From Hydrogenophaga sp. A37 (GTDB lineage Bacteria; Pseudomonadota; Gammaproteobacteria; Burkholderiales; Burkholderiaceae_C), in the NCBI RefSeq assembly GCF_002001205.1, contig NZ_MUNZ01000073.1, positions 22,906 through 86,905 on the forward strand: DNA of 64,000 nt, written 5' to 3'. The notes below the pieces were generated by a model. That model saw only the letters and a list, made by a program, of their open reading frames with translations, did not search any database and was not told where the DNA came from. The translations under genes were made by a program, and so were the position numbers. Positions 1 to 64,000 of this stretch are shown piece by piece. The number at the start of each line of letters is the position of its first letter. The first letter of the stretch is position 1.

Positions 1-324
1 GTGCTTGCGGGCCGCTTCGTACAGGTGGTAGACGCCCAAAATGTTGGCCTGCAAGATGGCCTCGAACGGCGCCTCGACCGAGATGCCGCCCAGGTGCACG
101 ATGGCGTCGCAGCCGGCCACCATGGCGTCGACCTCGGCCGCGTTGGCCAGGTCGGCCAGCACCACCTCCTCGCCGGTCCCGGCCTCGCTCACCGCCGACT
201 TGTCAGACAACCTAAGCACATCGCAGTTGGCGGTCAGCCGTGAACGCAAAGCGGTGCCGAGGCCGCCGGCGGCGCCGGTCAACAACAATCGCCGGTGCAT
301 TTTGATAGGGTTAACCATGACCAT
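1..324 (-). CDS. udh: Uronate dehydrogenase (5' part only)
   Basis: This is the N-terminal ~108 residues of an NAD-dependent epimerase-fold uronate dehydrogenase; the rest lies beyond the window edge. It would oxidise D-glucuronate or D-galacturonate to the aldaro-lactone. The Rossmann motif LLLTGAAGGLG is followed by VLRLSD, then DAIVHLGGISVEAPFE and YEAARKH, which fit the Udh family well. In-frame ATGs exist at 324, 318 and 300; none has a strong ribosome site, so the start is uncertain. It is divergent from the gntR gene at 463, with a palindromic operator between them, and the dioxovalerate dehydrogenase downstream of gntR completes the same pathway. Confidence 0.85.
   Translation of the reverse strand, partial: MVMVNPIKMHRRLLLTGAAGGLGTALRSRLTANCDVLRLSDKSAVSEAGTGEEVVLADLANAAEVDAMVAGCDAIVHLGGISVEAPFEAILQANILGVYHLYEAARKH
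200..210. promoter_or_regulatory. Second TTGTCAGACAA palindrome, inside udh
   Basis: The same 11-bp palindrome as at 403-415 occurs here within the udh coding region, where it encodes part of the family motif LRLSDK. Centre-to-centre distance to the intergenic copy is 204 bp. It could be an auxiliary operator for looping repression, or a by-product of the conserved motif. Confidence 0.35.
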
Positions 325-402
325 GAACGCTTTTTCGAATGGGGTTGCACAGAAGTCCGGGGCTTTGCTACAGTTCGCTCATGCCGTTGATGTCTGTTGT
401 GT

Positions 403-415
403 GTTGTCAGACAAC
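403..415. promoter_or_regulatory. Palindromic GntR-type operator GTTGTCAGACAAC
   Basis: A 13-bp palindrome, perfect apart from its central base, lies between divergent udh and gntR, 48 bp before the gntR start. Its form fits FadR-subfamily GntR sites, and TTGTCNGACAA sites are known for regulators of uronate/aldarate catabolism in proteobacteria. The adjacent GntR protein is the obvious ligand (inference). Confidence 0.7.
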
Positions 416-462
416 TGGAGCGGATTGTGTGAATCCCCACGCAGGCTGTCAAGGAAAAAACC

Positions 463-1266
463 ATGGACCCCGTGAAAACCCTAGTTGAGGAGGCCGTTGC
501 CACCGTCGCCGCGCCGGACCGTCCCCGCCGCGCGCGCGGGCTGGTGTCTGAAATCGTGGCCGCGCTGGAGGGTGACATTCGAGAAGCCCGCCTGCTGGCC
601 GGGCAGAAGCTGCCGACCGAGTCCGAGCTGGTGGGGCGCTTCGACGTCAGCCGCACCGTGGTGCGCGAGGCCATCTCTCGCCTGCAGGCTTCAGGCCTGG
701 TGGAGACGCGCCACGGCATCGGCACCTTTGTCATGGCGCCGCGCGCCGTCCCGGCCACCTTCCGCATCGCACTTGAAGACGTGGCGACCGCCGCCGACGT
801 GATCGAACTGCTGGAACTGCGGATCAGCCTGGAGAGCGAGGCGGCCGCGCTGGCGGCGCAGCGCCGCTCGCCCGAGAACCTCTTGACGATGGCGGCCGCG
901 CTGACCGCGTTCACGGTGGCGATCCACGCCGATTCCGACGCCGTGCCCTCGGACTTCCAGTTCCATGTGGAGGTCGCGCGCGCCACCGGCAACCGCCACT
1001 TTGCCGAGCTGATGACCTACCTGGGTACCATGATCATCCCGCGCACCCGGCTCAACACGGCGGCCCGGGCGCCCGAGGGCCGGCTGGCGTATCTGGAGCG
1101 GGTGCACCGCGAACACGAAGACATCCTGGAGGCGATCCGGCGCCAGGAGCCCGAGACCGCTCGCGCCGCGATGCGCACCCACCTCTCCAACAGCCGCGAA
1201 CGCCTGCGCCGCGCCCAGCCTGAAGATGCGGAGCCCGCACTCCCCGCCGCTGCGCGGGTCGCCTGA
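463..1266 (+). CDS. GntR/FadR-family transcriptional regulator
   Basis: 267 residues. An N-terminal winged helix spans roughly residues 20-90 (LPTESELVGRFDVSRTVVREA, the typical GntR recognition helix), followed by an all-helical FCD effector domain with the metal-binding type of histidines (FQFHVEVARATGN, REHEDILEAI). ATG at 463 follows AAGGA at a suitable distance. It lies between udh and the dioxovalerate dehydrogenase, so it most likely represses uronate/aldarate genes and itself through the palindrome just upstream. The effector would be a uronate or aldarate intermediate; that is inference from context. Confidence 0.85.
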   Translation: MDPVKTLVEEAVATVAAPDRPRRARGLVSEIVAALEGDIREARLLAGQKLPTESELVGRFDVSRTVVREAISRLQASGLVETRHGIGTFVMAPRAVPATFRIALEDVATAADVIELLELRISLESEAAALAAQRRSPENLLTMAAALTAFTVAIHADSDAVPSDFQFHVEVARATGNRHFAELMTYLGTMIIPRTRLNTAARAPEGRLAYLERVHREHEDILEAIRRQEPETARAAMRTHLSNSRERLRRAQPEDAEPALPAAARVA

Positions 1267-1312
1267 CCCTGATCACCATTCCTTTCCACTCTCCGTACAC
1301 ACACCCACCTAC

Positions 1313-2785
1313 ATGAGCACCCTGCAATCCATCAACGCCCGCACCGGCGAAGCCCACGGCACCGCCCTGACCCCCTCCACCGAACAGGACATTCAACACG
1401 CCGCCACCGCGGCGCACGCCGCCTTCGGTGACTGGGCCCGCAGCAGCGGCGAACAGCGCGCCGCGCTGCTGCGCGCGCTGGCCGACGGCCTGGAGGCCGA
1501 GCGCGAGAAGCTCGTCGCCTGGGCCGACCTCGAAACCGCGCTGGGCCCGGTGCGCCTGAACGGTGAGCTCGACCGCACCACCTTCCAGCTGCGCCGCTTT
1601 GCCGACATCGCGCAGCGCGGTGAACCCTTTGCCGTGCTGGACGATCCCGCCGTCGCCGGTGGCCCGCCCGCCGGTCACCCGGCCATGGTGCGCCAGCGCA
1701 TGCCGCTGGGCCCAGTGGCCATGTTCGCGGCCAGCAACTTCCCGTTCGCCTTCTCGGTGCTCGGTGGCGACACCGCGTCCGCGCTGGCCGCGGGCTGCCC
1801 GGTGGTGGTCAAGGCCCACCCCGGCCACCCCGGCCTGTCGCAGAAGGTGCACGCCATCATCCAGCGCGTGCTCCAGGCGCAAGGCCTGCCCGCCGGACTG
1901 ATCGGCTTCGTGCAGGGCGCCGGCATCGAGGTCGGCGTCGGCCTGATCCGCCACCCGCTGATCGCCGCCGGTGCCTTCACCGGCTCCACCCGCGGCGGCG
2001 CCGCGCTGCAGGCCGAAGCCAACGCCCGCCCGCGCCCGATTCCGTTCTACGGCGAACTCGGCTCCATCAACCCGCTGATCGCGCTGCCCGCCGTGCTCGC
2101 GGCCAAGGGCGCCGAACTCGCGACCACGCTGGCCGGCTCCATCACCCTGGGTTGTGGGCAGTTCTGCACCAACCCCGGCCTGCTGGTGCTGGTCGACGGC
2201 GCCGAGACCGACGCCTTCGTCGCGCAACTGGTGCAGGCGCTGTCCAAGCAGCAGCCGCACGCCATGCTGACCGCCGGCATGCGCAAGGCTTTTGATGCCG
2301 GCATCAAGGGTTTCATGGACGCTGGCGCGCTCGCGCTGCTGCAGAGCCAGGGCGTGGCGCCCGCGCCCGGCCCGCAGTTGCTGCAGGTCAGCGCGCAGCG
2401 CTTCATTGAGCGCGCCGAGCTGCGCGAGGAAGTGTTCGGCCCGAGCAGCCTGATCGTGCGCTGCACCAGCCTGGCCGAGGTGTCCGAGGTGCTGGCCGCT
2501 GTGGGCGGCAGCCTCACGGTCACCGTCTGGGGTGCCGACGAAGACACGCCCGAGAACCGCGCCATCGTGCGCAGCGCCACGGAGATCGCCGGCCGCGTGC
2601 TGTTTGCCGGCGTGCCCACCGGCGTGGCCGTCACGGCGGCGCAGCAGCACGGCGGCCCCTGGCCCGCCAGCACCGCGCCCATGTCTACCTCGGTGGGCGA
2701 CGCCGCGCTGGAGCGCTTCCTGCGCCCGGTGTGCCTGCAGGACGCACCGGCCTGGCTGCTGGCGCGCCAAGGTGTGCCCTGCTGA
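1313..2785 (+). CDS. 2,5-dioxovalerate (alpha-ketoglutarate semialdehyde) dehydrogenase
   Basis: 490 residues, a full-length aldehyde dehydrogenase of the KGSADH type that oxidises 2,5-dioxopentanoate to 2-oxoglutarate, the last step of aldarate degradation. Visible features are FAASNFPFAFSVLGGDTASA (cofactor-binding segment), GELGSINP (general-base Glu) and GCGQFCTNPG (catalytic Cys). The FAASNFPFAFS form separates it from betaine or succinate-semialdehyde enzymes. The start at 1313 removes a 29-codon upstream extension. It follows gntR by 46 bp and probably belongs to the same operon. Confidence 0.85.
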   Translation: MSTLQSINARTGEAHGTALTPSTEQDIQHAATAAHAAFGDWARSSGEQRAALLRALADGLEAEREKLVAWADLETALGPVRLNGELDRTTFQLRRFADIAQRGEPFAVLDDPAVAGGPPAGHPAMVRQRMPLGPVAMFAASNFPFAFSVLGGDTASALAAGCPVVVKAHPGHPGLSQKVHAIIQRVLQAQGLPAGLIGFVQGAGIEVGVGLIRHPLIAAGAFTGSTRGGAALQAEANARPRPIPFYGELGSINPLIALPAVLAAKGAELATTLAGSITLGCGQFCTNPGLLVLVDGAETDAFVAQLVQALSKQQPHAMLTAGMRKAFDAGIKGFMDAGALALLQSQGVAPAPGPQLLQVSAQRFIERAELREEVFGPSSLIVRCTSLAEVSEVLAAVGGSLTVTVWGADEDTPENRAIVRSATEIAGRVLFAGVPTGVAVTAAQQHGGPWPASTAPMSTSVGDAALERFLRPVCLQDAPAWLLARQGVPC

Positions 2786-2828
2786 GCCCCTGCTGAGCCC
2801 CCACGCCGCGCCGACGCGGCCGCCGGGT

Positions 2829-3041
2829 TCAATGCAAGGAATGCACCGGCTCCACGACCGGTAACGCGTACTCCCAGCCAATGAGGGCGCGGGCGCCCAG
2901 GTACGCGTTCTTCACGCGCTCGGAAAGGTCATCGAGGTGCACTTCGCCGCGGGCGTCACACGGCACGCAAACGGCGCAGCCGGGATGGCACAACGATGCA
3001 AAGAGCAACTGGTGTTTGCATGAGCTGGATGGGGATGTCAT
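2829..3041 (-). CDS. Small cysteine-containing protein, unknown function
   Basis: 70 residues, beginning MTSPSSSCKHQLLFASL. The start is supported by AGGAGA five bases ahead of the ATG. A cluster CHPGCAVCVPC could bind metal or form disulfides, and the C-terminal half (VKNAYLGARALIGWEYALPVVEP) looks like an ordinary folded segment. I do not recognise the family. It stands alone between two plus-strand genes. Confidence 0.5.
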   Translation of the reverse strand: MTSPSSSCKHQLLFASLCHPGCAVCVPCDARGEVHLDDLSERVKNAYLGARALIGWEYALPVVEPVHSLH

Positions 3042-3304
3042 CTCGGTCTCCTGTACTGAGCGGCGATCCTTGATCTCCGGGGTCCGTGCCCATGGTCACG
3101 GGCCCCGTTTGCCTTCAGCCGCTCGGTCAAGGCACAACTGAATTTTCAGCCTCCGCGCGCGCAGCCAAACCGCAGAAAGCGGCATGCAATTCGGGCTTTT
3201 CTTCCGTTCTCGCGCAGCCTGCGCGACGGGCGGTTTGCCGCGCGCTCCGAGCGTGTGTCTGTCAGCGCACAGACGCCTGTGAACCGGGCCGGTAACGTCG
3301 TTGC

Positions 3305-4054
3305 ATGCTGAAAAACAAAGTGGTGCTCGTCACCGGTGCCGCCTCCGGAATCGGTCGGGCCATTGCCATCATTGCCGCCCGAGAAGGCGCACTCCTGGTG
3401 CTGGCCGACCTGGACGCCCACGCGGGCAACGAAACCCTCCAACAGGTGCGCGAGCTGGGCGCCGAGGGGCTGTTTGCGACCTCTGACGCCGGCAAGCCTG
3501 AGGACGCCCAGGCGCTGGTCGACCAGACCATGGCGCACTTCGGCCGCCTCGATGTGGCCTGCAACAACGCCGGCATCGGCGGCGCCACCGCGCTGCTGGC
3601 CGACTACCCGCTCGACGCCTGGGCCGAGGTGATCAACGTCAACCTGTCGGGTGTGTTCTACGGCATGAAGCACCAGATACCCGCCATGCTGCTCAACGGC
3701 GGCGGCGCCATCGTCAACACCGCGTCCATCCTCGGCATGGTGGGCATGGCCACGGCGCCCGCCTACACCGCCGCGAAACACGGCGTGCTCGGCCTCACGC
3801 AGGCGGCCGCCGTCGCCTACAGCGGCCAGGGCGTGCGCGTCAATGCGGTCGGCCCGGGCTTCATCCACACACCCATGATCAGCGGCCTCGAAGACGACCC
3901 CAACGTCAAGGCCGCGCTGATCGCAGAACACCCCATCGGGCGCCTCGGCCAGCCCGAAGAGGTGGCCGAGCTCGTGGTCTGGCTCGCCTCCACGCGGGCC
4001 TCCTTCGTGACCGGCGCGTACTACCCGGTCGATGGTGGTTATCTGGCCCGCTGA
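3305..4054 (+). CDS. SDR-family NAD(P)-dependent oxidoreductase
   Basis: 249 residues, a classical short-chain dehydrogenase. It has the cofactor motif TGAASGIGRAI (residues 10-20), NNAG, the catalytic Ser in NTASILG and the YTAAKHG catalytic Tyr/Lys. The C-terminal PVDGGY is typical of the FabG-like group. An Asp at the end of beta-2 (LADLDAH) favours NAD over NADP. The substrate cannot be told from sequence and the neighbours do not suggest one. ATG at 3305 is the natural start (MLKNKVVLVTG). Confidence 0.85.
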   Translation: MLKNKVVLVTGAASGIGRAIAIIAAREGALLVLADLDAHAGNETLQQVRELGAEGLFATSDAGKPEDAQALVDQTMAHFGRLDVACNNAGIGGATALLADYPLDAWAEVINVNLSGVFYGMKHQIPAMLLNGGGAIVNTASILGMVGMATAPAYTAAKHGVLGLTQAAAVAYSGQGVRVNAVGPGFIHTPMISGLEDDPNVKAALIAEHPIGRLGQPEEVAELVVWLASTRASFVTGAYYPVDGGYLAR

Positions 4055-4080
4055 ACTTCCCTTTTTTCTGGAGCACCCTT

Positions 4081-4671
4081 ATGACCCTTCGCCATCCTCT
4101 GCGCACCGCCTTTCTCGCCATCAGCCTGAGCGCCCTGGCCCTGATCGGCGCCTGCAACAAAGCCCCCGACACCGAGACCGTTGCCCCGGCCCCGGCAGCG
4201 CCGCCCATCACCGTGGGCACCCAGGTGGACGACACCGTGATCACCTCCAACATCAAGTCGAAGTTGGTGGCCGACGACCTGGTGAAAGCCTTTGACCTGC
4301 AGGTCGAGACCCGCAAAGGCGTCGTGCAGCTCAGCGGCTTCGTGGACAACCAGGCCCAGATCGACCAGGCCGTGTCCATTGCCCGCTCCGTGGACGGCGT
4401 GACCGACGTCCAGAACAGCGTGACCTTGAAGGGCGCACCGACCACCGTCGGCGCCAAGATCGACGACGCCACCGTGACCGGCCGCGTCAAGACCGTGCTG
4501 CTGGCCGACCCGGACATCAAGAGCTTCGACATCAGTGTGCTCACCCACAAGGGCGAGGTGCAGCTCACCGGCTTCGTCAACAGCCAGAACCAGATCGACC
4601 TGGCCACCCGGCTGGCCAGCGAGACGGAAGGCGCGACCAGCGTGAAAAACGAACTCATGATCAAGAAGTGA
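4081..4671 (+). CDS. BON-domain lipoprotein (OsmY-like)
   Basis: 196 residues. A signal peptide ends in the lipobox LIGAC, so the mature protein is a lipoprotein. Two BON domains follow (about residues 55-115 and 125-190), each with the DDTVITSNIKSKLVADD / TRKGVVQLSGFVDN pattern. BON proteins bind phospholipid or stabilise the envelope under osmotic stress; that role here is by family. TTTCTGGAG precedes the ATG. Its stop lies five bases before the ferritin-like gene, so the two are likely co-transcribed. Confidence 0.85.
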   Translation: MTLRHPLRTAFLAISLSALALIGACNKAPDTETVAPAPAAPPITVGTQVDDTVITSNIKSKLVADDLVKAFDLQVETRKGVVQLSGFVDNQAQIDQAVSIARSVDGVTDVQNSVTLKGAPTTVGAKIDDATVTGRVKTVLLADPDIKSFDISVLTHKGEVQLTGFVNSQNQIDLATRLASETEGATSVKNELMIKK

Positions 4672-4676
4672 ACACC

Positions 4677-5225
4677 ATGAACACCCCCCACGAACTCACC
4701 TCCATCCCAGACCTGCGCCGCCAGGCGCGTGAACACATCGAACAAGGCGCCGTGACCGCCGGCTACGACGCCGACCGCCCGAAGGTCTTGCAACTGCTCA
4801 ATGAAGCGCTGGCCACCGAGATCGTCTGTGTGCTGCGCTACCGGCGCCACCACTTCATGGCCAGCGGCATCCACGGCCAGAGCGTGGGCGCCGAGTTCCT
4901 GGTGCACTCCAACGAAGAGCAGGCCCACGCCGACTTGCTCGCTGCGCGCATCGTGCAGCTCGGCGGCGAGCCCGATTTCTCGCCCGAAACCTTGAGCGCA
5001 CGCAGCCACGCGGAGTACGTGCCAGCCGAGACGCTGCCCGACATGATTCGAGAGAACCTCGTTGCCGAACGCATCGCCATCGACAGCTACCGCGACATGG
5101 TGCGTTACCTCGGCGACCAAGACCCGACCACCAGCGTGCTGCTCAAGCAGATCCTGGCGGTGGAAGAGGAACACGCGGACGAGCTGGCCGATTTGCTGGA
5201 AGGCATGCCGGCGGGCGAGCACTGA
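4677..5225 (+). CDS. Ferritin-like / bacterioferritin-type protein
   Basis: 182 residues, a four-helix ferritin-like protein. Helix A carries LLNEALATEIVCVLRYRRHH, helix B EEQAHADLL, and the second pair ENLVAERIA and EEEHADELADLL, giving the E...ExxH...E...ExxH di-iron ligand pattern. It probably stores iron or protects against peroxide. A GTG at 4668 overlaps the previous stop, but the ATG at 4677 fits better. A rho-independent terminator follows at 5252, ending the BON/ferritin unit. Confidence 0.8.
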   Translation: MNTPHELTSIPDLRRQAREHIEQGAVTAGYDADRPKVLQLLNEALATEIVCVLRYRRHHFMASGIHGQSVGAEFLVHSNEEQAHADLLAARIVQLGGEPDFSPETLSARSHAEYVPAETLPDMIRENLVAERIAIDSYRDMVRYLGDQDPTTSVLLKQILAVEEEHADELADLLEGMPAGEH

Positions 5226-5251
5226 CTTTTCTGAGTAAATGGACTCCGTTG

Positions 5252-5282
5252 GGGGCCTTGCGGCAGCGCAGGGCCCCTTTTT
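5252..5282 (+). terminator. Rho-independent terminator after the ferritin-like gene
   Basis: GGGGCCTTGCG and CGCAGGGCCCC pair (one G-U) around GCAG, followed by TTTTT. Confidence 0.75.
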
Positions 5283-5415
5283 CATGTCAAACAAGTCAGA
5301 TGCTTCGCTCGACCACAGGGCCGCGCTGGCAGACGGGCTGGCGTTGAGCCGCACTCGACCGCGATCCATCTTCCTTGTGATATTTTCAGAAGCGATTCAT
5401 CAACAAGGATTGGAT

Positions 5416-6273
5416 ATGACGCGCAGACGTTGGAGCGGGTGGTGCTTGGGTGGGATTTTCTGTGTTCTGGTGTCGGGCTGCGCAGCGCCGTCAGACGTCA
5501 GGCACAAGCCCCTTGCGGCCGAGGTGACGGTTTCCGTGTCCGATGAGGGCGTATCTGCGCTGACCGAATTGCCGGCTCCGTCGACGTACCTGCGTGAGCC
5601 CAATTTCATCGTGCGGGGAAGAGACAGGTCGGGTGTGTTTGCGCCCAATGGGTTGCTGGAAAGCGCTCTGGATGCCGACCAGATTGCTGCCAAGAGAATG
5701 CAAGGTGCCGCCCTGGCGCTCGCCCCTCGCCTTGTGGATGCGATCGAGCGTGAGCGCTCTGCGCTCAACCCCGCACTGGTTCGTGTGACGCTCGACAGCC
5801 GGCTTCGATCGGAAGCCGATATTCAGATGACCCCCGTGGTCGTGCTGGAGCTGGTCGGGGAAGGCAAAGTGGCGTTCTGGAGTCGCCTGTACACCACGTA
5901 TGTGGACCAGAAAGGTCAGCCGCAGCGACGTATCTACACATACAACTCCCGATTCGCATTGCCCTGGGTCGGCGAGTCCGCTGGTACGTGGTCGGCGAAC
6001 GATCACCTCTTGCTCAGACGTCAGATCGACTGGAGTTTGCGTTCGCTGACCCAGGTGGTCTTGCGCGACGTTCGTGGCGATTTTTATGCCGCCTCTCAAG
6101 CGCCACAACCGAACATCGTGGCGACGACCAAGGGCCTCGTGGATGTGCACACCGTTGCACTGGCCGAGTTTGATGGGTTGAAAGTGTCGTACCAGATGTT
6201 TGGTTCCCGTCGAGGGTTGGAAGCCCTTTTGGTGTCCGACTCATCTCCCCCGGATCGGGTGTTCGGTCCGTAG
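5416..6273 (+). CDS. Putative outer-membrane lipoprotein, unknown function
   Basis: 285 residues from ATG 5416, which has AAGGA upstream. The N-terminus MTRRRWSGWCLGGIFCVL ends in the lipobox VSGC, so it should be lipidated. The remaining protein is soluble, with a conserved-looking centre (RVTLDSRLRSEADIQMTPVV, FWSRLYTTYVD) but no family I recognise. It is less GC-biased than its neighbours (more A/T in third positions), which may mean later acquisition. Longer in-frame starts exist upstream but would bury the lipobox. Confidence 0.6.
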   Translation: MTRRRWSGWCLGGIFCVLVSGCAAPSDVRHKPLAAEVTVSVSDEGVSALTELPAPSTYLREPNFIVRGRDRSGVFAPNGLLESALDADQIAAKRMQGAALALAPRLVDAIERERSALNPALVRVTLDSRLRSEADIQMTPVVVLELVGEGKVAFWSRLYTTYVDQKGQPQRRIYTYNSRFALPWVGESAGTWSANDHLLLRRQIDWSLRSLTQVVLRDVRGDFYAASQAPQPNIVATTKGLVDVHTVALAEFDGLKVSYQMFGSRRGLEALLVSDSSPPDRVFGP

Positions 6274-6434
6274 TCCTGGCCTCCGACCCGACGCATACGC
6301 CACCCGGCGTACATACGCCCTCCAGGCTTCTCCCTAGCATCCCCTCTGTCCGCTGTGGCTCCCCTTCCAAGGGCGGTTCGGCGGCCAGAGTCACCCCACC
6401 AACGGATGTTATTTAGAACCCCTGGAGAAGCGCC

Positions 6435-7700
6435 ATGATGCAACGTCGATTCACCCTCAAAGCCCTGACGGTCGCCACCGCCCTGGGCGCTTTCGGCCTC
6501 TCGGCCCACGCTGCGGACACGATCAAGGTCGGTGTGCTGCACAGCCTGTCGGGCACGATGGCCATTTCGGAAACCGTGCTGAAAGACGTGGCCCTGATGG
6601 CCATCGACGAGATCAACGCCAAGGGTGGCGTGCTCGGCAAGAAACTCGAACCCGTGGTGGTGGACCCGGCTTCCAACTGGCCGCTGTTCGCCGAAAAGGC
6701 CAAGCAGCTGATCGACCAGGACAAGGTCGCCGCCGTCTTCGGCTGCTGGACCTCGGTGTCTCGCAAGTCGGTGCTGCCGGTGTTCGAAGAAAAGAACAGC
6801 CTGCTGTTCTACCCGGTGCAGTACGAAGGCGAAGAGCTGTCCAAGAACGTGTTCTACACGGGTGCAGCGCCGAACCAGCAGGCCATTCCCGCCGTGGAAT
6901 ACCTGATGAGCAAAGACGGTGGCTCGGCCAAGCGCTGGGTGCTGCTGGGCACCGACTACGTGTACCCCCGCACCACCAACAAGATCTTGCGCGCCTTCCT
7001 GCACGCCAAGGGCGTGAAGGACGAGGACATCATGGAGGAGTACACCCCCTTCGGTCACTCCGACTACCAGACCATCATCGCCAACATCAAGAAGTTCGCG
7101 GCTGCGGGCAAGAAGACGGCCGTGGTCTCCACCATCAACGGCGACTCCAACGTGCCGTTCTACAAAGAGCTGGGCAACGCCGGCCTGTCCGCCAAGGACG
7201 TGCCTGTGGTCGCCTTCTCGGTGGGTGAAGAAGAGCTGCGCGGTGTGGACACCAAGCCGCTGGTGGGCCACCTGGCCGCCTGGAACTACTTCATGAGCGT
7301 GAAGAACCCGACCAACGCCGAGTTCACCAAGAAGTGGGCCGCCTACGCCAAGGCCAAGGGCATCGCCGGCCACAAGGACAAGCCGCTGACCAACGACCCG
7401 ATGGAAGCCACCTACATCGGCATCAACATGTGGGCGCAAGCGGTTGCCAAGGCCAAGTCCACCGACACCGACAAGGTGATCGCCGCCATGGCCGGCCAGA
7501 CCTTCAAGGCCCCGGGTGGTTTCACCTCCACGATGGACAAGGAAAACCACCACCTGCACAAGCCGGTGTTCATCGGCGAAGTGAAGGCCGACGGCCAGTT
7601 CAACGTGGTGTGGAAGACGCCGGGCCCGGTGGTGGCCGACCCATGGAGCGACTACATCACCGAGAACAAGGGCAAGGCCAACATGCCTGTGAAGAAGTGA
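6435..7700 (+). CDS. urtA: Urea ABC transporter, substrate-binding protein
   Basis: 421 residues, periplasmic urea/short-chain amide binding protein. A Sec signal peptide (MMQRRFTLKALTVATALG... SAHA) is followed by the type I periplasmic-binding fold: TIKVGVLHSLSGTMAISE, VFGCWTSVSRKSVLPVFE, and NLLFYPVQYEGEE-type segment typical of UrtA. GGAGAAG precedes ATG 6435. First gene of urtABCDE, which is tightly packed (10 bp to urtB, then ATGA-type overlaps). It provides urea uptake, which fits the purine/allantoate degradation genes further on that release urea or ammonia. Confidence 0.95.
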   Translation: MMQRRFTLKALTVATALGAFGLSAHAADTIKVGVLHSLSGTMAISETVLKDVALMAIDEINAKGGVLGKKLEPVVVDPASNWPLFAEKAKQLIDQDKVAAVFGCWTSVSRKSVLPVFEEKNSLLFYPVQYEGEELSKNVFYTGAAPNQQAIPAVEYLMSKDGGSAKRWVLLGTDYVYPRTTNKILRAFLHAKGVKDEDIMEEYTPFGHSDYQTIIANIKKFAAAGKKTAVVSTINGDSNVPFYKELGNAGLSAKDVPVVAFSVGEEELRGVDTKPLVGHLAAWNYFMSVKNPTNAEFTKKWAAYAKAKGIAGHKDKPLTNDPMEATYIGINMWAQAVAKAKSTDTDKVIAAMAGQTFKAPGGFTSTMDKENHHLHKPVFIGEVKADGQFNVVWKTPGPVVADPWSDYITENKGKANMPVKK

Positions 7701-7710
7701 GGGTCTGACG

Positions 7711-9303
7711 ATGCGCTGGCTGCGTTCCTGCCTGGTGTTGCTGTGCCTCCTGGGCGCGGCCAGTGTGCAAGCCCTCACCCCTGCCGACGCGCTCGCGTTG
7801 GCGGCGGGTGAGAGCGATGCCCGCATCGCCACCCTCAACCGCCTCGCGGCGGCCCCCGATGAGAAGGCCGTGGCGCTGATGCAGGCGCTGGCCAACGGTG
7901 CCGTGAAGGTGCAGGGTGAGCAGGTGCTCATCCTGGCCGACGACGGCAGTGGCACCGACGCCGTGACCGGCGCTGCCGTCACCCCGGCAGACGATGCCGA
8001 AGACGCCATCGTGAACAACCGCATTCGCAGCGCGCTGGAAACGGCCCTCGCTGTGCGCGACCTGTTCCGCCCCGATCCCGGGCCGCAGCGCGAAGCTGCC
8101 GCCCTGCTGCAACGCAGCGCCTTCGATGAACCCGACGCCAGCCAGTTGCCGCTGGTGGAAAAAGCCCTGGCGGGTGAGCTCGACCCCGCCGCCCGCGACA
8201 GCCTCACGCTGACGCGCGCCGCCATGCAACTGGCCAGCGAAGACGAAGCGCAGCGCCTGGCCGCCGCGCAGACCTTCGCCGAGATGGGCCAGCCCGCGCT
8301 GCGCCCCTTGCTCGCCAAACAACTGGAAGCCGAATCCAGCGCCGCCGTGAAGGCCGCGCTCAGCGCCGCCCTGTCCTCGCTCGACCGCAGCCTGGCCGTG
8401 AGCAGCGCGCTCTCGCAGGCCTTCACCGGCATCAGCCTCGGTTCCATCTTGCTGCTGGCCGCGCTCGGCCTGGCCATCACCTACGGCCTCATGGGCGTGA
8501 TCAACATGGCCCACGGCGAGCTGATCATGATCGGCGCCTACGCCACCTGGCTGGTGCAGGCCTTCTTCAAAGAAGCGCTGCCCGGCCTCTTCGACTGGTA
8601 TTTGCTCGCGGCCCTGCCGGTGGCCTTCACCGCCTCGGCGCTGGTGGGCGCGGCCATGGAGCGCACGGTGATCCGCTTTCTCTACGGCCGCCCGCTAGAG
8701 ACGCTGCTCGCCACCTGGGGCATATCGCTGGTGCTGATGCAGGGCGTGCGAACCCTGTTTGGCGCGCAGAACGTGGGCGTCGAAAACCCGAGCTGGATGA
8801 GCGGCAGCGTCACGCTGCTGGGCAACCTCACGCTGCCCTGGAACCGCATCATCATCATCGCCTTCGCGGCCGCCGTGCTGATCGGCGTCACGCTGCTGAT
8901 CACCCGCACGCGCCTCGGCCTCTTCGTGCGCGGCGTGACGCAAAACCGGCCCATCGCCAGCTGCATGGGCGTGAACACCGCGCGCATCGACACCTATGCC
9001 TTCGCGCTCGGTTCGGGCATCGCCGGCCTGGCCGGCTGCGCGCTGAGCCAGATCGGCAACGTGGGGCCGGACCTGGGCCAGAACTACATCGTGGACTCGT
9101 TCATGGTGGTGGTGCTGGGTGGCGTGGGCCAGCTCGCCGGCACGGTGTACGCCGCGCTGGGCCTGGGCATTCTCAACAAGCTGCTCGAAGGCTGGGCCGG
9201 CGCGGTGCTGGCCAAGATCGCGGTGCTGGTCTTCATCATCGTCTTCATCCAGAAGCGGCCGCAGGGCATCTTCGCGATGAAGGGCCGCAGCGCCGAGGCA
9301 TGA
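7711..9303 (+). CDS. urtB: Urea ABC transporter permease UrtB
   Basis: 530 residues. A signal peptide and a ~220-residue extracytoplasmic N-terminal domain precede the LivH-like permease (from about residue 230, SQAFTGISLGSILLLAALGLAITYGLMGVINMAHGE). The long N-terminal domain is characteristic of UrtB. At least eight hydrophobic segments follow, with the EAA-like loop around GVTQNRPIASCMGV. It lies between urtA and urtC and overlaps urtC by four bases. Confidence 0.95.
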   Translation: MRWLRSCLVLLCLLGAASVQALTPADALALAAGESDARIATLNRLAAAPDEKAVALMQALANGAVKVQGEQVLILADDGSGTDAVTGAAVTPADDAEDAIVNNRIRSALETALAVRDLFRPDPGPQREAAALLQRSAFDEPDASQLPLVEKALAGELDPAARDSLTLTRAAMQLASEDEAQRLAAAQTFAEMGQPALRPLLAKQLEAESSAAVKAALSAALSSLDRSLAVSSALSQAFTGISLGSILLLAALGLAITYGLMGVINMAHGELIMIGAYATWLVQAFFKEALPGLFDWYLLAALPVAFTASALVGAAMERTVIRFLYGRPLETLLATWGISLVLMQGVRTLFGAQNVGVENPSWMSGSVTLLGNLTLPWNRIIIIAFAAAVLIGVTLLITRTRLGLFVRGVTQNRPIASCMGVNTARIDTYAFALGSGIAGLAGCALSQIGNVGPDLGQNYIVDSFMVVVLGGVGQLAGTVYAALGLGILNKLLEGWAGAVLAKIAVLVFIIVFIQKRPQGIFAMKGRSAEA

Positions 9304-10439
9304 ACACCATGACGACACCCACCATGTCCCTCCCCGTCATCCTGCCGCAGGCCGGCCCCTTGCTCACCCGCACCGGCTGGAGCGGTGCGCTGGTGGCGCT
9401 GCTCGTGGTCTGTGCCGTGGCGCCCGCGCTGAACCTGCTGGTGCCGGCGGACAGCGTGTTCCACCTCTCCGACTACATGGTCGGCCTGCTGGGCAAGATC
9501 ATGTGTTACGCCATCTGCGCGCTGGCCATGGATTTGATCTGGGGCTACACCGGCATCCTGAGCCTGGGCCACGGCCTGTTCTTCGCGCTCGGTGGCTACG
9601 TGATGGGCATGTACCTCATGCGCCAGATCGGCACCGACGGCAACTACAAAAGTGATCTGCCCGACTTCATGGTCTTTCTGGACTGGAAGGAACTGCCCTG
9701 GCACTGGGCGCTGTCTGACAGCTTCATCGCCACGCTGCTGCTGATCGTGCTGGTGCCGGGCATCGTGGCCTTCGTGTTCGGCTACTTCGCCTTCCGCTCG
9801 CGCATCAAGGGCGTGTACTTCTCCATCATCACGCAGGCGCTCACCTTTGCCGCGCTGCTGCTGTTCTTCCGCAACGAGACCGGCATGGGCGGCAACAACG
9901 GCTTCACCGATTTCAAACGCATCCTCGGCATGCCGCTGGCCACGCAAGAGATGCGCATGACGCTGTTCGTCATCACCGGCCTGGTGCTGCTGGGCTTCTT
10001 CCTCTGGGCGCGCTGGCTGGTCAACAGCAAATTCGGCCGGGTGCTGCAGGCGGTGCGCGACGCCGAGAGCCGCGTCATGTTCTGCGGCTACAACCCGCTG
10101 CCCTACAAGCTCACCATCTGGACGATTTCGGCCGTGATGTGCGGCATCGCCGGGGCGCTGTACGTGCCGCAGGTCGGCATCATCAACCCCGGTGAGATGA
10201 GCACCGCCGCCAGCATCGAGATCGCGGTCTGGGCCGCGGTCGGTGGTCGTGCCACGCTGGTCGGCCCCATCATCGGCGCCTTCATCGTCAACGGCGCCAA
10301 GAGCTGGCTCACCGTGAGCTTCCCCGAGTACTGGCTGTACTTCCTGGGCGCGCTGTTCATCGCCGTCACGTTGTGGATGCCGCAAGGGGTGGTGGGGTTG
10401 GTCAAGAAGCTGCGCATGGGCAAAGGAGCGAAAGCATGA
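9300..10439 (+). CDS. urtC: Urea ABC transporter permease UrtC
   Basis: 379 residues, LivM-like inner-membrane permease. Segments such as ALAMDLIWGYTGILSLGHG and VLQAVRDAESRVMFCGYNP are typical of UrtC and distinguish it from amino-acid LivM. The ATG at 9300 overlaps the urtB stop. It forms the translocation pore with UrtB. Confidence 0.95.
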   Translation: MNTMTTPTMSLPVILPQAGPLLTRTGWSGALVALLVVCAVAPALNLLVPADSVFHLSDYMVGLLGKIMCYAICALAMDLIWGYTGILSLGHGLFFALGGYVMGMYLMRQIGTDGNYKSDLPDFMVFLDWKELPWHWALSDSFIATLLLIVLVPGIVAFVFGYFAFRSRIKGVYFSIITQALTFAALLLFFRNETGMGGNNGFTDFKRILGMPLATQEMRMTLFVITGLVLLGFFLWARWLVNSKFGRVLQAVRDAESRVMFCGYNPLPYKLTIWTISAVMCGIAGALYVPQVGIINPGEMSTAASIEIAVWAAVGGRATLVGPIIGAFIVNGAKSWLTVSFPEYWLYFLGALFIAVTLWMPQGVVGLVKKLRMGKGAKA

Positions 10440-11311
10440 CGCCCGACCTGATGGAAGAAGGCGCGCAACGCTTTCAGAAAATTCACGCGCTCGACACAAC
10501 GCGTCAGACCGAGTCGGGTGGCCGCGCTGCGGCCTACGGCCGCATCGCCAGGGCCGGTGAGGTGGACACCACGCACGGCCGCATCCTCTACCTCGAAGAC
10601 GTGCACGTGAGCTTCGACGGCTTCAAGGCCATCAACGGCCTGAGCCTGGACATCGCGCCCGGCGAGCTGCGCTGCATCATCGGCCCCAACGGCGCTGGCA
10701 AGACCACGATGATGGACATCATCACCGGCAAGACCCGGCCCGACAAGGGCACGGTGTTCTTCGGCAGCACCATCGACCTGCTGCGCTACCGCGAGCCCGA
10801 GATCGCCGCTTTAGGCATCGGCCGCAAGTTCCAGAAGCCCACGGTGTTCGAGCAACTCAGCGTGTTCGAGAACCTGGAGCTGGCGCTGGCGACCGACAAG
10901 CGCGTGCGCCACAGCATGGTGTTCCGCCCCACCGGCGAAGAGAAGGACCGCCTGGGCGAGGTGCTGACCACCATCCACCTGGCCGACAGCGCGGCGCGCC
11001 AGGCGGGCAACCTGAGCCATGGGCAGAAGCAGTGGCTGGAGATCGGCATGCTGCTGATGCAGGACCCGAAACTGCTGCTGCTGGATGAACCCGTGGCGGG
11101 CATGACCGACGAAGAAACGGAGCGCACGGCGCAGCTGTTCCTGACGCTGAAAGGCAAACACTCTTTGATGGTGGTGGAGCACGACATGAGCTTCATCCGC
11201 ACCATCTCGGAGAAGGTCACGGTGTTGTGTGACGGGTCTGTGTTGGCCGAGGGCACGCTCGATGAGGTGCAGGCCGACGAACGGGTCATTGAGGTTTATC
11301 TGGGACGCTGA
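10436..11311 (+). CDS. urtD: Urea ABC transporter ATP-binding protein UrtD
   Basis: 291 residues. Walker A GPNGAGKTT, the ABC signature LSHGQKQWLEIG and Walker B LLLLDEPVAGM are all present. A ~55-residue N-terminal extension precedes the ATPase domain (RILYLEDVHVSFDG). ATG 10436 overlaps the urtC stop (ATGA), which settles the start against an upstream in-frame ATG. Confidence 0.95.
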   Translation: MTPDLMEEGAQRFQKIHALDTTRQTESGGRAAAYGRIARAGEVDTTHGRILYLEDVHVSFDGFKAINGLSLDIAPGELRCIIGPNGAGKTTMMDIITGKTRPDKGTVFFGSTIDLLRYREPEIAALGIGRKFQKPTVFEQLSVFENLELALATDKRVRHSMVFRPTGEEKDRLGEVLTTIHLADSAARQAGNLSHGQKQWLEIGMLLMQDPKLLLLDEPVAGMTDEETERTAQLFLTLKGKHSLMVVEHDMSFIRTISEKVTVLCDGSVLAEGTLDEVQADERVIEVYLGR

Positions 11312-11320
11312 GGACACACC

Positions 11321-12019
11321 ATGAACCTGCTCGAAGTCAAAGACGTCAACCAGTACTACGGCGGCAGCCACATCCTGCGCAACGTCAACCTCACCGCCGA
11401 ACTCGGCAAGGTGACGGTGGTGCTCGGCCGCAACGGCGTGGGCAAGACCACGCTGCTGAAATCGCTCATGGGCCTGGTGCCCATCAAGAGCGGCAGCATC
11501 GCGCTCGATGGCGTGGCCATCGACAAATCCACCCCCTACGAACGCGCCCGCATGGGCGTGGGTTTCGTGCCGCAGGGGCGCGAGATCTTTGGCCGCCTGA
11601 CGGTGCAGGAAAACCTGCTGATGGGCCTGGCCTACAAGAAGGGCAGTACGCCGATTCCGGCCGAGCTGTTCGAGCTGTTTCCGGTGTTGAAGCAGATGCT
11701 CGGTCGCCGTGGCGGTGACCTCTCGGGTGGGCAGCAACAGCAGCTGGCCATTGCCCGCGCGCTCGCGGCTGGGCCGAAACTGCTGATCCTCGACGAGCCC
11801 ACCGAAGGCATCCAGCCCAACATCATCAAAGACATCGGCAAGGTGATCCGCATGCTCGCCGACCGCGGCAACATGGGCATCGTGTTGGTAGAGCAGTACT
11901 ACGACTTCGCCGAAGAACTCGCCGACCAGTACGTGGTGATGGAGCGCGGCGAAGTGATCGCCAGCGGCCCGGGCAGCGAGATGCAGAGCAAAGGCATTCG
12001 CCAGCTCGTGGCGATTTGA
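11321..12019 (+). CDS. urtE: Urea ABC transporter ATP-binding protein UrtE
   Basis: 232 residues, LivF-like ATPase. Walker A GRNGVGKTT, signature LSGGQQQQLAIARAL and Walker B LLILDEPTEGIQPNII are intact. It starts with MNLLEVKDVNQYYGGSHIL, nine bases after urtD, and completes the transporter. A palindromic repeat follows immediately and may serve as transcript end or 3' stabiliser. Confidence 0.95.
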   Translation: MNLLEVKDVNQYYGGSHILRNVNLTAELGKVTVVLGRNGVGKTTLLKSLMGLVPIKSGSIALDGVAIDKSTPYERARMGVGFVPQGREIFGRLTVQENLLMGLAYKKGSTPIPAELFELFPVLKQMLGRRGGDLSGGQQQQLAIARALAAGPKLLILDEPTEGIQPNIIKDIGKVIRMLADRGNMGIVLVEQYYDFAEELADQYVVMERGEVIASGPGSEMQSKGIRQLVAI

Positions 12020-12020
12020 G

Positions 12021-12102
12021 CCCCTACGCTCCACCGCTGCGCGGGTCGCTGCCCCCCGAGGGGGAGCGAATTCAGCTTGGGGCGGCCCGGCGCTGAATTC
12101 TT
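12021..12102. repeat. GC-rich palindromic intergenic repeat (type B)
   Basis: It carries the segments GCTGCGCGGGTCGCTGCCCC, CCGAGGGGG and CTTGGGGCGGCCCGGCG, and the same segments recur at 24848-24930 inside a gene. Sited between convergent urtE and the receiver-TPR gene. Confidence 0.7.
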
Positions 12103-12121
12103 CAACCCACGCTCTGTCGCT

Positions 12122-13804
12122 TCAGGTCCCCATGGCGTTCATGCTGGCCAGCAGGCCTTCGTTTTTGGCGGGTGGCTTGTAGCCGGAGGGCAGCGAGAGT
12201 CCACCCGCAGCGCGGCCGGTGTGCGCCTGCTCGCCCAGCCCGGCGTGGATGTCGGCGGTGCGGTAGCGCTCGCGCAAGCCTTGCGCCTGAAGCCTGAGCG
12301 CTGCGTGATCGGGGATGCGTGCCTCGTAGCGCTGCAAGACCAGGTGGGCCGATTCGATCAGCTTGGCGTTGAGCGTCTGTTCGCCGGCTTCCAGGAGACT
12401 GATCACTGCCGCCTGCGGATCGCCCTTGAGGCTCAGGGTCATGGCCTGCTCGGTGAGCTTGAGGATCTGCGCATGGGCCGCGTGCACCCGATCGGTGAAG
12501 TCGCTGCGGCCCACCGCCGCGCAGGCCAGCAGCTCGGTGAGCGCGCGGCTGGTGCAGAAACGCATCGCCATGGTGTCCACCGCCGCGTCCACCTCGTAGA
12601 GCTGGATCGAGCGTGCCGCCAGCCGCGTCATCAGCGCCAGCAGGTTGCTCGCCGATTCAAAATCAAACGCGGGTTGTGCGATGGTCTTGGCCATGCGGCG
12701 CACCTCGTCGAGGGCGCGCGCGGTCTGGTAGTCCAGGATCGCCTGCAGGGCCTCGATCACCTCCAGCAGACGCTGGTTGCGGGCGCTAGGGTTCTTGTCC
12801 CGCAGGTGTTCAAGGTGGCCCCGACAGCGCAACAGGCCCCGTTGGTCGTTGTTGTCCAGCTTGGCGAAGGCGAGCAGCACCAGCGCCTGCGCGTCGTAGA
12901 GCTTGGAGTCCAGGCCGATGCGGGTGGCGCGATCGAGCAGCTCCACGCCCTCGTCGCGCTCGCCCGCGTACCAGGCCATCATGCCGTGCTTGAGCAGGCG
13001 GTTCACCGACGAGGGGGTGAGCTGGGTGGACATCTTGAAGGTGGCCAGCGCGTTCTTGAAGTTGCCCAGTTCGAACTGCGCGCGGCCCATGACGTCGTAG
13101 GCGTCGGTGTAGCCAGGCTCGGTTTCGATCAGGCCTTCCAGTGTGGTGGTCGCGCGTTGCGGGTAGCCGGCTTCGAGCTGTGCACGCGCCACGCCGAGCT
13201 TGGCCCAGGGCAGGGTCTTGGCCTCGACCACCGCTTCATAGAGCTTCTCGGCGTCGGCCATGTGGCCGTTGCGCAGCATCAACTCGGCGCCAATGCGCGC
13301 GGCGTACAGCCAATAGGGCTTGCGGGCCGCAAAGTGCTGTTTGCACAGCTCGCCGGCGTCGTCGAAGCGTTCGGCCTCAATGGCGGTGAAGATCTCTTTG
13401 AGCGCCTGCTTTCGGACGCGCGCCTGGCGGATGCGCTCGACCAGGCCGGCCGCCGTGTGGGGCTTGAGCAGGTAGGCGTCGAGCGCCGACTCGGCCGCTT
13501 CGGCCACCTTGCTGTACGAAGACTCCGAGGTCACCATCACGAACACCGTGTAGAACGGCAGCAACTGGTTGCGGCGCAGGTCGTCCAGCAGGTCCTGGCC
13601 CGTGATGTTTTCGCGCTCGAAGTACTGCTCGGAGATCACCACGTCGTAGGTGCCCATCTCCAGCTTGGTGCGTGCGTCGATCAGCCGCGTGCATTGCACG
13701 ATGACCCCCACGCCGGCTTCGCGCAACTGGCCCACGATGATGGAGCGCGATTGCGGATTGCCGTCGATGACGAGCGCGCGGGCGTCGTAGAGATCGGGCT
13801 CCAT
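12122..13804 (-). CDS. Receiver-like domain plus tetratricopeptide repeats
   Basis: 560 residues. Residues 8-125 resemble a CheY-type receiver: Asp14, a Thr at 92 (VFVMVTSE) and Lys114 (LLKPHT) are in place. The phospho-acceptor position is Glu59 (DVVISEQYF) instead of Asp. From about 145 the protein is helical TPR-like (YEAVVEAKTLPWAKLGVARA, TTLEGLIETEPGYTDAYDVM, LATFKMSTQLTPSSVNRLLK). It probably acts as a constitutive or phosphorylation-independent scaffold in signalling. It is downstream of ureD on the same strand with a 139-bp gap and convergent with urtE. Confidence 0.75.
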   Translation of the reverse strand: MEPDLYDARALVIDGNPQSRSIIVGQLREAGVGVIVQCTRLIDARTKLEMGTYDVVISEQYFERENITGQDLLDDLRRNQLLPFYTVFVMVTSESSYSKVAEAAESALDAYLLKPHTAAGLVERIRQARVRKQALKEIFTAIEAERFDDAGELCKQHFAARKPYWLYAARIGAELMLRNGHMADAEKLYEAVVEAKTLPWAKLGVARAQLEAGYPQRATTTLEGLIETEPGYTDAYDVMGRAQFELGNFKNALATFKMSTQLTPSSVNRLLKHGMMAWYAGERDEGVELLDRATRIGLDSKLYDAQALVLLAFAKLDNNDQRGLLRCRGHLEHLRDKNPSARNQRLLEVIEALQAILDYQTARALDEVRRMAKTIAQPAFDFESASNLLALMTRLAARSIQLYEVDAAVDTMAMRFCTSRALTELLACAAVGRSDFTDRVHAAHAQILKLTEQAMTLSLKGDPQAAVISLLEAGEQTLNAKLIESAHLVLQRYEARIPDHAALRLQAQGLRERYRTADIHAGLGEQAHTGRAAGGLSLPSGYKPPAKNEGLLASMNAMGT

Positions 13805-13904
13805 GGGCAGATCGGGTGGGGCGGTCCGGAAAAAAGTGAAACGGGAGCGCGGAACGCTCGGGGGCCTGCCACCATTGTGTGACGCCCGTTCCGGGGCCTA
13901 TGGG

Positions 13905-13927
13905 CAAAACAAGGCCGCAAAAGCGGC
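13905..13927 (-). terminator. Probable terminator after ureD
   Basis: On the minus strand GCCGC-TTTT-GCGGC is followed by CTTGTTTT. The stem is short, so the call is tentative. Confidence 0.4.
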
Positions 13928-13943
13928 GCTTTTTGGCGCCGTA

Positions 13944-14774
13944 TCAGACCCGCCAGATGCGTGGTGGGGTGTCCGCCAGGCCCCAGGCGGCCGGGCGCAG
14001 CGCCGCCCAGGCCCGCTGCAAGCCCAGCATCAACGGCTCCACCAGCGGCGCCATGGCGCGCAGCACCAGCATCTGCGGGTTCGGGCAGGTGGCCGCCGCC
14101 TGCACCCCTGCCGGCCACTCGGCGATGGTCGCGCGCACGGCCTCCAGCAGCAGCTCCTGCCGCGCGCGCCCGAGTGGGCTGCCGCAGGCCAGCAGCAGCG
14201 TGCCCATGCAGCGCTGCCCGCCCAGGCCGAGCGGCGATTCGAGCAAGCGGGTGTCGGCGGCGTCGATGCGGGCCTGCTCCAGCCAGAGGCCGGGCAGCTC
14301 CAGCCGCTGGCTGTAGCGGCCTTCGTTGAAGGGTTGGCCGGCGGTGGGCAGGCCCAGCGCGGTGACGTCCCAGGCCAGCAGCTCGGCGCCTTCGGCCAGC
14401 GTGGCGGTGAGCGTGTTGTGAGCCTGGCAGCCCGGGTAAGCAATGGCTTCGAGTGGCAGCCACTCCAGGCGTGCGCCCGCGTCGAGTGTCAGCGCCACCT
14501 GCTGGGTGGTCGGCAGGCCGTCGGACGCATAGAACCGCGTCGCGCCCGGGGTGCTGATGAGGCCGTGCGCGCCGCGGCCCACGTGCACCTTCACGTCCAG
14601 CACATCGCCACCCACCAAGCCACCGGGCGGGTGGATGATGACGTTGTGGCAGATCACGTCGCCCTCGGGGTACAGGCTCTTGAAGATGCGCAGCGGACCG
14701 TCGTGTTGATGGCGCAGCACGGTGCGCTGGGCGTCGAGGCGGTAGTCGAGATTCAGGTGGGCGTGCCAGGGCAT
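13944..14774 (-). CDS. ureD: Urease accessory protein UreD
   Basis: 276 residues, full length for UreD. Conserved segments include LRIFKSLYPEGDVICHNVII, HPPGGLVGGDVL, ISTPGATRFYAS and WLPLEAIAYPGC. UreD (UreH) binds urease and, with UreF and UreG, loads nickel. The usual ureABC/EFG partners are not beside it: downstream is the receiver-TPR gene, upstream (21 bp) an HDOD gene. The urea transporter is about 2 kb away on the opposite strand, which suggests an original urt-ure cluster that has been rearranged. Confidence 0.9.
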   Translation of the reverse strand: MPWHAHLNLDYRLDAQRTVLRHQHDGPLRIFKSLYPEGDVICHNVIIHPPGGLVGGDVLDVKVHVGRGAHGLISTPGATRFYASDGLPTTQQVALTLDAGARLEWLPLEAIAYPGCQAHNTLTATLAEGAELLAWDVTALGLPTAGQPFNEGRYSQRLELPGLWLEQARIDAADTRLLESPLGLGGQRCMGTLLLACGSPLGRARQELLLEAVRATIAEWPAGVQAAATCPNPQMLVLRAMAPLVEPLMLGLQRAWAALRPAAWGLADTPPRIWRV

Positions 14775-14795
14775 GCCGCGAGTTTACGGGGGCAC

Positions 14796-16400
14796 TCAGG
14801 CCGGTTCGGCGATGGCCGGACGCAGGGGCTGCAACCGTGGCGAGGCCGGTGCTTGGGTGAGCCGGGCGAAATCCGCACCGAAGGTCCGGGCGAACTTCTG
14901 AAAGGCGGCGCAGGTGGCGGCGTCCAGCGGTCGGTCGGTGCTGCCGGTGTCGACCCACCACAGGCCCTTGGGTTGACCGCCCACGTCCACCACGGCCAGG
15001 GCCAGCCCGCTGTCCAGCACCAGCGGTGCGAGCACGGCGGGCAGTTGCTGCCGGGCCGCGCCCGCCTGGGTGTCGCGAACCCACAGGAAGGCGGAGGCGC
15101 GCTGCATCATGCGATGGGGCAACTGCCCGTCCTCCAACGGGAAGCTCTGCCCGCGCACAACGGCGGTGCCGTCGAACCCGTGTGCGAAGACACAACCGAG
15201 GCGAACGCCGTCGTTGGCCCTCAGGAACAGCGCGCAGCGGCGCAAGCCCAGTGCCTGCGTGAGGGTCTGAAGGGTGTTCGAGAACAGCGCACGCAGGTCT
15301 TGGGGCTGGCCCTGGCGCGGGGGATCGAGGCCCGCGTGTGCAGCGGGCTCGATGCGGCCGGGGCTGCGCTGTCGGGGTGTCGCTGGGGCCACCGTGCGCG
15401 GTCCGACGGACACCGCGCGGGCGGCGCGGCGAGGGGGTGGGGGTGCCCACAGCAGTCGCGCCGCGGGCGCCACGAGGGATCGGGTGAAGCTGGTCTCCTG
15501 GCTGGCGTGCAGCGCCAGCTGCAGCAGGTCGGCCCGCAGGCGCGCCAGGGGTTGGTTCATGTGGACCGCCGCCACCGCCATCCAGGTGCGCGTGCGCGCA
15601 CTGTACCAGCTGTCTTGCACCGACTGGGCCAGGCCCTGGGCGATGCCGCAGACGGCACCGGGCTGTTGCAGGGCCTGCAGGCAGGCGGCGGGCACCTCGG
15701 GCGCGACGGGCCCGGTCCAGGCCAAGCGGGCCGCTTCGGCCAGCAAGCGGGGCGGCAGCGGTGGCGCCACGGGTGGCAGGCCCAGCGCCTTCAGGTGCGC
15801 GGGGATCAGTTCGTCGAGCGTGATGCCGAGCAGCGCGCGTTCGGCGGTGGCGCGGTGTTGGCCGGCGGCCACCCAGCGCTCGATCTCGGCGGCTTCGTTC
15901 GGCGCGGCCAGCGGGAGCTTCCAGCGCGCCACGCCCAGCAAGGCCGTGTTCCAGATCAGGGGTTCGGGGTCGGTGCCTGAGTGCAGGGCGGTCCAGTGGT
16001 CGGTGAAGAGACAGGCCAGGCGGCTGGTGGCCATGGCCTGCAACACCGCCTGGTGCGCGGGATGGGCCAGGTCCAGTGGCCGGTCGCGCCGCGCCCGGAT
16101 CAGGCCCTGGATGCGCTCGATGCCCAGCAGGTTGACCGCGTGTTGCAGGCCTTGCAGGGGTTTGCCGCTGGGGCGCAGGGCGTTGCAGGCGCCCACGATC
16201 ACTTCAACCGCCAGGGGTGGGTCGGCCTCGATCCATTCCAGCAGATCGCGCACGCTGATGTTGGCGCCGAGCAAGCGCTGCAGCGTGTGGGGCGGGCTGA
16301 GCAGCGGCAGGCGCACCGCCGCCAGCCGCTCCAGCCAATGGGTCGTGCGCTGCAGCGCGGCCGGGCTGGGCACGGCAAGGTTCCGTTCGGGTGCGTTCAT
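14796..16400 (-). CDS. HDOD-domain signalling protein
   Basis: 534 residues from the ATG at 16400. The N-terminal ~270 residues fit the HDOD domain (RLPLLSPPHTLQRLLGANIS, AVNLLGIERIQGLIRARR, NTALLGVARWKLPLA). A Pro/Arg-rich linker (~345-385) leads to a C-terminal GAF-like region (TLTQALGLRRCALFLRANDG). HDOD proteins take part in regulation without HD phosphodiesterase activity. The divergence of the catalytic His/Asp is consistent with that. It lies upstream of ureD but is not obviously linked to it in function. Confidence 0.7.
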   Translation of the reverse strand: MNAPERNLAVPSPAALQRTTHWLERLAAVRLPLLSPPHTLQRLLGANISVRDLLEWIEADPPLAVEVIVGACNALRPSGKPLQGLQHAVNLLGIERIQGLIRARRDRPLDLAHPAHQAVLQAMATSRLACLFTDHWTALHSGTDPEPLIWNTALLGVARWKLPLAAPNEAAEIERWVAAGQHRATAERALLGITLDELIPAHLKALGLPPVAPPLPPRLLAEAARLAWTGPVAPEVPAACLQALQQPGAVCGIAQGLAQSVQDSWYSARTRTWMAVAAVHMNQPLARLRADLLQLALHASQETSFTRSLVAPAARLLWAPPPPRRAARAVSVGPRTVAPATPRQRSPGRIEPAAHAGLDPPRQGQPQDLRALFSNTLQTLTQALGLRRCALFLRANDGVRLGCVFAHGFDGTAVVRGQSFPLEDGQLPHRMMQRASAFLWVRDTQAGAARQQLPAVLAPLVLDSGLALAVVDVGGQPKGLWWVDTGSTDRPLDAATCAAFQKFARTFGADFARLTQAPASPRLQPLRPAIAEPA

Positions 16401-16480
16401 GGTGTGACACAGGGACAGCGTGTCCTTCTGTCCTTTCGACGGCACTGCCCTGAACTTGAGCTGGCCGGGGGCGTTCCCTC

Positions 16481-16957
16481 TCAGCGCACCGACCAGAAGT
16501 CGCGGTGTGGGGCCAGCATCTCGGCTTCCAGTTCGGGGACGGGGCCGATCACTTCGATGGCTTTCTGCCCGCGTGCAATCAGCTCGCGGCAGGGCAGGGA
16601 CAGCGTGGGGTTTTCTTCGTGGCTGCCGGTGAGCGCGAGCAAAGCCGCTTCGCTCGCGCCGTAGACGATGCGGCCGATGTTGGCCCAGTAGGCCGTGCCG
16701 GTGCACATCGCGCAGGGCTCGAAAGTGGTCACCAGCGTGCAGCGCGCGAGGTAGGCGCCGGGCCAGTTGTCTGCCGCGATGCGCGCCAGCGTGGACTCGG
16801 CGTGGTTCACGGTGTCGATGTTGCCTTGCTCGGCCAGCACCGTCTCGCCATCGGGCGCGACCAGCAAGGCGCCAAACGGGTGGCGGCCCATGCTGGCGGC
16901 ACGCAGGGCGACTTGATTGGCACGACGCAGATGACGAAGGACTTGATCGGAGTTCAT
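16481..16957 (-). CDS. Nucleobase/nucleoside deaminase (CDA fold, GuaD-like)
   Basis: 158 residues, zinc deaminase of the cytidine/guanine deaminase superfamily. The catalytic HAE (VNHAEST) and the zinc motif FEPCAMCTGTAYWAN are present. The general form resembles bacterial GuaD-type guanine deaminases more than tRNA-adenosine deaminase TadA. It is the last gene of a minus-strand run with an ABC transporter, so a purine or pyrimidine base taken up by that transporter is the likely substrate (inference). The ATG at 16957 lacks a clear ribosome site; an in-frame ATG at 17017 is an alternative. Confidence 0.75.
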   Translation of the reverse strand: MNSDQVLRHLRRANQVALRAASMGRHPFGALLVAPDGETVLAEQGNIDTVNHAESTLARIAADNWPGAYLARCTLVTTFEPCAMCTGTAYWANIGRIVYGASEAALLALTGSHEENPTLSLPCRELIARGQKAIEVIGPVPELEAEMLAPHRDFWSVR

Positions 16958-17014
16958 GGCAAAACGAATGGATTCAGACCACCTGACCGGAGCGGAATGA
17001 CCTCCCGCCCAGGA

Positions 17015-17086
17015 CACCGCGGAACCGGCTTCGCCGGGCCGCCAGTGTCGCCCCCTGGGGGGTGACGCCGCAGGCGGCGCGGGGGG
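17015..17086. repeat. GC-rich palindromic repeat (type A)
   Basis: It contains GGAACCGGCTTCGCCGGGCC, CCCCCTGGGGGGTGACGCCG and CAGGCGGCGCGGGGGG. The same blocks recur at 17914-17990, 27776-27966 and, more divergently, 54740-54818 and 62655-62830. It abuts the stop codon of the permease gene. Confidence 0.75.
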
Positions 17087-17851
17087 TTAGCCCTGTGATC
17101 CGCGGTGTGCCCAGCCTGTGGTGTGCTTTTCGACGAAGCTGAACAGCTCGTACATCGCCATCGCCATCGCGCCCACCACCAGCAGGCCGCTGAACGCCAG
17201 GCCCATCTGCATGGAGCTGCCGGCCGAGATCAGCAGGTAGCCGATGCCTTCGTTCGATGCTGTCATTTCCGACACCGTGGTGCCCACGAAGGCCAGCGTG
17301 ATGGCGACCTTGAGCGAGCCGAAGAAGTAGGGCATGGAGCGTGGCAGGCCGACCTTGGTGAGCACGTCCCAGCGCTTGGCGCCGAGCACGCGCAACACGT
17401 CTTCGAGCTCGGGCTCCAGCGTGGCCAGACCCGTCGCGATGTTGACCATGATGGGGAAGAAGCTGATGAGGAACGCGGTCAGAATGGCCGGGCCCACACC
17501 GATGCCGAACCACACCACGAGGATGGGCACGAAAGCGGCTTTGGGCAGCGCGTTGAAGGCCGTCATGAGCGGGTAGATGGCGGCGTAGGCCAGGCGCGAG
17601 CTGCCGATGAGAAAGCCACCGAGCACACCCACCACGATGGCGATGCCAAAGCCCGCCATCGTCACCCAGAAGGTGCGCCAGGCGTGGCCGAGGATGGTGA
17701 CCTTGTGCTCCATCGTCTGTTCCCAGATGCGCGAGGGGCTGGGGAAGATGAATTCGGACACACCAAAGCCGCTGCAGATCACCTCCCAGATCACGATGAT
17801 CGCGAGCAGCAGCAAAAAGGGCGACCAGCGTTCGACTTGTTTTTTGTTCAT
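17087..17851 (-). CDS. ABC transporter permease (NitT/TauT type)
   Basis: 254 residues with six predicted membrane helices (LLLLAIIVIWEVICSGFGV first). The EAA loop EPELEDVLRVLGAKRWDVL and IKVGLPRSMPYFFG-like segment match SsuC/TauC permeases. It forms a transporter with the ATPase and binding protein upstream. Substrate is not fixed by sequence; a nucleobase-type compound is suggested by the deaminase downstream. Confidence 0.85.
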   Translation of the reverse strand: MNKKQVERWSPFLLLLAIIVIWEVICSGFGVSEFIFPSPSRIWEQTMEHKVTILGHAWRTFWVTMAGFGIAIVVGVLGGFLIGSSRLAYAAIYPLMTAFNALPKAAFVPILVVWFGIGVGPAILTAFLISFFPIMVNIATGLATLEPELEDVLRVLGAKRWDVLTKVGLPRSMPYFFGSLKVAITLAFVGTTVSEMTASNEGIGYLLISAGSSMQMGLAFSGLLVVGAMAMAMYELFSFVEKHTTGWAHRGSQG

Positions 17852-17913
17852 GGTGAGAACTCCAAAACGGAAGAGAGAGAAAAAACGGCGAGCGAGGTGT
17901 CTTCAACCGAGGG

Positions 17914-17990
17914 CATCGCGGAACCGGCTTTGCCGGGCCGCCCATGCCGCCCCCTGGGGGGTGACGGCCGTCAGGCCGGCGCGGGGGGAG
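17914..17990. repeat. GC-rich palindromic repeat (type A) running into a gene end
   Basis: It shares GGAACCGGCTTTGCCGGGCC and CCCCCTGGGGGGTGACG with the other type A copies. Its right part overlaps the last codons and stop (17971) of the ATPase gene, so the repeat supplies the ATPase C-terminal tail. Confidence 0.7.
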
Positions 17991-18810
17991 CTCCCCGCAT
18001 GGCTCCAATGTGCCCGCGCAGCTCGTGCACGATGTCTGTGAACTGCGGCGTGTACGTCACCTCCAGGTCGCGCGTGCGCGGGATGTCGATTTCGCGCTGC
18101 ACCACAAACCGCCCGGGGCTGCGGCTCATGCAGTACACGGTGTCGGCCAGGAACACGCTCTCGCGCAGGTCGTGGGTGACCAGGATCACGTTGAATCGCT
18201 GCGCCTCCCACAGGTCGCGCAGCGTGCACCAGAGCTCTTCGCGCGTGAAGGCGTCGAGTGCGCCGAAGGGCTCGTCGAGCAGCAGCATCTTGGGCTCGTG
18301 GATCAGCGCGCGGCAGATGCTGGCGCGCTGCTGCATGCCGCCCGAGAGCTCCCAGGGAAACTTCTTTTCCATGCCGCCCAGGCCCACGCTGGTCAGCAGG
18401 CGGCTGGCGCGCTCTTCAAACTCCTTGCGGCGGTCCTTGAACTGGCTGCGAAACGGCTCGACGATCTCCAGCGGCAGCAGCACGTTGTCCAGCGTGGTGC
18501 GCCAGGGCAACAGCGAAGGCGCCTGGAAGGCCATGCCCGAGATCTTCAGCGGGCCGGTGACCGGCTGGCCGTCGATGGTGATCTTGCCCATGCTCGGCAT
18601 CTTCAGGCCGGTGGTGAGCTTCATGAAGGTGGACTTGCCGCAGCCCGATGGGCCGACGATGGCGATGAACTCGCCCTTCTTCACCTTGAGGTTGATGTCT
18701 TCGACCGCGAACGTGTTCTTGGCCAGCAGCTCGTCGTTGTAGGCCAGCCAGACCTGGTCGAAGTCGACGAAGGGTTTTTCTGCGGTGGGTGCGGGAGAAG
18801 CATCTGTCAT
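17971..18810 (-). CDS. ABC transporter ATP-binding protein (NitT/TauT type)
   Basis: 279 residues. Walker A GPSGCGKST, signature LSGGMQQRASICRAL, Walker B MLLLDEPFGALD and the H-loop LVTHDLRE are intact. It belongs to the SsuB/TauB/NrtD group. The last residues (GAPPAPA) fall in a type A repeat and look like an added tail. Between the binding protein and the permease in one operon. Confidence 0.9.
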   Translation of the reverse strand: MTDASPAPTAEKPFVDFDQVWLAYNDELLAKNTFAVEDINLKVKKGEFIAIVGPSGCGKSTFMKLTTGLKMPSMGKITIDGQPVTGPLKISGMAFQAPSLLPWRTTLDNVLLPLEIVEPFRSQFKDRRKEFEERASRLLTSVGLGGMEKKFPWELSGGMQQRASICRALIHEPKMLLLDEPFGALDAFTREELWCTLRDLWEAQRFNVILVTHDLRESVFLADTVYCMSRSPGRFVVQREIDIPRTRDLEVTYTPQFTDIVHELRGHIGAMRGAPPAPA

Positions 18811-18879
18811 GGGGCGGTCCTGAAAAAAAGGCCAGCTCCGTGAGGAACTGGCCCATCCAAAAAACGGGGGCGAGCCCGC

Positions 18880-19911
18880 TTATTTCTTGACGGGCGGCAG
18901 CACGTTGAGCTCGGCCGCCGTGGGCAGCATGGAGCCGTCCCAGACCGCCTTGGGGTCGACGCGGTTCTTGGTGCCGTAGGCGTCGGACACCTGCGAGGCC
19001 ATCAGGCTCATGCGGCCCGGGTTGACCTGGCCGAAGCCTTCTTTGCGCGCGTCGGGGCTGGCGACCACCGAGTCCACGGCGAGTTGCAGGCGGCGGGTCT
19101 CCAGCGCCACGTTGATGATGCCGTCGCGCGCCTTCACGGTCTCGATGCCGGCGACCGGGTTGGCCATGACTTCCTTGGCGCCCTTGGCGAAAGAAGCGAG
19201 GAAGGCCTTGACGGCGGCCGGGTTCTCCTTGATCAGTTTGGGGCTGGCGATCACCACGTTGCCGTAGAGCTTCACGCCGAAATCGGCGTAGGGCAGGATC
19301 ACCACGTCTTCGGCCTTCACGCCACGCGCTTCGAGGTTGAGCAGCGAGGTGAACGAGAAGCCGGTGATGGCCTCGATGTCGCCGCGCACCAGCATGGTTT
19401 CGCGCAGCGGCGGGTCCATCGAGGTCCAGGCCACGTTGCTGATGCCGTTGGCCTTCTGGAAGATTGGGAAGGCCTTGCGGCCGGCGTCGAACACCGGGGC
19501 GCCAAGCTTCTTGCCGTTCAGGTCGGCTGGCTTGGTGATGCCGCTCTTCTTGAGCGCCAGCACGGCCGCGGGCGTGTTGTTGTAGACCATCATCACGGCC
19601 ACGGGCTTGTTGGGCGCGTCCGGGTTGTTGGCGTGGAATTCCATCAGCGCGGCCATGTCGGCGAAGCCCATGTCGTAGGTGCCCGAGGCCACGCGCGTCA
19701 CGGTACCGCCCGAGCCGTTGCCCGAGTCGATGGTCACGTCCAGGCCGGCGGCCTTGTAGTAGCCCTTGGCGGCGGACTGCAGGAACAGCGCGGCCGGGCC
19801 TTCGAAGCGCCAGTCGAGCTGGAACTTGATGGGGGTTTGCGCATGGGCGCTGCCGAAAGCGGCTGCGGCGGCCACCGCGGCGGTGGTCTTGAGAAAAAAG
19901 CGCTTGTTCAT
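18880..19911 (-). CDS. ABC transporter substrate-binding protein (NitT/TauT type)
   Basis: 343 residues. Signal peptide [20 protein letters not shown]...AHA, then [40 protein letters not shown] and [13 protein letters not shown], typical of the NMT1/ThiY-like fold. GGAGAACCC precedes the ATG at 19911. First gene of the transporter-deaminase operon. A site resembling the purine-regulon palindrome lies about 110 bp upstream, which hints at control by the GntR regulator at 26680. Confidence 0.85.
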
Positions 19912-20019
19912 GGGTTCTCCGGTCGGGTGCGTTGAGGACACAGGCAGACAGCCCATGCGCCCCATCCACACAGCAAAAACGGTGCCAGCGAACGAATGGG
20001 GCGAGCGAGCTGAACACAA

Positions 20020-20035
20020 AATGTGTATACAGATT
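20020..20035. promoter_or_regulatory. Degenerate copy of the GTGTATACAC operator
   Basis: AATGTGTATACAGATT matches AAAGTGTATACACTTT at 13 of 16 positions, including the whole TGTATACA core. It is upstream of the ABC transporter operon. It may be a weak site for the purine GntR regulator; the match could also be chance. Confidence 0.4.
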
Positions 20036-20130
20036 CTTGGCGGTGCGGCGCCCGGCGTCATCCTGACTAACCCTGAAATGGTGCATGCCATCGCATGGCC
20101 GCACCAAAACAAGATGGGTGATGCACGAAA

Positions 20131-20165
20131 AAGGGCCCTGAGCGGCATGTCGCCACAGGGCCCTT
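20131..20165 (-). terminator. Rho-independent terminator after malic enzyme
   Basis: AAGGGCCCTG (20131-20140) and CAGGGCCCTT (20156-20165) form a 10-bp perfect stem; on the minus strand the stem is followed by TTTTTC. Confidence 0.85.
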
Positions 20166-20188
20166 GTGTTCGGGTGGGGGAGGCTGCT

Positions 20189-22486
20189 TCAGCCGCGCGG
20201 ACTGGCCGCCGCCATGGCCGTCATGTTGAGCACGCGGCGCACCGTGGCCGCGGGCGTGAGGATGTGCGCCGTGCGCGCCACGCCCATCAGCATCGGGCCC
20301 ACGGTCACACCGCTGCTGGTGGTGGTCTTGAGCACGTTGTAGAGGATGTTGGCGGCGTCCAGGTTCGGGCAGATCAGCAGGTTGGCCGAGCCGCTGAGCG
20401 TGGAGTCGGCCATGTAGGCGTTGCGGATCTCCGGGTTGAGTGCCGCGTCGCCGTGCAGCTCGCCGTCGCATTCGATGCCCGGGTGTTGCGCCACGAAGAG
20501 GTCGCGCGCAGCCCGCATCTTTTTCGCCGATGCGCGCTTGCTGGAGCCGAAGCTCGAATGCGACAGGAACGCCACCTTGGGTGGAATGCCGAAGCGCTGC
20601 ACCTGCTGCGCCGCCATCCACGCGATCTCGGCCAGCTGTTCGGCACTCGGGTCTTCGTTGACGTAGGTGTCGGTGATGAAGAGCGGTCCACGGTCGGTCA
20701 TGAGCGCGTTGACGGCGGCGTAGTTGGCCACGCCCGCTTGTTTGCCGAGGATGGCGTCGATGCGCTCCAGGTGCGTGGAATAGGTGCCGACCAGGCCGCA
20801 GATCAGCGCGTCCGCATCGCCCAGCGAGACCATCAGCGAACCGATGATGGTGTTGGAGCGGCGCACCGCGGCCTTGGCCACTTCGGGCGAGGCGCCGTTG
20901 CGGGCCATGAGCTTGTGGTACTGCTCCCAGTACTGGCGGAAGCGCGGGTCGTCTTCGGGGTTGACGTTCTCCACGTCCACGCCCAGGCGGATGCGCAGGC
21001 CGGCCTTCTCGATGCGCGCGGCGATCACGGCGGGACGGCCGATCAGGATCGGCACCGCCAGCTTCTCGTCGATCGCCATCTGCGCGGCACGCAGTGCGCG
21101 CTCGTCTTCACCGTCGGCGTAGGCCACGCGCTTGCGGTTGTCGGGCAGTGCCTTGGCGGCGTTGAAGATCGGCCGCATCAGGATGCCGGTCTGGTAGACG
21201 AAGCGGCTCAGGCTCTCCTTGTAGGCCTGCATGTCGGTGATGGGGCGCGTGGCCACGCCACTGTCGGCGGCGGCCTGGGCCACGGCCGGCGCGATCTTCA
21301 GGATCAGGCGGGTGTCGAAGGCCTTGGGGATGAGGTAGTCGGGGCCGAACACCAGCTCCTGGCCGGCGTAGGCGGCGGCCACCTCGTCGCTGATCTCGGC
21401 CTTGGTCAGGTCGGCGATCTGGCGCACGCAGGCCATCTTCATTTCTTCCGTGATCTTGGTCGCGCCGCAATCGAGTGCGCCGCGGAAGATGTACGGGAAA
21501 CACAGCACGTTGTTGACCTGGTTCGGGTAGTCCGAACGGCCGGTGGCGATGATGCAGTCGGGCCGCGCGGCCTTGGCGATCTCGGGCCGGATCTCGGGCT
21601 CGGGGTTGGCCAGCGCCAGGATGATGGGCTGCCGGCCCATGCTGATCACCATGTCGGCGTCCACCACGCCCGCGGCGGAGCAGCCGAGGAACACGTCGGC
21701 CCCGTTCATGGCGTCGGCCAGCGTGCGCGCGGTGGTGCTTCGGCAGTAGCGCTGTTTGGACTCGTCGAGCTTGCCGGCGACAGCGTCGGCGCGCTCGGTG
21801 TGGATCACACCTTTGGAGTCGCAGACCAGGATGTTTTCAATGGCCACACCGAGGTTGACCATGAGGTCCAGGCAGGCGATGGCCGCAGCGCCCGCGCCCG
21901 ACACCGCCATCTTGATCTGGCCGATGTCTTTGCCCACCAGCTCCAGGCCGTTGATCAGCGCCGAGCTGGAGATGATGGCCGTGCCGTGCTGGTCGTCGTG
22001 AAAGACCGGGATCTTCATGCGCTCGCGCAGCTTCTTCTCGATGTAGAAGCACTCGGGCGCCTTGATGTCTTCGAGGTTCACGCCGCCCAGCGTGGGCTCC
22101 AGCGCGGCAATGATGTCGACCAGCTTGTCCGGGTCGCGTTCGGCGAGTTCGATGTCGAACACGTCGATGCCGGCGAACTTCTTGAACAGGCAGCCCTTGC
22201 CCTCCATCACCGGCTTGCTCGCCAGCGGGCCGATGTCGCCGAGGCCCAGCACGGCGGTGCCGTTGGTGATCACGCCCACCAGGTTGCCGCGCGAGGTGTA
22301 CTCGGCCGCCAGCGACGGGTCGGCCTCGATGGCCAGACAGGGGTAGGCCACACCGGGCGAATACGCCAGCGACAGGTCGCGCTGGTTGGACAGCGGCTTG
22401 GTGGGGTTGACGGAAATCTTGCCCCGGTTGGGCGAGCGGTGGTATTCAAACGCGGCGTCGCGCAGGGCTTCTTCGGCGGGGGTCAT
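20189..22486 (-). CDS. maeB: NADP-dependent malic enzyme
   Basis: 765 residues, MaeB architecture. The N-terminal malic domain ([19 protein letters not shown]), an NAD(P)-binding domain ([19 protein letters not shown]) and a C-terminal phosphotransacetylase-like domain from about 430 ([19 protein letters not shown]) are all present. It decarboxylates malate to pyruvate with NADP reduction. It follows the M20 hydrolase by 67 bp on the same strand and may be read from the purine operon, ending at the terminator at 20131. Confidence 0.93.
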
Positions 22487-22553
22487 GGTGTCTCCAGATG
22501 CGGGCCGCCCGGCGTGGGCGGGCGGTCATTGTGGCACGGTGGCTTGTACGCGT

Positions 22554-23807
22554 TTATGCGGATTTCAGCAGGTCGTGAAGCGTGCGAGCGATCACCTTGG
22601 TGGCGCGCCGCAGGTCTTCCAGCACCAGGTTTTCATCGGCCCGTTTGGCATTGGACTCGCGCACCGTGCGCGGACCGGCGCCGTAGATCACGCCCGGAAT
22701 GCCGTGTTCGCCATAGATGCGCACGTCGGTGTAAAGCGGTGTGCCCACCGCGGGGATGGATTCGCCGAACAGCTCGCTCCCGTGCCTCTGGATCGCTTCG
22801 ACCAGCGGCTGGTTGCCGGGCAGGGGTTTGAGCGCGCGCGCCAGCAGGATGCGTTTGACGTCCACACTGATGGCGCGCCCGCCACGCGGTGGGTTGAAGC
22901 TGGCGGCGGCTTCGGCGATGGTGCGGCGGAGCGAAGCTTCCACCTCGGCCGGATCCTCTTCGGGGATCATGCGGCGGTCCACCTTGAGCACCACCTTGCC
23001 GGGGATCACATTGGTGTTGGTGCCGCCGCTGATCTGGCCCACGTTGAGGTAGGGGTGGGTGATGCCTTCGACGCTCGACGTGACCTTCAGGTAGTCGGCG
23101 TTGAGCGCGTAGAGCGCGTTGAGAATGTGCACCGCGCCCTGCAGCGCGTCGGTGCCGCTGTCGGGAATGGCGGCGTGCGCCATGTCGCCGTGCACCGTCA
23201 CCTCCAGCTGCAGGCAGCCGTTGTGCGCCACCACCACCTGGTAGCTGAAACCGGCGGCGATCATCAGGTCGGGCTTGGTCAGGCCGTTCTTGAGCAGCCA
23301 GTCCGGGCCGACCTCGCCGCCGTATTCCTCGTCGTAGGTCACGTGCAGTTCCACGCCGCCCTGGAGTGGCGCGCCCAGCGATTCGAGGGCTCGGATCGCG
23401 AAGGTGAAATTGCTGATGTCGCCCTTGCTCACCGCGGTGGCACGGCCGTAGATCTTGCCGTCCACGATCTCACCGCCATAAGGGTCGTGCGTCCAGCCTT
23501 CGCCGGGCGGCACCACGTCGCCGTGGGCGTTGAGCGCGATGGTTTTGCCGCCGTCGCCGAAGCGGCGGCGCACGATCAGGTTGGTGATGGTCTCCAGGCC
23601 AGCGGCCTTCACCTCGGCCTCGGGCACGGCGTGTCTTTCGGCATTCAGGTCCATGGCGGCCAGCAGTTCGGCCGTGCGTTCGGCGTGCAGCGCGTTGTTG
23701 CCCGGTGGCGTGTCGGTGGGCACGCGCACGAGCTCTTGCAGGAAGGTCACTTGCTCGTCAAAGTGGGCGTCGATCCATTGATCGAGTTGTTGATAGGCGG
23801 TGGTCAT
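22554..23807 (-). CDS. M20-family metallohydrolase (ArgE/DapE-like)
   Basis: 417 residues. Metal-site motifs are LNAHGDVVPPGEGWTHDPY (His/Asp), TYDEEYGGEVG (catalytic Glu pair) and GVIYGAGP near the C-terminus; a dimerisation domain lies in the middle (GDMAHAAIPDSGTDAL). It cleaves an amide bond in an N-acyl or ureido compound. It starts seven bases after the UraD-allantoate amidohydrolase stop, so it is probably part of purine breakdown, perhaps acting on a late ureido intermediate. That assignment is inference, and no allantoin-pathway M20 family beyond AllC is recognisable here. Confidence 0.75.
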   Translation of the reverse strand: MTTAYQQLDQWIDAHFDEQVTFLQELVRVPTDTPPGNNALHAERTAELLAAMDLNAERHAVPEAEVKAAGLETITNLIVRRRFGDGGKTIALNAHGDVVPPGEGWTHDPYGGEIVDGKIYGRATAVSKGDISNFTFAIRALESLGAPLQGGVELHVTYDEEYGGEVGPDWLLKNGLTKPDLMIAAGFSYQVVVAHNGCLQLEVTVHGDMAHAAIPDSGTDALQGAVHILNALYALNADYLKVTSSVEGITHPYLNVGQISGGTNTNVIPGKVVLKVDRRMIPEEDPAEVEASLRRTIAEAAASFNPPRGGRAISVDVKRILLARALKPLPGNQPLVEAIQRHGSELFGESIPAVGTPLYTDVRIYGEHGIPGVIYGAGPRTVRESNAKRADENLVLEDLRRATKVIARTLHDLLKSA

Positions 23808-23814
23808 GGGTGAT

Positions 23815-25719
23815 TCAGCTTTGGTGTTCTGAGGCGAGTTGGCCGAGCAGGTGCGCAAAGGCGCGCACGCAGAGGTCCATGTCGTCGCTGGTGGTGGATT
23901 CAAGGGGGTTGTGGCTGATGCCGCTGTTCTGGCCGCGCACGAAGAGCATGGCCTGTGGCATCAGCTCGTGCAGCTTCATGGCGTCGTGGCCGGCGCCACT
24001 GGGCAGGCGGTGCAGCGGCACACCGAGCGCGGCCACGGCGGTTTCCCAGCGCGCCTGCCAGGCGGGGGCGCTCGGTGCGGCGGCGGCGCGCATGGTTTCT
24101 TCCAGCGTGTGGCGCAGGCCGCGGCGGTGGCAGATGTCGTCGAGCTTCGCCAGCACGTTTTTCGCCAGCGCGTCGCGCTGTGCGTCGCTGGGCGCGCGCA
24201 GGTCGAGGCTGAAGCTGCAGCGGCCCGGCACCACATTGATGGAGCCGTTGGGCACCTGCAGCATGCCGATGGTGGCGACCGAGTCGCCATCGGCGGCGGC
24301 GCGTTGTTCGGCGTAGAGCGCGAGTTCGGCCACGGCGCAGGCGGCGTCGCGGCGGCGGTCCATGGGCGTGGTGCCGGCGTGGCTGGCCATGCCGATCACG
24401 TCGCCCAGGTAGCGCACGCTGGCGTTGATGGAGGTGACGATGCCCAGCGGCAGATCGAGTTCGTTGAGCACCGGGCCCTGCTCGATGTGCACCTCGACGA
24501 AGCCGAGGTAGTTGGCCGGGTCTCGTTGCAGCGCGCTGATGGCGTCGAGTGTGGCGGGCAGCCCGGCGTGTTGCATGGCCGCGCGCATGGTGATGCCGTC
24601 GGCGTCCTGCTGGTCCAGCCAGGCCGGGTTGAAGTGGCCGGTGAGCGCGCCCGAGCCCAGGAAGGTGGCCTTGTAGCGCTGGCCTTCCTCTTCGGCAAAG
24701 CCCACCACCTCGATGGCGAAAGGCAGCCTGCGCCCTTCAGCGTGCAACTGTTGCACGCAGGCCATGGGCACAAAGATGCCGAGGCGCCCGTCGTACTTGC
24801 CACCGTTGCGCACGGTGTCGTAGTGGCTGCCCGTGAGCAGGGTTTTGGCCCCCACGCTCCGCCGCTGCGCGGGTCGCTGCCCCCCGAGGGGGTGTGTTTC
24901 GCCTTGGGGCGGCCCGGCGGCGAAACCGGTCTTCACTCCCTCTCCCTCTGGGAGAGGGTTGGGGTGAGGGCCGGCGTGGTACAGCCCGACCACATTGCCC
25001 ACCGCGTCGATGCGCGCCTCGTCAAACCCCAGCGCGAGCATTTGCCGTTGCAGCTGCGCCGCACACGCGCGGTGGGCATCCGTCAGGTAGGTGACGGTGA
25101 GCTGACCGAGCTCGGCATAACCCGGGTCGGTGTGCTGGGCGAGGTCTTCATGCCGGTCCCACACCGCGTTGCCCAGCGTGGGTTCGAAGCCGAACTTGTC
25201 GTTCAACCGGATCTCGGCGATGCGGTGAATATTGCGCAGGCACTCGGCGCGCTCGAAGTGCACCGGGTGGTGCAGGCGGCGCTCGAAGGTGGCGATGATC
25301 TGTGCCTTGCTGAGGCCTGTGCCGCGCGGGCCGCGCACCGCGAGGATGAAGGGAAAGCCGAACTTCGCGTTGTAGTCGGCGTTGAGTTGCTGGATGTGCG
25401 CGAACTCTTCGGGCGTGCAGTTCGTCAGGCCCGCTTTCGACTGTTCGTTGGTGGACTCGGCCGTCAGCGTCTGGCTCACCATGGCCTTGCCTGCCAGCTC
25501 GGGGTGGGCGCGGATCAAGGCGAGTTGCGGCTCGACGCCCGCTTCGTTGAGCACGCACACCATGGCGTGTTTGAGGGCGGCGAGCGAGGTGAACGGGCGC
25601 TGCTTCAGCGCGGCTTCGGCGATCCAGGGCGAGTGTTCGTACAGGCCGTCGAGCATCGTCACGGCCTCGGCCCGCGGCGCAGCGTTGAGTTGGTCCAGTG
25701 TGATCGGCATGGTGTTCAT
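23815..25719 (-). CDS. UraD-allantoate amidohydrolase fusion protein
   Basis: 634 residues with two domains. Residues 1-170 are OHCU decarboxylase (UraD): IRAHPELAGKAM and FGFPFILAVRG are diagnostic. Residues ~180-634 are an allantoate amidohydrolase of the AllC/M20 type: LLTGSHYDTVRNGGKYDGRLG and VVGFAEEEGQRY carry the metal ligands. One protein thus performs decarboxylation of the urate product to allantoin and later allantoate hydrolysis. About 42 residues around 250-291 (PHPNPLPEGEG ... PLGGQRPAQRRSVGA) come from two palindromic repeats inserted in frame, just before GSHYDTV. It starts one base after puuE. Confidence 0.88.
   Translation of the reverse strand: MNTMPITLDQLNAAPRAEAVTMLDGLYEHSPWIAEAALKQRPFTSLAALKHAMVCVLNEAGVEPQLALIRAHPELAGKAMVSQTLTAESTNEQSKAGLTNCTPEEFAHIQQLNADYNAKFGFPFILAVRGPRGTGLSKAQIIATFERRLHHPVHFERAECLRNIHRIAEIRLNDKFGFEPTLGNAVWDRHEDLAQHTDPGYAELGQLTVTYLTDAHRACAAQLQRQMLALGFDEARIDAVGNVVGLYHAGPHPNPLPEGEGVKTGFAAGPPQGETHPLGGQRPAQRRSVGAKTLLTGSHYDTVRNGGKYDGRLGIFVPMACVQQLHAEGRRLPFAIEVVGFAEEEGQRYKATFLGSGALTGHFNPAWLDQQDADGITMRAAMQHAGLPATLDAISALQRDPANYLGFVEVHIEQGPVLNELDLPLGIVTSINASVRYLGDVIGMASHAGTTPMDRRRDAACAVAELALYAEQRAAADGDSVATIGMLQVPNGSINVVPGRCSFSLDLRAPSDAQRDALAKNVLAKLDDICHRRGLRHTLEETMRAAAAPSAPAWQARWETAVAALGVPLHRLPSGAGHDAMKLHELMPQAMLFVRGQNSGISHNPLESTTSDDMDLCVRAFAHLLGQLASEHQS
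24848..24970. repeat. Type B and type C palindromic repeats inside a coding region
   Basis: Positions 24848-24930 match the type B element at 12021; 24936-24970 carry CCCTCTGGGAGAGGG and GGGGTGAGGG, the same element as at 63902. Both are read through in frame by the UraD-allantoate amidohydrolase gene. Confidence 0.85.
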
Positions 25720-25720
25720 C

Positions 25721-26683
25721 TCAAACGGCCACGGGGTGCGTGGCCTTCCAGTGCCGCGCGATGTCGAGGCGGCGCGCCACCCACACCTGGTCGTGCGACT
25801 GGATGTGGTCCAGGAAACGCTGCAGCGCCGTGATGCGGCCCGGGCGGCCGAGCAGGCGGCAGTGCATGCCGATGCTCATCATCTTGGGCCGGTCCAGGCC
25901 CCCACGGTCGATGTCCGGGTCGCCTTCGGCATAGAGCGCGTCAAACGTGTCCTTCATGTACTGGAAGAACGGGTCGGCGTGCGAGTACCCCTGGGGCAGG
26001 GCGAAGCGCATGTCGTTGCAGTCCAGCGTGTACGGCACGATGAGCTGGTGCGCGTCGCTGCCGTCGGTCTTGCGGACTTTCATCCAGAACGGCAGGTCTT
26101 CGCCGTAGTAGTCGCTGTCGTACTCGAAGCCGCCGAAGTCGGCCACGAGGCGGCGCGTGTTCGGGCTGTCACGGCCGGTGTACCAGCCCAGCGGGCGCTC
26201 GCCCGTGAGCCGCTGGAGGATCGCCATGGCCTCGGCCATGTGGGCGCGCTCGGTGGCCTCGTCGATTTGCTGGTAATGGATCCACTTCAGCCCGTGGCAG
26301 GCGATGTCGTACCCGAGCTCTTTGAAGGCCGCGGTCAGCTCGGGGTGTTTTTCGAGCGCGGTGGCCACGCCAAACACCGTGAGCGGCAAGCCACGCTTTT
26401 CGAACTCGCGCAGCAGCCGCCAGACGCCGGCTCGCGAGCCGTATTCGTAGATGCCTTCCATGCTGATGTGGCGGTCTGGGAACGAGGCCGGGTTGAACAT
26501 TTCAGAGAGGAATTGCTCTGAGCCCGCGTCGCCATGCAGCACCGAGTTCTCGCCGCCTTCTTCGTAGTTCAGCACGAACTGCACGGCAATGCGTGCGCCG
26601 TTGGGCCAGCGCGCATGGGGCACGTCGCGGCCGTAGCCGACCAGGTCGCGGGGGTAGGGCAGTGTGGAGTCGTAGACGGTCAT
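25721..26683 (-). CDS. puuE: Allantoinase PuuE (polysaccharide-deacetylase fold)
   Basis: 320 residues of the cofactor-independent PuuE allantoinase family, which opens allantoin to allantoate. The family signature is MTVYDSTLPYPRDLVGYGRD at the N-terminus, then NYEEGGENSVLHGD, FPDRHISMEGIYEYGSRAG and IACHGLKWIHYQ. ATG 26683 overlaps the gntR stop by four bases. It lies between gntR and the UraD-AllC fusion in one operon. Confidence 0.93.
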   Translation of the reverse strand: MTVYDSTLPYPRDLVGYGRDVPHARWPNGARIAVQFVLNYEEGGENSVLHGDAGSEQFLSEMFNPASFPDRHISMEGIYEYGSRAGVWRLLREFEKRGLPLTVFGVATALEKHPELTAAFKELGYDIACHGLKWIHYQQIDEATERAHMAEAMAILQRLTGERPLGWYTGRDSPNTRRLVADFGGFEYDSDYYGEDLPFWMKVRKTDGSDAHQLIVPYTLDCNDMRFALPQGYSHADPFFQYMKDTFDALYAEGDPDIDRGGLDRPKMMSIGMHCRLLGRPGRITALQRFLDHIQSHDQVWVARRLDIARHWKATHPVAV

Positions 26684-27348
26684 GAGGAGAGCGCGAGGGA
26701 GATGTCGTTGCTCGGCAGCTTGCGGTCGAAGGTCAGGCCTTCTTCCACATGCATCAGGTGTTGATTCATCAGGCGCACGGCGCCTTCTTCGTCTTTCGCC
26801 GCCAGGGCCTTGACGATGGCGGCGTGCTCTTCGTTGGAGTGTTCGGCCGCGTTGGTGCTCTGGTACATCAGCGTGATGAGGGCGCAACGCGAGATCAGCT
26901 CACGCAAGAGTTCTGCCAGCACCTGGTTGCCCATGAGTTCGGCCAGACGAACGTGGAAGTCACCCAGCAACTCGGTGCGTCCCGACACGTCCTGTTGGTC
27001 CACCGCCCGTTTTTCCTGGGCCACATGGTCGCGCAAGGCCTTGATCTTGCTTGGCGTGACTTGTCTGACAAAGGCGCGCGTCATCTCGGTCTCCAGCATG
27101 CGGCGCACGGCAAAGACCTGCTGGGCTTCCTCAACCGAAGGCGCGGCCACGAAGGCGCCACGCGCCGGCTCCAGCCGGATCAGTCGGTTCTGCGAGAGCT
27201 GGAACAAGGCCTGGCGGACCAGGGTGCGTGAAACGCCGAAGTGGTCGGCCAGCTTCTGCTCGGCCAGCTTGGTGCCAGGGTGCAACCGGTGCTCCACGAT
27301 GGCCTTGGTCAGGGACTCGACGATCAAGCGGGTGCTGGAGGTTTCCAT
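26680..27348 (-). CDS. GntR-family regulator of the purine catabolic genes
   Basis: 222 residues. The winged helix (LAEQKLADHFGVSRTLVRQA) is followed by an FCD domain (VRRMLETEMTRAFVRQV, DFHVRLAELMGN, EEHAAIVKALAA). It is the first gene of the operon gntR-puuE-uraD/allC-M20 and is divergent from uraH. A perfect 16-bp palindrome lies 26 bp ahead of its start and is repeated before puuD, so it probably represses itself, uraH and puuD. The effector would be urate or a product of it (inference). Confidence 0.85.
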   Translation of the reverse strand: METSSTRLIVESLTKAIVEHRLHPGTKLAEQKLADHFGVSRTLVRQALFQLSQNRLIRLEPARGAFVAAPSVEEAQQVFAVRRMLETEMTRAFVRQVTPSKIKALRDHVAQEKRAVDQQDVSGRTELLGDFHVRLAELMGNQVLAELLRELISRCALITLMYQSTNAAEHSNEEHAAIVKALAAKDEEGAVRLMNQHLMHVEEGLTFDRKLPSNDISLALSS

Positions 27349-27373
27349 GCGGGCATCATAGTCAGAAAAACAA

Positions 27374-27389
27374 AAAGTGTATACACTTT
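27374..27389. promoter_or_regulatory. Perfect palindrome AAAGTGTATACACTTT (operator)
   Basis: The 16-bp site sits between divergent gntR and uraH. An identical site lies at 29584-29599 upstream of puuD. The shared exact sequence in two purine promoters marks it as a regulatory site, most simply for the adjacent GntR protein. Confidence 0.8.
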
Positions 27390-27419
27390 CAGTCGACTGA
27401 ATTCAACCTGGAAAAGACA

Positions 27420-27773
27420 ATGGGCCTCAGCACACATGTTCTGGACACGATGAATGGCTGCCCTGCGGCGGGCATGGCGGTCGAGCTCTACACCACCGAC
27501 GGCGACGTGGCCACGCTGGTCAAACGCTTCGCGCTCAACGCCGACGGCCGCAACCCGGACGGGCCGCTGTACGACAACACGAACCTGAAAAAAGGCACCT
27601 ACCGCCTGGTGTTCGACGTGAAGGGCTATTTCGCGGCCCAGGGCGTGGTCTTGCCCGAGCCCAATTTCCTCAACCGCGTGGCACTCGATTTCGGCGTGGC
27701 CCACACCGACCAGCACTACCACGTGCCGCTGCTGGTGAGCCCGTGGAGCTATTCAACATATAGAGGAAGTTAA
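27420..27773 (+). CDS. uraH: 5-hydroxyisourate hydrolase
   Basis: 117 residues, transthyretin-like. LSTHVLDTMNGCPAAGMAV at the start and the C-terminal YSTYRGS are diagnostic, with the catalytic His in the first motif and Arg in the RFALNADGRNPDGP segment. It hydrolyses 5-hydroxyisourate, the product of PuuD, to OHCU for UraD. GGAAAAG precedes the ATG at 27420. Divergent from the gntR-puuE operon across the 16-bp operator. Confidence 0.95.
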   Translation: MGLSTHVLDTMNGCPAAGMAVELYTTDGDVATLVKRFALNADGRNPDGPLYDNTNLKKGTYRLVFDVKGYFAAQGVVLPEPNFLNRVALDFGVAHTDQHYHVPLLVSPWSYSTYRGS

Positions 27774-27775
27774 CC

Positions 27776-27966
27776 CCCCGCGCCGCTTCGCGTCACCCCC
27801 CAGGGGGCGATGCGAGTGGCCCGGCAAAGCCGGTTCCACCGCATCCTGGGTGAAGGCACGGTCTCCGGCGAGCGCTGTGTGAGCCCAGAACGCGGCGGAA
27901 CCGGCTTTGCCGGGCCGCACCGCGTTGCCCCCTGGGGGGTGACGCCGCAGGCGGCGCGGGGGGAGC
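27776..27966. repeat. Head-to-head pair of type A palindromic repeats
   Basis: Two type A copies in opposite orientation: GGCCCGGCAAAGCCGGTTCC on the left and GGAACCGGCTTTGCCGGGCC on the right, flanked by CCCCCCAGGGGGCG and CCCCCTGGGGGGTG. Together they fill the whole gap between convergent uraH and the lipoprotein gene and can fold into a large hairpin. Confidence 0.8.
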
Positions 27967-27967
27967 C

Positions 27968-28516
27968 TTATTTACTGCGTTGCCCTTCGGTCAGCGTGTC
28001 GAGCTGGAAGTTGCCGCTCTTGTCCCAGAGCCACACCTCGGTGTAGGTCACGCCGCCCAGGCGCACCGGGGCGGGGAAGGGAGAGGCTTCGTACACCGTG
28101 CGCTCGATTTCCAGCACCACATCGGGCGCATGGCTGGGCGCCCGCATCCAGTTGAGGCGCCGCACCAGGCCCCGGTTGTCGAGTTCGACCTGCAGCACGC
28201 CGACCGCGTGCATCAGGGGTGGCATCTTGCCTTTGAAGATGCGGTGGGCGTTCTTGCCGTAGAGGTGGCGGGCGCCGTCCTGGCGGTATTCGCGGGGCGT
28301 GATCGCCTCCGACACCAGCGTGGGCGGGGGAAGGGCGTCCGCGATCGGGGCATCGATCACCGGGGGCAGGTCGGGCACCGACATGTCGGCTGGGGGCTTG
28401 GGCGCGGCGCAGGCCACCAGCAGCATGGCGATGCAGACCCCCAGCAGGCCGGCCGTGCGCTGGAGAAGTGCGGGCCGGTGCGCTGAGAACGAGGGAGAGG
28501 TCGGTGATGTGCTCAT
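27968..28516 (-). CDS. Putative lipoprotein, unknown function
   Basis: 182 residues from ATG 28516. A long hydrophobic leader ends in the lipobox LLVAC, followed by a Pro-rich linker. The C-terminal ~100 residues (VLQVELDNRGLVRRLNWMRA, VERTVYEASPFPAP-like segment) resemble the beta-alpha-beta of TonB C-terminal or energy-transducer-like domains, but I cannot assign it. It is divergent from xdhC. Confidence 0.55.
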   Translation of the reverse strand: MSTSPTSPSFSAHRPALLQRTAGLLGVCIAMLLVACAAPKPPADMSVPDLPPVIDAPIADALPPPTLVSEAITPREYRQDGARHLYGKNAHRIFKGKMPPLMHAVGVLQVELDNRGLVRRLNWMRAPSHAPDVVLEIERTVYEASPFPAPVRLGGVTYTEVWLWDKSGNFQLDTLTEGQRSK

Positions 28517-28723
28517 GGCGGTCTTTGGGTGGTGCTTCCAGGCGGTTCGGTGGTGCCGGAGGGCCGCCCTGTGGCCGCTCCGGCCCGGGACCATACGGGC
28601 AGAGAGATGCAGTGTATGGGGCTTTGCCCGCCCGCCCAAGGGGGGTGCCGGGGGATACTGCACGCTCGCGCCCCAGTTGACGTTTTCTCCCGGATTTTTT
28701 TGGCTCGCACGCCACACACGCCC

Positions 28724-29539
28724 ATGGAACTGGAGTCTTTTTTACTGCACCTGGCCCTGGAGCCCGCCGTTCTGGTGACGGTGGTGCAGGCGCGTGGCTC
28801 GGTGCCGCGCGAGGTGGGTGCGTGGATGGCGGTCTGGCCCCAGGGGCAGGTGGGCACCATCGGCGGCGGTCACCTGGAGTGGGACGCGGTGCGGCAGGCG
28901 CGCGAGCGTCTGGCCTCAGGCGAAGGCAGCACCTGGGAGCACAGCGTCACGCTCGGCCCCAGCCTGGGGCAATGCTGCGGCGGCGCGCTGCGGCTGCGTT
29001 TCGAGCCGGTGGGGCCCACGCAGGCCGATGCGCTGCGGAAGCGGCTGGCGCCGACACTGACCCCGCTGGCGTTGTTTGGCGGGGGGCACGTGGGGCGGGC
29101 GATTGTGCAGGCGCTGGCGCCTTTGCCGTTTGCCGTGCACTGGATCGACAGCCGCGACGGCGTGTTTCCGGAGCCGCCGCCCATGGGTGTTCAGGTCGAA
29201 CACTCCGATCCGGTGCAGGCGGCGGTGCGCGAGCTCCCGGGCGGCTCGATGGTGCTGATCATGAGCTTCTCCCACGCCGAAGACCTGGACATCGTGGCGG
29301 CCTGCCTGCAGCGCCAGCGCGCGCAGGACGACCTGCCGTTCGTGGGCCTGATTGGCAGCCGCACCAAATGGGCGACGTTTCGAAGGCGGCTGTCGGAGCG
29401 CGGCTTCACCGCGGGCGAGCTGGACCGCATCACCTGCCCCATCGGGCTGCCGGGCATTGTGGACAAAGCCCCGGCCGTCATCGCCGCGGCGGTCGTGGCG
29501 CAGTTGTTGCTAGTTCGTGACACCGCCGCCCCGGCCTGA
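28724..29539 (+). CDS. xdhC: Xanthine dehydrogenase accessory protein XdhC
   Basis: 271 residues. The N-terminal XdhC domain has VTVVQARGSVPREVGAWM and GTIGGGHLEWDAV with the Cys-containing LGQCCGGAL. The C-terminal Rossmann domain has LALFGGGHVGRAIVQAL and the end segment FVGLIGSRTKWATFRRRL. XdhC binds and sulfurates the molybdenum cofactor for xanthine dehydrogenase. The dehydrogenase subunits xdhA/xdhB are not in the window. It precedes puuD, next step in the pathway. Confidence 0.92.
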   Translation: MELESFLLHLALEPAVLVTVVQARGSVPREVGAWMAVWPQGQVGTIGGGHLEWDAVRQARERLASGEGSTWEHSVTLGPSLGQCCGGALRLRFEPVGPTQADALRKRLAPTLTPLALFGGGHVGRAIVQALAPLPFAVHWIDSRDGVFPEPPPMGVQVEHSDPVQAAVRELPGGSMVLIMSFSHAEDLDIVAACLQRQRAQDDLPFVGLIGSRTKWATFRRRLSERGFTAGELDRITCPIGLPGIVDKAPAVIAAAVVAQLLLVRDTAAPA

Positions 29540-29583
29540 GCCCGTCGCGGGGGTGGGGATTTCACGGGCTGTTCTGTCTTCAA

Positions 29584-29599
29584 AAAGTGTATACACTTT
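29584..29599. promoter_or_regulatory. Second perfect AAAGTGTATACACTTT operator
   Basis: Identical over all 16 bp to the site between gntR and uraH, and preceded by the same two bases (AA). It is 130 bp ahead of the puuD start in a 190-bp gap. Confidence 0.8.
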
Positions 29600-29729
29600 G
29601 AGCTCAGGTCGCAGCGGAGCTGGGGTGTCTTTCTGGTGGAAAGCACGCCATCGCGGCCCTCAGTGAACTCAGAGCGCCCGCGGTGGTGAGTTGCAAACCC
29701 TGACGGCAGTTCCGTCATGTTGAGGTGCC

Positions 29730-30926
29730 ATGGAAACCTACCTGCTCGATTGGGCCAACCTGCTGGTGCGCTGGCTGCACGTGATCGTCGCCATCGCCTG
29801 GATCGGCTCTTCCTTCTACTTCGTCTTTCTCGACAGCAGCCTCACGCCGCCCGAAGACGAACAGCTCAAAAAAGACGGCGTCAGCGGTGAACTCTGGGCC
29901 CTGCACGGTGGCGGCTTCTACCACCCGGTCAAGTTCTCGGGCGCACCGCCCAAGCTGCCCCAGCACCTGCACTGGTTCTACTGGGAGAGCTATTCCACCT
30001 GGCTCTCGGGCTTCGCGCTGTTCCTCATCTCCTACCTCTGGAGCCCCAGCGTCTACCTGATCGACCCGCGCATCATGGAATGGTCACCCGCCGGCGCCAT
30101 TGCCGCCGCGCTGGCGTTTCTGGTGGTGTTCTGGCTGCTCTACGACGCGATCTGCCGCACGCTGGGCCAAAGCAAAAACGGCGACGCCAAGGTCGGTGCG
30201 CTGGTGCTGGTGCTGGTGTGCATTGCGGCCTACGCGGCCACGCAGATGTTCGCCGGGCGCGCCGCCTTCCTGATCGTGGGGGCCATGCTCGCCACGACCA
30301 TGAGCGCCAACGTGTTCTTCTGGATCATCCCCGGGCAGCGCACCGTGGTAGCCGACATCCAGGCCGGGCGCCCGATCGATCCGATCCACGGCAAACGCGG
30401 CAAGCAGCGCAGCGTGCACAACACCTACTTCACGCTGCCGGTGCTCTTCGCCATGTTGAGCAACCACTACAGCTTCACCTACACCCACCCGCAGAACTGG
30501 CTGATCCTCATCAGCATGATGTTCGCCGGCGCCGCCATCCGCCAGTTCTTCGTCATGCGCCATGGTTTCAAGCTCGGCCGCAACGCCCACCCCTGGCCTT
30601 ACGCCGCCGTGGGCGTGGTGGTGTTGCTCGCGCTCATCGTCTGGCTCAGGCCCGCGCCGGTGGCGAATGTGGCCATGCCTGAGACGGTGAGCTATGCACA
30701 GCTCAAGCCGGTGATCGAGCAGCGCTGTGTGATGTGCCACGGCGAGGCCCTGCAGTCCAAAGGGGTGCGGCTGGACCAGCCCGCCGCGGTCCAACAGCAC
30801 GCGCAGATGATCTACCAGCAGGTGGTGCTTATGAAGGCCATGCCCCTGAACAACGCCACCGGCCTGACCGACGCAGAGCGTGCCCTGTTTGCGCAGTGGT
30901 TCCTGGCCGGCGGAAAAACCGAGTGA
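29730..30926 (+). CDS. puuD: Membrane urate hydroxylase PuuD
   Basis: 398 residues. Seven or eight membrane helices (NLLVRWLHVIVAIAWIGSSF first; histidine-rich, likely haem-binding) are followed by a periplasmic cytochrome c domain with CVMCH near residue 333. PuuD oxidises urate to 5-hydroxyisourate and passes electrons to the respiratory chain instead of making peroxide. The diagnostic segment YFTLPVLFAMLSNHYSFTY is present. Controlled by the upstream 16-bp palindrome (inference). Confidence 0.93.
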   Translation: METYLLDWANLLVRWLHVIVAIAWIGSSFYFVFLDSSLTPPEDEQLKKDGVSGELWALHGGGFYHPVKFSGAPPKLPQHLHWFYWESYSTWLSGFALFLISYLWSPSVYLIDPRIMEWSPAGAIAAALAFLVVFWLLYDAICRTLGQSKNGDAKVGALVLVLVCIAAYAATQMFAGRAAFLIVGAMLATTMSANVFFWIIPGQRTVVADIQAGRPIDPIHGKRGKQRSVHNTYFTLPVLFAMLSNHYSFTYTHPQNWLILISMMFAGAAIRQFFVMRHGFKLGRNAHPWPYAAVGVVVLLALIVWLRPAPVANVAMPETVSYAQLKPVIEQRCVMCHGEALQSKGVRLDQPAAVQQHAQMIYQQVVLMKAMPLNNATGLTDAERALFAQWFLAGGKTE

Positions 30927-30998
30927 AGGCCCGGCCCGGCGGGCGTGTTTGATCTGCGTTAACCTCGGTGCCGCCGTCACAACACCGAGCCCAACACC

Positions 30999-32105
30999 AT
31001 GAAAACCAAAGCCGCCGTCGCCTGGAAAGCAGGCCAGCCCCTGACCATCGAAACCGTGGATCTTGAAGGTCCGAAGTTCGGCGAAGTGCTGGTCGAGATC
31101 AAGGCCACCGGTATCTGCCACACCGACTACTACACCCTCTCGGGCGCCGACCCGGAAGGCATCTTCCCGGCCATCCTCGGCCATGAAGGCGCGGGCATCG
31201 TGGTGGACGTGGGCCCCGGCGTGACCTCGCTCAAGAAGGGCGACCACGTCATCCCGCTCTACACGCCCGAATGCCGCCAGTGCAAGTTCTGCCTGAGCCG
31301 CAAGACCAACCTGTGCCAACTGATCCGAGGCACCCAGGGCAAGGGCCTGATGCCCGACGCCACCAGCCGCTTCAGCATGGACGGCCAGCCCCTCTTTCAC
31401 TACATGGGCACCAGCACCTTCAGCAACTACACGGTCGCCGCCGAGATCTCGCTGGCCAAGATCCGTGAAGACGCGCCGTTCGACAAGGTCTGCTACATCG
31501 GCTGCGGCGTCACCACCGGCATTGGCGCCGTGATCTTCACCGCCAAGGTGGAGGCGGGCGCCAACGTGGTGGTGTTTGGCCTCGGCGGCATCGGCCTCAA
31601 CGTGATCCAGGGCGCCAAGATGGTGGGTGCCGACAAGATCATCGGCGTCGACCTGAACCCGGCGCGCGAAGCCATGGCGCGCAAGTTCGGCATGACGCAC
31701 TTCATCAACCCCAAGGACCACGCCAACGTGGTCGATGCCATCGTGCAACTCACCGACGGCGGTGCCGACTACAGCTTCGAGTGCATCGGCAACACCAAGG
31801 TGATGCGCGACGCGCTGGAGTGCACGCACAAGGGCTGGGGCCGCAGCATCATCATCGGCGTGGCCGAGGCCGGCGCCGAGATCAGCACGCGCCCGTTCCA
31901 GCTTGTGACCGGTCGCAAATGGGAAGGCTCGGCCTTTGGCGGCGCCCGCGGCCGCACCGACGTGCCGAAGATCGTGGACTGGTACATGGAAGGCAAGATC
32001 AACATCGACGACCTGATCACGCACAAGCTCAAATTGGAAGACATCAACAAAGGCTTTGATCTGATGAAGAGCGGTGAGTCGATCCGCTCGGTGGTCGAGT
32101 TCTGA
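30999..32105 (+). CDS. frmA: S-(hydroxymethyl)glutathione dehydrogenase (class III ADH)
   Basis: 368 residues. Catalytic zinc segment [15 protein letters not shown], the structural zinc cysteines in [16 protein letters not shown], and the NAD fold [17 protein letters not shown]. The Arg of class III enzymes is in the TSRFSMDG region. It oxidises the formaldehyde-glutathione adduct to S-formylglutathione. The next gene, two bases on, hydrolyses that product, so they form one detoxification operon. Confidence 0.95.
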
Positions 32106-32107
32106 CC

Positions 32108-32971
32108 ATGGCCTTCGACCGCCTTGAACTGCTCAGCGAACACGGCAGCTTCGGCGGCGTGCAGCGCTTCTACAAACACGCGTCGAGCGAGATCGGCCTG
32201 CCCATGCGCTTTGCGCTGTTCCTGCCGCCGCAGGCGCTCGCCGGGCAAACCGTGCCGCTGCTCACCTTCCTCGCGGGCCTCACCTGCACCGAAGAGACCT
32301 TCACCATGAAGGCCGGCGCGCAGCGTGTGGCGGCGCAGCTTGGGCTGGCCTTGCTGATGCCCGACACCAGCCCGCGCAACACGGGCGTGGACAGCGAAGA
32401 CCACCACTGGGACTTCGGGGTGGGCGCCGGTTTCTACCTGGACGCCACGCAGTCGCCCTGGTCGGGCCACTGGTGCATGGAGAGCTATTTGCTCAAGGAG
32501 CTGCTGCCAGCCGTGACGGCAGAGTTCAAGCTGAACAGCGGGCGCATGGGTCTGTTCGGCCACTCCATGGGCGGCCACGGTGCGCTCACGCTGGCGCTGC
32601 GCCACCCGGGTGTGTTCCAGAGCCTGTCGGCATTCGCGCCGATCTGTGCACCCACAAAGTGCCCGTGGGGCCACAAGGCTTTCACCGGCTATCTCGGGCA
32701 AGACGAAAGCACCTGGGTCGAACACGATGCGAGCCTGTTGATGGGCGCGCAGAAGGCGGCGCCGTACCCCGGCGGCATCCTGATCGACCAGGGCCTGGCC
32801 GACAAATTCCTCGCCGAGCAGCTGTACCCCGAAGCCTTTGAAGCCGCCTGCGCGCAGGTCGGCCAGCCGCTGACGCTGCGGCGCCACGCCGGCTACGACC
32901 ATGGCTACTACTTCATCAGCAGCTTTGTCGAAGACCACCTGCGTCACCATGCCCAGGCCCTTCAAGCCTGA
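32108..32971 (+). CDS. fghA: S-formylglutathione hydrolase
   Basis: 287 residues, alpha/beta-hydrolase of the esterase D family. The nucleophile elbow is GHSMGGHGAL, the Asp follows in IDQGLADKFL and the His in AGYDHGYYF. The segment LTCTEETFTMKAGAQRVA is diagnostic. It releases formate and glutathione after FrmA. Directly downstream of frmA. Confidence 0.95.
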   Translation: MAFDRLELLSEHGSFGGVQRFYKHASSEIGLPMRFALFLPPQALAGQTVPLLTFLAGLTCTEETFTMKAGAQRVAAQLGLALLMPDTSPRNTGVDSEDHHWDFGVGAGFYLDATQSPWSGHWCMESYLLKELLPAVTAEFKLNSGRMGLFGHSMGGHGALTLALRHPGVFQSLSAFAPICAPTKCPWGHKAFTGYLGQDESTWVEHDASLLMGAQKAAPYPGGILIDQGLADKFLAEQLYPEAFEAACAQVGQPLTLRRHAGYDHGYYFISSFVEDHLRHHAQALQA

Positions 32972-32983
32972 GCGGTGCGGTGA

Positions 32984-33769
32984 TCAGGGGCGCAGTTGCC
33001 GGTGGCTCGCGTCGGCAAGCCGGGCCAGGGTCTCTCGCGGCAGGTTGCCGCTGAGCGCGTAGCCCAGCCGGTCTTCGATCCAGTAGAAGGTTTCGGTGTC
33101 ACCCGAGCGGGTGAAGCGGAAGGCGGCGGCTTCGGGTGCGGTGGAGCCCCCCAGCGCTGACACATGCAGCGTGACCCGTTCACCGGCGCCGTTTTCGTAC
33201 ATGAACAGGGCCCGCGCCTCGCCGTTCTGGCCGGGCAGCAGCCGCCCGCCGACCAGCGAGTAGCCCTGGTCTTGCAGCAGCGGGGCCTTCAGCGGGGCGC
33301 CCAGGCGCTTGGAGAGCCACTGCACCAGATGGACCTGTTCATTGGCACCAACCTCCACCGGATGGCGTTTCTCCGGCAGGTAGACGACATGGGCCACCCG
33401 AGCCTCCTGCACAAACCCGGGCAGTGCCTGCGCCATCGGCACCGGCGAGCGGTCCAGCGACCCCCACCATGAACCGCCCGCAAACCCCAGGGCCAGCAAC
33501 ACGCTGGCGGCCAGCGCCTGCGCGGCGCTTCCCCAGCGTTTCGGGCGGGCGGCGCGCGCCAGCGCCAGCGGCACAGGGGCGTCGAGCACGTCCCGCTGCA
33601 GGGCCTGCAGGCCCAGGCGCTGCGCTTGCCAGGCCTGCGTGCGGCGAGCGTGCTCGGGGTGCGCCAGCAACCATTCGGCGACCGCGTCGGCGCGCTCGGG
33701 GGACAGCTGCCCGTCGACCCAGGCGTGCAGCTCGGCTTCGCTGACGGTGGCGGTGGCTTCGGTGTTCAT
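32984..33769 (-). CDS. Anti-sigma factor (transmembrane)
   Basis: 261 residues. The cytoplasmic N-terminus has SEAELHAWVDGQLSPERADA, typical of anti-sigma factors binding ECF sigmas. One membrane helix lies at about 83-103 (AQALAASVLLALGFAGGSWW), and the rest is periplasmic. Third gene of a lipoprotein-sigma-antisigma unit (10 bp after sigma). It would hold the sigma factor at the membrane until an envelope signal. Confidence 0.85.
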   Translation of the reverse strand: MNTEATATVSEAELHAWVDGQLSPERADAVAEWLLAHPEHARRTQAWQAQRLGLQALQRDVLDAPVPLALARAARPKRWGSAAQALAASVLLALGFAGGSWWGSLDRSPVPMAQALPGFVQEARVAHVVYLPEKRHPVEVGANEQVHLVQWLSKRLGAPLKAPLLQDQGYSLVGGRLLPGQNGEARALFMYENGAGERVTLHVSALGGSTAPEAAAFRFTRSGDTETFYWIEDRLGYALSGNLPRETLARLADASHRQLRP

Positions 33770-33779
33770 GGCAGGTGGG

Positions 33780-34301
33780 TCAGGAGACGATTTTCAAACG
33801 GGGCGCCGGCGTCTGGGCGGTGGGTTCACCACTGGTCAGGCCGCGCAACTGTTCGCGTCCGCGAGAGAGGCGGGACATGACCGTGCCCACTGGCACGCCC
33901 AGCACCTGCGCCGCCTCGGCGTAGCCCAGTTCTTCCACGCAGACCAGCAGCACCGTCTCCCGCAGCACCGGGCTGAGCGCCGCCAATGCCTGTTCCAGGT
34001 CCAGGCGCTCAGGGGTGCGGGCAAAGGGGTCGTGGCTGGGCTCGTTGCCCTCGTCGAGCGCCACCGATTGGCGCTCGTGCACCTGGTCGCGCACCTGGTT
34101 GAGGTACAGGTTGTGCATCAAGGACAGCAGCCAGGCGCGCAGGCCCGAGCCGTCGGCACGCAGCCGCCACAAGGCCCACTTGTGGCACGCGCGCTCCAGT
34201 GTGTCCTGCACCAGGTCGTCGGCGCGGCTGGCGTCCCCCGTGAGCAGCCGGGCGTAGCGGCGCAGACGGGGGATGTGGGGCAGCGTGTCTTCGGGGCCCA
34301 A
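33780..34301 (-). CDS. ECF-family RNA polymerase sigma factor
   Basis: 173 residues. Region 2 (LRRYARLLTGDASRADDLVQ, DTLERACHKWALWR) and region 4 (LSPVLRETVLLVCVEELGYA, AQVLGVPVGTVMSRLSRGRE) are both present. It sits between a lipoprotein and the anti-sigma gene on the same strand, so the three are likely co-expressed, probably autoregulated. The target regulon is unknown. Confidence 0.9.
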   Translation of the reverse strand: MGPEDTLPHIPRLRRYARLLTGDASRADDLVQDTLERACHKWALWRLRADGSGLRAWLLSLMHNLYLNQVRDQVHERQSVALDEGNEPSHDPFARTPERLDLEQALAALSPVLRETVLLVCVEELGYAEAAQVLGVPVGTVMSRLSRGREQLRGLTSGEPTAQTPAPRLKIVS

Positions 34302-34311
34302 GATCGAGGGG

Positions 34312-34704
34312 TCAGGGCTTGGCCAGACGCCAGACGTTGTTGACGCCGTCGCCGGTCTTGTCGCCGGGCTTGGCGTCTTTGACCCAGTGGTACAAGGGCT
34401 TGCCCTTGTAGGCCAGCTGCTGGGTGCCGTCGTCGCGCGTGACCACGCTGTAGTCGCCGGCCGCCGCAGCGCCGCCGGCCATCAGCGGGGGCCAGTTGGT
34501 GGCGCAAGGGCCGTTGCAGGTGCTCTTGCCGCTGCCGGCGGTGTCTTTGTCGAAGGTGTAGAGCGTCATGCCGTTGGGGCCGGCGAGCACGCCGTCGCTC
34601 ATCTTGACGCCGGCCGGGGCGGCCATGCCGCCACCACCGCTGGCACATCCGCCGATGAGGGCGGCACTGAGGGCAAGGACGAGGGCGGTGGTGCGGGGTG
34701 TCAT
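34312..34704 (-). CDS. COG4315-family secreted lipoprotein
   Basis: 130 residues from ATG 34704. The lipobox is LIGGC. Two copies of the family repeat follow: GPNGMTLYTFDKDTAGSGKS with CNGPCATNWPP, then YKGKPLYHWVKDAKPGDKTG. These proteins are periplasmic and often sit next to ECF sigma genes; function is not established. It starts the sigma/anti-sigma unit. Confidence 0.8.
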   Translation of the reverse strand: MTPRTTALVLALSAALIGGCASGGGGMAAPAGVKMSDGVLAGPNGMTLYTFDKDTAGSGKSTCNGPCATNWPPLMAGGAAAAGDYSVVTRDDGTQQLAYKGKPLYHWVKDAKPGDKTGDGVNNVWRLAKP

Positions 34705-34730
34705 GGAAGGCTCCTGAAAGAGGGAAGAAA

Positions 34731-34771
34731 AAAAGGGCTTGCCTGCGGTAAACACCGCCACAAGCCCTTTT
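34731..34771 (-). terminator. Rho-independent terminator after the acyl-CoA ligase
   Basis: AAAAGGGCTTG and CAAGCCCTTTT pair over 11 bp with an inner CGGT/ACCG stem; minus-strand tail is TTTTTTTC. Confidence 0.85.
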
Positions 34772-34818
34772 ATTCCCTTCCGCGCAAAAAACAATGCGGC
34801 GCTCAGCCGCTCAGTCGA

Positions 34819-36510
34819 TCAGCCCTTTTCAAAGATGACGGTCTTGCCGCTGGCCTCCCAGGCCTCGTAGTGCCGGGCGTACAGGTCTTCGATGCGGTTG
34901 CGCTTGACCTTGAAGGTGGGCGTGATCACGTCGTTGTCCACGGTCCAGGCGGTGGTGGTCACCACCACGCACTGCAGCCGCTCGTGCGGGTCCAGCGTCG
35001 CGTTGATGGCCTTCACGTGTTGGGCGAGCGAGGCTTCGAGCTCGGCACGGCCTGCCGTGTCTTTGGCCTTGGCAGCGAAGTCGGCGTTGAGCATCACGAT
35101 GCCCAGCGGCTGGCCCAGGTTGGCGCCGGTGACCACGCAGGCCTCCACCGCTTCGTGCATGACCAGCTTGTCTTCGATGGGCGAGGGCGCCACGTACTTG
35201 CCCTTGCCGGTCTTGAACAGGTCCTTCACCCGGCCGGTGATGCGCAGCAGGCCCTGCGCGTCGATGGCGCCCTTGTCGCCGGTCTTGAGCCAGCCGTCGG
35301 GGGTGAACACCTCGGCGGTCTTTTCGGGTTCTTTGTAGTAACCCATCATCAGCGCCTGGCTGCGCATCTGGATCTCACCGGTCTCGGGGTCGATGCGCTG
35401 CTCCACGCCCGGGTAGGCCGGCCCCACCGTGCCTTGCTGGTTCTGGCCTTGCACGGTGATGTGCGAGAGCGCGAGGTTCTCGGTCATGCCGTAGCCCTCG
35501 TTGATGCTCAGGCCCAGCTGGCTGTACCAGCTCAGCAGCGCGTGCGGCATGGGCGCCGCGCCGCCAGCCGCGAACGTGCACAGGTCCAGGCCCAGCGCCT
35601 TCTTCACCTTGCGCCGCACGAGGCCGCCGATCAGCGGGATGCCCAGCAGCCGCTTGAGCTTGGCCGGCGGCATCTTGTGGTGGATGCCCTGCTGGAACTT
35701 GACCCAGAGCCGTGGCACCGAGAAGAACACCGTGGGGCGCGCTCGCTGCAGGTCGGCGGCAAAGGTGTCGAGCGACTCGGCGAAAAAGACGTGCATGGCC
35801 GTGCGCAGCCAGCCGTGTTCCACCAGCATGCGTTCGACCACATGGGCCAGCGGCAGGTAGGACAGCATGCGGTCATCGCCGCTGAGCGGGATGCGCTGGA
35901 TGCCCCGGTCCAGCGCCCACGCGAAGTTGCCGAAGGAGTGCATCACGCCCTTGGGCATGCCGGTCGTGCCCGAGGTGTAGATCAGCGTGGCGAGCTCGTC
36001 CTCGGCCCGCACGGGCGAACCCTGCAGCGGCGCGGTGCGCGCGATGATCGTGTCCCAGCCCTCGTGGGCGGCCACCGCGTCGTCCGGCGACAAGGGGTAG
36101 CTCATGCAGGGCAGGCCCGCGGGCACGCCAGGCTTCATGTGCGCCCAGCCGTCGAGCTTGCCGATGAAGCAGGCCTTGCTTTCGCTGTGCGTGAGGATCT
36201 GTGTGATGGTCTCGGGCGCGAGCGTGGGGTACAGCGGCACCGAGATATAACCCGCCATCCAGATGGCCAGGTCGCTCATCATCCACCAGGCGCAGTTTTT
36301 CGAGAGGATCGCCACCTTCGAACCGGGCGCCCAACCCTGCGCTTGCAGGTGGGCGGCCATGCGGCGACTCTGGTCGGCCACCTGGGCCCAGGTGAAGTCT
36401 TGCACGGCGCCGCCGCCCATGGGCTGGGTCAGGGCGATGCGTTGGGGGGCGGTCTTTTCCCAGTGGTACAGGCGTTGCAGGGCGAGGTAGTCGGGTGAAA
36501 TCTTGGTCAT
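34819..36510 (-). CDS. Long-chain acyl-CoA synthetase (AMP-forming)
   Basis: 563 residues from ATG 36510. AMP-binding motifs are LIYTSGTTGMPKGVMHS, the GYGMTENLALSH segment and the DGWLKTGDKGAID / RVKDLFKTGKGKYVAP C-terminal hinge. It activates a fatty acid to the CoA thioester. The C-terminal KVKRNRIEDLY region completes the fold. It stands alone between two other minus-strand units, with its own terminator. Confidence 0.88.
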   Translation of the reverse strand: MTKISPDYLALQRLYHWEKTAPQRIALTQPMGGGAVQDFTWAQVADQSRRMAAHLQAQGWAPGSKVAILSKNCAWWMMSDLAIWMAGYISVPLYPTLAPETITQILTHSESKACFIGKLDGWAHMKPGVPAGLPCMSYPLSPDDAVAAHEGWDTIIARTAPLQGSPVRAEDELATLIYTSGTTGMPKGVMHSFGNFAWALDRGIQRIPLSGDDRMLSYLPLAHVVERMLVEHGWLRTAMHVFFAESLDTFAADLQRARPTVFFSVPRLWVKFQQGIHHKMPPAKLKRLLGIPLIGGLVRRKVKKALGLDLCTFAAGGAAPMPHALLSWYSQLGLSINEGYGMTENLALSHITVQGQNQQGTVGPAYPGVEQRIDPETGEIQMRSQALMMGYYKEPEKTAEVFTPDGWLKTGDKGAIDAQGLLRITGRVKDLFKTGKGKYVAPSPIEDKLVMHEAVEACVVTGANLGQPLGIVMLNADFAAKAKDTAGRAELEASLAQHVKAINATLDPHERLQCVVVTTTAWTVDNDVITPTFKVKRNRIEDLYARHYEAWEASGKTVIFEKG

Positions 36511-36661
36511 GCGGGTCTCCAGGTGAATGCCGGAATCTACCGGGCCTGGCCGGTGTTCGGGCAGCGGGCTTTCCCGCGTGCTTTCTAGAGCGTGCACTCC
36601 AGTTTTGCGCGCGACCCTGATCTGGATCAACGGTGGCACGGGCCGTGTGCCGGCCAGAAGC

Positions 36662-37609
36662 TCAATGGCCTGGCGGGTTCGACAGGTACCGCTGGCAGAC
36701 ATGGCGGGCGGTCGCCACGTAGCGATGGCTGCGTTCCCCTGCGCCTTCTTCGCCCAGACGGGGCACGATCCAACCGACGTAGGTCACGGCCCGCAAGGCC
36801 AGGAACAGGTCGAGCGAGCCGGTGTCGATGGACCTGACGCTCAGGTAGCCCTGCAGCAGCGCCTCTTTCAGCTGGGGGAAACGAGGCAGGTCCAGAAACT
36901 TGAGCAGCGTGGTGGCGAGATCGAACACCCGATAGCCCCATCCCCCATCGTCGAAGTCCAGGATTCCCATCCGCCCATCGCTGATCAGCACGTTTTCGCG
37001 AACCAGGTCGGCATGGATCAGGCCGCGGTCGAGGCCGGCGTCCATCTGGCGCAGGTCTTGCGCCGCCTCGGCTCTGAACGCCTCAAACAAGGCCTTGTCT
37101 TCGGCGGACAGCCCGGGATGCGCCCAGAAGCGCCCCCAGAGTGGTGCCTCGCCCACCAGCCCTCCGGCGTCCCAGGCGACGCGCGAAAATTCGGCCGGTT
37201 TGACCCAGGCGTCGGAAGCCGCATGGAACAGCGCCATGTCCCGACCCAGGTGCTGGAACAGCACCTGCGCGTCGGCGTCGGAGCAGTCGGTCAGCAGCGT
37301 GCCCAGGGTCTGGCCGGGCAGCCAGGTCAGCAGGTCGACCAGATGGCCGTCCACCTGTTCGAGCAACCGCCCCTTGATCGAAGGAACCGGTCTCGGCACC
37401 AGAATCCCCGCTCGATCCAGTGCCGCCATCCACTGCAATTCGGATTCGAGTTCGATGCGGGTCCGGTAGCCGGGGCGCTTGAGGCGCAGGGCGTAATCAC
37501 CGGCGTCATCGGTGACCCGGTAGACCTGGTTTTCCCGGCCGGCGATGAACCGCAGGCGCGCACCACCCAGGCCCCATTCGGCGGCCGCCGCCTTGGCGAG
37601 GTCCGTCAT
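36662..37609 (-). CDS. APH-fold small-molecule kinase (probable ethanolamine or hydroxylysine kinase)
   Basis: 315 residues of the aminoglycoside phosphotransferase superfamily. The Brenner-type catalytic motif LIHADLVRENVL and the magnesium motif ILDFDDGGWGYR are intact; the ATP-binding lobe has DDAGDYALRLKRPG. It belongs to the group that includes hydroxylysine kinase. It overlaps the PLP enzyme gene by four bases, so kinase and PLP enzyme are coupled. That pairing matches phosphorylation of an amino alcohol followed by phospho-lyase cleavage. Ethanolamine is favoured because of the EutR-like regulator. Confidence 0.75.
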   Translation of the reverse strand: MTDLAKAAAAEWGLGGARLRFIAGRENQVYRVTDDAGDYALRLKRPGYRTRIELESELQWMAALDRAGILVPRPVPSIKGRLLEQVDGHLVDLLTWLPGQTLGTLLTDCSDADAQVLFQHLGRDMALFHAASDAWVKPAEFSRVAWDAGGLVGEAPLWGRFWAHPGLSAEDKALFEAFRAEAAQDLRQMDAGLDRGLIHADLVRENVLISDGRMGILDFDDGGWGYRVFDLATTLLKFLDLPRFPQLKEALLQGYLSVRSIDTGSLDLFLALRAVTYVGWIVPRLGEEGAGERSHRYVATARHVCQRYLSNPPGH

Positions 37610-38889
37610 GGCTGTGGCGCCAGTTCGGCCAGCACCTCGTCCAGCGTCTGCACCAGCAGGCCCAGGTGTTCTTCCGAAAAGGTCATCGGCGGGCGGATCT
37701 TGAGGGTGTTCTTGTGCCGCCCCAGCTTGGACAGCAGCACGCCCCGCTCGCGCATCGCCTCCACCACCTGGTCGGCGAAACCGGAGGCGGGCTCCAGCGT
37801 GGTCTTGTCCTTGAGGAACTCGACGCCGAACACCATGCCGCTCTGGCGAACGTCGCCAATGACACCGTACTTGCTGGACAGTTCGGTCAGCGCCTGCGCG
37901 GCCAGGGCACCGATCTTGGCGGCATTCGCCTGCAGGTTGCGCTGCTCGATCTCTTCCAGCACGGCCATGGCGGCGGCGCAGGCCACGGGGTTGCCGCCAA
38001 AGGTGTTGAAGTACCGGTAGGAGCCGCGGAAACGGTCCATCACCTCCGGCCGCGTGACCAGACCCGCCACCGGGTAGCCGTTGCCCATCGGCTTGCCCAT
38101 GGTGACCACGTCGGGCGTCACACCCTGCTTCTGGTGCGCCCAGAAATGGCTGCCGCTGCGCGCAAAGCCCGACTGCACCTCGTCGCAGATCAGGAGGCCG
38201 CCGGCCTCCCGAACCACCTGCTCTGTCGGGCGCAACCAGCCGGGAGCCTGGGTGGGGAAGCCTTCATTGAGGAACAACGGGCACACGATCAGCGCCGCGA
38301 AGCCGATGCCCGAGCGCTCGTGTTCGTCGATCTGCTCCTGCACCTTCGCCGCAAAGCGCAACCCCTGAGGGTCATCGATGCGCAAGCTGTCGGGCGCCTC
38401 GACATGGCGCACGTACTGGTTCAGCCCGTAGCCGTATTTCGGCGCATTGCCGGTCGACAGTTGGCTGACCAGGCTGGTGTTGCCGTGGTAAGTGGCGTCG
38501 GTGGCAATGACACCCCGCTTGCCGGTCATCGCTTCCGCCATGCGCAGTGCGATGTCGTTGGCCTCGGAGCCGGTGCAGGTCAGCAAGGCGTTGGTGAGTT
38601 CGCCGCCATAGGTGGACGTCAGCTTCTCGGCGTAGTTCACCAGGTTCTCGTGCAGGTAGCGGCTGTGCACGTTGAGCTGCGCGCTTTGCGAACAGATGGC
38701 CTCCACCACCCTGGGGTTGCAGTGCCCGACGTGGGGCACGTTGTTGTAGCAGTCGAGGTAACGACGACCTTCCGCATCCCACAGCCACACGTCCTCGCCC
38801 TTCACGATGTGCACCGGTCGCAGGTAGAAAGTGGAGACGTTCGGCCCGAGCAGGGCCCGCCGCTTCTCCAACAGTTCGGTTTGATTCAT
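37606..38889 (-). CDS. Class III PLP enzyme, probable ethanolamine-phosphate phospho-lyase
   Basis: 427 residues, fold type I. The PLP site includes TCTGSEANDIALR, LLICDEVQSGFARSG and the Schiff-base Lys in VVTMGKPMGNGYPVAG. The N-terminal VYDAEGRRYLDCYNNVPHVG-like segment and its NVPHVGHCNP form resemble the AGXT2L group (ethanolamine-phosphate and phosphohydroxylysine phospho-lyases) more than ordinary omega-aminotransferases. With the overlapping kinase it would convert ethanolamine phosphate to acetaldehyde, ammonia and phosphate. An amino-transfer role cannot be excluded from sequence alone. Confidence 0.75.
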   Translation of the reverse strand: MNQTELLEKRRALLGPNVSTFYLRPVHIVKGEDVWLWDAEGRRYLDCYNNVPHVGHCNPRVVEAICSQSAQLNVHSRYLHENLVNYAEKLTSTYGGELTNALLTCTGSEANDIALRMAEAMTGKRGVIATDATYHGNTSLVSQLSTGNAPKYGYGLNQYVRHVEAPDSLRIDDPQGLRFAAKVQEQIDEHERSGIGFAALIVCPLFLNEGFPTQAPGWLRPTEQVVREAGGLLICDEVQSGFARSGSHFWAHQKQGVTPDVVTMGKPMGNGYPVAGLVTRPEVMDRFRGSYRYFNTFGGNPVACAAAMAVLEEIEQRNLQANAAKIGALAAQALTELSSKYGVIGDVRQSGMVFGVEFLKDKTTLEPASGFADQVVEAMRERGVLLSKLGRHKNTLKIRPPMTFSEEHLGLLVQTLDEVLAELAPQP

Positions 38890-38918
38890 TTCAGTGTTCC
38901 ATCAAGGCAGTCAACCAG

Positions 38919-38949
38919 AAAAAACAAGTGCTGGCGCCCCCGGCGCCAG
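38919..38949 (-). terminator. Hairpin with U-run between permease and PLP-enzyme genes
   Basis: CTGGCGCC and GGCGCCAG pair around CCC; on the minus strand TTTTTT follows after a few bases. It lies downstream of the PLP-enzyme start, so within the operon reading direction it follows the permease only. It could partly end that transcript or stabilise it. Confidence 0.5.
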
Positions 38950-38985
38950 AACTTCTTCAGCGAATGCGTCCAGACAAGGACGCCT

Positions 38986-40506
38986 TCAGGAGATCACGTC
39001 CTGGATCAGCTCTTTGTTTTCCTTGTGGCGTGCGATGGCAAAGAAGTAGCCCAGCACGAGCACACCAAAGGGCATCAGCGCCATGAACCAGCCCAGACCG
39101 TTCATGGCCCAGGAGGTCGTGGTCGGGTCCATGCCTTCGGCGACCGCCCCGGTCAACAGGCCAAACCGCGCCAGCAGGAGGTAGAGCCCGACCGACAGGC
39201 CGACGGTGGCCAACACCGGCGCAATCAGCGACTGGAAGATGTTCGCGTCACCGGGCACACGGCGGAACCAGGCGATCACCGCCAGACAGACCAGGATCTC
39301 GATCAGCAGGATCGAGACCACCGCCAGACCGGAGAACCAGAAGAACATGTTGAGGATCGGGTCCAGGCCTGCCACCGCAAAGAGCGCAATCACAGCAGCG
39401 GTGATCACCGAGACGATGATCGATCCGGCCGACGGCGCACCGCGCTGGTTGACCTTGGCCAGTGCGGCGGGCAAGGTGCCGCCGCGGCCCAGGGCAAACA
39501 GGTAGCGCGCGGCGGAGTTCTGGAACGCCAGCATGGCGGCAAACAGACTCGAGAGCACCAGGGCCTTCATCAGCGCAGACAGCCAGTCACCCACATACTG
39601 GCCCGCCAGCGTGAACAGCACATTGGCGGGATTGACCAGGGGCGCACCGTCGACCGACGACAGCTCGACCACACGGTCCATCACCTTGCCAGCGCCGAGA
39701 CCGCTCACCACCGCAAACGAGGTGAAGGCGAACAGCACGGTGATCAGCACCACGGCGACATAGGTGGCCAGCGGCACGGTGCGCTTGGGGTCGATCGATT
39801 CTTCGCCGTAAATGGCGGTGGCTTCGAAGCCCACGAAAGAGGCGAACGCGAACGCCAGGGCGATGCCGGCGGAACCCGCAAGACCACCTGCCAGGATGTT
39901 GGCCGGGCTGAAGGACGCCGCAAAATTCCACCCCTCCGGCCCACCCTGCACGAAGATCGCCACCGAAGTGACCACCAGGCTCAGGAGCTCAAGCCCCATC
40001 AACAGACCCAGCACGTGCGCACCCACGTCGACGCTGCGCAGCGACAGCCAGGTCACGGCGGCCCACGCCACCAGTGACCATCCCCACCAGGGCAGCCCCC
40101 CGACCTGCTCGGCCATCAGCCCGCCGAAGAAGCCGAAGATCGACAGGTGAATGGCCAGGTAGGCCAGCAGGGACACGAAGGCAGAGCCCACCCCCAGGTG
40201 CAAACCCATGCCGCGACCGATGTACGCGAAGAACGCGCCGGAGTTCGTCACCTGGTGGCTCATGGCGGCGTAGCCCACGCTGAACAGCAGCAGGATCAGA
40301 CCCGCCAGCAGGTAAGCACCCGGCGCGGCAGCGCCATTGCCCAGCAGGATGGCGGCGGGCAGTGCACCGGTCATGCCCACCAGCGGTGAGGCGGCGGCGA
40401 CCACGAAGAAGACGATGCCGATCACCCCCAGCCGACCGGAACGCAGGGACTGCTCGGTGCCCGGGTCTGACCCGGACGGTGAAAGTGAAGTAGATGCGGT
40501 TTTCAT
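38986..40506 (-). CDS. APC-family permease (probable ethanolamine/amine uptake)
   Basis: 506 residues with about twelve membrane helices; begins MKTASTSLSPSGSDPGTEQS, then LGVIGIVFFVVAAASPLVGM. The first helix break with SPL and the SNSGAFFAYIGRGMG-like segment in helix 3 are typical of APC amino acid/amine permeases. Upstream of and on the same strand as the PLP enzyme and kinase, and divergent from the EutR-like regulator, so ethanolamine or a related amino alcohol is the likely substrate. Confidence 0.82.
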   Translation of the reverse strand: MKTASTSLSPSGSDPGTEQSLRSGRLGVIGIVFFVVAAASPLVGMTGALPAAILLGNGAAAPGAYLLAGLILLLFSVGYAAMSHQVTNSGAFFAYIGRGMGLHLGVGSAFVSLLAYLAIHLSIFGFFGGLMAEQVGGLPWWGWSLVAWAAVTWLSLRSVDVGAHVLGLLMGLELLSLVVTSVAIFVQGGPEGWNFAASFSPANILAGGLAGSAGIALAFAFASFVGFEATAIYGEESIDPKRTVPLATYVAVVLITVLFAFTSFAVVSGLGAGKVMDRVVELSSVDGAPLVNPANVLFTLAGQYVGDWLSALMKALVLSSLFAAMLAFQNSAARYLFALGRGGTLPAALAKVNQRGAPSAGSIIVSVITAAVIALFAVAGLDPILNMFFWFSGLAVVSILLIEILVCLAVIAWFRRVPGDANIFQSLIAPVLATVGLSVGLYLLLARFGLLTGAVAEGMDPTTTSWAMNGLGWFMALMPFGVLVLGYFFAIARHKENKELIQDVIS

Positions 40507-40667
40507 GGCTGTTCCTCGTCGTTGTGTCTGTGTGATCCGTGCCACCGGCACGCAGCGCCAGGGGGTGGACGGATGCTAGGGACGCACTGCCAAACGGGTT
40601 ATCAAAACTGCGCACGATGTGGCCCGGGTTTCTCCCAATCGGCCTTCCTGCTGCTACGCTGCGCGCC

Positions 40668-41663
40668 ATGAGCGACCCCATTGACGAGGCCCAAGAAGAC
40701 GCTGAAGCGCCTGGCTGGGCACACTCCCTGCTGACCTTCGACATGGACGCCCACGCCAGGGCCCAGGGCGACTGGGCCTTGCATTACGAACAGCTCTCCA
40801 GCGGCCGCTTTCGTGGCGAACTGTCCCTGGTGGAACTCGACGGGGTGCGCCTGACCGAAGAGAAGACCAGCCTCGCGCTGCGCCAGCGCGGGCGGCTGGG
40901 CGAGCAGGTCTACGGGTTTGCGATGTCGGTGGCGCCCACCGGGGATGTGTACTTCGATGGCCGCAAGGTCCACCCGGACGCCATCCTCTGCGGCAGCGGG
41001 CGCGAGATCGATTTCGTCACGCCGCCGCAGCATCACCTGATCGCCTTGACGGTCGAGCGCAGCCTGCTCAACGGGCTCTGGGAGCACATGTACCAGAAGC
41101 CGCTGGCCACTTGGCTGGAGCATCAGGTCGATCTGCTGCCCACGCCCGAGAGTGCCACCGCACTGCGCAGCAAGCACCAGCAAGCACTGAAAGAGGCGCT
41201 GGCGCTGGCACAGCATTTCACCGACGCATCGCACCTGAATCAGCTGCGCGACGACATCCTGATCGAATGGATCGAGGCGTTACCGCCGAGTGTGGACATC
41301 TCCGATCTGAATTCGCTGGCACGGCGCAAGCGCATGGTGGACAAGGCCTGCGAGCTGATGATGGCCAACCCCGACGAGCCGCCTTCGATCCTGGCCGTGT
41401 GCAGCCGTGTGGGGGCGAGCCGTCGCAAGCTCAATTACTGTTTTCAGGACGTGCTGGGCACCTCGCCCACGCAGTATTTGCGGGCGTTGCGGCTCAACGG
41501 CGTGCGGCGTGGCCTGCGCGAAGCCGGGACGGGCGCGACGGTGCAGGACGTGGCCGCGCGCTGGGGCTTCTGGCACCTGGGCCAGTTTTCGCTGGACTAC
41601 AAGAAGCACTTTTTCGAGCTGCCGTCGGAGACGCTGGCGCGCGCCCGGAAGAGCAGGGGCTGA
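40668..41663 (+). CDS. AraC-family regulator, EutR-like
   Basis: 331 residues. The C-terminal AraC/XylS domain ends with RWGFWHLGQFSLDYKKHFFE; this WGFWHLGQF form and the RLNGVRRGLRE helix are characteristic of EutR, the ethanolamine regulator. The N-terminal region (WALHYEQLSSGRFRGELSLV) also follows the EutR pattern. It is divergent from the permease by 161 bp and probably activates the permease/PLP-enzyme/kinase genes in response to ethanolamine. EutR normally also needs cobalamin for the eut ammonia-lyase genes; no eutBC is present here. Confidence 0.82.
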   Translation: MSDPIDEAQEDAEAPGWAHSLLTFDMDAHARAQGDWALHYEQLSSGRFRGELSLVELDGVRLTEEKTSLALRQRGRLGEQVYGFAMSVAPTGDVYFDGRKVHPDAILCGSGREIDFVTPPQHHLIALTVERSLLNGLWEHMYQKPLATWLEHQVDLLPTPESATALRSKHQQALKEALALAQHFTDASHLNQLRDDILIEWIEALPPSVDISDLNSLARRKRMVDKACELMMANPDEPPSILAVCSRVGASRRKLNYCFQDVLGTSPTQYLRALRLNGVRRGLREAGTGATVQDVAARWGFWHLGQFSLDYKKHFFELPSETLARARKSRG

Positions 41664-41726
41664 TCGTTCGGGTTGTTCTTTTTGTTGGTGTGTGGGTGTT
41701 GTTTTCGCTGGGGAAGCACCTCGCGT

Positions 41727-41961
41727 GCTGCGGCAGGCGCTGTGCGGTGGGGGCTCATCCGGGGTGGTCGGCTGCGCCGACTTCGCTGCGTCCACCTGTC
41801 TGGGGCCGGCGCGGCCAAACTCGCTGCGTTCGCTTGCGCTCTCTTCGCTCAAACAGTGGCCGCGAGTCAGTTGACGAGGCGCGCACTTGCGCGCCCGGCC
41901 CCAGACAGGCGGACACAGCCACCCCGGAACATCGCCCCCACCGCACAGCGCCTGCCGCAGC
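41727..41961. repeat. Large palindromic element, copy 1
   Basis: Perfect 28-bp inverted ends (41727-41754 and 41934-41961) enclose about 180 bp that also pair imperfectly (GTCTGGGGCCGG with CCGGCCCCAGAC). The centre has AACTCGCTGCGTTCGCTTGC and GAGTCAGTTGACGAGGCGCG. Part of a 697-bp gap between the AraC and aldehyde dehydrogenase genes that holds no convincing gene. Confidence 0.8.
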
Positions 41962-42010
41962 ATGAAGCGTTGGGTATTCCACCGGTTGCGCGCCAACACG
42001 TTGTTTGCCT

Positions 42011-42240
42011 AGGCGTGTGCGCTCAGGCCGCAGCGCGCCTTGTGAGGCGCCGAGAAGCGCAGTGGCCGTGGCCGCGCGCGCAGCGCGCTTCATCAACTGA
42101 TTCGTCGCCATGTCTGAGCAGAGAGAGCGAAGCGAACGGAGCGAGTTTGGCGACGGGGCCACGACCGCGAGCATCGCAGGGCAGTCGGTGCGCAGCGCCG
42201 GCCGCCTCACTCAAGCGTTGCGGCCTGAGCGCACACGCCT
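42011..42240. repeat. Large palindromic element, copy 2, inverted
   Basis: 26-bp inverted ends (42011-42036 and 42215-42240) with one mismatch. The interior, read on the minus strand, carries AACTCGCTCCGTTCGCTTCG and GAATCAGTTGATGAAGCGCG, matching the core of copy 1, so the two are head to head. The rest of the gap (41962-42010, 42241-42360) shows nothing else. Confidence 0.78.
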
Positions 42241-42360
42241 TGGCCGCGAGGTTCCGCGAGCGAGACACACAGTGAGACAAAGAACCTGGGGTAAACCCGT
42301 AAGCCAAGTTTGCGCATTTCCGATCACGCCCAACAGGCGGTGACCGGCACAGTGCGCAGC

Positions 42361-43821
42361 ATGACCTCTTCCTACCCTTCCCTGGCCCTGCACGTGGCCG
42401 GCCAGTGGCTCACACAAGCCTCCGGGGGCGAACGCCCCGTGATCAACCCCGCCGATGAGAGCGTGCTCGCCCGGCTGCCGCTGGCCGGCCCCACCGAGCT
42501 GGCGGCGGCCGCCGAATCGGCCCGGCGCGGCTTTGAACAATGGCGCCGTGTGCGCCCGCACGACCGCTACGTGGTCCTGCGCCGCGCGGCCGAGCTGCTG
42601 CGCCAGCGGGTGGACCAGATTGCCACCGTGCTCACGCTCGAACAAGGCAAGCCGCTCGCCGAAGCGAAGCGAGAGGTGCTGCTCTCGGCCGACATCATCG
42701 ATGTGCAGGCCGAAGAGGGCAAACGTCTGTATGGCCGCACCGTGGCACCACGCGTCGACGGCATCCTCTCGCACACCGTCGCCCGCGTGCCGGTCGGTCC
42801 GGTGGCGGCGTTCACGCCCTGGAACTTCCCGGTCAACCTGCCCAGCCGCAAGCTCGGCAGTGCGCTGGCCGCAGGCTGCAGCGTCGTCATCAAACCGGCC
42901 GAAGAAACGCCGGCCAGCTGCATGCTGCTGGTGCGCTGTTTCCTCGACGCCGGCGTGCCCGGCGACGCGATCAACCTCGTCTGGGGTGACCCGGCGCTGG
43001 TGTCGTCGTTCCTGATCGAGCGGCCCGAGATCGCCAAGGTCTCGGTCACCGGCTCGGTGGCCGTGGGCAAGCTGCTGGGTGAGCAGGCCGCGCGCCATGT
43101 CAAGCGTTTCACCGGCGAGCTCGGCGGCCACGCGCCGGTGATCGTGTGCGAAGACATGGCCGAAGGCGCTGGGCTCGACTTCGTGCTCAAGCAGTCGGTC
43201 ACCGCCAAGTACCGCAACGCCGGCCAGGTCTGTGCCTCGCCGATCCGCTTCTACGTGCCGCGCGCGCAGCTCGCCACCTTCAGCGAACGCTTCGCCGCCG
43301 CTGCGCAGAAGCTCGTGCTGGGCTCCGGCCTGGACGCCGCCACGCAGATGGGGCCGCTCTCGCACGCGCGCCGCATCGAGGACATGGAGCGCTTCGTCGA
43401 CGACGCCGTGGGCCAGGGCGCACGTCTGCTCACCGGCGGCCACCGCGTGGCGCGCCCGGGCTTCTTCTTCGAACCCACCGTGTTCGCCGATGCGCCCGCC
43501 AGCAGCCGCGTGATGCAGCAGGAGCCCTTCGGCCCCATCGCTGTGATCCAGCCCTACGACACGCTGGACGCCGCCATCGAAGAGGCCAACGCGCTGCCTT
43601 ACGCGCTCGGCGCCTACGCCTTCACGCGCGACCTGCACACCGCGCACCGGCTGGGCGAAGCGATTGAGGCCGGCATGGTCGGCATCAACCACTACGGCGT
43701 CTCGCAGCCCGAGCTGCCCTTTGGCGGCCACAAGGAAAGTGGCCTCGGCCAGGAGCAGGGCGCCGAGGGCATCACGCACTACACCGAGATCAAGACCATC
43801 ACGGTCGGAAGACCTTTTTGA
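42361..43821 (+). CDS. NAD(P)-dependent aldehyde dehydrogenase (SSADH-like)
   Basis: 486 residues from ATG 42361. Motifs are FTPWNFPVNLPSRKLGSALA, the general-base Glu in FTGELGGHAPVIV, and catalytic Cys in NAGQVCASP. Closest in form to succinate-semialdehyde/glycolaldehyde dehydrogenases. ELGGH replaces the common ELGGK/N. First gene of a run with an aminotransferase, Tm-1-like protein and HAD hydrolase. The pair with an aminotransferase suggests oxidative removal of the aldehyde left after transamination. Confidence 0.85.
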   Translation: MTSSYPSLALHVAGQWLTQASGGERPVINPADESVLARLPLAGPTELAAAAESARRGFEQWRRVRPHDRYVVLRRAAELLRQRVDQIATVLTLEQGKPLAEAKREVLLSADIIDVQAEEGKRLYGRTVAPRVDGILSHTVARVPVGPVAAFTPWNFPVNLPSRKLGSALAAGCSVVIKPAEETPASCMLLVRCFLDAGVPGDAINLVWGDPALVSSFLIERPEIAKVSVTGSVAVGKLLGEQAARHVKRFTGELGGHAPVIVCEDMAEGAGLDFVLKQSVTAKYRNAGQVCASPIRFYVPRAQLATFSERFAAAAQKLVLGSGLDAATQMGPLSHARRIEDMERFVDDAVGQGARLLTGGHRVARPGFFFEPTVFADAPASSRVMQQEPFGPIAVIQPYDTLDAAIEEANALPYALGAYAFTRDLHTAHRLGEAIEAGMVGINHYGVSQPELPFGGHKESGLGQEQGAEGITHYTEIKTITVGRPF

Positions 43822-43835
43822 ACAAGGAGACGCAC

Positions 43836-45200
43836 ATGAACACCATCGAACAACTCAAAGCAGACAACGGCCAGTTCCAGTGGCACCCCATGGCGCACCC
43901 GGCGGCGATGAAGAAGGCCAAGCCCGACATCGTGGCGCGCGGCGAGGGCTGCTGGATCTGGGACGTGGACGGCCACAAGATGCTCGACGGCGTGGGCGGC
44001 CTCTGGGCCAGCAACCTGGGCCACAGTGCCAAACCCGTGCGCGACGCCATCGTGGCCCAGCTTGACGAGCTGCCCTTCTACAACACGTTCCGCGGCACCT
44101 CACACCCGCGCGCCATCGAGCTCTCAGCCCGGCTGGTGAAGCTGATGGAGCCCGACGGCGTGTCGGCCGTGATGTTCTCCAGCGGCGGCTCCGACGCGGT
44201 GGAGACCGCGCTCAAGCTGGCGCGCCAGTACCACAAGCTGCGCGGCGAGAAAGACCGCTTCAAGTTCATCAGCCTGCGCCAGGGCTACCACGGCGTGCAC
44301 TTTGGCGGTATGAGCGTCAACGGCAACACCAACTTCCGCCGGGCCTACGAGCCGCTGCTGCCTGGCTGCTTCCACATCGACACGCCCTGGCTCTACCGCA
44401 ACCCCTACAGCGACGACCCGCTGGAGCTGGGCGAGATCTGCGCCGAGCTGCTGGAGCGCGAGATCGTGTTCCAGGGGCCGGACACCGTGGCCGCCTTCAT
44501 TGCCGAGCCGGTGCAGGGCGCGGGCGGCGTGATCGTGCCGCCGGCCAACTACTGGCCGCTGGTGCGCAAGATTTGCGACAAACACGGCGTGCTGCTGATC
44601 GCCGACGAGGTGGTCACCGGCTTCGGCCGCACCGGCCATTTGTTCGGCACACGGATGTGGGGTGTGAACGCGGACATGTGGTGCCTGGCCAAGGGCATCA
44701 GCTCGGGCTATGTGCCGCTGGGCGCCACGGCCATCTCGGCCAAGGTGTCTCAGGTGTTCAACGACGACAAGACCGGCCAGGCCGCCGTGGGCCACGGCTA
44801 CACCTACAGCGCCCACCCGGTGGGTGCCGCCGCCGCGCTCGCCACGCTGGACGAAATTCAACGGCTCGACGTGCCGGGCAACGCAGGGCGCGTGGGCGCG
44901 GTGTTGCAGGAGCGCCTGCGCAAGCTGGAGACCAGCTGCAGCTTCGTCGGCAACGTGCGTGGCGTGGGGCTGATGCTGGGCATCGAGATGGTCGACGACA
45001 AGGCGCTGCGCACGCCCATGCCGCGCAGCAGTGACATCCCGGCGCGCGTGGCCAAAGAGGCCTACCAGCGCGGCCTGATGGTGCGCATCTCTGGCCCCAA
45101 CCTCATCCTCTCCCCGCCGCTCGTGATCTCGCTCGAAGAGATCAACCACCTGTGCGACACGCTGGAGGCCGCCTTCGCTGCGGTGGAGGCGACGTTGTGA
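43836..45200 (+). CDS. Class III omega-aminotransferase
   Basis: 454 residues. AAGGAG precedes ATG 43836. PLP motifs: FSSGGSDAVETALKLARQYH, LLIADEVVTGFGRTG and Lys in WCLAKGISSGYVPLG. It belongs to the beta-alanine/taurine/putrescine-pyruvate aminotransferase group. It starts 14 bp after the aldehyde dehydrogenase and overlaps the Tm-1-like gene by four bases. The amine substrate is not clear from sequence. Confidence 0.87.
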   Translation: MNTIEQLKADNGQFQWHPMAHPAAMKKAKPDIVARGEGCWIWDVDGHKMLDGVGGLWASNLGHSAKPVRDAIVAQLDELPFYNTFRGTSHPRAIELSARLVKLMEPDGVSAVMFSSGGSDAVETALKLARQYHKLRGEKDRFKFISLRQGYHGVHFGGMSVNGNTNFRRAYEPLLPGCFHIDTPWLYRNPYSDDPLELGEICAELLEREIVFQGPDTVAAFIAEPVQGAGGVIVPPANYWPLVRKICDKHGVLLIADEVVTGFGRTGHLFGTRMWGVNADMWCLAKGISSGYVPLGATAISAKVSQVFNDDKTGQAAVGHGYTYSAHPVGAAAALATLDEIQRLDVPGNAGRVGAVLQERLRKLETSCSFVGNVRGVGLMLGIEMVDDKALRTPMPRSSDIPARVAKEAYQRGLMVRISGPNLILSPPLVISLEEINHLCDTLEAAFAAVEATL

Positions 45201-46483
45201 GCCCGACAAAGGCGGACCGCGCGCCCGTCATCCTGCTGATCGGCACCGTCGACACCAAGAGCGACGAGATGGCCTTCCTGCGCGAGTCGGTCGAACACTG
45301 CGGCGGCACGGCCCTGGTGATGGACGTGGGCGTGCTGGGCAAGGGCGGCTTCACGCCCGACATCCTCAACACCGAGGTGGCGGCGGCCGCGGGAGTGACC
45401 CTGCAGCAGGTGATGGAGACCGGCGACGAAAACACCTCCATGAAGCTCATGGCCGACGGCGCCGCCCTGATCGCCAACCAGTGGTACCTCGAAGGCCGCT
45501 TCGACGGCCTGCTGGCCCTTGGCGGCACCATGGGCACCGACCTCGCGCTGGACGTGACCAACCGCCTGCCGTTGGGCGTGCCCAAGGTCGTGCTCTCGAC
45601 CATCGCGTACTCGCCGCTGATCCCGCCCGACCGCATTCCGCCCGATCTCATCATGCGGCTCTGGGCTGGCGGCCTGTACGGCCTGAACCGCCTGTGCAAG
45701 TCGGCGTTGAGCCAGGCGGCGGGCGCTGTGGTGGGCGCTTGCCTGGCGCGCGGGGTCGAGCACGATCCGCGCCCCGTGGTGGGCATGACCTCGCTCGGCA
45801 GCAGTGCGCTCTCCTATATGAAGAAGCTCAGGCCCGCGCTGGAAGCGCGTGGCTATGAGCTCGCCGTGTTCCACACCACCGGCATGGGCGGCCGCGCCTT
45901 CGAAGACCTGGCGCAACGTGGCTACTTCGCCTGTGTGATGGACTTCAGCCTGCAGGAGCTGGTGAACGATCTGGCCGGCAGCTGCGTGAGCGCCGGAGCT
46001 GAGCGCCTGCTCGGCGCAGGCCGCGCCGGTGTGCCGCAGATCGTGGCGCCCGGTGCCACCGACATGGTGGACTTTGCGGCCTGGACGCGTTGCCCCGAGC
46101 GTTTCGCCGGGCGACCTGTGCACGACCACAACCGCCTGATCGCCTCGGTCTGTGTGGACCACGACATGCGCCGCAGCGTGGCGCGCGCCATCAGCGACCG
46201 CCTGGCCGAAGCCACTGGCCCCACCTGCCTGCTGCTGCCCACGGGCGGCGTGGAGCAGTGGGACCGCCCGGGTGAAGCCCTGCACGACCCCGAGGGCCTC
46301 AAGGCGTTTGTGGACGAGATGTGCCACGTGGTCTCGCCCGACACGGTGTTCCAGCCGGTGGACGCCCACATCAACGACGAGGCCTTCGTGCAGGCCGCAC
46401 TCCAGGTGTTCGATGCCTGGGTGGCCGCCGGTCTGGTGCCGCCGGGGGTGATCGACGCCCAAGACGAGCGGAGGGCGGCATGA
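45197..46483 (+). CDS. Tm-1-like (UPF0261) protein
   Basis: 428 residues, GTG start overlapping the aminotransferase stop. VILLIGTVDTKSDEMAFLRE at the N-terminus and the AGRAGVPQIVAPGATDMVDF segment are diagnostic of the UPF0261/Tm-1 N-terminal family, thought to bind a nucleotide-like ligand. Its usual partner, a TIM-barrel Tm-1 C-terminal protein, is not next to it here. Catalytic role unknown. Confidence 0.8.
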   Translation: MSPTKADRAPVILLIGTVDTKSDEMAFLRESVEHCGGTALVMDVGVLGKGGFTPDILNTEVAAAAGVTLQQVMETGDENTSMKLMADGAALIANQWYLEGRFDGLLALGGTMGTDLALDVTNRLPLGVPKVVLSTIAYSPLIPPDRIPPDLIMRLWAGGLYGLNRLCKSALSQAAGAVVGACLARGVEHDPRPVVGMTSLGSSALSYMKKLRPALEARGYELAVFHTTGMGGRAFEDLAQRGYFACVMDFSLQELVNDLAGSCVSAGAERLLGAGRAGVPQIVAPGATDMVDFAAWTRCPERFAGRPVHDHNRLIASVCVDHDMRRSVARAISDRLAEATGPTCLLLPTGGVEQWDRPGEALHDPEGLKAFVDEMCHVVSPDTVFQPVDAHINDEAFVQAALQVFDAWVAAGLVPPGVIDAQDERRAA

Positions 46484-47139
46484 GCGAAGCATCAACGGCA
46501 CAGGCACTGGTGCTCGACTTCGGCGGCGTCATCAGCCGCATGCTGTTCGAAACGCATCCCCTGACCGAACAGGCACTGGGCCTGCCGCCCGGCACGCTCA
46601 CCTGGAAGGGCCCGTTCGACCCCTCCACCGACCCGCTCTGGCAGGCCATGCAGGCCGACCAGCTGAGCGAGCGCGACTACTGGATGGCCCGCACCCGCGA
46701 GGTCGGCCGTCTCGTTGGCGAAGAGTGGGACTCGATGGAGACCTTCGTGCAGCGCGCGCGCGGCGCCGATGTGGAAGCGGTGATCCGGCCCGAGGCGGTG
46801 GCCACCATCGAGGCAGCCAAGGCGGCCGGCAAGCGCCTGGCCATCCTCTCCAACGAGCTGGACCTGTTCTACGGCGCCGACTTCCGAAGCCGCCTGCCAT
46901 TGCTTCAGCACTTCGAGCTGATCGTGGACGCCACCTACACCGGCATCCTCAAACCCGACCCGCGCGCCTACGCGGCGGTGACCGAAGCGCTGGGGCTGCC
47001 CGCCAGCGCCTGCGTGTTCGTGGACGACCAGAAACGCAATGCCGACGGCGGCGTGAAAGCCGGCATGCAGGTGGTGCACTTTGATGTGCTGCAACCCGCC
47101 GCGTCTTTTGCGAAGGCGCGGGAACTGTTGGGGCTGTAG
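46480..47139 (+). CDS. HAD-superfamily hydrolase
   Basis: 219 residues. Motif I is LVLDFGGVI (nucleophile Asp), motif II AILSNE, motif III Lys in GILKPDPRAYAAV, motif IV VFVDDQKRNADGG. Like the epoxide-hydrolase-type HADs, the second Asp of motif I is Gly, so it may not be a phosphatase. ATG overlaps the Tm-1-like stop. Last gene of the operon. Confidence 0.83.
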   Translation: MSEASTAQALVLDFGGVISRMLFETHPLTEQALGLPPGTLTWKGPFDPSTDPLWQAMQADQLSERDYWMARTREVGRLVGEEWDSMETFVQRARGADVEAVIRPEAVATIEAAKAAGKRLAILSNELDLFYGADFRSRLPLLQHFELIVDATYTGILKPDPRAYAAVTEALGLPASACVFVDDQKRNADGGVKAGMQVVHFDVLQPAASFAKARELLGL

Positions 47140-47172
47140 GTGTTCCCAATGGGTCATCATTCCGCCTCGAAC

Positions 47173-48099
47173 ATGACCTCAGACCACAAACTTCCCCGCC
47201 GCGCGCTGGTGGCCGCCACCGGCGTCAGCGCTGCCTTGCTGACCCTGGGCGCCTGGTTGCGCCAGATCCCGAACGCCCAGGCCCAGACCCTGCCCAGCAC
47301 CCTCCCGCTCATGACCGGCCCGGCCCCGGCCCTGTTCATCGGCCATGGCAGCCCGATGAACGCGATACAGAGCAACCGCTTCACGCAGACCCTGACCCAA
47401 TGGGGCGAGGCGCTCGGCCGGCCCAAGGCCATCCTCATGGTCTCGGCGCACTGGCTGAGCGAGCGCGACACGCGCGTGTCCACGACCGCGAAGCCGCCGA
47501 TGATTTACGACTTCGGTGGTTTTCCCAAACCGCTGTACGAGGTGCAATACCCCGCACCGGGTGCGCCGGCCGAGGCGCTGAGGGCCGCCGCCCGGCTGGC
47601 GCCGCGTCTGGTGGGGCAGGACGCCGCGCGCGGTTTCGACCACGGCACCTGGAGCGTGCTCAAGCACCTGTACCCGGCGGCCGACGTGCCGGTGTTCCAG
47701 CTCTCCATCGACATCACCCGCGATGGCGCGTTCCACCTCGCCCTGGGCCGTGCGCTGGCCGCGCTGCGCAGCGAGGGCGTGATGATCGTGGGCAGCGGCA
47801 ACGTGGTGCACAACCTGCGCATCCTGAGCCGCGACGCCGGGGAAACCGACAGTGCGAGCCAACCCTGGGCGCAGGACTTTGACCTGGCCGTGAAGCTGGC
47901 CATGGACGCTGGCGACACGAAGGCCCTGGCCGGTTGGGAAGGCCTCACCGAAGGCGCCCGCACGGCGGTGCCGTTTCCGGACCACTATTTCCCCATGCTC
48001 TACGCGGCCGGCGCCGCGCAGTCGGGCGAGAAGCCGCGCCATGTCTTCGAAGGGTTCCACGAAGGCACGTTGTCGATGCGCTGCGTGCAGTGGGGCTGA
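47173..48099 (+). CDS. DODA-type (YgiD-like) extradiol ring-cleavage dioxygenase
   Basis: 308 residues from ATG 47173; upstream in-frame ATGs at 47140 and 47149 are possible. A twin-arginine-like leader (RRALVAATGVSAALLTLGAW) suggests export. The LigB-like domain has ALFIGHGSPMNAI, MVSAHWLSERDTRV and GSGNVVHNLR, with the metal histidines. Members act on DOPA or related catechols. The leader is unusual, since most YgiD proteins are cytoplasmic. Confidence 0.8.
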   Translation: MTSDHKLPRRALVAATGVSAALLTLGAWLRQIPNAQAQTLPSTLPLMTGPAPALFIGHGSPMNAIQSNRFTQTLTQWGEALGRPKAILMVSAHWLSERDTRVSTTAKPPMIYDFGGFPKPLYEVQYPAPGAPAEALRAAARLAPRLVGQDAARGFDHGTWSVLKHLYPAADVPVFQLSIDITRDGAFHLALGRALAALRSEGVMIVGSGNVVHNLRILSRDAGETDSASQPWAQDFDLAVKLAMDAGDTKALAGWEGLTEGARTAVPFPDHYFPMLYAAGAAQSGEKPRHVFEGFHEGTLSMRCVQWG

Positions 48100-48237
48100 G
48101 GCGCGCGTTCCGGGGGAACGACCCTGGACCCGGCGATGTACACCGAGCTCAAAGGCCAAGTCGACGAAGACATCTGGAACGAGGGCGGACGCCGCCGCTG
48201 AGCGGCTGCCGGCCCTGTGTCGCGTTATGCTGGCGCC

Positions 48238-48939
48238 ATGAGCCCGAACCCCTCCATCCAGCTTCGCGAATTCGTCACCGGTGGTGACCCCGCCGCCCAG
48301 CCCGCGGCCAGCATCATCGTGCTGCATGGCCTGGGCGCCGACGGCAGCGACTTCGTGCCTATTGCGCAGGAGCTTGACCTCAGTGCCATCGGCCCGGTGC
48401 GCTTCGTGTTCCCCAACGCGCCGGTGCGGCCGGTCACGATCAATGGCGGGTACGAGATGCGTGCCTGGTACGACATCCATCCGCCCAGCACCGACCCCGC
48501 CATCCCACGCCATGAAGACGAGGCGGGCCTGCGCGGTGCCCAGGCCATCGTGCAGGCCCTGATCGACCGCGAGACCGGGCGCGGCGTGCCGCCCGAGCGC
48601 GTGGTGGTCATGGGCTTCTCTCAGGGCTGCGTCGTCACGCTCATGGCCGGGCTGCGCGCGCCTCAGCGGCTGGCCGGGCTGGTGGGGCTCTCAGGCTACC
48701 TCGCACTGGCCGAGCACACCGCCACCGAAGTCCACCCCGCGAACCGCGCCACGCCGATCTTTCTGGCCCACGGCGAAGAAGACGACGTGGTGGTCATGGA
48801 GCGCGGCACCGCGGCCCGCGACGCGCTGACATCGCTCGGTTACGCGGTGGAGTGGCACAGCTACCCGATGGGGCACTCGGTGTGCCCCGAAGAGGTGACC
48901 GACCTCAACGCCTGGTTGGTGGCCCGCCTGGGCGCCTGA
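48238..48939 (+). CDS. Carboxylesterase/phospholipase-family alpha/beta hydrolase (paralogue 1)
   Basis: 233 residues. Nucleophile elbow GFSQGCVVTL, oxyanion segment VLHGLGADGSDF, the Asp in HGEEDDVV and His in PMGHSV. Substrate unspecified; family members hydrolyse short esters or acyl-thioesters. It is roughly half identical to the gene at 53972. The pair flanks the CRISPR-Cas locus. Confidence 0.87.
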   Translation: MSPNPSIQLREFVTGGDPAAQPAASIIVLHGLGADGSDFVPIAQELDLSAIGPVRFVFPNAPVRPVTINGGYEMRAWYDIHPPSTDPAIPRHEDEAGLRGAQAIVQALIDRETGRGVPPERVVVMGFSQGCVVTLMAGLRAPQRLAGLVGLSGYLALAEHTATEVHPANRATPIFLAHGEEDDVVVMERGTAARDALTSLGYAVEWHSYPMGHSVCPEEVTDLNAWLVARLGA

Positions 48940-48945
48940 GGCGCT

Positions 48946-50592
48946 TCAGTCCTGCACCAGAGATCGCAGCGCTTCCAGCGTCATTGGTGGCTGTTCCGAG
49001 TGCGCCAGACGGTGGCAATTGGCGCACAGCACCGCCACATCGGCCAGCGTGGTCACCCGTTCGCCGCCATCGGCCACAGGGTTCAGGTGGTGAACGTCGA
49101 GCTGGCTGTCCACCCTCGGCGTGAACCCGCAGGCCATGCAGCGGCGGCCATGGTGAGCCAGGGCCGCACGGCGCACCGCAGGGTCGCGCTCAGCGCGTGA
49201 CAGCACCAGCTCCGAGCGCGCGCCTTCGGTGAAACCGATGCGCTGCTGCCATGCCGCGCGAAAGCGTTCTGGCACAAACCCCGCCACCTGCTTCCAGCGT
49301 TCATCGAGGATGTGGACCGTGCACACCGCGTCGGGGGACCGCAGCCCCCGGCCAATGACCTGCCGCATCCGGCGCACCGCCGTGTTGCGGGTGTCCACGT
49401 AGCGGCTCTCGGTGTGGCCGTCGATCACCACGGGCCTCTCAAACGGTATGCGTGGCACCACGATGTGTTGCCAGATCACCGGCGTGTCCAACCCTGCCCA
49501 GGCAGCGGTGGCCACCAGCGTGCGGCTCGGCCCCATGCGCGCTGCCGCCGCACTGACGGTTTCGTCTGCCTGGCGCACGGTGGCGCCGGGCAGCCGCTCA
49601 CCCAGGGCCCGCGCCAGCGCGTGGCTGGGCGTGACCACCAGCACCGTGCCCGTGGCTTCGGCCTGGCGCACACACTGCGTCACCGCCTCCAGCCAGGCCT
49701 CCGTGTCCACCTGAAGGTCCGACACGCGGAAGGTCAGCGCGCCGTGGCGCGCGGGCTCCAGGCTGCCCGAGTGCGCGCTCTGTTCACCGATGCCCATGGC
49801 GCGCTTGAAATCGTCCATACGGCCCGCCACCGAAAGCGTGGCGCTGATGAAGGCCACCGCTGGCCGGTTCGCCAGCTTGCGCAGCAGGCGCCCGGGCAAC
49901 TGGTGGTGCAGGGCAAGCCCCCCATCGTCCGTGAAACCCACCCGCTGGTACCAGGCGGGCTCGGCCAGCGCGTCCTGCATCAACAGGGCAGCGGCGCGCA
50001 CCTCCGACTCGGCCCGCGTGTCGGCAACCACCGCCGCCAGCGCAGCTGCGGTGTCTGTGGCGTTGATGCCCAGCGCTTGCAGCGCAGCGGTCGTGATCTC
50101 TCGGTCGCTTTGCAGGGCGGCGGCGTCGGGCAGTTGGTCTGCCTCGTCAAAGATCAGGTAGTCCCGGGTGCTCGCGCCGTTGTAGGCGCCGCCCAGCCGC
50201 TGGTCGATGATCAGCGCCGCGCTGGTGCACACCATCACCCCGGCCGCCATCGCCTCCGCCCGGTGGGCCTTGTGGTCGGCGGGGCGTTCAAACCAGCGCG
50301 CTGGTCGAAAGGCCGCTACCGCCACCCCAGGCCGCCGGGTGGCGCTCATGTCGCTGGAGGCCATCAACTGATCGATGAGCTGGTGGCTCGGCAGCGCGAT
50401 GGCAATGCGCTGGCCTTCTGACGCCGCGTGCATCGCGGCGGCCAGCACCGCGCGCGTCTTGCCCAGGCCGGTGCTGCCTTCCAGCAGCAAGGGGGCGTCG
50501 GGCGCCGCCATGTGGCGCGCGAGGACGGCGTGGAAGTTGGCCTGGTCGGCTGAGCGAAACAGGCTGTGGAGGTCGTTGGCTTGGGCTCGCAT
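48946..50592 (-). CDS. csf4: Type IV CRISPR DinG-family helicase with C-terminal HNH nuclease domain
   Basis: 548 residues. The helicase part has Walker A GSTGLGKT (39-46), DEAD (149-152), the SAT motif (250-252) and motif VI QVIGRGLRS (411-419). The Fe-S cysteines of housekeeping DinG are missing, as expected of the type IV CasDinG (Csf4) group. Residues ~475-535 form an HNH domain: C485-x2-C488, His501-His502, then C523-A-N-C526-H527. A standard CasDinG only unwinds DNA; the HNH domain would add cutting. It lies last in the cas operon, after the array. Confidence 0.88.
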   Translation of the reverse strand: MRAQANDLHSLFRSADQANFHAVLARHMAAPDAPLLLEGSTGLGKTRAVLAAAMHAASEGQRIAIALPSHQLIDQLMASSDMSATRRPGVAVAAFRPARWFERPADHKAHRAEAMAAGVMVCTSAALIIDQRLGGAYNGASTRDYLIFDEADQLPDAAALQSDREITTAALQALGINATDTAAALAAVVADTRAESEVRAAALLMQDALAEPAWYQRVGFTDDGGLALHHQLPGRLLRKLANRPAVAFISATLSVAGRMDDFKRAMGIGEQSAHSGSLEPARHGALTFRVSDLQVDTEAWLEAVTQCVRQAEATGTVLVVTPSHALARALGERLPGATVRQADETVSAAAARMGPSRTLVATAAWAGLDTPVIWQHIVVPRIPFERPVVIDGHTESRYVDTRNTAVRRMRQVIGRGLRSPDAVCTVHILDERWKQVAGFVPERFRAAWQQRIGFTEGARSELVLSRAERDPAVRRAALAHHGRRCMACGFTPRVDSQLDVHHLNPVADGGERVTTLADVAVLCANCHRLAHSEQPPMTLEALRSLVQD

Positions 50593-50738
50593 GGTGCCGA
50601 GTATCGCGAAACGCCGTGCGGTACAGGCTTGGGTAAGGGCGGTGGCATTGCTGATTCCCAGCGTCGTCGTTGGATTTTTAGCAGTTCGTTGCTACTCCTT
50701 GGCTTGTCCTCGGTACGTGCTCGCGCACAGAGAATCAA

Positions 50739-51100
50739 TTTTCAGTAGCCGCCCGTTTACCGGTCGGCTTGGAGGTACACAGCATTCAAGCGCGGTGAGT
50801 ACACCTTCTAGTCGCCACCCTTCTATAGGGCGGCTTGGACAGTGCCGGCATGCTTCTGCTCCGTCGTTCCCTTCTAGTAGCCACCCTTTTGCAGGGCGGC
50901 TTGGACAGGCAAAGACGGCACCAAGCGTTTCAGCCACTTCTAGTAGCCACCCTTTCCGCGGCTTGGACCAACAGGCTGATCATGGTGGCCGGCGACTACT
51001 TCTAGTAGCCACCCTTTTACAGGGCGGCTTGGACCGAGTTCGACACGATGTAGTCAGCGGTGTACTTCTAGTAGCCACCCTTTTACAGGGCGGCTTGGAC
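50739..51100 (-). CRISPR. CRISPR array: six 36-nt repeats, five 30-nt spacers
   Basis: Repeats at 50739-50774, 50805-50840, 50871-50906, 50937-50968 (32 nt, 4-nt loss), 50999-51034 and 51065-51100. All five spacers are exactly 30 nt. On the minus strand the repeat reads GTCCAAGCCGCCC, TGTAAAA, GGGTGGCTACTAGAAG; GCCGCCC pairs with GGGTGGC (one G-U), which gives the hairpin for Cas6. Repeats at the right end are identical while those on the left decay, so the leader side is the right and transcription follows the minus-strand cas genes. Only 43 bp separate the array from csf2. Confidence 0.95.
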
Positions 51101-51143
51101 CTCAATGGCGTGACTCTGAAGGGAAAAACCGCTTCTGTGCAGC

Positions 51144-52115
51144 TCAAAAACGGGTGACCTGCGCTGGCTGGAACCCTCCCACCGAGACCGTTTTCAACAA
51201 CTTCCCCTCAGCGTCAAAAAACTGGAACAGGCCCGCGACCTCGCCGCAGCCCCGGGCGCTGTGCGCGCCGAGCAGAGGGCGCTGGCTCAGGGCGTCCAGT
51301 GCGTGGTCGAGCAGCTCCAGATCGCGCTCGCGCGCCGCGTCGATCACCAGCCGCCCGCTCAGGGGCAGGCCAGCGGGCAGGGCGTGGTGTTGCACGATGG
51401 TGCGGGTGCTGTTCTGCATGTCGCCCATGGCGTCCTTGAACTGGGCTTCTTCGGCCTTGGCCAGCGCCAGCGAGCGGGCGACGTCTTCGGGCACGGCTTC
51501 GCCCTTCTTATCCAGGCGCCTGACCTGTCCCTCCAGCTGTTTGACGAGCGCGGCCGCAGCGGCCCGCCGGTTGTTGTTGTCGCTCCGGCTGGCGAAGGCT
51601 TGCAGGTCGGCGGGGTCCATGAGGTCCAGCGCTTCTTCGGTGTCGTCCAGGTCTTTGCGAACGCCGGTGAAGGCCTCGGGCAACACGTTCACCGCTGGCA
51701 TGAAGTGGCCGACTTTGAGCCGCGATTTGATGCCCAGCCCGCTGCCGAAGAGGTCGAGCACGGCGTTGGCCTCGCGCGCCTGCCGCAGGGCGAGCAGGTC
51801 GATGTCGCCCGCCTGCTTCTCGCTCTCGGCGTCCTGGCCGATCATTTCGCTGTAGATCTGCGGCAGCTTGTAAGGCTTGCCGGCTTCGGCGGCGGCGCGC
51901 ATGTTGCGCAATGTCGCAGCGCGCCGCAGGAAGCCGCGCAGGGTGGTGGCGGGCAGGTAGCCCGTTTGCAGGCGGTTGCCGGTGTCGTCCACCCCGCGGG
52001 TCATGACGGGAAAGTTGTCAAAGGCGTTTTCGCGGCCGCCCTCGGACTTGGGCATGCGAATGGAGAGCGGCCCCACGGTGGTGAGGGTGGCGTTGATGAC
52101 GATGCGTGGGTTCAT
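51144..52115 (-). CDS. csf2: Type IV CRISPR Cas7-like protein Csf2
   Basis: 323 residues. MNPRIVINATLTTVGPLSIR at the start, then GRENAFDNFPVMTRGVDDTG and LQTGYLPATTLRGFLRRAA fit the Csf2 (Cas7) family, the backbone subunit that coats crRNA. AGGAGGAC precedes the ATG at 52115. The C-terminal LLGAHSARGCGEVAGLFQF is the closing strand region. It ends 43 bp before the array and follows cas6 by 26 bp. Confidence 0.85.
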   Translation of the reverse strand: MNPRIVINATLTTVGPLSIRMPKSEGGRENAFDNFPVMTRGVDDTGNRLQTGYLPATTLRGFLRRAATLRNMRAAAEAGKPYKLPQIYSEMIGQDAESEKQAGDIDLLALRQAREANAVLDLFGSGLGIKSRLKVGHFMPAVNVLPEAFTGVRKDLDDTEEALDLMDPADLQAFASRSDNNNRRAAAAALVKQLEGQVRRLDKKGEAVPEDVARSLALAKAEEAQFKDAMGDMQNSTRTIVQHHALPAGLPLSGRLVIDAARERDLELLDHALDALSQRPLLGAHSARGCGEVAGLFQFFDAEGKLLKTVSVGGFQPAQVTRF

Positions 52116-52141
52116 GGTGTGTCCTCCTGTGTTGGCGAGAT

Positions 52142-52642
52142 TCAGATTTCGAGCAGGCCCATGCCGAAGGCCTTGCCCACGCGGCCGATGCCGGTGGCCA
52201 GGGCCTGGGCGAGGAGCGCTGCGTCGGTGACTTTGAGCACCCCGGTGAAGTGGCTGGCGTCGATCCAGAAGCGCCTGCCCCCGGCGGCGCTGACCTGCAG
52301 GCGGTCTGCCGTCACGTGCACGGCCATGACGGCAAAGCCGTGTTTGACACCTTCGGTTTCCAGCCATTCGCGGCGGCTGCGCCAGTCGCCCAGCTCGGGG
52401 TAGATGTTTTTTCCGCCCTGGCGCCTGGCGGCACAGGCCTGGAGTTCAAAGGCCAGCAGGTCGCCACCGGCGGGGGCTTTCACGCGCTTGCCGTTCGCCG
52501 TGAGCGGTTTTTCGGTGCGCACCAGCAGGTGGTCGCCGTGGTCGGCAAACAGCGCGGGGCTGCCGTCCACCAGCTCGGCCACCAGCCGGTGCAATGGGTA
52601 GCCGGCGGTGCGCGCAGGCTTGGGAATGGTGTGGTCGATCAT
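52142..52642 (-). CDS. cas6: Cas6-like crRNA endonuclease
   Basis: 166 residues from ATG 52642, which overlaps the preceding stop and has GGAGGA seven bases ahead. The N-terminal YPLHRLVAELVDGSPALFAD and the C-terminal glycine-rich loop GIGRVGKAFGMGLLEI are of Cas6e/Csf5 form. His18, His35 and His38 are candidates for catalysis. It should cut the repeat hairpin to release crRNA. A longer ATG (52663) is in frame but less likely. Confidence 0.82.
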   Translation of the reverse strand: MIDHTIPKPARTAGYPLHRLVAELVDGSPALFADHGDHLLVRTEKPLTANGKRVKAPAGGDLLAFELQACAARRQGGKNIYPELGDWRSRREWLETEGVKHGFAVMAVHVTADRLQVSAAGGRRFWIDASHFTGVLKVTDAALLAQALATGIGRVGKAFGMGLLEI

Positions 52643-53094
52643 GCGGGGGTCCTCCGTTTCCAAAGGGCTTTCTGAATGCCGCCAGATTCCGGCGACGGGG
52701 CTTCGTTCCAGTTGAAGGTTTCAACGCCTGCGGGTGAACAGATGCGAACGGCGCGCTTGTCCACGGTGAGAAACAGGTGGGCAATGGGCACGGGCGCTTT
52801 GTCGAACATGAGGAAGATGCGGGGGCTCTTTTCGTCCCAGTGCGCCAGCTCGTCCAGAAAGGCCTCGACCCGGGTGCGTTCGTCGAAGTGCAGATGGGCG
52901 GCCGCGAGCTTGAGCTGCACGCTGGAGGTGCCGGGCCGCACGATGGCCCAGCCGGACGACAAGCGGCTTTCGCTGCCTTTGGCGAGCCGGTGGTTGCTGC
53001 TCAGGGCTCGCGCGGTGGCGTCGTGGGGCGATTCGTGGCCGATGGCGACGAGGTGGCGACCGAAGTGTTCGTTGAAGAATTCGAAGGTGTTCAT
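52639..53094 (-). CDS. Unassigned 151-residue protein in the cas operon (Csf1-position)
   Basis: 151 residues from ATG 53094, overlapping csf3 (ATGA) and cas6, so it is translated with them. Type IV-A loci normally have csf1 (Cas8-like, with zinc-finger cysteines); this protein has one Cys and no finger, and I cannot match it to Csf1 by eye. Visible segments are LSSGWAIVRPGTSSVQLKLA and IAHLFLTVDKRAVRICSPAG. It may be a reduced large-subunit analogue, a small subunit, or a new component. Confidence 0.6.
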   Translation of the reverse strand: MNTFEFFNEHFGRHLVAIGHESPHDATARALSSNHRLAKGSESRLSSGWAIVRPGTSSVQLKLAAAHLHFDERTRVEAFLDELAHWDEKSPRIFLMFDKAPVPIAHLFLTVDKRAVRICSPAGVETFNWNEAPSPESGGIQKALWKRRTPA

Positions 53095-53738
53095 GCCACC
53101 CCCTGTGGCACGAAGCACACGGCCCGGTTGGTGGGATGCCAGTAGGCCGGCCGCCAGGCGGCGTCGGCTTTGAGAGCGGTGCCGTTGCCTGCGAACAGGT
53201 CGATGGGCACAGGGCGCAGCGGGTCGCCGAAAGGGCCGACCACGCCGTCCAGTTCGTCGGGCTCGATGCGCATGCCGGTGACTTGACCGAACCCGCTGGC
53301 TCGGCGTTTGCCAATGAAGCTCACGCCGCTGAGCAGCCGTTCGACCTGGGCGCTATCGCCTTGGGCGTACCAGGTCACCTCGGGCGTGGCGATGGCGCGG
53401 TAGCTGTTCATCACCGCGCCAAACTCGCGGCGCCGGGTGAGGCCGAGTTTGGTGTGCGGTTGGCCTTGCTTGTTCTGCGCCACCAGATCGATGTCCAGAT
53501 CGTGCGAGGCGCGCAGGTTGGCAACGAAACTCACCCGCTGCGTGTCCCATGGCTCGAAGATGGCCGCGCTGCCGTGCCACAGGCCCTGGGTGTTTTTCAG
53601 GGGTATCTGGCTGTGGGCCTGCTCCAGATCGTCGGTCGCCTCGTAGATCAGCGCCGCGAGCAAGGCGTCGAGCGTCATGTAGCCGCCATTGACGACCAGC
53701 GGGCTGCCCAAAGACAGGGTCAGTCGAAATCGATCCAT
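53091..53738 (-). CDS. csf3: Type IV CRISPR Cas5-like protein Csf3
   Basis: 215 residues. RLTLSLGSPLVVNGGYMTLD and ALLAALIYEA match the Csf3 start, and the glycine-rich RAMP loop is GKRRASGFGQV (143-153). Cas5-like proteins cap the crRNA 5' handle. A strong GGGAGGA lies ahead of the ATG, and it is the first cas gene; the operon promoter is expected between 53739 and 53971, a gap with no other gene. Confidence 0.82.
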   Translation of the reverse strand: MDRFRLTLSLGSPLVVNGGYMTLDALLAALIYEATDDLEQAHSQIPLKNTQGLWHGSAAIFEPWDTQRVSFVANLRASHDLDIDLVAQNKQGQPHTKLGLTRRREFGAVMNSYRAIATPEVTWYAQGDSAQVERLLSGVSFIGKRRASGFGQVTGMRIEPDELDGVVGPFGDPLRPVPIDLFAGNGTALKADAAWRPAYWHPTNRAVCFVPQGVA

Positions 53739-53971
53739 CTGCTATGTCCTCCCTCTGTATGGCCTGACTGGCCCGTGCCATCCTAACCAATCGGGTGTCC
53801 GGCGCTGGTTGGGGTATTGCCGTCTCGGCCGCTTCCAGCACTTGAGATCAACGCGCTGGTAATCGTGGCCATGTGGCGTTTGTTTGTGAAATCTGCATCC
53901 GTGTGCAACCACAGGGCCGTTGATGGCCCGTTTCGTTTCATCGGTGGTCGGCGGGCGCTTATGCTGGGCCG

Positions 53972-54688
53972 ATGTATGCGCCAGATTCATTGCCCCAGAC
54001 CATCCAATTGCAGGAGTTCGTGACCGGACGCGATCCGTCCGCCACGCCCGTGGCCAGCCTCATCGTGTTGCACGGGCTGGGCACCGAGGGGAGTGACTTC
54101 GTGCCCCTGCTGCGCCACATGGACCTGTCGGCCGTGGGTCCGGTGCGCTGCGTGTTCCCCGATGCGCCCACGCGAACCATGAGCTTCAACGGCACCGACA
54201 TGCACGCCTGGTACGACGCCGCGCCACCCGCGGCGTCGCGCCATGCGTCCCAGCCGGCGGACGAGGCGGGCCTGCGTGCCTCCCAGCGCTTGGTTCAGAC
54301 CCTGATCGAGCGGGAACAGGCGCAGGGCATGCCGTCCGAGCGCATCGTGCTCATGGGCTTTTCGCAGGGCGCCGTGCTCGCCTTGCAGACCGGCCTGCGT
54401 GCGCACCAGCGCCTGGCCGCGATCGTGGCGCTCTCGGGCTACCTGCCCCTGGGCGCTCGCACCCTGCAGATGGAGTCGAACATCGCCAACCAGCGCCTGC
54501 CCATCTTCCTGGCGCATGGTCAGCAGGACGAGGTGGTCGCCATCGACCGCGCCCGTGCCGCACGCACCGTGCTGCAGGTCATGGGCCACCTCGTGGACTG
54601 GCACCTCTACGACATGGGCCACGAGGTGAGCGACGCCGAGCTGGCCGACATCAGCGCCTGGCTCACGGGCGTGCTGAGCGTGGTCTGA
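53972..54688 (+). CDS. Carboxylesterase/phospholipase-family alpha/beta hydrolase (paralogue 2)
   Basis: 238 residues. Same architecture as the gene at 48238: VLHGLGTEGSDFVPLLR, elbow GFSQGAVLAL, HGQQDEVVA and the terminal His in DMGHEV. Divergent from csf3 across 233 bp. It and its paralogue read in the same direction on either side of the cas locus. Confidence 0.87.
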   Translation: MYAPDSLPQTIQLQEFVTGRDPSATPVASLIVLHGLGTEGSDFVPLLRHMDLSAVGPVRCVFPDAPTRTMSFNGTDMHAWYDAAPPAASRHASQPADEAGLRASQRLVQTLIEREQAQGMPSERIVLMGFSQGAVLALQTGLRAHQRLAAIVALSGYLPLGARTLQMESNIANQRLPIFLAHGQQDEVVAIDRARAARTVLQVMGHLVDWHLYDMGHEVSDAELADISAWLTGVLSVV

Positions 54689-54739
54689 AATCGTTTTCAG
54701 GGCGCCGGAGCGTCACATCGAAGCGAGCAGGGGAGGCAG

Positions 54740-54818
54740 CCCAGGGCACCGCCGGGCCGGCTCCGCCGGACGGCCAGTGCCGCCCCCTCGGGGGGTAGCG
54801 CGAAGCGCTGCAGGGGGG
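54740..54818. repeat. GC-rich palindromic repeat (type A-like)
   Basis: Contains GGGCCGGCTCCGCCGGACGG, CCCCCTCGGGGGG and GGTAGCGCGAAGCGCTGCAG. It fills the gap between the convergent esterase and MFS genes and touches the MFS stop. Confidence 0.65.
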
Positions 54819-56399
54819 TCACCTCTCTGCGATGTAGTGCGACATGTGCGCGCTTTCGCCCGGTGCCAGAAACTCGCGCACCTCGGCCTCGAGCGCGTGG
54901 TCGGCCACGGTGGCGCGGGCGCGCTGGTGCAGGTAGTCGGCCCATGAGGTGACGATGAAGCGCTCCACATAGCGCGAGGGCTCGCCCAGGTCTTTGTAGA
55001 TGCGCCAGAAGGTGGCGCCGTCGCGCCGTCGGGGCGCCTTCATGCGGCTGATGGTGTCGAGGAAGACTTTGTCGTCCCCCGCGCGGATGCGGTAGCCCAC
55101 TTCCACGGCCACCGGGCCGGCCTCGGGGCTGGGTTCGTCGTTCACAAACAGCTCGTCCCACGGGGTGCCCTGGGTCACTTCGTGCGCCTCGCCCACGCGC
55201 AGCGGGAACGGGCGCGCCAGCAGCAGGCCCGCGGCCATGAGGGCACCGGCGGCCACCAGCGCCGTGGTGAGGCCGGCGATGTCGGACACCGCGCCCCAGA
55301 ACGCCGAGCCGATGGCGAACGCACCGAGCGAGGCCACGATGTGCAGCGCCACCGCGCGCGAGCGCACCCAGGGCGGGGCGCTGGCCTGGGTGGCTGTGTT
55401 GAAGGTGGACATGGCCGCCATCCAGGCCGCGCCGCCCACCGCCATGGCGGCGTACACCAGTGCCGGCACGCGCACCCAGGCCGCCAGCAGCATGACGGTG
55501 GCAAACGCCACGCAGGCCGCGGCAATGATGGCGTCGAGCCCGAAGCGGCTGCGCAGGCGCCCGATCACCAGGCCCGAGGCCACCGCGCCCGTGCCCATGC
55601 AGCCCATCAGCAGGCCGAAGCCCTGCGCGCCGGTGCCGAGTTGGCGCTGCGCGATCACCGGCAGCAGCGCCCACAGCGCCGAGCCGGCCGAGCTGTACGC
55701 CATCACGCGCACCAGCTGCGCGAGGATGATGCGCGAGTGCCAGGCGAAGCGCAGGCCGCTCAGCGTGCCGCCCCAGAGGCGTTCGGCCGGCAGGCGCGAA
55801 GGCGGGTGCGCCTTCGGCGGCCAGCGGCGGATCGACTCCCACATCACCCCCGTGGTGAACACCGTGACCACGAACACCCAGCCCGCGCCCAGCGCGGCAA
55901 ACAGCAGGCCGGCCAGCGTGGGGCCGATGGCGCGCGCCGCGTTGTAGGCGATGCCGATGGCGGTGATTGCCTGCGGCCACTCGTCGCGCGGCACCGGGTC
56001 GACCACCGACGAGTTCCACGCCGGCGTCAACACGGCGGTGCAGCAGCCGCACACGAACACCAGGAACAGCACCGTGGCCGGCCCGCCCCAGCCGCCCAGC
56101 ACCAGCAGCGCCAGCAGCACGCAGGCGGCCACCTGCGCGATCAGCGCACCCGAGATCAGGCGGCGGCGGTCGGTGGTGTCGGCCAGCACCCCGGCGGGCA
56201 GCGCCAGCAGGAACATGGGCAGGAAGACCGCGGTCTGCACCAGCGCGGCGAGAAAGGACGAACCGGTGAGCTCGATCATCAGCCAGGCCGCCGCCATGGT
56301 CTGCATGCCCGCGCCGATGAAAAAGACGGCGCCACAAAGCCACAGCCCGCGGAAAGCGGGCTGTCGCAGGGGGCTCCAGATGGAGGGGGAAGGGGTCAT
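54819..56399 (-). CDS. MFS transporter (EntS-like, with extra C-terminal domain)
   Basis: 526 residues from ATG 56399. Twelve hydrophobic segments fill residues 1-400 (WLCGAVFFIGAGMQTMAAAW; PAGVLADTTDRRR cytoplasmic loop). A ~115-residue soluble C-terminal domain follows (VEVGYRIRAGDDKVFLDTIS, FIVTSWADYLHQRARATVAD), which resembles the antibiotic-biosynthesis-monooxygenase-like tail of the MFS_3/DUF894 family. Such proteins export siderophores or drugs; the substrate is not known. Confidence 0.85.
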   Translation of the reverse strand: MTPSPSIWSPLRQPAFRGLWLCGAVFFIGAGMQTMAAAWLMIELTGSSFLAALVQTAVFLPMFLLALPAGVLADTTDRRRLISGALIAQVAACVLLALLVLGGWGGPATVLFLVFVCGCCTAVLTPAWNSSVVDPVPRDEWPQAITAIGIAYNAARAIGPTLAGLLFAALGAGWVFVVTVFTTGVMWESIRRWPPKAHPPSRLPAERLWGGTLSGLRFAWHSRIILAQLVRVMAYSSAGSALWALLPVIAQRQLGTGAQGFGLLMGCMGTGAVASGLVIGRLRSRFGLDAIIAAACVAFATVMLLAAWVRVPALVYAAMAVGGAAWMAAMSTFNTATQASAPPWVRSRAVALHIVASLGAFAIGSAFWGAVSDIAGLTTALVAAGALMAAGLLLARPFPLRVGEAHEVTQGTPWDELFVNDEPSPEAGPVAVEVGYRIRAGDDKVFLDTISRMKAPRRRDGATFWRIYKDLGEPSRYVERFIVTSWADYLHQRARATVADHALEAEVREFLAPGESAHMSHYIAER

Positions 56400-56451
56400 C
56401 GGGCCATTGTCCCGCAGGGGCTCAGGCTTTGCGCGCCGCCTCGGCCAAAGC

Positions 56452-56619
56452 CCGGTGTCCTGTCCCGCCAATAGCTTGCATATGAAACCGCGTCTTCACA
56501 CCCATGGCGGCGTTGCAAATCCTCGCGATAGCACAAGCTATCGCTGCGGTTTGCGCCTTGCCCTGGGCGCGAATCCATCGGTTTCATTTCATACAACTAT
56601 TGGCGGGACAGGACACCGG
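56452..56619. repeat. 168-bp inverted-repeat element with perfect 23-bp ends
   Basis: CCGGTGTCCTGTCCCGCCAA and TTGGCGGGACAGGACACCGG are the outer parts of the 23-bp arms (56452-56474, 56597-56619). A second perfect hairpin GCGATAGC-ACAA-GCTATCGC sits in the centre (56524-56543). No coding potential inside. The right arm contains the amidohydrolase stop codon. Confidence 0.85.
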
Positions 56620-58039
56620 CCAGCCGGTTGTGCCGCTCCACCAGCGGCCCCAGGTCCACGCTGGTGAGCTGGCCCTCGCGCACCACCACCCGGCCGTTGA
56701 CCACGGTGTAGGCCGCGGGCGGACTGGCGCAGAGCAACAGGCTGGCCACCGGGTCGTGCACCGCGCCGCCGGCAAAGCCCAGCGTGCGCAGGTCGAACAG
56801 CGCGAGGTCGGCGCACATGCCCACGGCCAGGTGCCCGATGTCCTGGCGCCCCAGCACCTGGGCGCCGCCGCGCGTGGCGATGTGCAGGGTGTCGCGTGCC
56901 GTCATCTCGGCCGGGCCGAGGTCGCAGCCGAAGAAGGTTTTTCCATTCCGGGTTTCCGGTGGCATCAACGCGCGGCCCACGCGCGCCAGCAGCATCGCCT
57001 GGCGCGCTTCGTTCACCATGTGCGCCGCGTCGTTGCTCGCGCTGCCGTCCACGCCCAGGCCCACCGGCACGCCCGCGTTCAGCATGCGGCGGATGGGGGC
57101 GATGCCGCTGGCCAGGCGCATGTTGCTGCAGGGGCAGTGCGCCACGCCGGTGCGGCTGGCGGCAAAGAGCGAAATGCCTTCGTCGTCGAGCTTCACGCAG
57201 TGCGCGTGCCACACGTCCTCGCCCAGCCAGCCCAGCTCCTGCGCGTACTGCGCGGGCGTCTTGTTGAACTTCTCGCGGCTGTAGGCGATGTCGTGGTCGT
57301 TTTCGGCCAGGTGGGTGTGCAGGCGCACGCCCTGGCCCTGGAAGCTGCGGGCGAGCAGGGCGCTCTGGCGCATCAGATCGGGGCTGACCGAAAACGGGGA
57401 ACAAGGCGCCAGCGCCACCTGCACCATGGCGCCGTGCGCCGCGCTGTGCCAGGTTTCGATCAGGCGCTGGCTGTCCTTCAGGATCGCGTCTTCTTTTTCC
57501 ACCACGCGGTCGGGCGGCAAACCACCTTGCGATTGCCCCACGCTCATGCTGCCGCGCGTGGCCACGAATCGCATGCCGATCTGCTGCGCGGCTTCGATGC
57601 TGTCTTCCAGCCGCACGCCGTTGGGGTAGATATACAGGTGGTCGCTGCTGGTGGTGCAGCCGCTCAGCAGCAGTTCGGCCATCGCCACCTGGGTCGAGAC
57701 CTGCACCATCTCGGGCGTGAGCCCGGCCCAGATCGGGTAGAGCCCGCGCAGCCAGCTGAACAGCTCGGCGTCCTGCACGCCCGGGATGGCCCGCGTGAGC
57801 GACTGGTACATGTGGTGGTGGGTGTTCACCAGCCCGGGCGTGACGAGGTGGCCGCGCGCGTCGATGGTGTCATCAGCCGCTTCGCGCAGCACCGGCGGCA
57901 GCTCTGCGGCGGGGCCGATCCACTCGATCACGTGGTCGCGAACGAAGAGGCTCGCGTCCTTCAACTCCCGTCCTTTGGAGGGCTCGGCGTGGTCGAAGGT
58001 GGCGATGCAGCCGGCGTGTTGGATCAGCAGGTTGGGCAT
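56597..58039 (-). CDS. 8-oxoguanine deaminase-like amidohydrolase
   Basis: 480 residues. Metal-site motif TPGLVNTHHHMYQSLTRAIP, then HTHLAEND, HCVKLDDEG and the VGLGVDGSASND Asp. The HHHMYQSLTRA form places it with 8-oxoguanine/guanine deaminases rather than with atrazine hydrolases. It would deaminate an oxidised or normal purine, consistent with the purine genes elsewhere in the window. The last residues (GVLSRQ and stop) are encoded by an inverted-repeat element. Start 58039 is chosen; an upstream ATG at 58075 is possible. Confidence 0.85.
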   Translation of the reverse strand: MPNLLIQHAGCIATFDHAEPSKGRELKDASLFVRDHVIEWIGPAAELPPVLREAADDTIDARGHLVTPGLVNTHHHMYQSLTRAIPGVQDAELFSWLRGLYPIWAGLTPEMVQVSTQVAMAELLLSGCTTSSDHLYIYPNGVRLEDSIEAAQQIGMRFVATRGSMSVGQSQGGLPPDRVVEKEDAILKDSQRLIETWHSAAHGAMVQVALAPCSPFSVSPDLMRQSALLARSFQGQGVRLHTHLAENDHDIAYSREKFNKTPAQYAQELGWLGEDVWHAHCVKLDDEGISLFAASRTGVAHCPCSNMRLASGIAPIRRMLNAGVPVGLGVDGSASNDAAHMVNEARQAMLLARVGRALMPPETRNGKTFFGCDLGPAEMTARDTLHIATRGGAQVLGRQDIGHLAVGMCADLALFDLRTLGFAGGAVHDPVASLLLCASPPAAYTVVNGRVVVREGQLTSVDLGPLVERHNRLAGVLSRQ

Positions 58040-58155
58040 GGTCTGCGGTGTGAAGGGCTGCGCGACAATGCGCCGCATGCGGGCATTTTGTGCCAAGCCC
58101 ACCCCACGCGCCGCCGGCCCGCTCGGTCGAACACACAGCAAGACAGGAGACGCGC

Positions 58156-59469
<1,314 letters not shown>

Positions 59470-59524
59470 AGGGCGAACGTTTATGCATGGTTGAATTCTT
59501 GTTTGTGCGCGTTATGATCCGCGT

Positions 59525-60301
59525 ATGTACACGAATCCACCGCTCGAGCGCCGCGAGTTGATCGCCGCGCGCCTGGCCCAGGGCCAGACCGTGGTGGCCA
59601 CTGCGCTGGCCGCCGAATTCCAGGTGTCGGACGACGCCATCCGGCGCGATCTTCGCGCGCTGGCCGCCCAAGGGCGCGGCCGCCGCGTCTACGGCGGCGC
59701 GTTGCCACCCCTGCCCGGCGCGACCCCGATGGCGGTGCGCATGGACCAAGGCCGCGAGCGCAAGGCCGCGCTGGCGCGGGTGGCGGTCGAGACCATCGAA
59801 CCCGGCGAATTTCTGTTCCTCGACAGCAGCAGCACCAACCTGGCGCTGGCCGAGTGCCTGCCCGAAGACCACGCGCTCACCGTGGCCACCAACTCGGTGG
59901 ACATTGCCGCCGCATTGCTGCGCCGCCAAGACGTGCAGCTCATCATGGTCGGCGGCTCGGTCGACCCGCTGGTGGGTGGCTGCATCGACGCCGCCGCTGT
60001 GCTGGCCGTCGGCCAGATGAACATCCAGCGCTGCTTCCTCGGCACCTGCGGGATCACGGTCGATGCCGGTGTCTGCACCGTCGACGCCGCCGACGCCGCT
60101 TTCAAGCGCGCCTTGCGCGCGGTCAGCCGCCATTGCGTGGCCATGGCCACCAACGACAAGTTGGGTCTGCAGCTGCCACACCGCGTCACACCCGTCCGCG
60201 AGATCGATCACCTCGTGGTCGAACACGACGCCGACTTCCAGACCCTCAAGGCGCTGGCGAAGCAGGGCACGCAGGTGCTCAAGGCCGCCCGCCCGCACTG
60301 A
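59525..60301 (+). CDS. DeoR-family transcriptional regulator
   Basis: 258 residues. Helix-turn-helix ATALAAEFQVSDDAIRRDLR with the RRVYGGALPP wing, then a sugar-phosphate-isomerase-like effector domain (FLFLDSSSTNLALAECL, VMVGGSVDPLVGG-type segment). It is 55 bp after the glycerate kinase gene and may control it. Ligand would be a phosphorylated intermediate (family knowledge). Confidence 0.87.
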   Translation: MYTNPPLERRELIAARLAQGQTVVATALAAEFQVSDDAIRRDLRALAAQGRGRRVYGGALPPLPGATPMAVRMDQGRERKAALARVAVETIEPGEFLFLDSSSTNLALAECLPEDHALTVATNSVDIAAALLRRQDVQLIMVGGSVDPLVGGCIDAAAVLAVGQMNIQRCFLGTCGITVDAGVCTVDAADAAFKRALRAVSRHCVAMATNDKLGLQLPHRVTPVREIDHLVVEHDADFQTLKALAKQGTQVLKAARPH

Positions 60302-60546
60302 CAAAAGCGTCTCAAGAGCGTCTCGCCAGGGCGAGGCTGACCGTCCGAACTGAACGGCCGTTGCACCGTTGTTTCTGCCTTTGCGCAGGCGGGCGTTCCA
60401 CACAATGCATGGACGGACCTGGGGCCCCTGGCAGCGCCTGTCTCAAGTCTGGTGGGCATCCACCGATATGCGAAAGACATTCGCTGTGCGGATGCCGGTT
60501 CCTTCTTCGGTCCCTTCTTTCCAACCGCCCCCTCATTGGAGCAGCC

Positions 60547-61038
60547 ATGCAACACACGAAATCCTTTTTGATGATCGCCGCCCTGGTGATCGGTGTCACC
60601 CAGGCCCATGCCGCCGATCCCAAGGCCACCATCGCCGACCTCGACGCCCGCCTGGCCAAGATCGGTGCACCGCGCGTGGAGGGCGTGGACAAGGTGGCCG
60701 ACAAGGAAGTGCCCGCCATCTACTTTGGCCAACGCAAGATCAACAACAACTTCGATGTGGTCGATGGCATCCGCAAGGACCACCAGGCCACCGCCACGGT
60801 CTTCGTGAAAGCCGGCGACGAGTTCGTGCGCGTGAGCACCAATGTGCTGACCCCCGAAGGCAAGCGCGGCATCGGCACCCAGCTGGCCCGCAACGCCGCC
60901 TACGACGCCGTGACCAAAGGCCAGCAGTACTGCGGCCCCATTGACGTGCTCGGCACGGCTTTCGACGCCTGCTACAACCCGATCAAGGACGGCGCTGGAA
61001 AGACCATCGGGGTGAGCTACATCGGACACAAGAAGTAA
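60547..61038 (+). CDS. Secreted single Cache-domain protein
   Basis: 163 residues. Signal peptide [23 protein letters not shown]. The rest matches the C-terminal half of double-Cache sensory domains: [40 protein letters not shown], then a short GPIDVLG loop and [20 protein letters not shown]. It has no membrane anchor, so it should be periplasmic and may bind a small ligand such as an organic acid. The chemoreceptor gene starts 32 bp later. Confidence 0.75.
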
Positions 61039-61070
61039 GACACCCGCGTTTCATTGAGAGGGAGGGCGCC

Positions 61071-62651
61071 ATGACATTCACCATCCGACCCAGTCGGTGG
61101 CTGGACCGCTTGCCGGTCGGCCGTCAGCTGTTTCTCGCATTCACTGCCATCTTGGTGTTGACCGCCGCCCTGGGCGCCACGGCGCTGGTGGGCTTGCGCA
61201 GCGTGGACGGCGAGGCCGTGCTGCTGTCCGCCAAATGGCTCAAAGGCGTGGGCAATCTCTCGGACGCCCGGACCCAGGTGCTGGAGTCGCGCACTTTCGA
61301 GGTCAAACACAGCCGCACCGACGACACCAGCTACCACGCCGAGTACGAAGACAAGATGGCCGAGGCGGCCAAGCGCATCGGCACTTTGCTGGACAGCTAC
61401 AAGTCGCGGGTGGACAGCCCGCAAGAAACCGAGCTGTTCGGCGTGCTGGACAAAGCCTGGGCCGAGTACCGCAAGAACCAGGAGCGCGTGATCAAGCTCG
61501 GGCGCGACAAACAGCATCAGGACGCCGCTGACATCGCCGACGGGGCGTCCAGCATGGCGTTTGACGAAGCCGTGGGCGCGCTCGACAAGCTCATCGAATT
61601 CAACTACCAGGGCGGCGACACCGCGGCGGCCTTTGTGGGGCAGGTCTACAACCAGGCGCGGTTGGCGGTGGTGGTGCTGCTGGGGCTCGCGCTGGTGGTG
61701 GGCATCGGGCTCGGCACGCTGATCACGCGCCACCTGCTGCGTCAGCTCGGCGGCGAGCCGCGTGTGGCCGTGGCCGTGGCCCGGGCCGTGGCGCAGGGCG
61801 ATTTGAGCACGTCCATCGCGCTCAAGCGCGGCGACACCGACAGCTTGCTCACCTGGCTGGGCAACATGCAGCAGGGCCTGGCCCGCGCCGTGACCGACGT
61901 GCGCCGTGGTTCCGACCACGTGTCCCAGGCCAGCCAGGAAATTGCCTCAGGCAACCAGGACCTGTCTGCCCGCACCGAGCAGCAGGCCAGCGAGCTGCAG
62001 CAGACGGCCGCCACCATGGAGCAACTGGGCACCACCGTGCGCCACAACGCCGACAACGCCCGCCAGGCCAGCCAGCTCGCGCACAGCGCGTCCGCCGTGG
62101 CCGTGCAGGGCGGTGACGTGGTGGGCCGGGTGGTCGAGACCATGAAGGGCATCAACGAGAGCAGCCGCAAGATCAGCGACATCATCGGCGTGATCGACGC
62201 CATCGCTTTCCAGACCAACATCCTCGCGCTCAACGCGGCGGTGGAGGCGGCGCGGGCCGGCGAGCAGGGCCGTGGGTTCGCGGTGGTGGCGGCCGAGGTG
62301 CGCAACCTCGCCCAGCGCAGTGCCGGGGCCGCCAAGGAGATCAAGGCGCTCATCGGTGCCAGCGTGGACCGCGTCGAGCAGGGCTCGACCCTGGTCGACC
62401 AGGCCGGCGTCACCATGCAGGAGGTGGTGACCTCGATCCGCCGCGTGAGCGACATCGTGAGCGAGATCAGCGCCGCCAGTTCGCAGCAGAGCGCCGGCGT
62501 GGCGCAGGTGGGGCAGGCCATCACCCGGATGGACCAGGGCACCCAGCAGAACGCCGCGCTGGTGGAACAGAGCGCCGCCGCCGCCGACAGCCTGAAGCAG
62601 CAGGCCGAGCAGCTGGTGGCCGCGGTGGCCGTGTTCAAAACAGGTCATTGA
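61071..62651 (+). CDS. Methyl-accepting chemotaxis protein
   Basis: 526 residues. Two membrane helices (about 21-43 and 200-220) enclose a four-helix-bundle sensory domain, followed by HAMP and a signalling domain whose hairpin tip is [20 protein letters not shown] with [20 protein letters not shown]. It signals to CheA/CheW. The preceding gene encodes a free Cache domain that this receptor lacks, so the two may act together. Confidence 0.93.
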
Positions 62652-62654
62652 CGC

Positions 62655-63100
62655 GAAACCCCCCGCCGCGCTTCGCGCGACCCCCCTAAGGGGGGCTGAG
62701 GGCCGCGGCTCCAAGCCTGCCTGCGCAGGCTTGGACAGCCCGAAGAAGCCTCGACTCCGGCGAGGCTGCGGCCTGCAAGGCGCACTGGCCGTCCGGAAAA
62801 GCCGGCCCGGCGGTGCCCTGGGTGGCGCTGCTTCATGCATCTTGGGTGGCGCTTTGGCGCCGTGAACCACCGAACCGCCCGCCTCCTTCACTGGGGGCGG
62901 GCGGTTTCACTTCGTGTGTGCGGCATGGGCCGTGCAGAGGCGATTTGTTACAAATGGCCGCCCAGTAAAATCCGGCCTCGCCCCTGGGGCGGCTGTGCCG
63001 GTGTGAACCCACCCGGCCGGCCGCCTCCACCGCCCCGGTGAACGCACCGGGGCCGGTGCGAGGGGCGACCGACGTGCCCCTGGCGCGTCAACGCCGCCCT
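62655..63100. repeat. Repeat-rich intergenic region with hairpins
   Basis: 62655-62830 carries type A-like blocks (CCCCCCTAAGGGGGGCT, AAGCCTGCCTGCGCAGGCTT, GGCCGTCCGG). A possible promoter follows near 62946 (TTGTTA, 15 bp, TAAAAT). Then come two strong hairpins, CCCCGGTG-AACG-CACCGGGG and AGGGGC...GCCCCT. I see no gene here; the hairpins would lie in the leader of the DUF3348 transcript. Confidence 0.5.
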
Positions 63101-63150
63101 CCGGGCACCCGCCGTCCGCTGCCAGCCCCGCTGCGCGGCCGCCCCATCTG

Positions 63151-63888
63151 ATGCCATTCGAAGGCAGCGCCCCCGTGGCGCGAAGGACCGTTTTCTTGCG
63201 CAGCAACTTCAACCGCCCGGCCCTGGTGCGACAGCTCGCGGGCTTTCTGCCCGAGGGCGCGCCCGCCCTGACCGACGCGCCCCGGCAAGACCTGGCCGAG
63301 CGCCTCGGCCAGTGGCTGAACGTGGCCGACGCCATCACGCTGAGCTCGGCCCACCCGAGCATCGCGGCGGTGGGTGCGCGCGCGGCCCAGCAGCCTGGGC
63401 GTGCACCCACCGCCGCTGCCAACACGCTGCAGACCGAGCTCGACCGCGTGCGCACCGTGCTGGCCCGATCCATCACCACACGCGACCCCAAGCACCGCCC
63501 CGACGCCAACGATCTCGACACCGAGTTCGCCCTGTTCCACCAGCGCTACCAGGACCAGCAGCGCCGCATGGAGATGAGCGTGGACGCGCTGCGCGAACAC
63601 GTGCGCCAGACGCTGGCCAAAGGCGAGTCTCGCCTGGCCCAGCTCGCCGCGCTCGACGCCGTGATGGACCAGATGCTCGGCGGGCGCGAGCAGCGCCTGC
63701 TCGCCGGCCTGCCCGCCTACCTCAAGGCGCGCTTCAAGGCCCTGCGCCAGGCCGCCGCCGCGTCAGACACCCCCGACGACCTGCGCTGGTTGCAGGGCTT
63801 CGAGGCCGAGCTGGAGCAGACCCTGCTCGCCGAGCTGGAGCACCGCCTGCAGCCGGTGGTGGGAATGATCGAGGCCCTGGAGGTATGA
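63151..63888 (+). CDS. DUF3348-family protein
   Basis: 245 residues. TVFLRSNFNRPALVRQLAGF and ERLGQWLNVADAITLSSAHP match the DUF3348 family, found almost only in betaproteobacteria, where it is often followed by DUF802 and an OmpA/MotB-like gene. The protein is helical. No ribosome site is clear ahead of the ATG at 63151; a GTG at 63175 is an alternative. Function unknown. Confidence 0.75.
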   Translation: MPFEGSAPVARRTVFLRSNFNRPALVRQLAGFLPEGAPALTDAPRQDLAERLGQWLNVADAITLSSAHPSIAAVGARAAQQPGRAPTAAANTLQTELDRVRTVLARSITTRDPKHRPDANDLDTEFALFHQRYQDQQRRMEMSVDALREHVRQTLAKGESRLAQLAALDAVMDQMLGGREQRLLAGLPAYLKARFKALRQAAAASDTPDDLRWLQGFEAELEQTLLAELEHRLQPVVGMIEALEV

Positions 63889-63901
63889 ACTGCGTGGCCA
63901 C

Positions 63902-63938
63902 CCTCACCCCAACCCTCTCCCGCCAGCGGGAGAGGGAG
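63902..63938. repeat. Short REP-like element (type C)
   Basis: CCTCACCCCAACCCTCTCCC followed by GCCAGCGGGAGAGGGAG; the same element lies at 24936-24970 inside the UraD-allantoate amidohydrolase gene. Sits between convergent genes. Confidence 0.75.
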
Positions 63939-64000
63939 TCAATGCACCCGCTCCGGGAAAAGTTGCCAGTTGCCCGCCCAGCGGCGCGCCATGCCTCCAC
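63939..64000 (-). CDS. Possible 3' end of a gene continuing past the window
   Basis: Read on the minus strand, GGMARRWAGNWQLFPERVH then TGA is an open frame ending just before the REP element. A Trp-rich tail of this kind is protein-like, but 20 residues are not enough to name it. Confidence 0.3.
   Translation of the reverse strand, partial: GGMARRWAGNWQLFPERVH

Follow-up and report, generated by a model that had tools for sequence, protein, structure and literature searches.

A type IV-A CRISPR-Cas operon with an HNH-bearing CasDinG on the chromosome of Hydrogenophaga sp. A37, most likely directed against phages

The window analysed here, a stretch of 64,000 nucleotides from Hydrogenophaga sp. 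A37, carries on its minus strand (48946-53738) five intact open reading frames and a six-repeat CRISPR array which very probably form a chromosomal type IV-A CRISPR-Cas operon of the CasDinG-HNH variant, acting most likely against phages through RNA-guided unwinding and cutting of DNA. This variant is already in print, having been published for Sulfitobacter sp. JL08 (Altae-Tran et al. 2023, PMC10910872), and its name as well as the gene order cas5-cas8-cas6-cas7-array-dinG-HNH, which is also the order given by the ORF and array coordinates of the window, are those used in PMC11981726. The system is a further member of that variant, not a new type, and the type IV-A assignment with an HNH-bearing DinG, proposed in a first-pass annotation, is borne out by this gene order together with matches to PADLOC Csf4_2_IVA1 and the Pfam HNH family.

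The same annotation had described a run of csf3-, cas6- and csf2-like genes on the minus strand, followed by an array and a DinG-HNH gene; all of these were found where it had placed them, and the profile search that it had proposed for the five proteins matched four (Csf3, Cas6, Csf2 and Csf4). The cas5 (csf3) product (53091..53738, minus strand, 215 aa) matches PADLOC Csf3_0_IV (E 1.3e-49), the PDB sequence of Csf3 (7xfz_B, E 3.2e-8) and, below the family cut-off, NCBIfam csf3 (E 1.6e-11). The Cas6e-like cas6 product (52142..52642, minus strand, 166 aa) is matched by PADLOC Cas6_5_IV (E 8.8e-71) and Pfam CRISPR_assoc (E 6.7e-16), and that of cas7 (csf2; 51144..52115, minus strand, 323 aa) by PADLOC Csf2_0_IV (E 8.5e-59), the PDB sequence of Csf2 (8rc2_A, E 7.4e-8) and Pfam RAMPs (E 8.8e-5). 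Homologues of Cas5, Cas6, Cas7 and DinG are likewise found in the type IV-A1 and IV-A3 systems of P. oleovorans, P. aeruginosa and K. pneumoniae.

The remaining gene (52639..53094, minus strand), which had been left unassigned, encodes a 151-aa protein with no family match in Pfam, PADLOC or NCBIfam searches. Its structure model matches chains 8rc2_G, 8rc3_G and 7xg1_A (a predicted fold, compared among listed families only), which we take to be Cas8, and from its position and predicted fold a shortened Cas8 (Csf1) is the most likely identity. A profile of the protein found nothing among PDB sequences (best E 1.3), PDB searches with Cas7, Cas5 and Cas6 gave no name for chain G, and a Pseudomonas plasmid locus inspected as a source of a Csf1 sequence has no annotated Csf1. 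The protein holds a single Cys, C119 being the only invariant Cys among 32 aligned sequences, and with this it lacks the PAM-reading zinc finger known elsewhere; the Cas8 chains of types IV-A1 and IV-A3, in contrast, are of 240-263 aa and possess that finger. Type IV-A2 is described as defined by the absence of Cas8 (Csf1) (PMC11519345), and differs from the window's operon in that respect provided that the Cas8-like gene, recognised by position, fold and presumed chain identity, is correctly read. What reads the YCN PAM when Cas8 is short and without a zinc finger is a question which such a protein raises.

The casDinG-HNH gene (48946..50592, minus strand) encodes 548 aa, and PADLOC Csf4_2_IVA1 spans residues 1-548, HNH included (E 1.7e-198). 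As had been noticed from the letters, an HNH domain is located at the C-terminus (Pfam PF01844, residues 485-533, E 4.5e-7), which the DinG of types IV-A1 and IV-A3 lacks. The structure model (pLDDT 82.7) has CasDinG 8s35_M as its best Foldseek match (E 1.9e-23). Walker B residues are D149/E150 and those of the HNH are H501, D518 and H527; an alignment of 25 sequences, that of the window among them, shows no variation at H501 and H527 and conservation of D518 at 90% or more, so that the catalytic residues on which the first-pass annotation depended are present, and C485, C488, C523 and C526 are likely zinc ligands. Compared by spacing, not by sequence alignment, H497/D514/H523 and D139/E140 reported for the Sulfitobacter homologue correspond to H501/D518/H527 and D149/E150, respectively. 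HNH-bearing CasDinG proteins, described in the first-pass annotation as reported only recently and rarely, were published in 2023, and 119 other proteins among the best 120 of 425 matches are 51-70% identical to the window's over at least 93%, so that novelty is lower than had been supposed.

Canonical type IV-A is described as nuclease-independent (PMC11519345), and the window's DinG might in the same way only unwind DNA and block transcription, as in IV-A1 and IV-A3, with an HNH that is silent or of minor effect. We regard this as very unlikely, given HNH residues that are invariant or nearly so and the published results on this branch: for the Sulfitobacter homologue, PMC10910872 reports directional dsDNA degradation demonstrated biochemically, loss of interference on HNH mutation, and the PAM, crRNA processing and requirement for all five proteins, while PoCasDinG given the Sulfitobacter HNH produced genomic deletions of 18-47 kb according to PMC12714560. 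By analogy with these proteins, the window's DinG-HNH would be expected to cut the DNA that it unwinds, as the first-pass annotation had suggested.

The proposed course of interference by cutting is as follows. The array would be transcribed from the cas7 side and the transcript cleaved by Cas6 at each repeat hairpin; Cas7 subunits would hold the 30-nt crRNA, Cas5 and the short Cas8 would occupy the PAM end, and the complex would open DNA beside a 5'-YCN PAM. CasDinG-HNH would then load onto the displaced strand and move 5'-3', its C-terminal HNH cutting both strands, which would amount to Cas3-like shredding achieved by other parts. Type I systems with Cas3 likewise combine a helicase and a nuclease that shred the target behind a Cascade-like complex, although their helicases are only distantly related to those of this variant and their nucleases unrelated, as stated in PMC10910872, and the window's operon has no cas3.

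The window's operon shares gene order, the five components, the C-terminal HNH, catalytic spacing, 30-nt spacers and, for the protospacers found, the 5'-YCN PAM with the published description of Sulfitobacter sp. JL08, from which it differs in host lineage, in its decayed six-repeat array and in its insertion site. The PAM reported for P. oleovorans and K. pneumoniae is different, 3'-TTN-5' on the target strand. When the locus is aligned to empty sites of the same genus, the operon stands out as a bare and precise insertion of ~4.9 kb (approximate ends 48940..53866, no strand assigned) between two paralogous Abhydrolase_2 esterase genes which lie outside the system and mark the site, esterase A on the left (48217..48939, plus strand, Pfam PF02230 E 4.1e-46) and esterase B on the right (53972..54688, plus strand, Pfam PF02230 E 4e-38). 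No integrase or transposase was found among the ORFs of the inserted segment. The esterase genes are adjacent in four same-genus genomes, and one contig represented in the 90% cluster of the DinG-HNH protein is 5,605,460 bases long, both of which agree with the chromosomal location first suggested. Full-length DinG-HNH occurs in one of 67 genus genomes, that of the window itself, and its absence from the other 66 searched suggests that the operon was gained within the genus.

The array (50739..51100, minus strand) consists of six repeats and five spacers, all five of 30 nt. Repeats are of 36 nt except for repeat 3 (50937-50968), which at 32 nt is missing 4 nt of the stem-loop; repeats 1 and 2 are identical and repeats 3-6 diverge from them, with predicted hairpins of -17.7 kcal/mol in repeats 1, 2 and 4, -16.7 in repeat 5, -13.7 in repeat 6 and -9.6 in repeat 3. 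The array looks old, and because its repeats decay towards dinG, the leader end is placed beside cas7. The first-pass statement that cas1, cas3 and cas9 are missing holds within the scopes covered: no cas1 match was obtained in the window's own assembly, which has 195 contigs and a completeness of 100, in a search whose control was positive in 9 of 14 genomes, and the operon's five genes include neither cas3 nor cas9. Any new spacers would thus need outside help, and the degenerate array in a genome without cas1 may be a stalled memory. Read further, the divergent repeats, the partly lost hairpin, the absence of cas1 and the restriction of full-length DinG-HNH to a single genome of the genus would fit a decaying relic, once active and now frozen or partly dead, in which old spacers remain and crRNA processing or acquisition has failed. 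This we consider improbable: none of the five ORFs is broken and the catalytic residues are conserved, the repeats nearest the presumed leader are identical and decay at the far end of arrays is usual, and cas1 is present in only 6 of 14 relatives' genomes, one relative (L004) being without it and yet carrying a long uniform array of 21 repeats.

Evidence for an anti-phage role comes from the spacers. Spacer 3 (50907..50936, minus strand) matches 22 viral contigs at 25-29 of 30 positions, where its target is a phage C5 DNA methyltransferase gene (phrog_116), and is also matched in three of 298 other family genomes, in two of which, on inspection, the copy lies near an integrase gene. The 5' flank is CCG in 17 and CCA in 8 of these 25 copies, fitting the published 5'-YCN PAM; the copies are homologous and hence count as one PAM observation only. 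The spacer was found with a degenerate wobble pattern that presupposes codon phase, and the corresponding patterns for spacers 1, 2, 4 and 5 gave no match in viral_contigs. INPHARED returned chance-level matches only for each of the five spacers (E 0.6 or more), and spacer 2, with one mismatch allowed, matched only its own array among 299 family genomes, so that a target was found for just one of five.

Six of 95 relatives' spacers were searched in a public collection. In INPHARED, spacer 4 of the marine relative L007 matches a reductase gene of Roseobacter phage CRP-738 (26/30, flank CCC) and its spacer 7 matches Erwinia phage Pastis in the major capsid gene (27/30, flank CCG); both flanks again fit YCN. 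Pastis is a phage of a different host, Erwinia. L004_s8 and L002_s15 had no match in viral_contigs, nor L004_s8 and L007_s6 in INPHARED; the best INPHARED hit of L010_s3 (E 0.2) was not counted as a match.

Most type IV-A systems reside on plasmids and have plasmids as targets, and the window's operon could accordingly be thought to have plasmids as its main targets. Spacer 3 does have 26/30 matches in three plasmid-collection records (Klebsiella, Enterobacter; E 0.1), of which one was inspected and is not a methyltransferase gene; a weaker match on a Methylibium plasmid is without the methyltransferase motif. With a phage methyltransferase gene as the consistent target of spacer 3, phage reductase and capsid genes as those of the two L007 spacers, and none of the 154 plasmid records that match parts of DinG-HNH covering 80% of it, plasmid competition appears highly improbable. 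DinG-HNH was not found in viral_contigs either.

The spacers of 12 DinG-HNH arrays also appear locked to codon phase, far more strongly than a YCN PAM would bring about: among 91 spacers (of 100, nine being removed as duplicates or not of 30 nt) the in-phase weight is 0.79 and the GC contrast 0.218, whereas YCN protospacers drawn at random from phage genes give 0.34 and -0.013. A more tentative reading, which we think rather unlikely to hold, is that the spacers are so aligned that the every-sixth base left unpaired by Cas7 falls on a wobble position, and guides thereby tolerate synonymous escape mutations. A YCN PAM does not account for the phase, 200 draws of 91 from a pool of 71 ORFs in 22 related phage loci giving a mean contrast of -0.013 and a maximum of 0.053; an AAG PAM comes nearer (200 draws, mean 0.144, maximum 0.227), yet located protospacers have CCN, and the best trinucleotide places only 0.545 in phase. 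Counting against this reading, leader-near and far halves are alike (0.80, n=48, and 0.77, n=43), arrays L003 (-0.087) and L007 (0.014) have no GC contrast, and every second wobble base stays paired; bootstrapping also gives the in-phase weight a wide range (0.585-0.93), and the frame of spacer 3 offers no independent support, as its search pattern presupposed the phase. Arrays were obtained from 35 of 40 control regions (9 I-C, 17 I-F and 9 named II-C, types assigned by repeat sequence and length). I-C and I-F arrays, from the same bacterial family, show about the phase that their PAMs predict, and the II-C set (345 spacers) also has a phase bias, of 0.09, in another class. The codon-phase principle was not found for CRISPR spacers in our literature search. 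The VIPR preprint (PMC13142463) describes guides whose unread positions coincide with wobble bases of codons, as the spacer phase would suggest here; VIPR guides use a tandem repeat code, whereas the window has an ordinary CRISPR array, for whose phase wobble tolerance is only a tentative cause. If true, a codon-phase lock would be a built-in guard of such arrays against synonymous escape, as in VIPR guides.

In conclusion, the operon of Hydrogenophaga sp. A37 is very probably a chromosomal member of a type IV branch shown elsewhere to cut DNA, and the evidence for phages as targets of such spacers makes its role in defence testable.

The operon at 48946-53738 (minus strand) belongs to an already known kind, since the HNH variant of CasDinG, its mechanism and a chromosomal homologue in Nordella sp. 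HKS 07 are already in print, as described in PMC10910872 and PMC11981726. Its helicase had been read in the first-pass annotation as a DinG-type protein ending in an HNH domain; structure prediction gave a model with a pLDDT of 82.7 whose nearest structure is CasDinG (8s35_M, E 1.9e-23). Among 25 aligned sequences H501, H502, C485, C488, C523, C526, H527 and D149/E150 are invariant, while D518 and N525 are conserved in at least 90%, and the spacing of H501/D518/H527 and D149/E150 matches that of H497/D514/H523 and D139/E140 in the protein of Sulfitobacter sp. JL08, mutation of which is reported in PMC10910872 to abolish interference.

A protein search with DinG-HNH returned 425 proteins at E ≤ 0.001, the best 120 of which comprise the query and 119 others with 51-70% identity across at least 93% of its length, and a scan of genome_contigs yielded 14 DinG-HNH loci. 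Within the genus, a full-length match was found in only one of the 67 genomes, that of the window itself; weak matches occur in eight others, seven of them to the HNH-side part and one to the helicase part. The gene order cas5-cas8-cas6-cas7-array-dinG is seen in the window and in six of the relatives' loci (L001-L003, L007, L010 and L012), and a second order, cas6-cas7-array-cas5-cas8-dinG-HNH, is present whole in L004 and L009 and cut at its start in L005.

The operon lies between two paralogous esterase genes, A and B, in an inserted segment (about 48940-53866) in which nothing else was seen, and the two genes are 5041 bp apart in this genome. Both have clear orthologues, adjacent to each other, in four genomes of the same genus (G047, G001, G020 and G059), with esterase B identities of 81-89% and a gap between the matches of 135-146 bp. 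A neighbouring esterase pair, 115 bp apart, is also found in G013, its second gene being less clearly B. In G040 (esterase B identity 85%) a chemoreceptor gene stands at the esterase gap, and in G014 and G007 such a gene is flanked by two esterase genes, with weaker matches to B. The cargo of the gap between neighbouring esterase genes (48217-54688 in the window, esterase genes included) varies, being the CRISPR operon in one genome and a chemoreceptor (MCP) gene in three.

In the six-repeat array of the window (50739-51100) the first two repeats are identical and the later ones have drifted, with repeat 3 being without four stem bases (hairpin -9.6 vs -17.7 kcal/mol). No cas1 was found in the window's own genome; the gene is present in the genomes of 6 of the 14 DinG-HNH relatives and in 117 of 299 genomes of the host's family. 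The locus of Pelomonas sp. UHG3 (L004) has 21 nearly uniform repeats, yet cas1 was not found in that genome. On a plasmid of Pseudomonas paraeruginosa (NZ_CP027167.1, positions 4327-10493 of L174) a RAMP protein, Cas6/Csy4, a DinG-like helicase and a type I-F cas1 are placed in one operon, judging by annotation only.

Targets were sought with patterns in which every third base was left free. Spacer 3 of the window matched 22 viral contigs in this way, and patterns of the same type for the other four window spacers and two of the relatives' spacers matched no viral contig. The matches to spacer 3 are identical at 25-29 of 30 bases, one viral locus (L049) being identical across positions 1-29, and the gene in which they lie encodes a C5 DNA methyltransferase (match to phrog_116 with E 2.1e-95 in the viral locus L034). 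By eye, a PL.T(V/I)T motif recurs along the middle part of the phage C5 methyltransferases (ORFs of the viral loci L032, L040 and L048), and the target of spacer 3 sits among these units. In the host's family spacer 3 is matched in 4 of 299 genomes, one of these matches being the array itself, and in both family-genome stretches that were opened an integrase gene lies within a few kb of the match.

Directly upstream of the spacer 3 target stands CCG in 17 copies and CCA in 8 (25 of 25, though the copies are mutually homologous). Two spacers of L007, a locus from Rhodobacteraceae, also have phage matches: spacer 4 in Roseobacter phage CRP-738, with the flank CCC, and spacer 7 in Erwinia phage Pastis, where the matched gene codes for the major capsid protein and the flank is CCG. 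Three independent protospacers thus fit YCN, the published 5' PAM of the variant.

The spacers also appear to be locked in phase with codons. The pattern comes from 91 unique 30-nt spacers, out of 100, in 12 arrays (that of the window at 50739-51100 and those of L001-L005, L007-L010, L012 and L014), in which GC content by index modulo 3 (0, 1, 2) is 0.54, 0.56 and 0.77, a phase reached by none of 20000 random-phase shuffles. A codon model places a weight of 0.786 on the frames with the wobble base at index 2, mostly antisense (0.56). The wobble base falls at index 2 in both L007 protospacers, and so it does in the spacer 3 target, but there the search pattern had presupposed that phase.

Expressed as a GC contrast, the phase bias of the 91 spacers is 0.218. 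Control arrays from the host's bacterial family gave 0.121 for type I-C (381 spacers; TTC draws, mean 0.128) and 0.098 for type I-F (329 spacers; NCC draws, mean 0.075, maximum 0.125), so that the phase of these control spacers is roughly accounted for by their PAMs. The lock of the CasDinG-HNH spacers is about twice that of either type. YCN draws from phage genes gave -0.013 (maximum 0.053), and AAG draws 0.144 (maximum 0.227); a longer PAM than YCN, or another bias, is a possible source of the phase. A literature search found no earlier report on point of codon phase in CRISPR spacers. Type IV-A complexes are described in PMC11519345 as deflecting the target base at every sixth position, and indices 5, 11, 17, 23 and 29, likewise every sixth, belong to the index-2-modulo-3 class in which the wobble bases of the targets would mostly lie; VIPR guides are reported in PMC13142463 to skip wobble bases.
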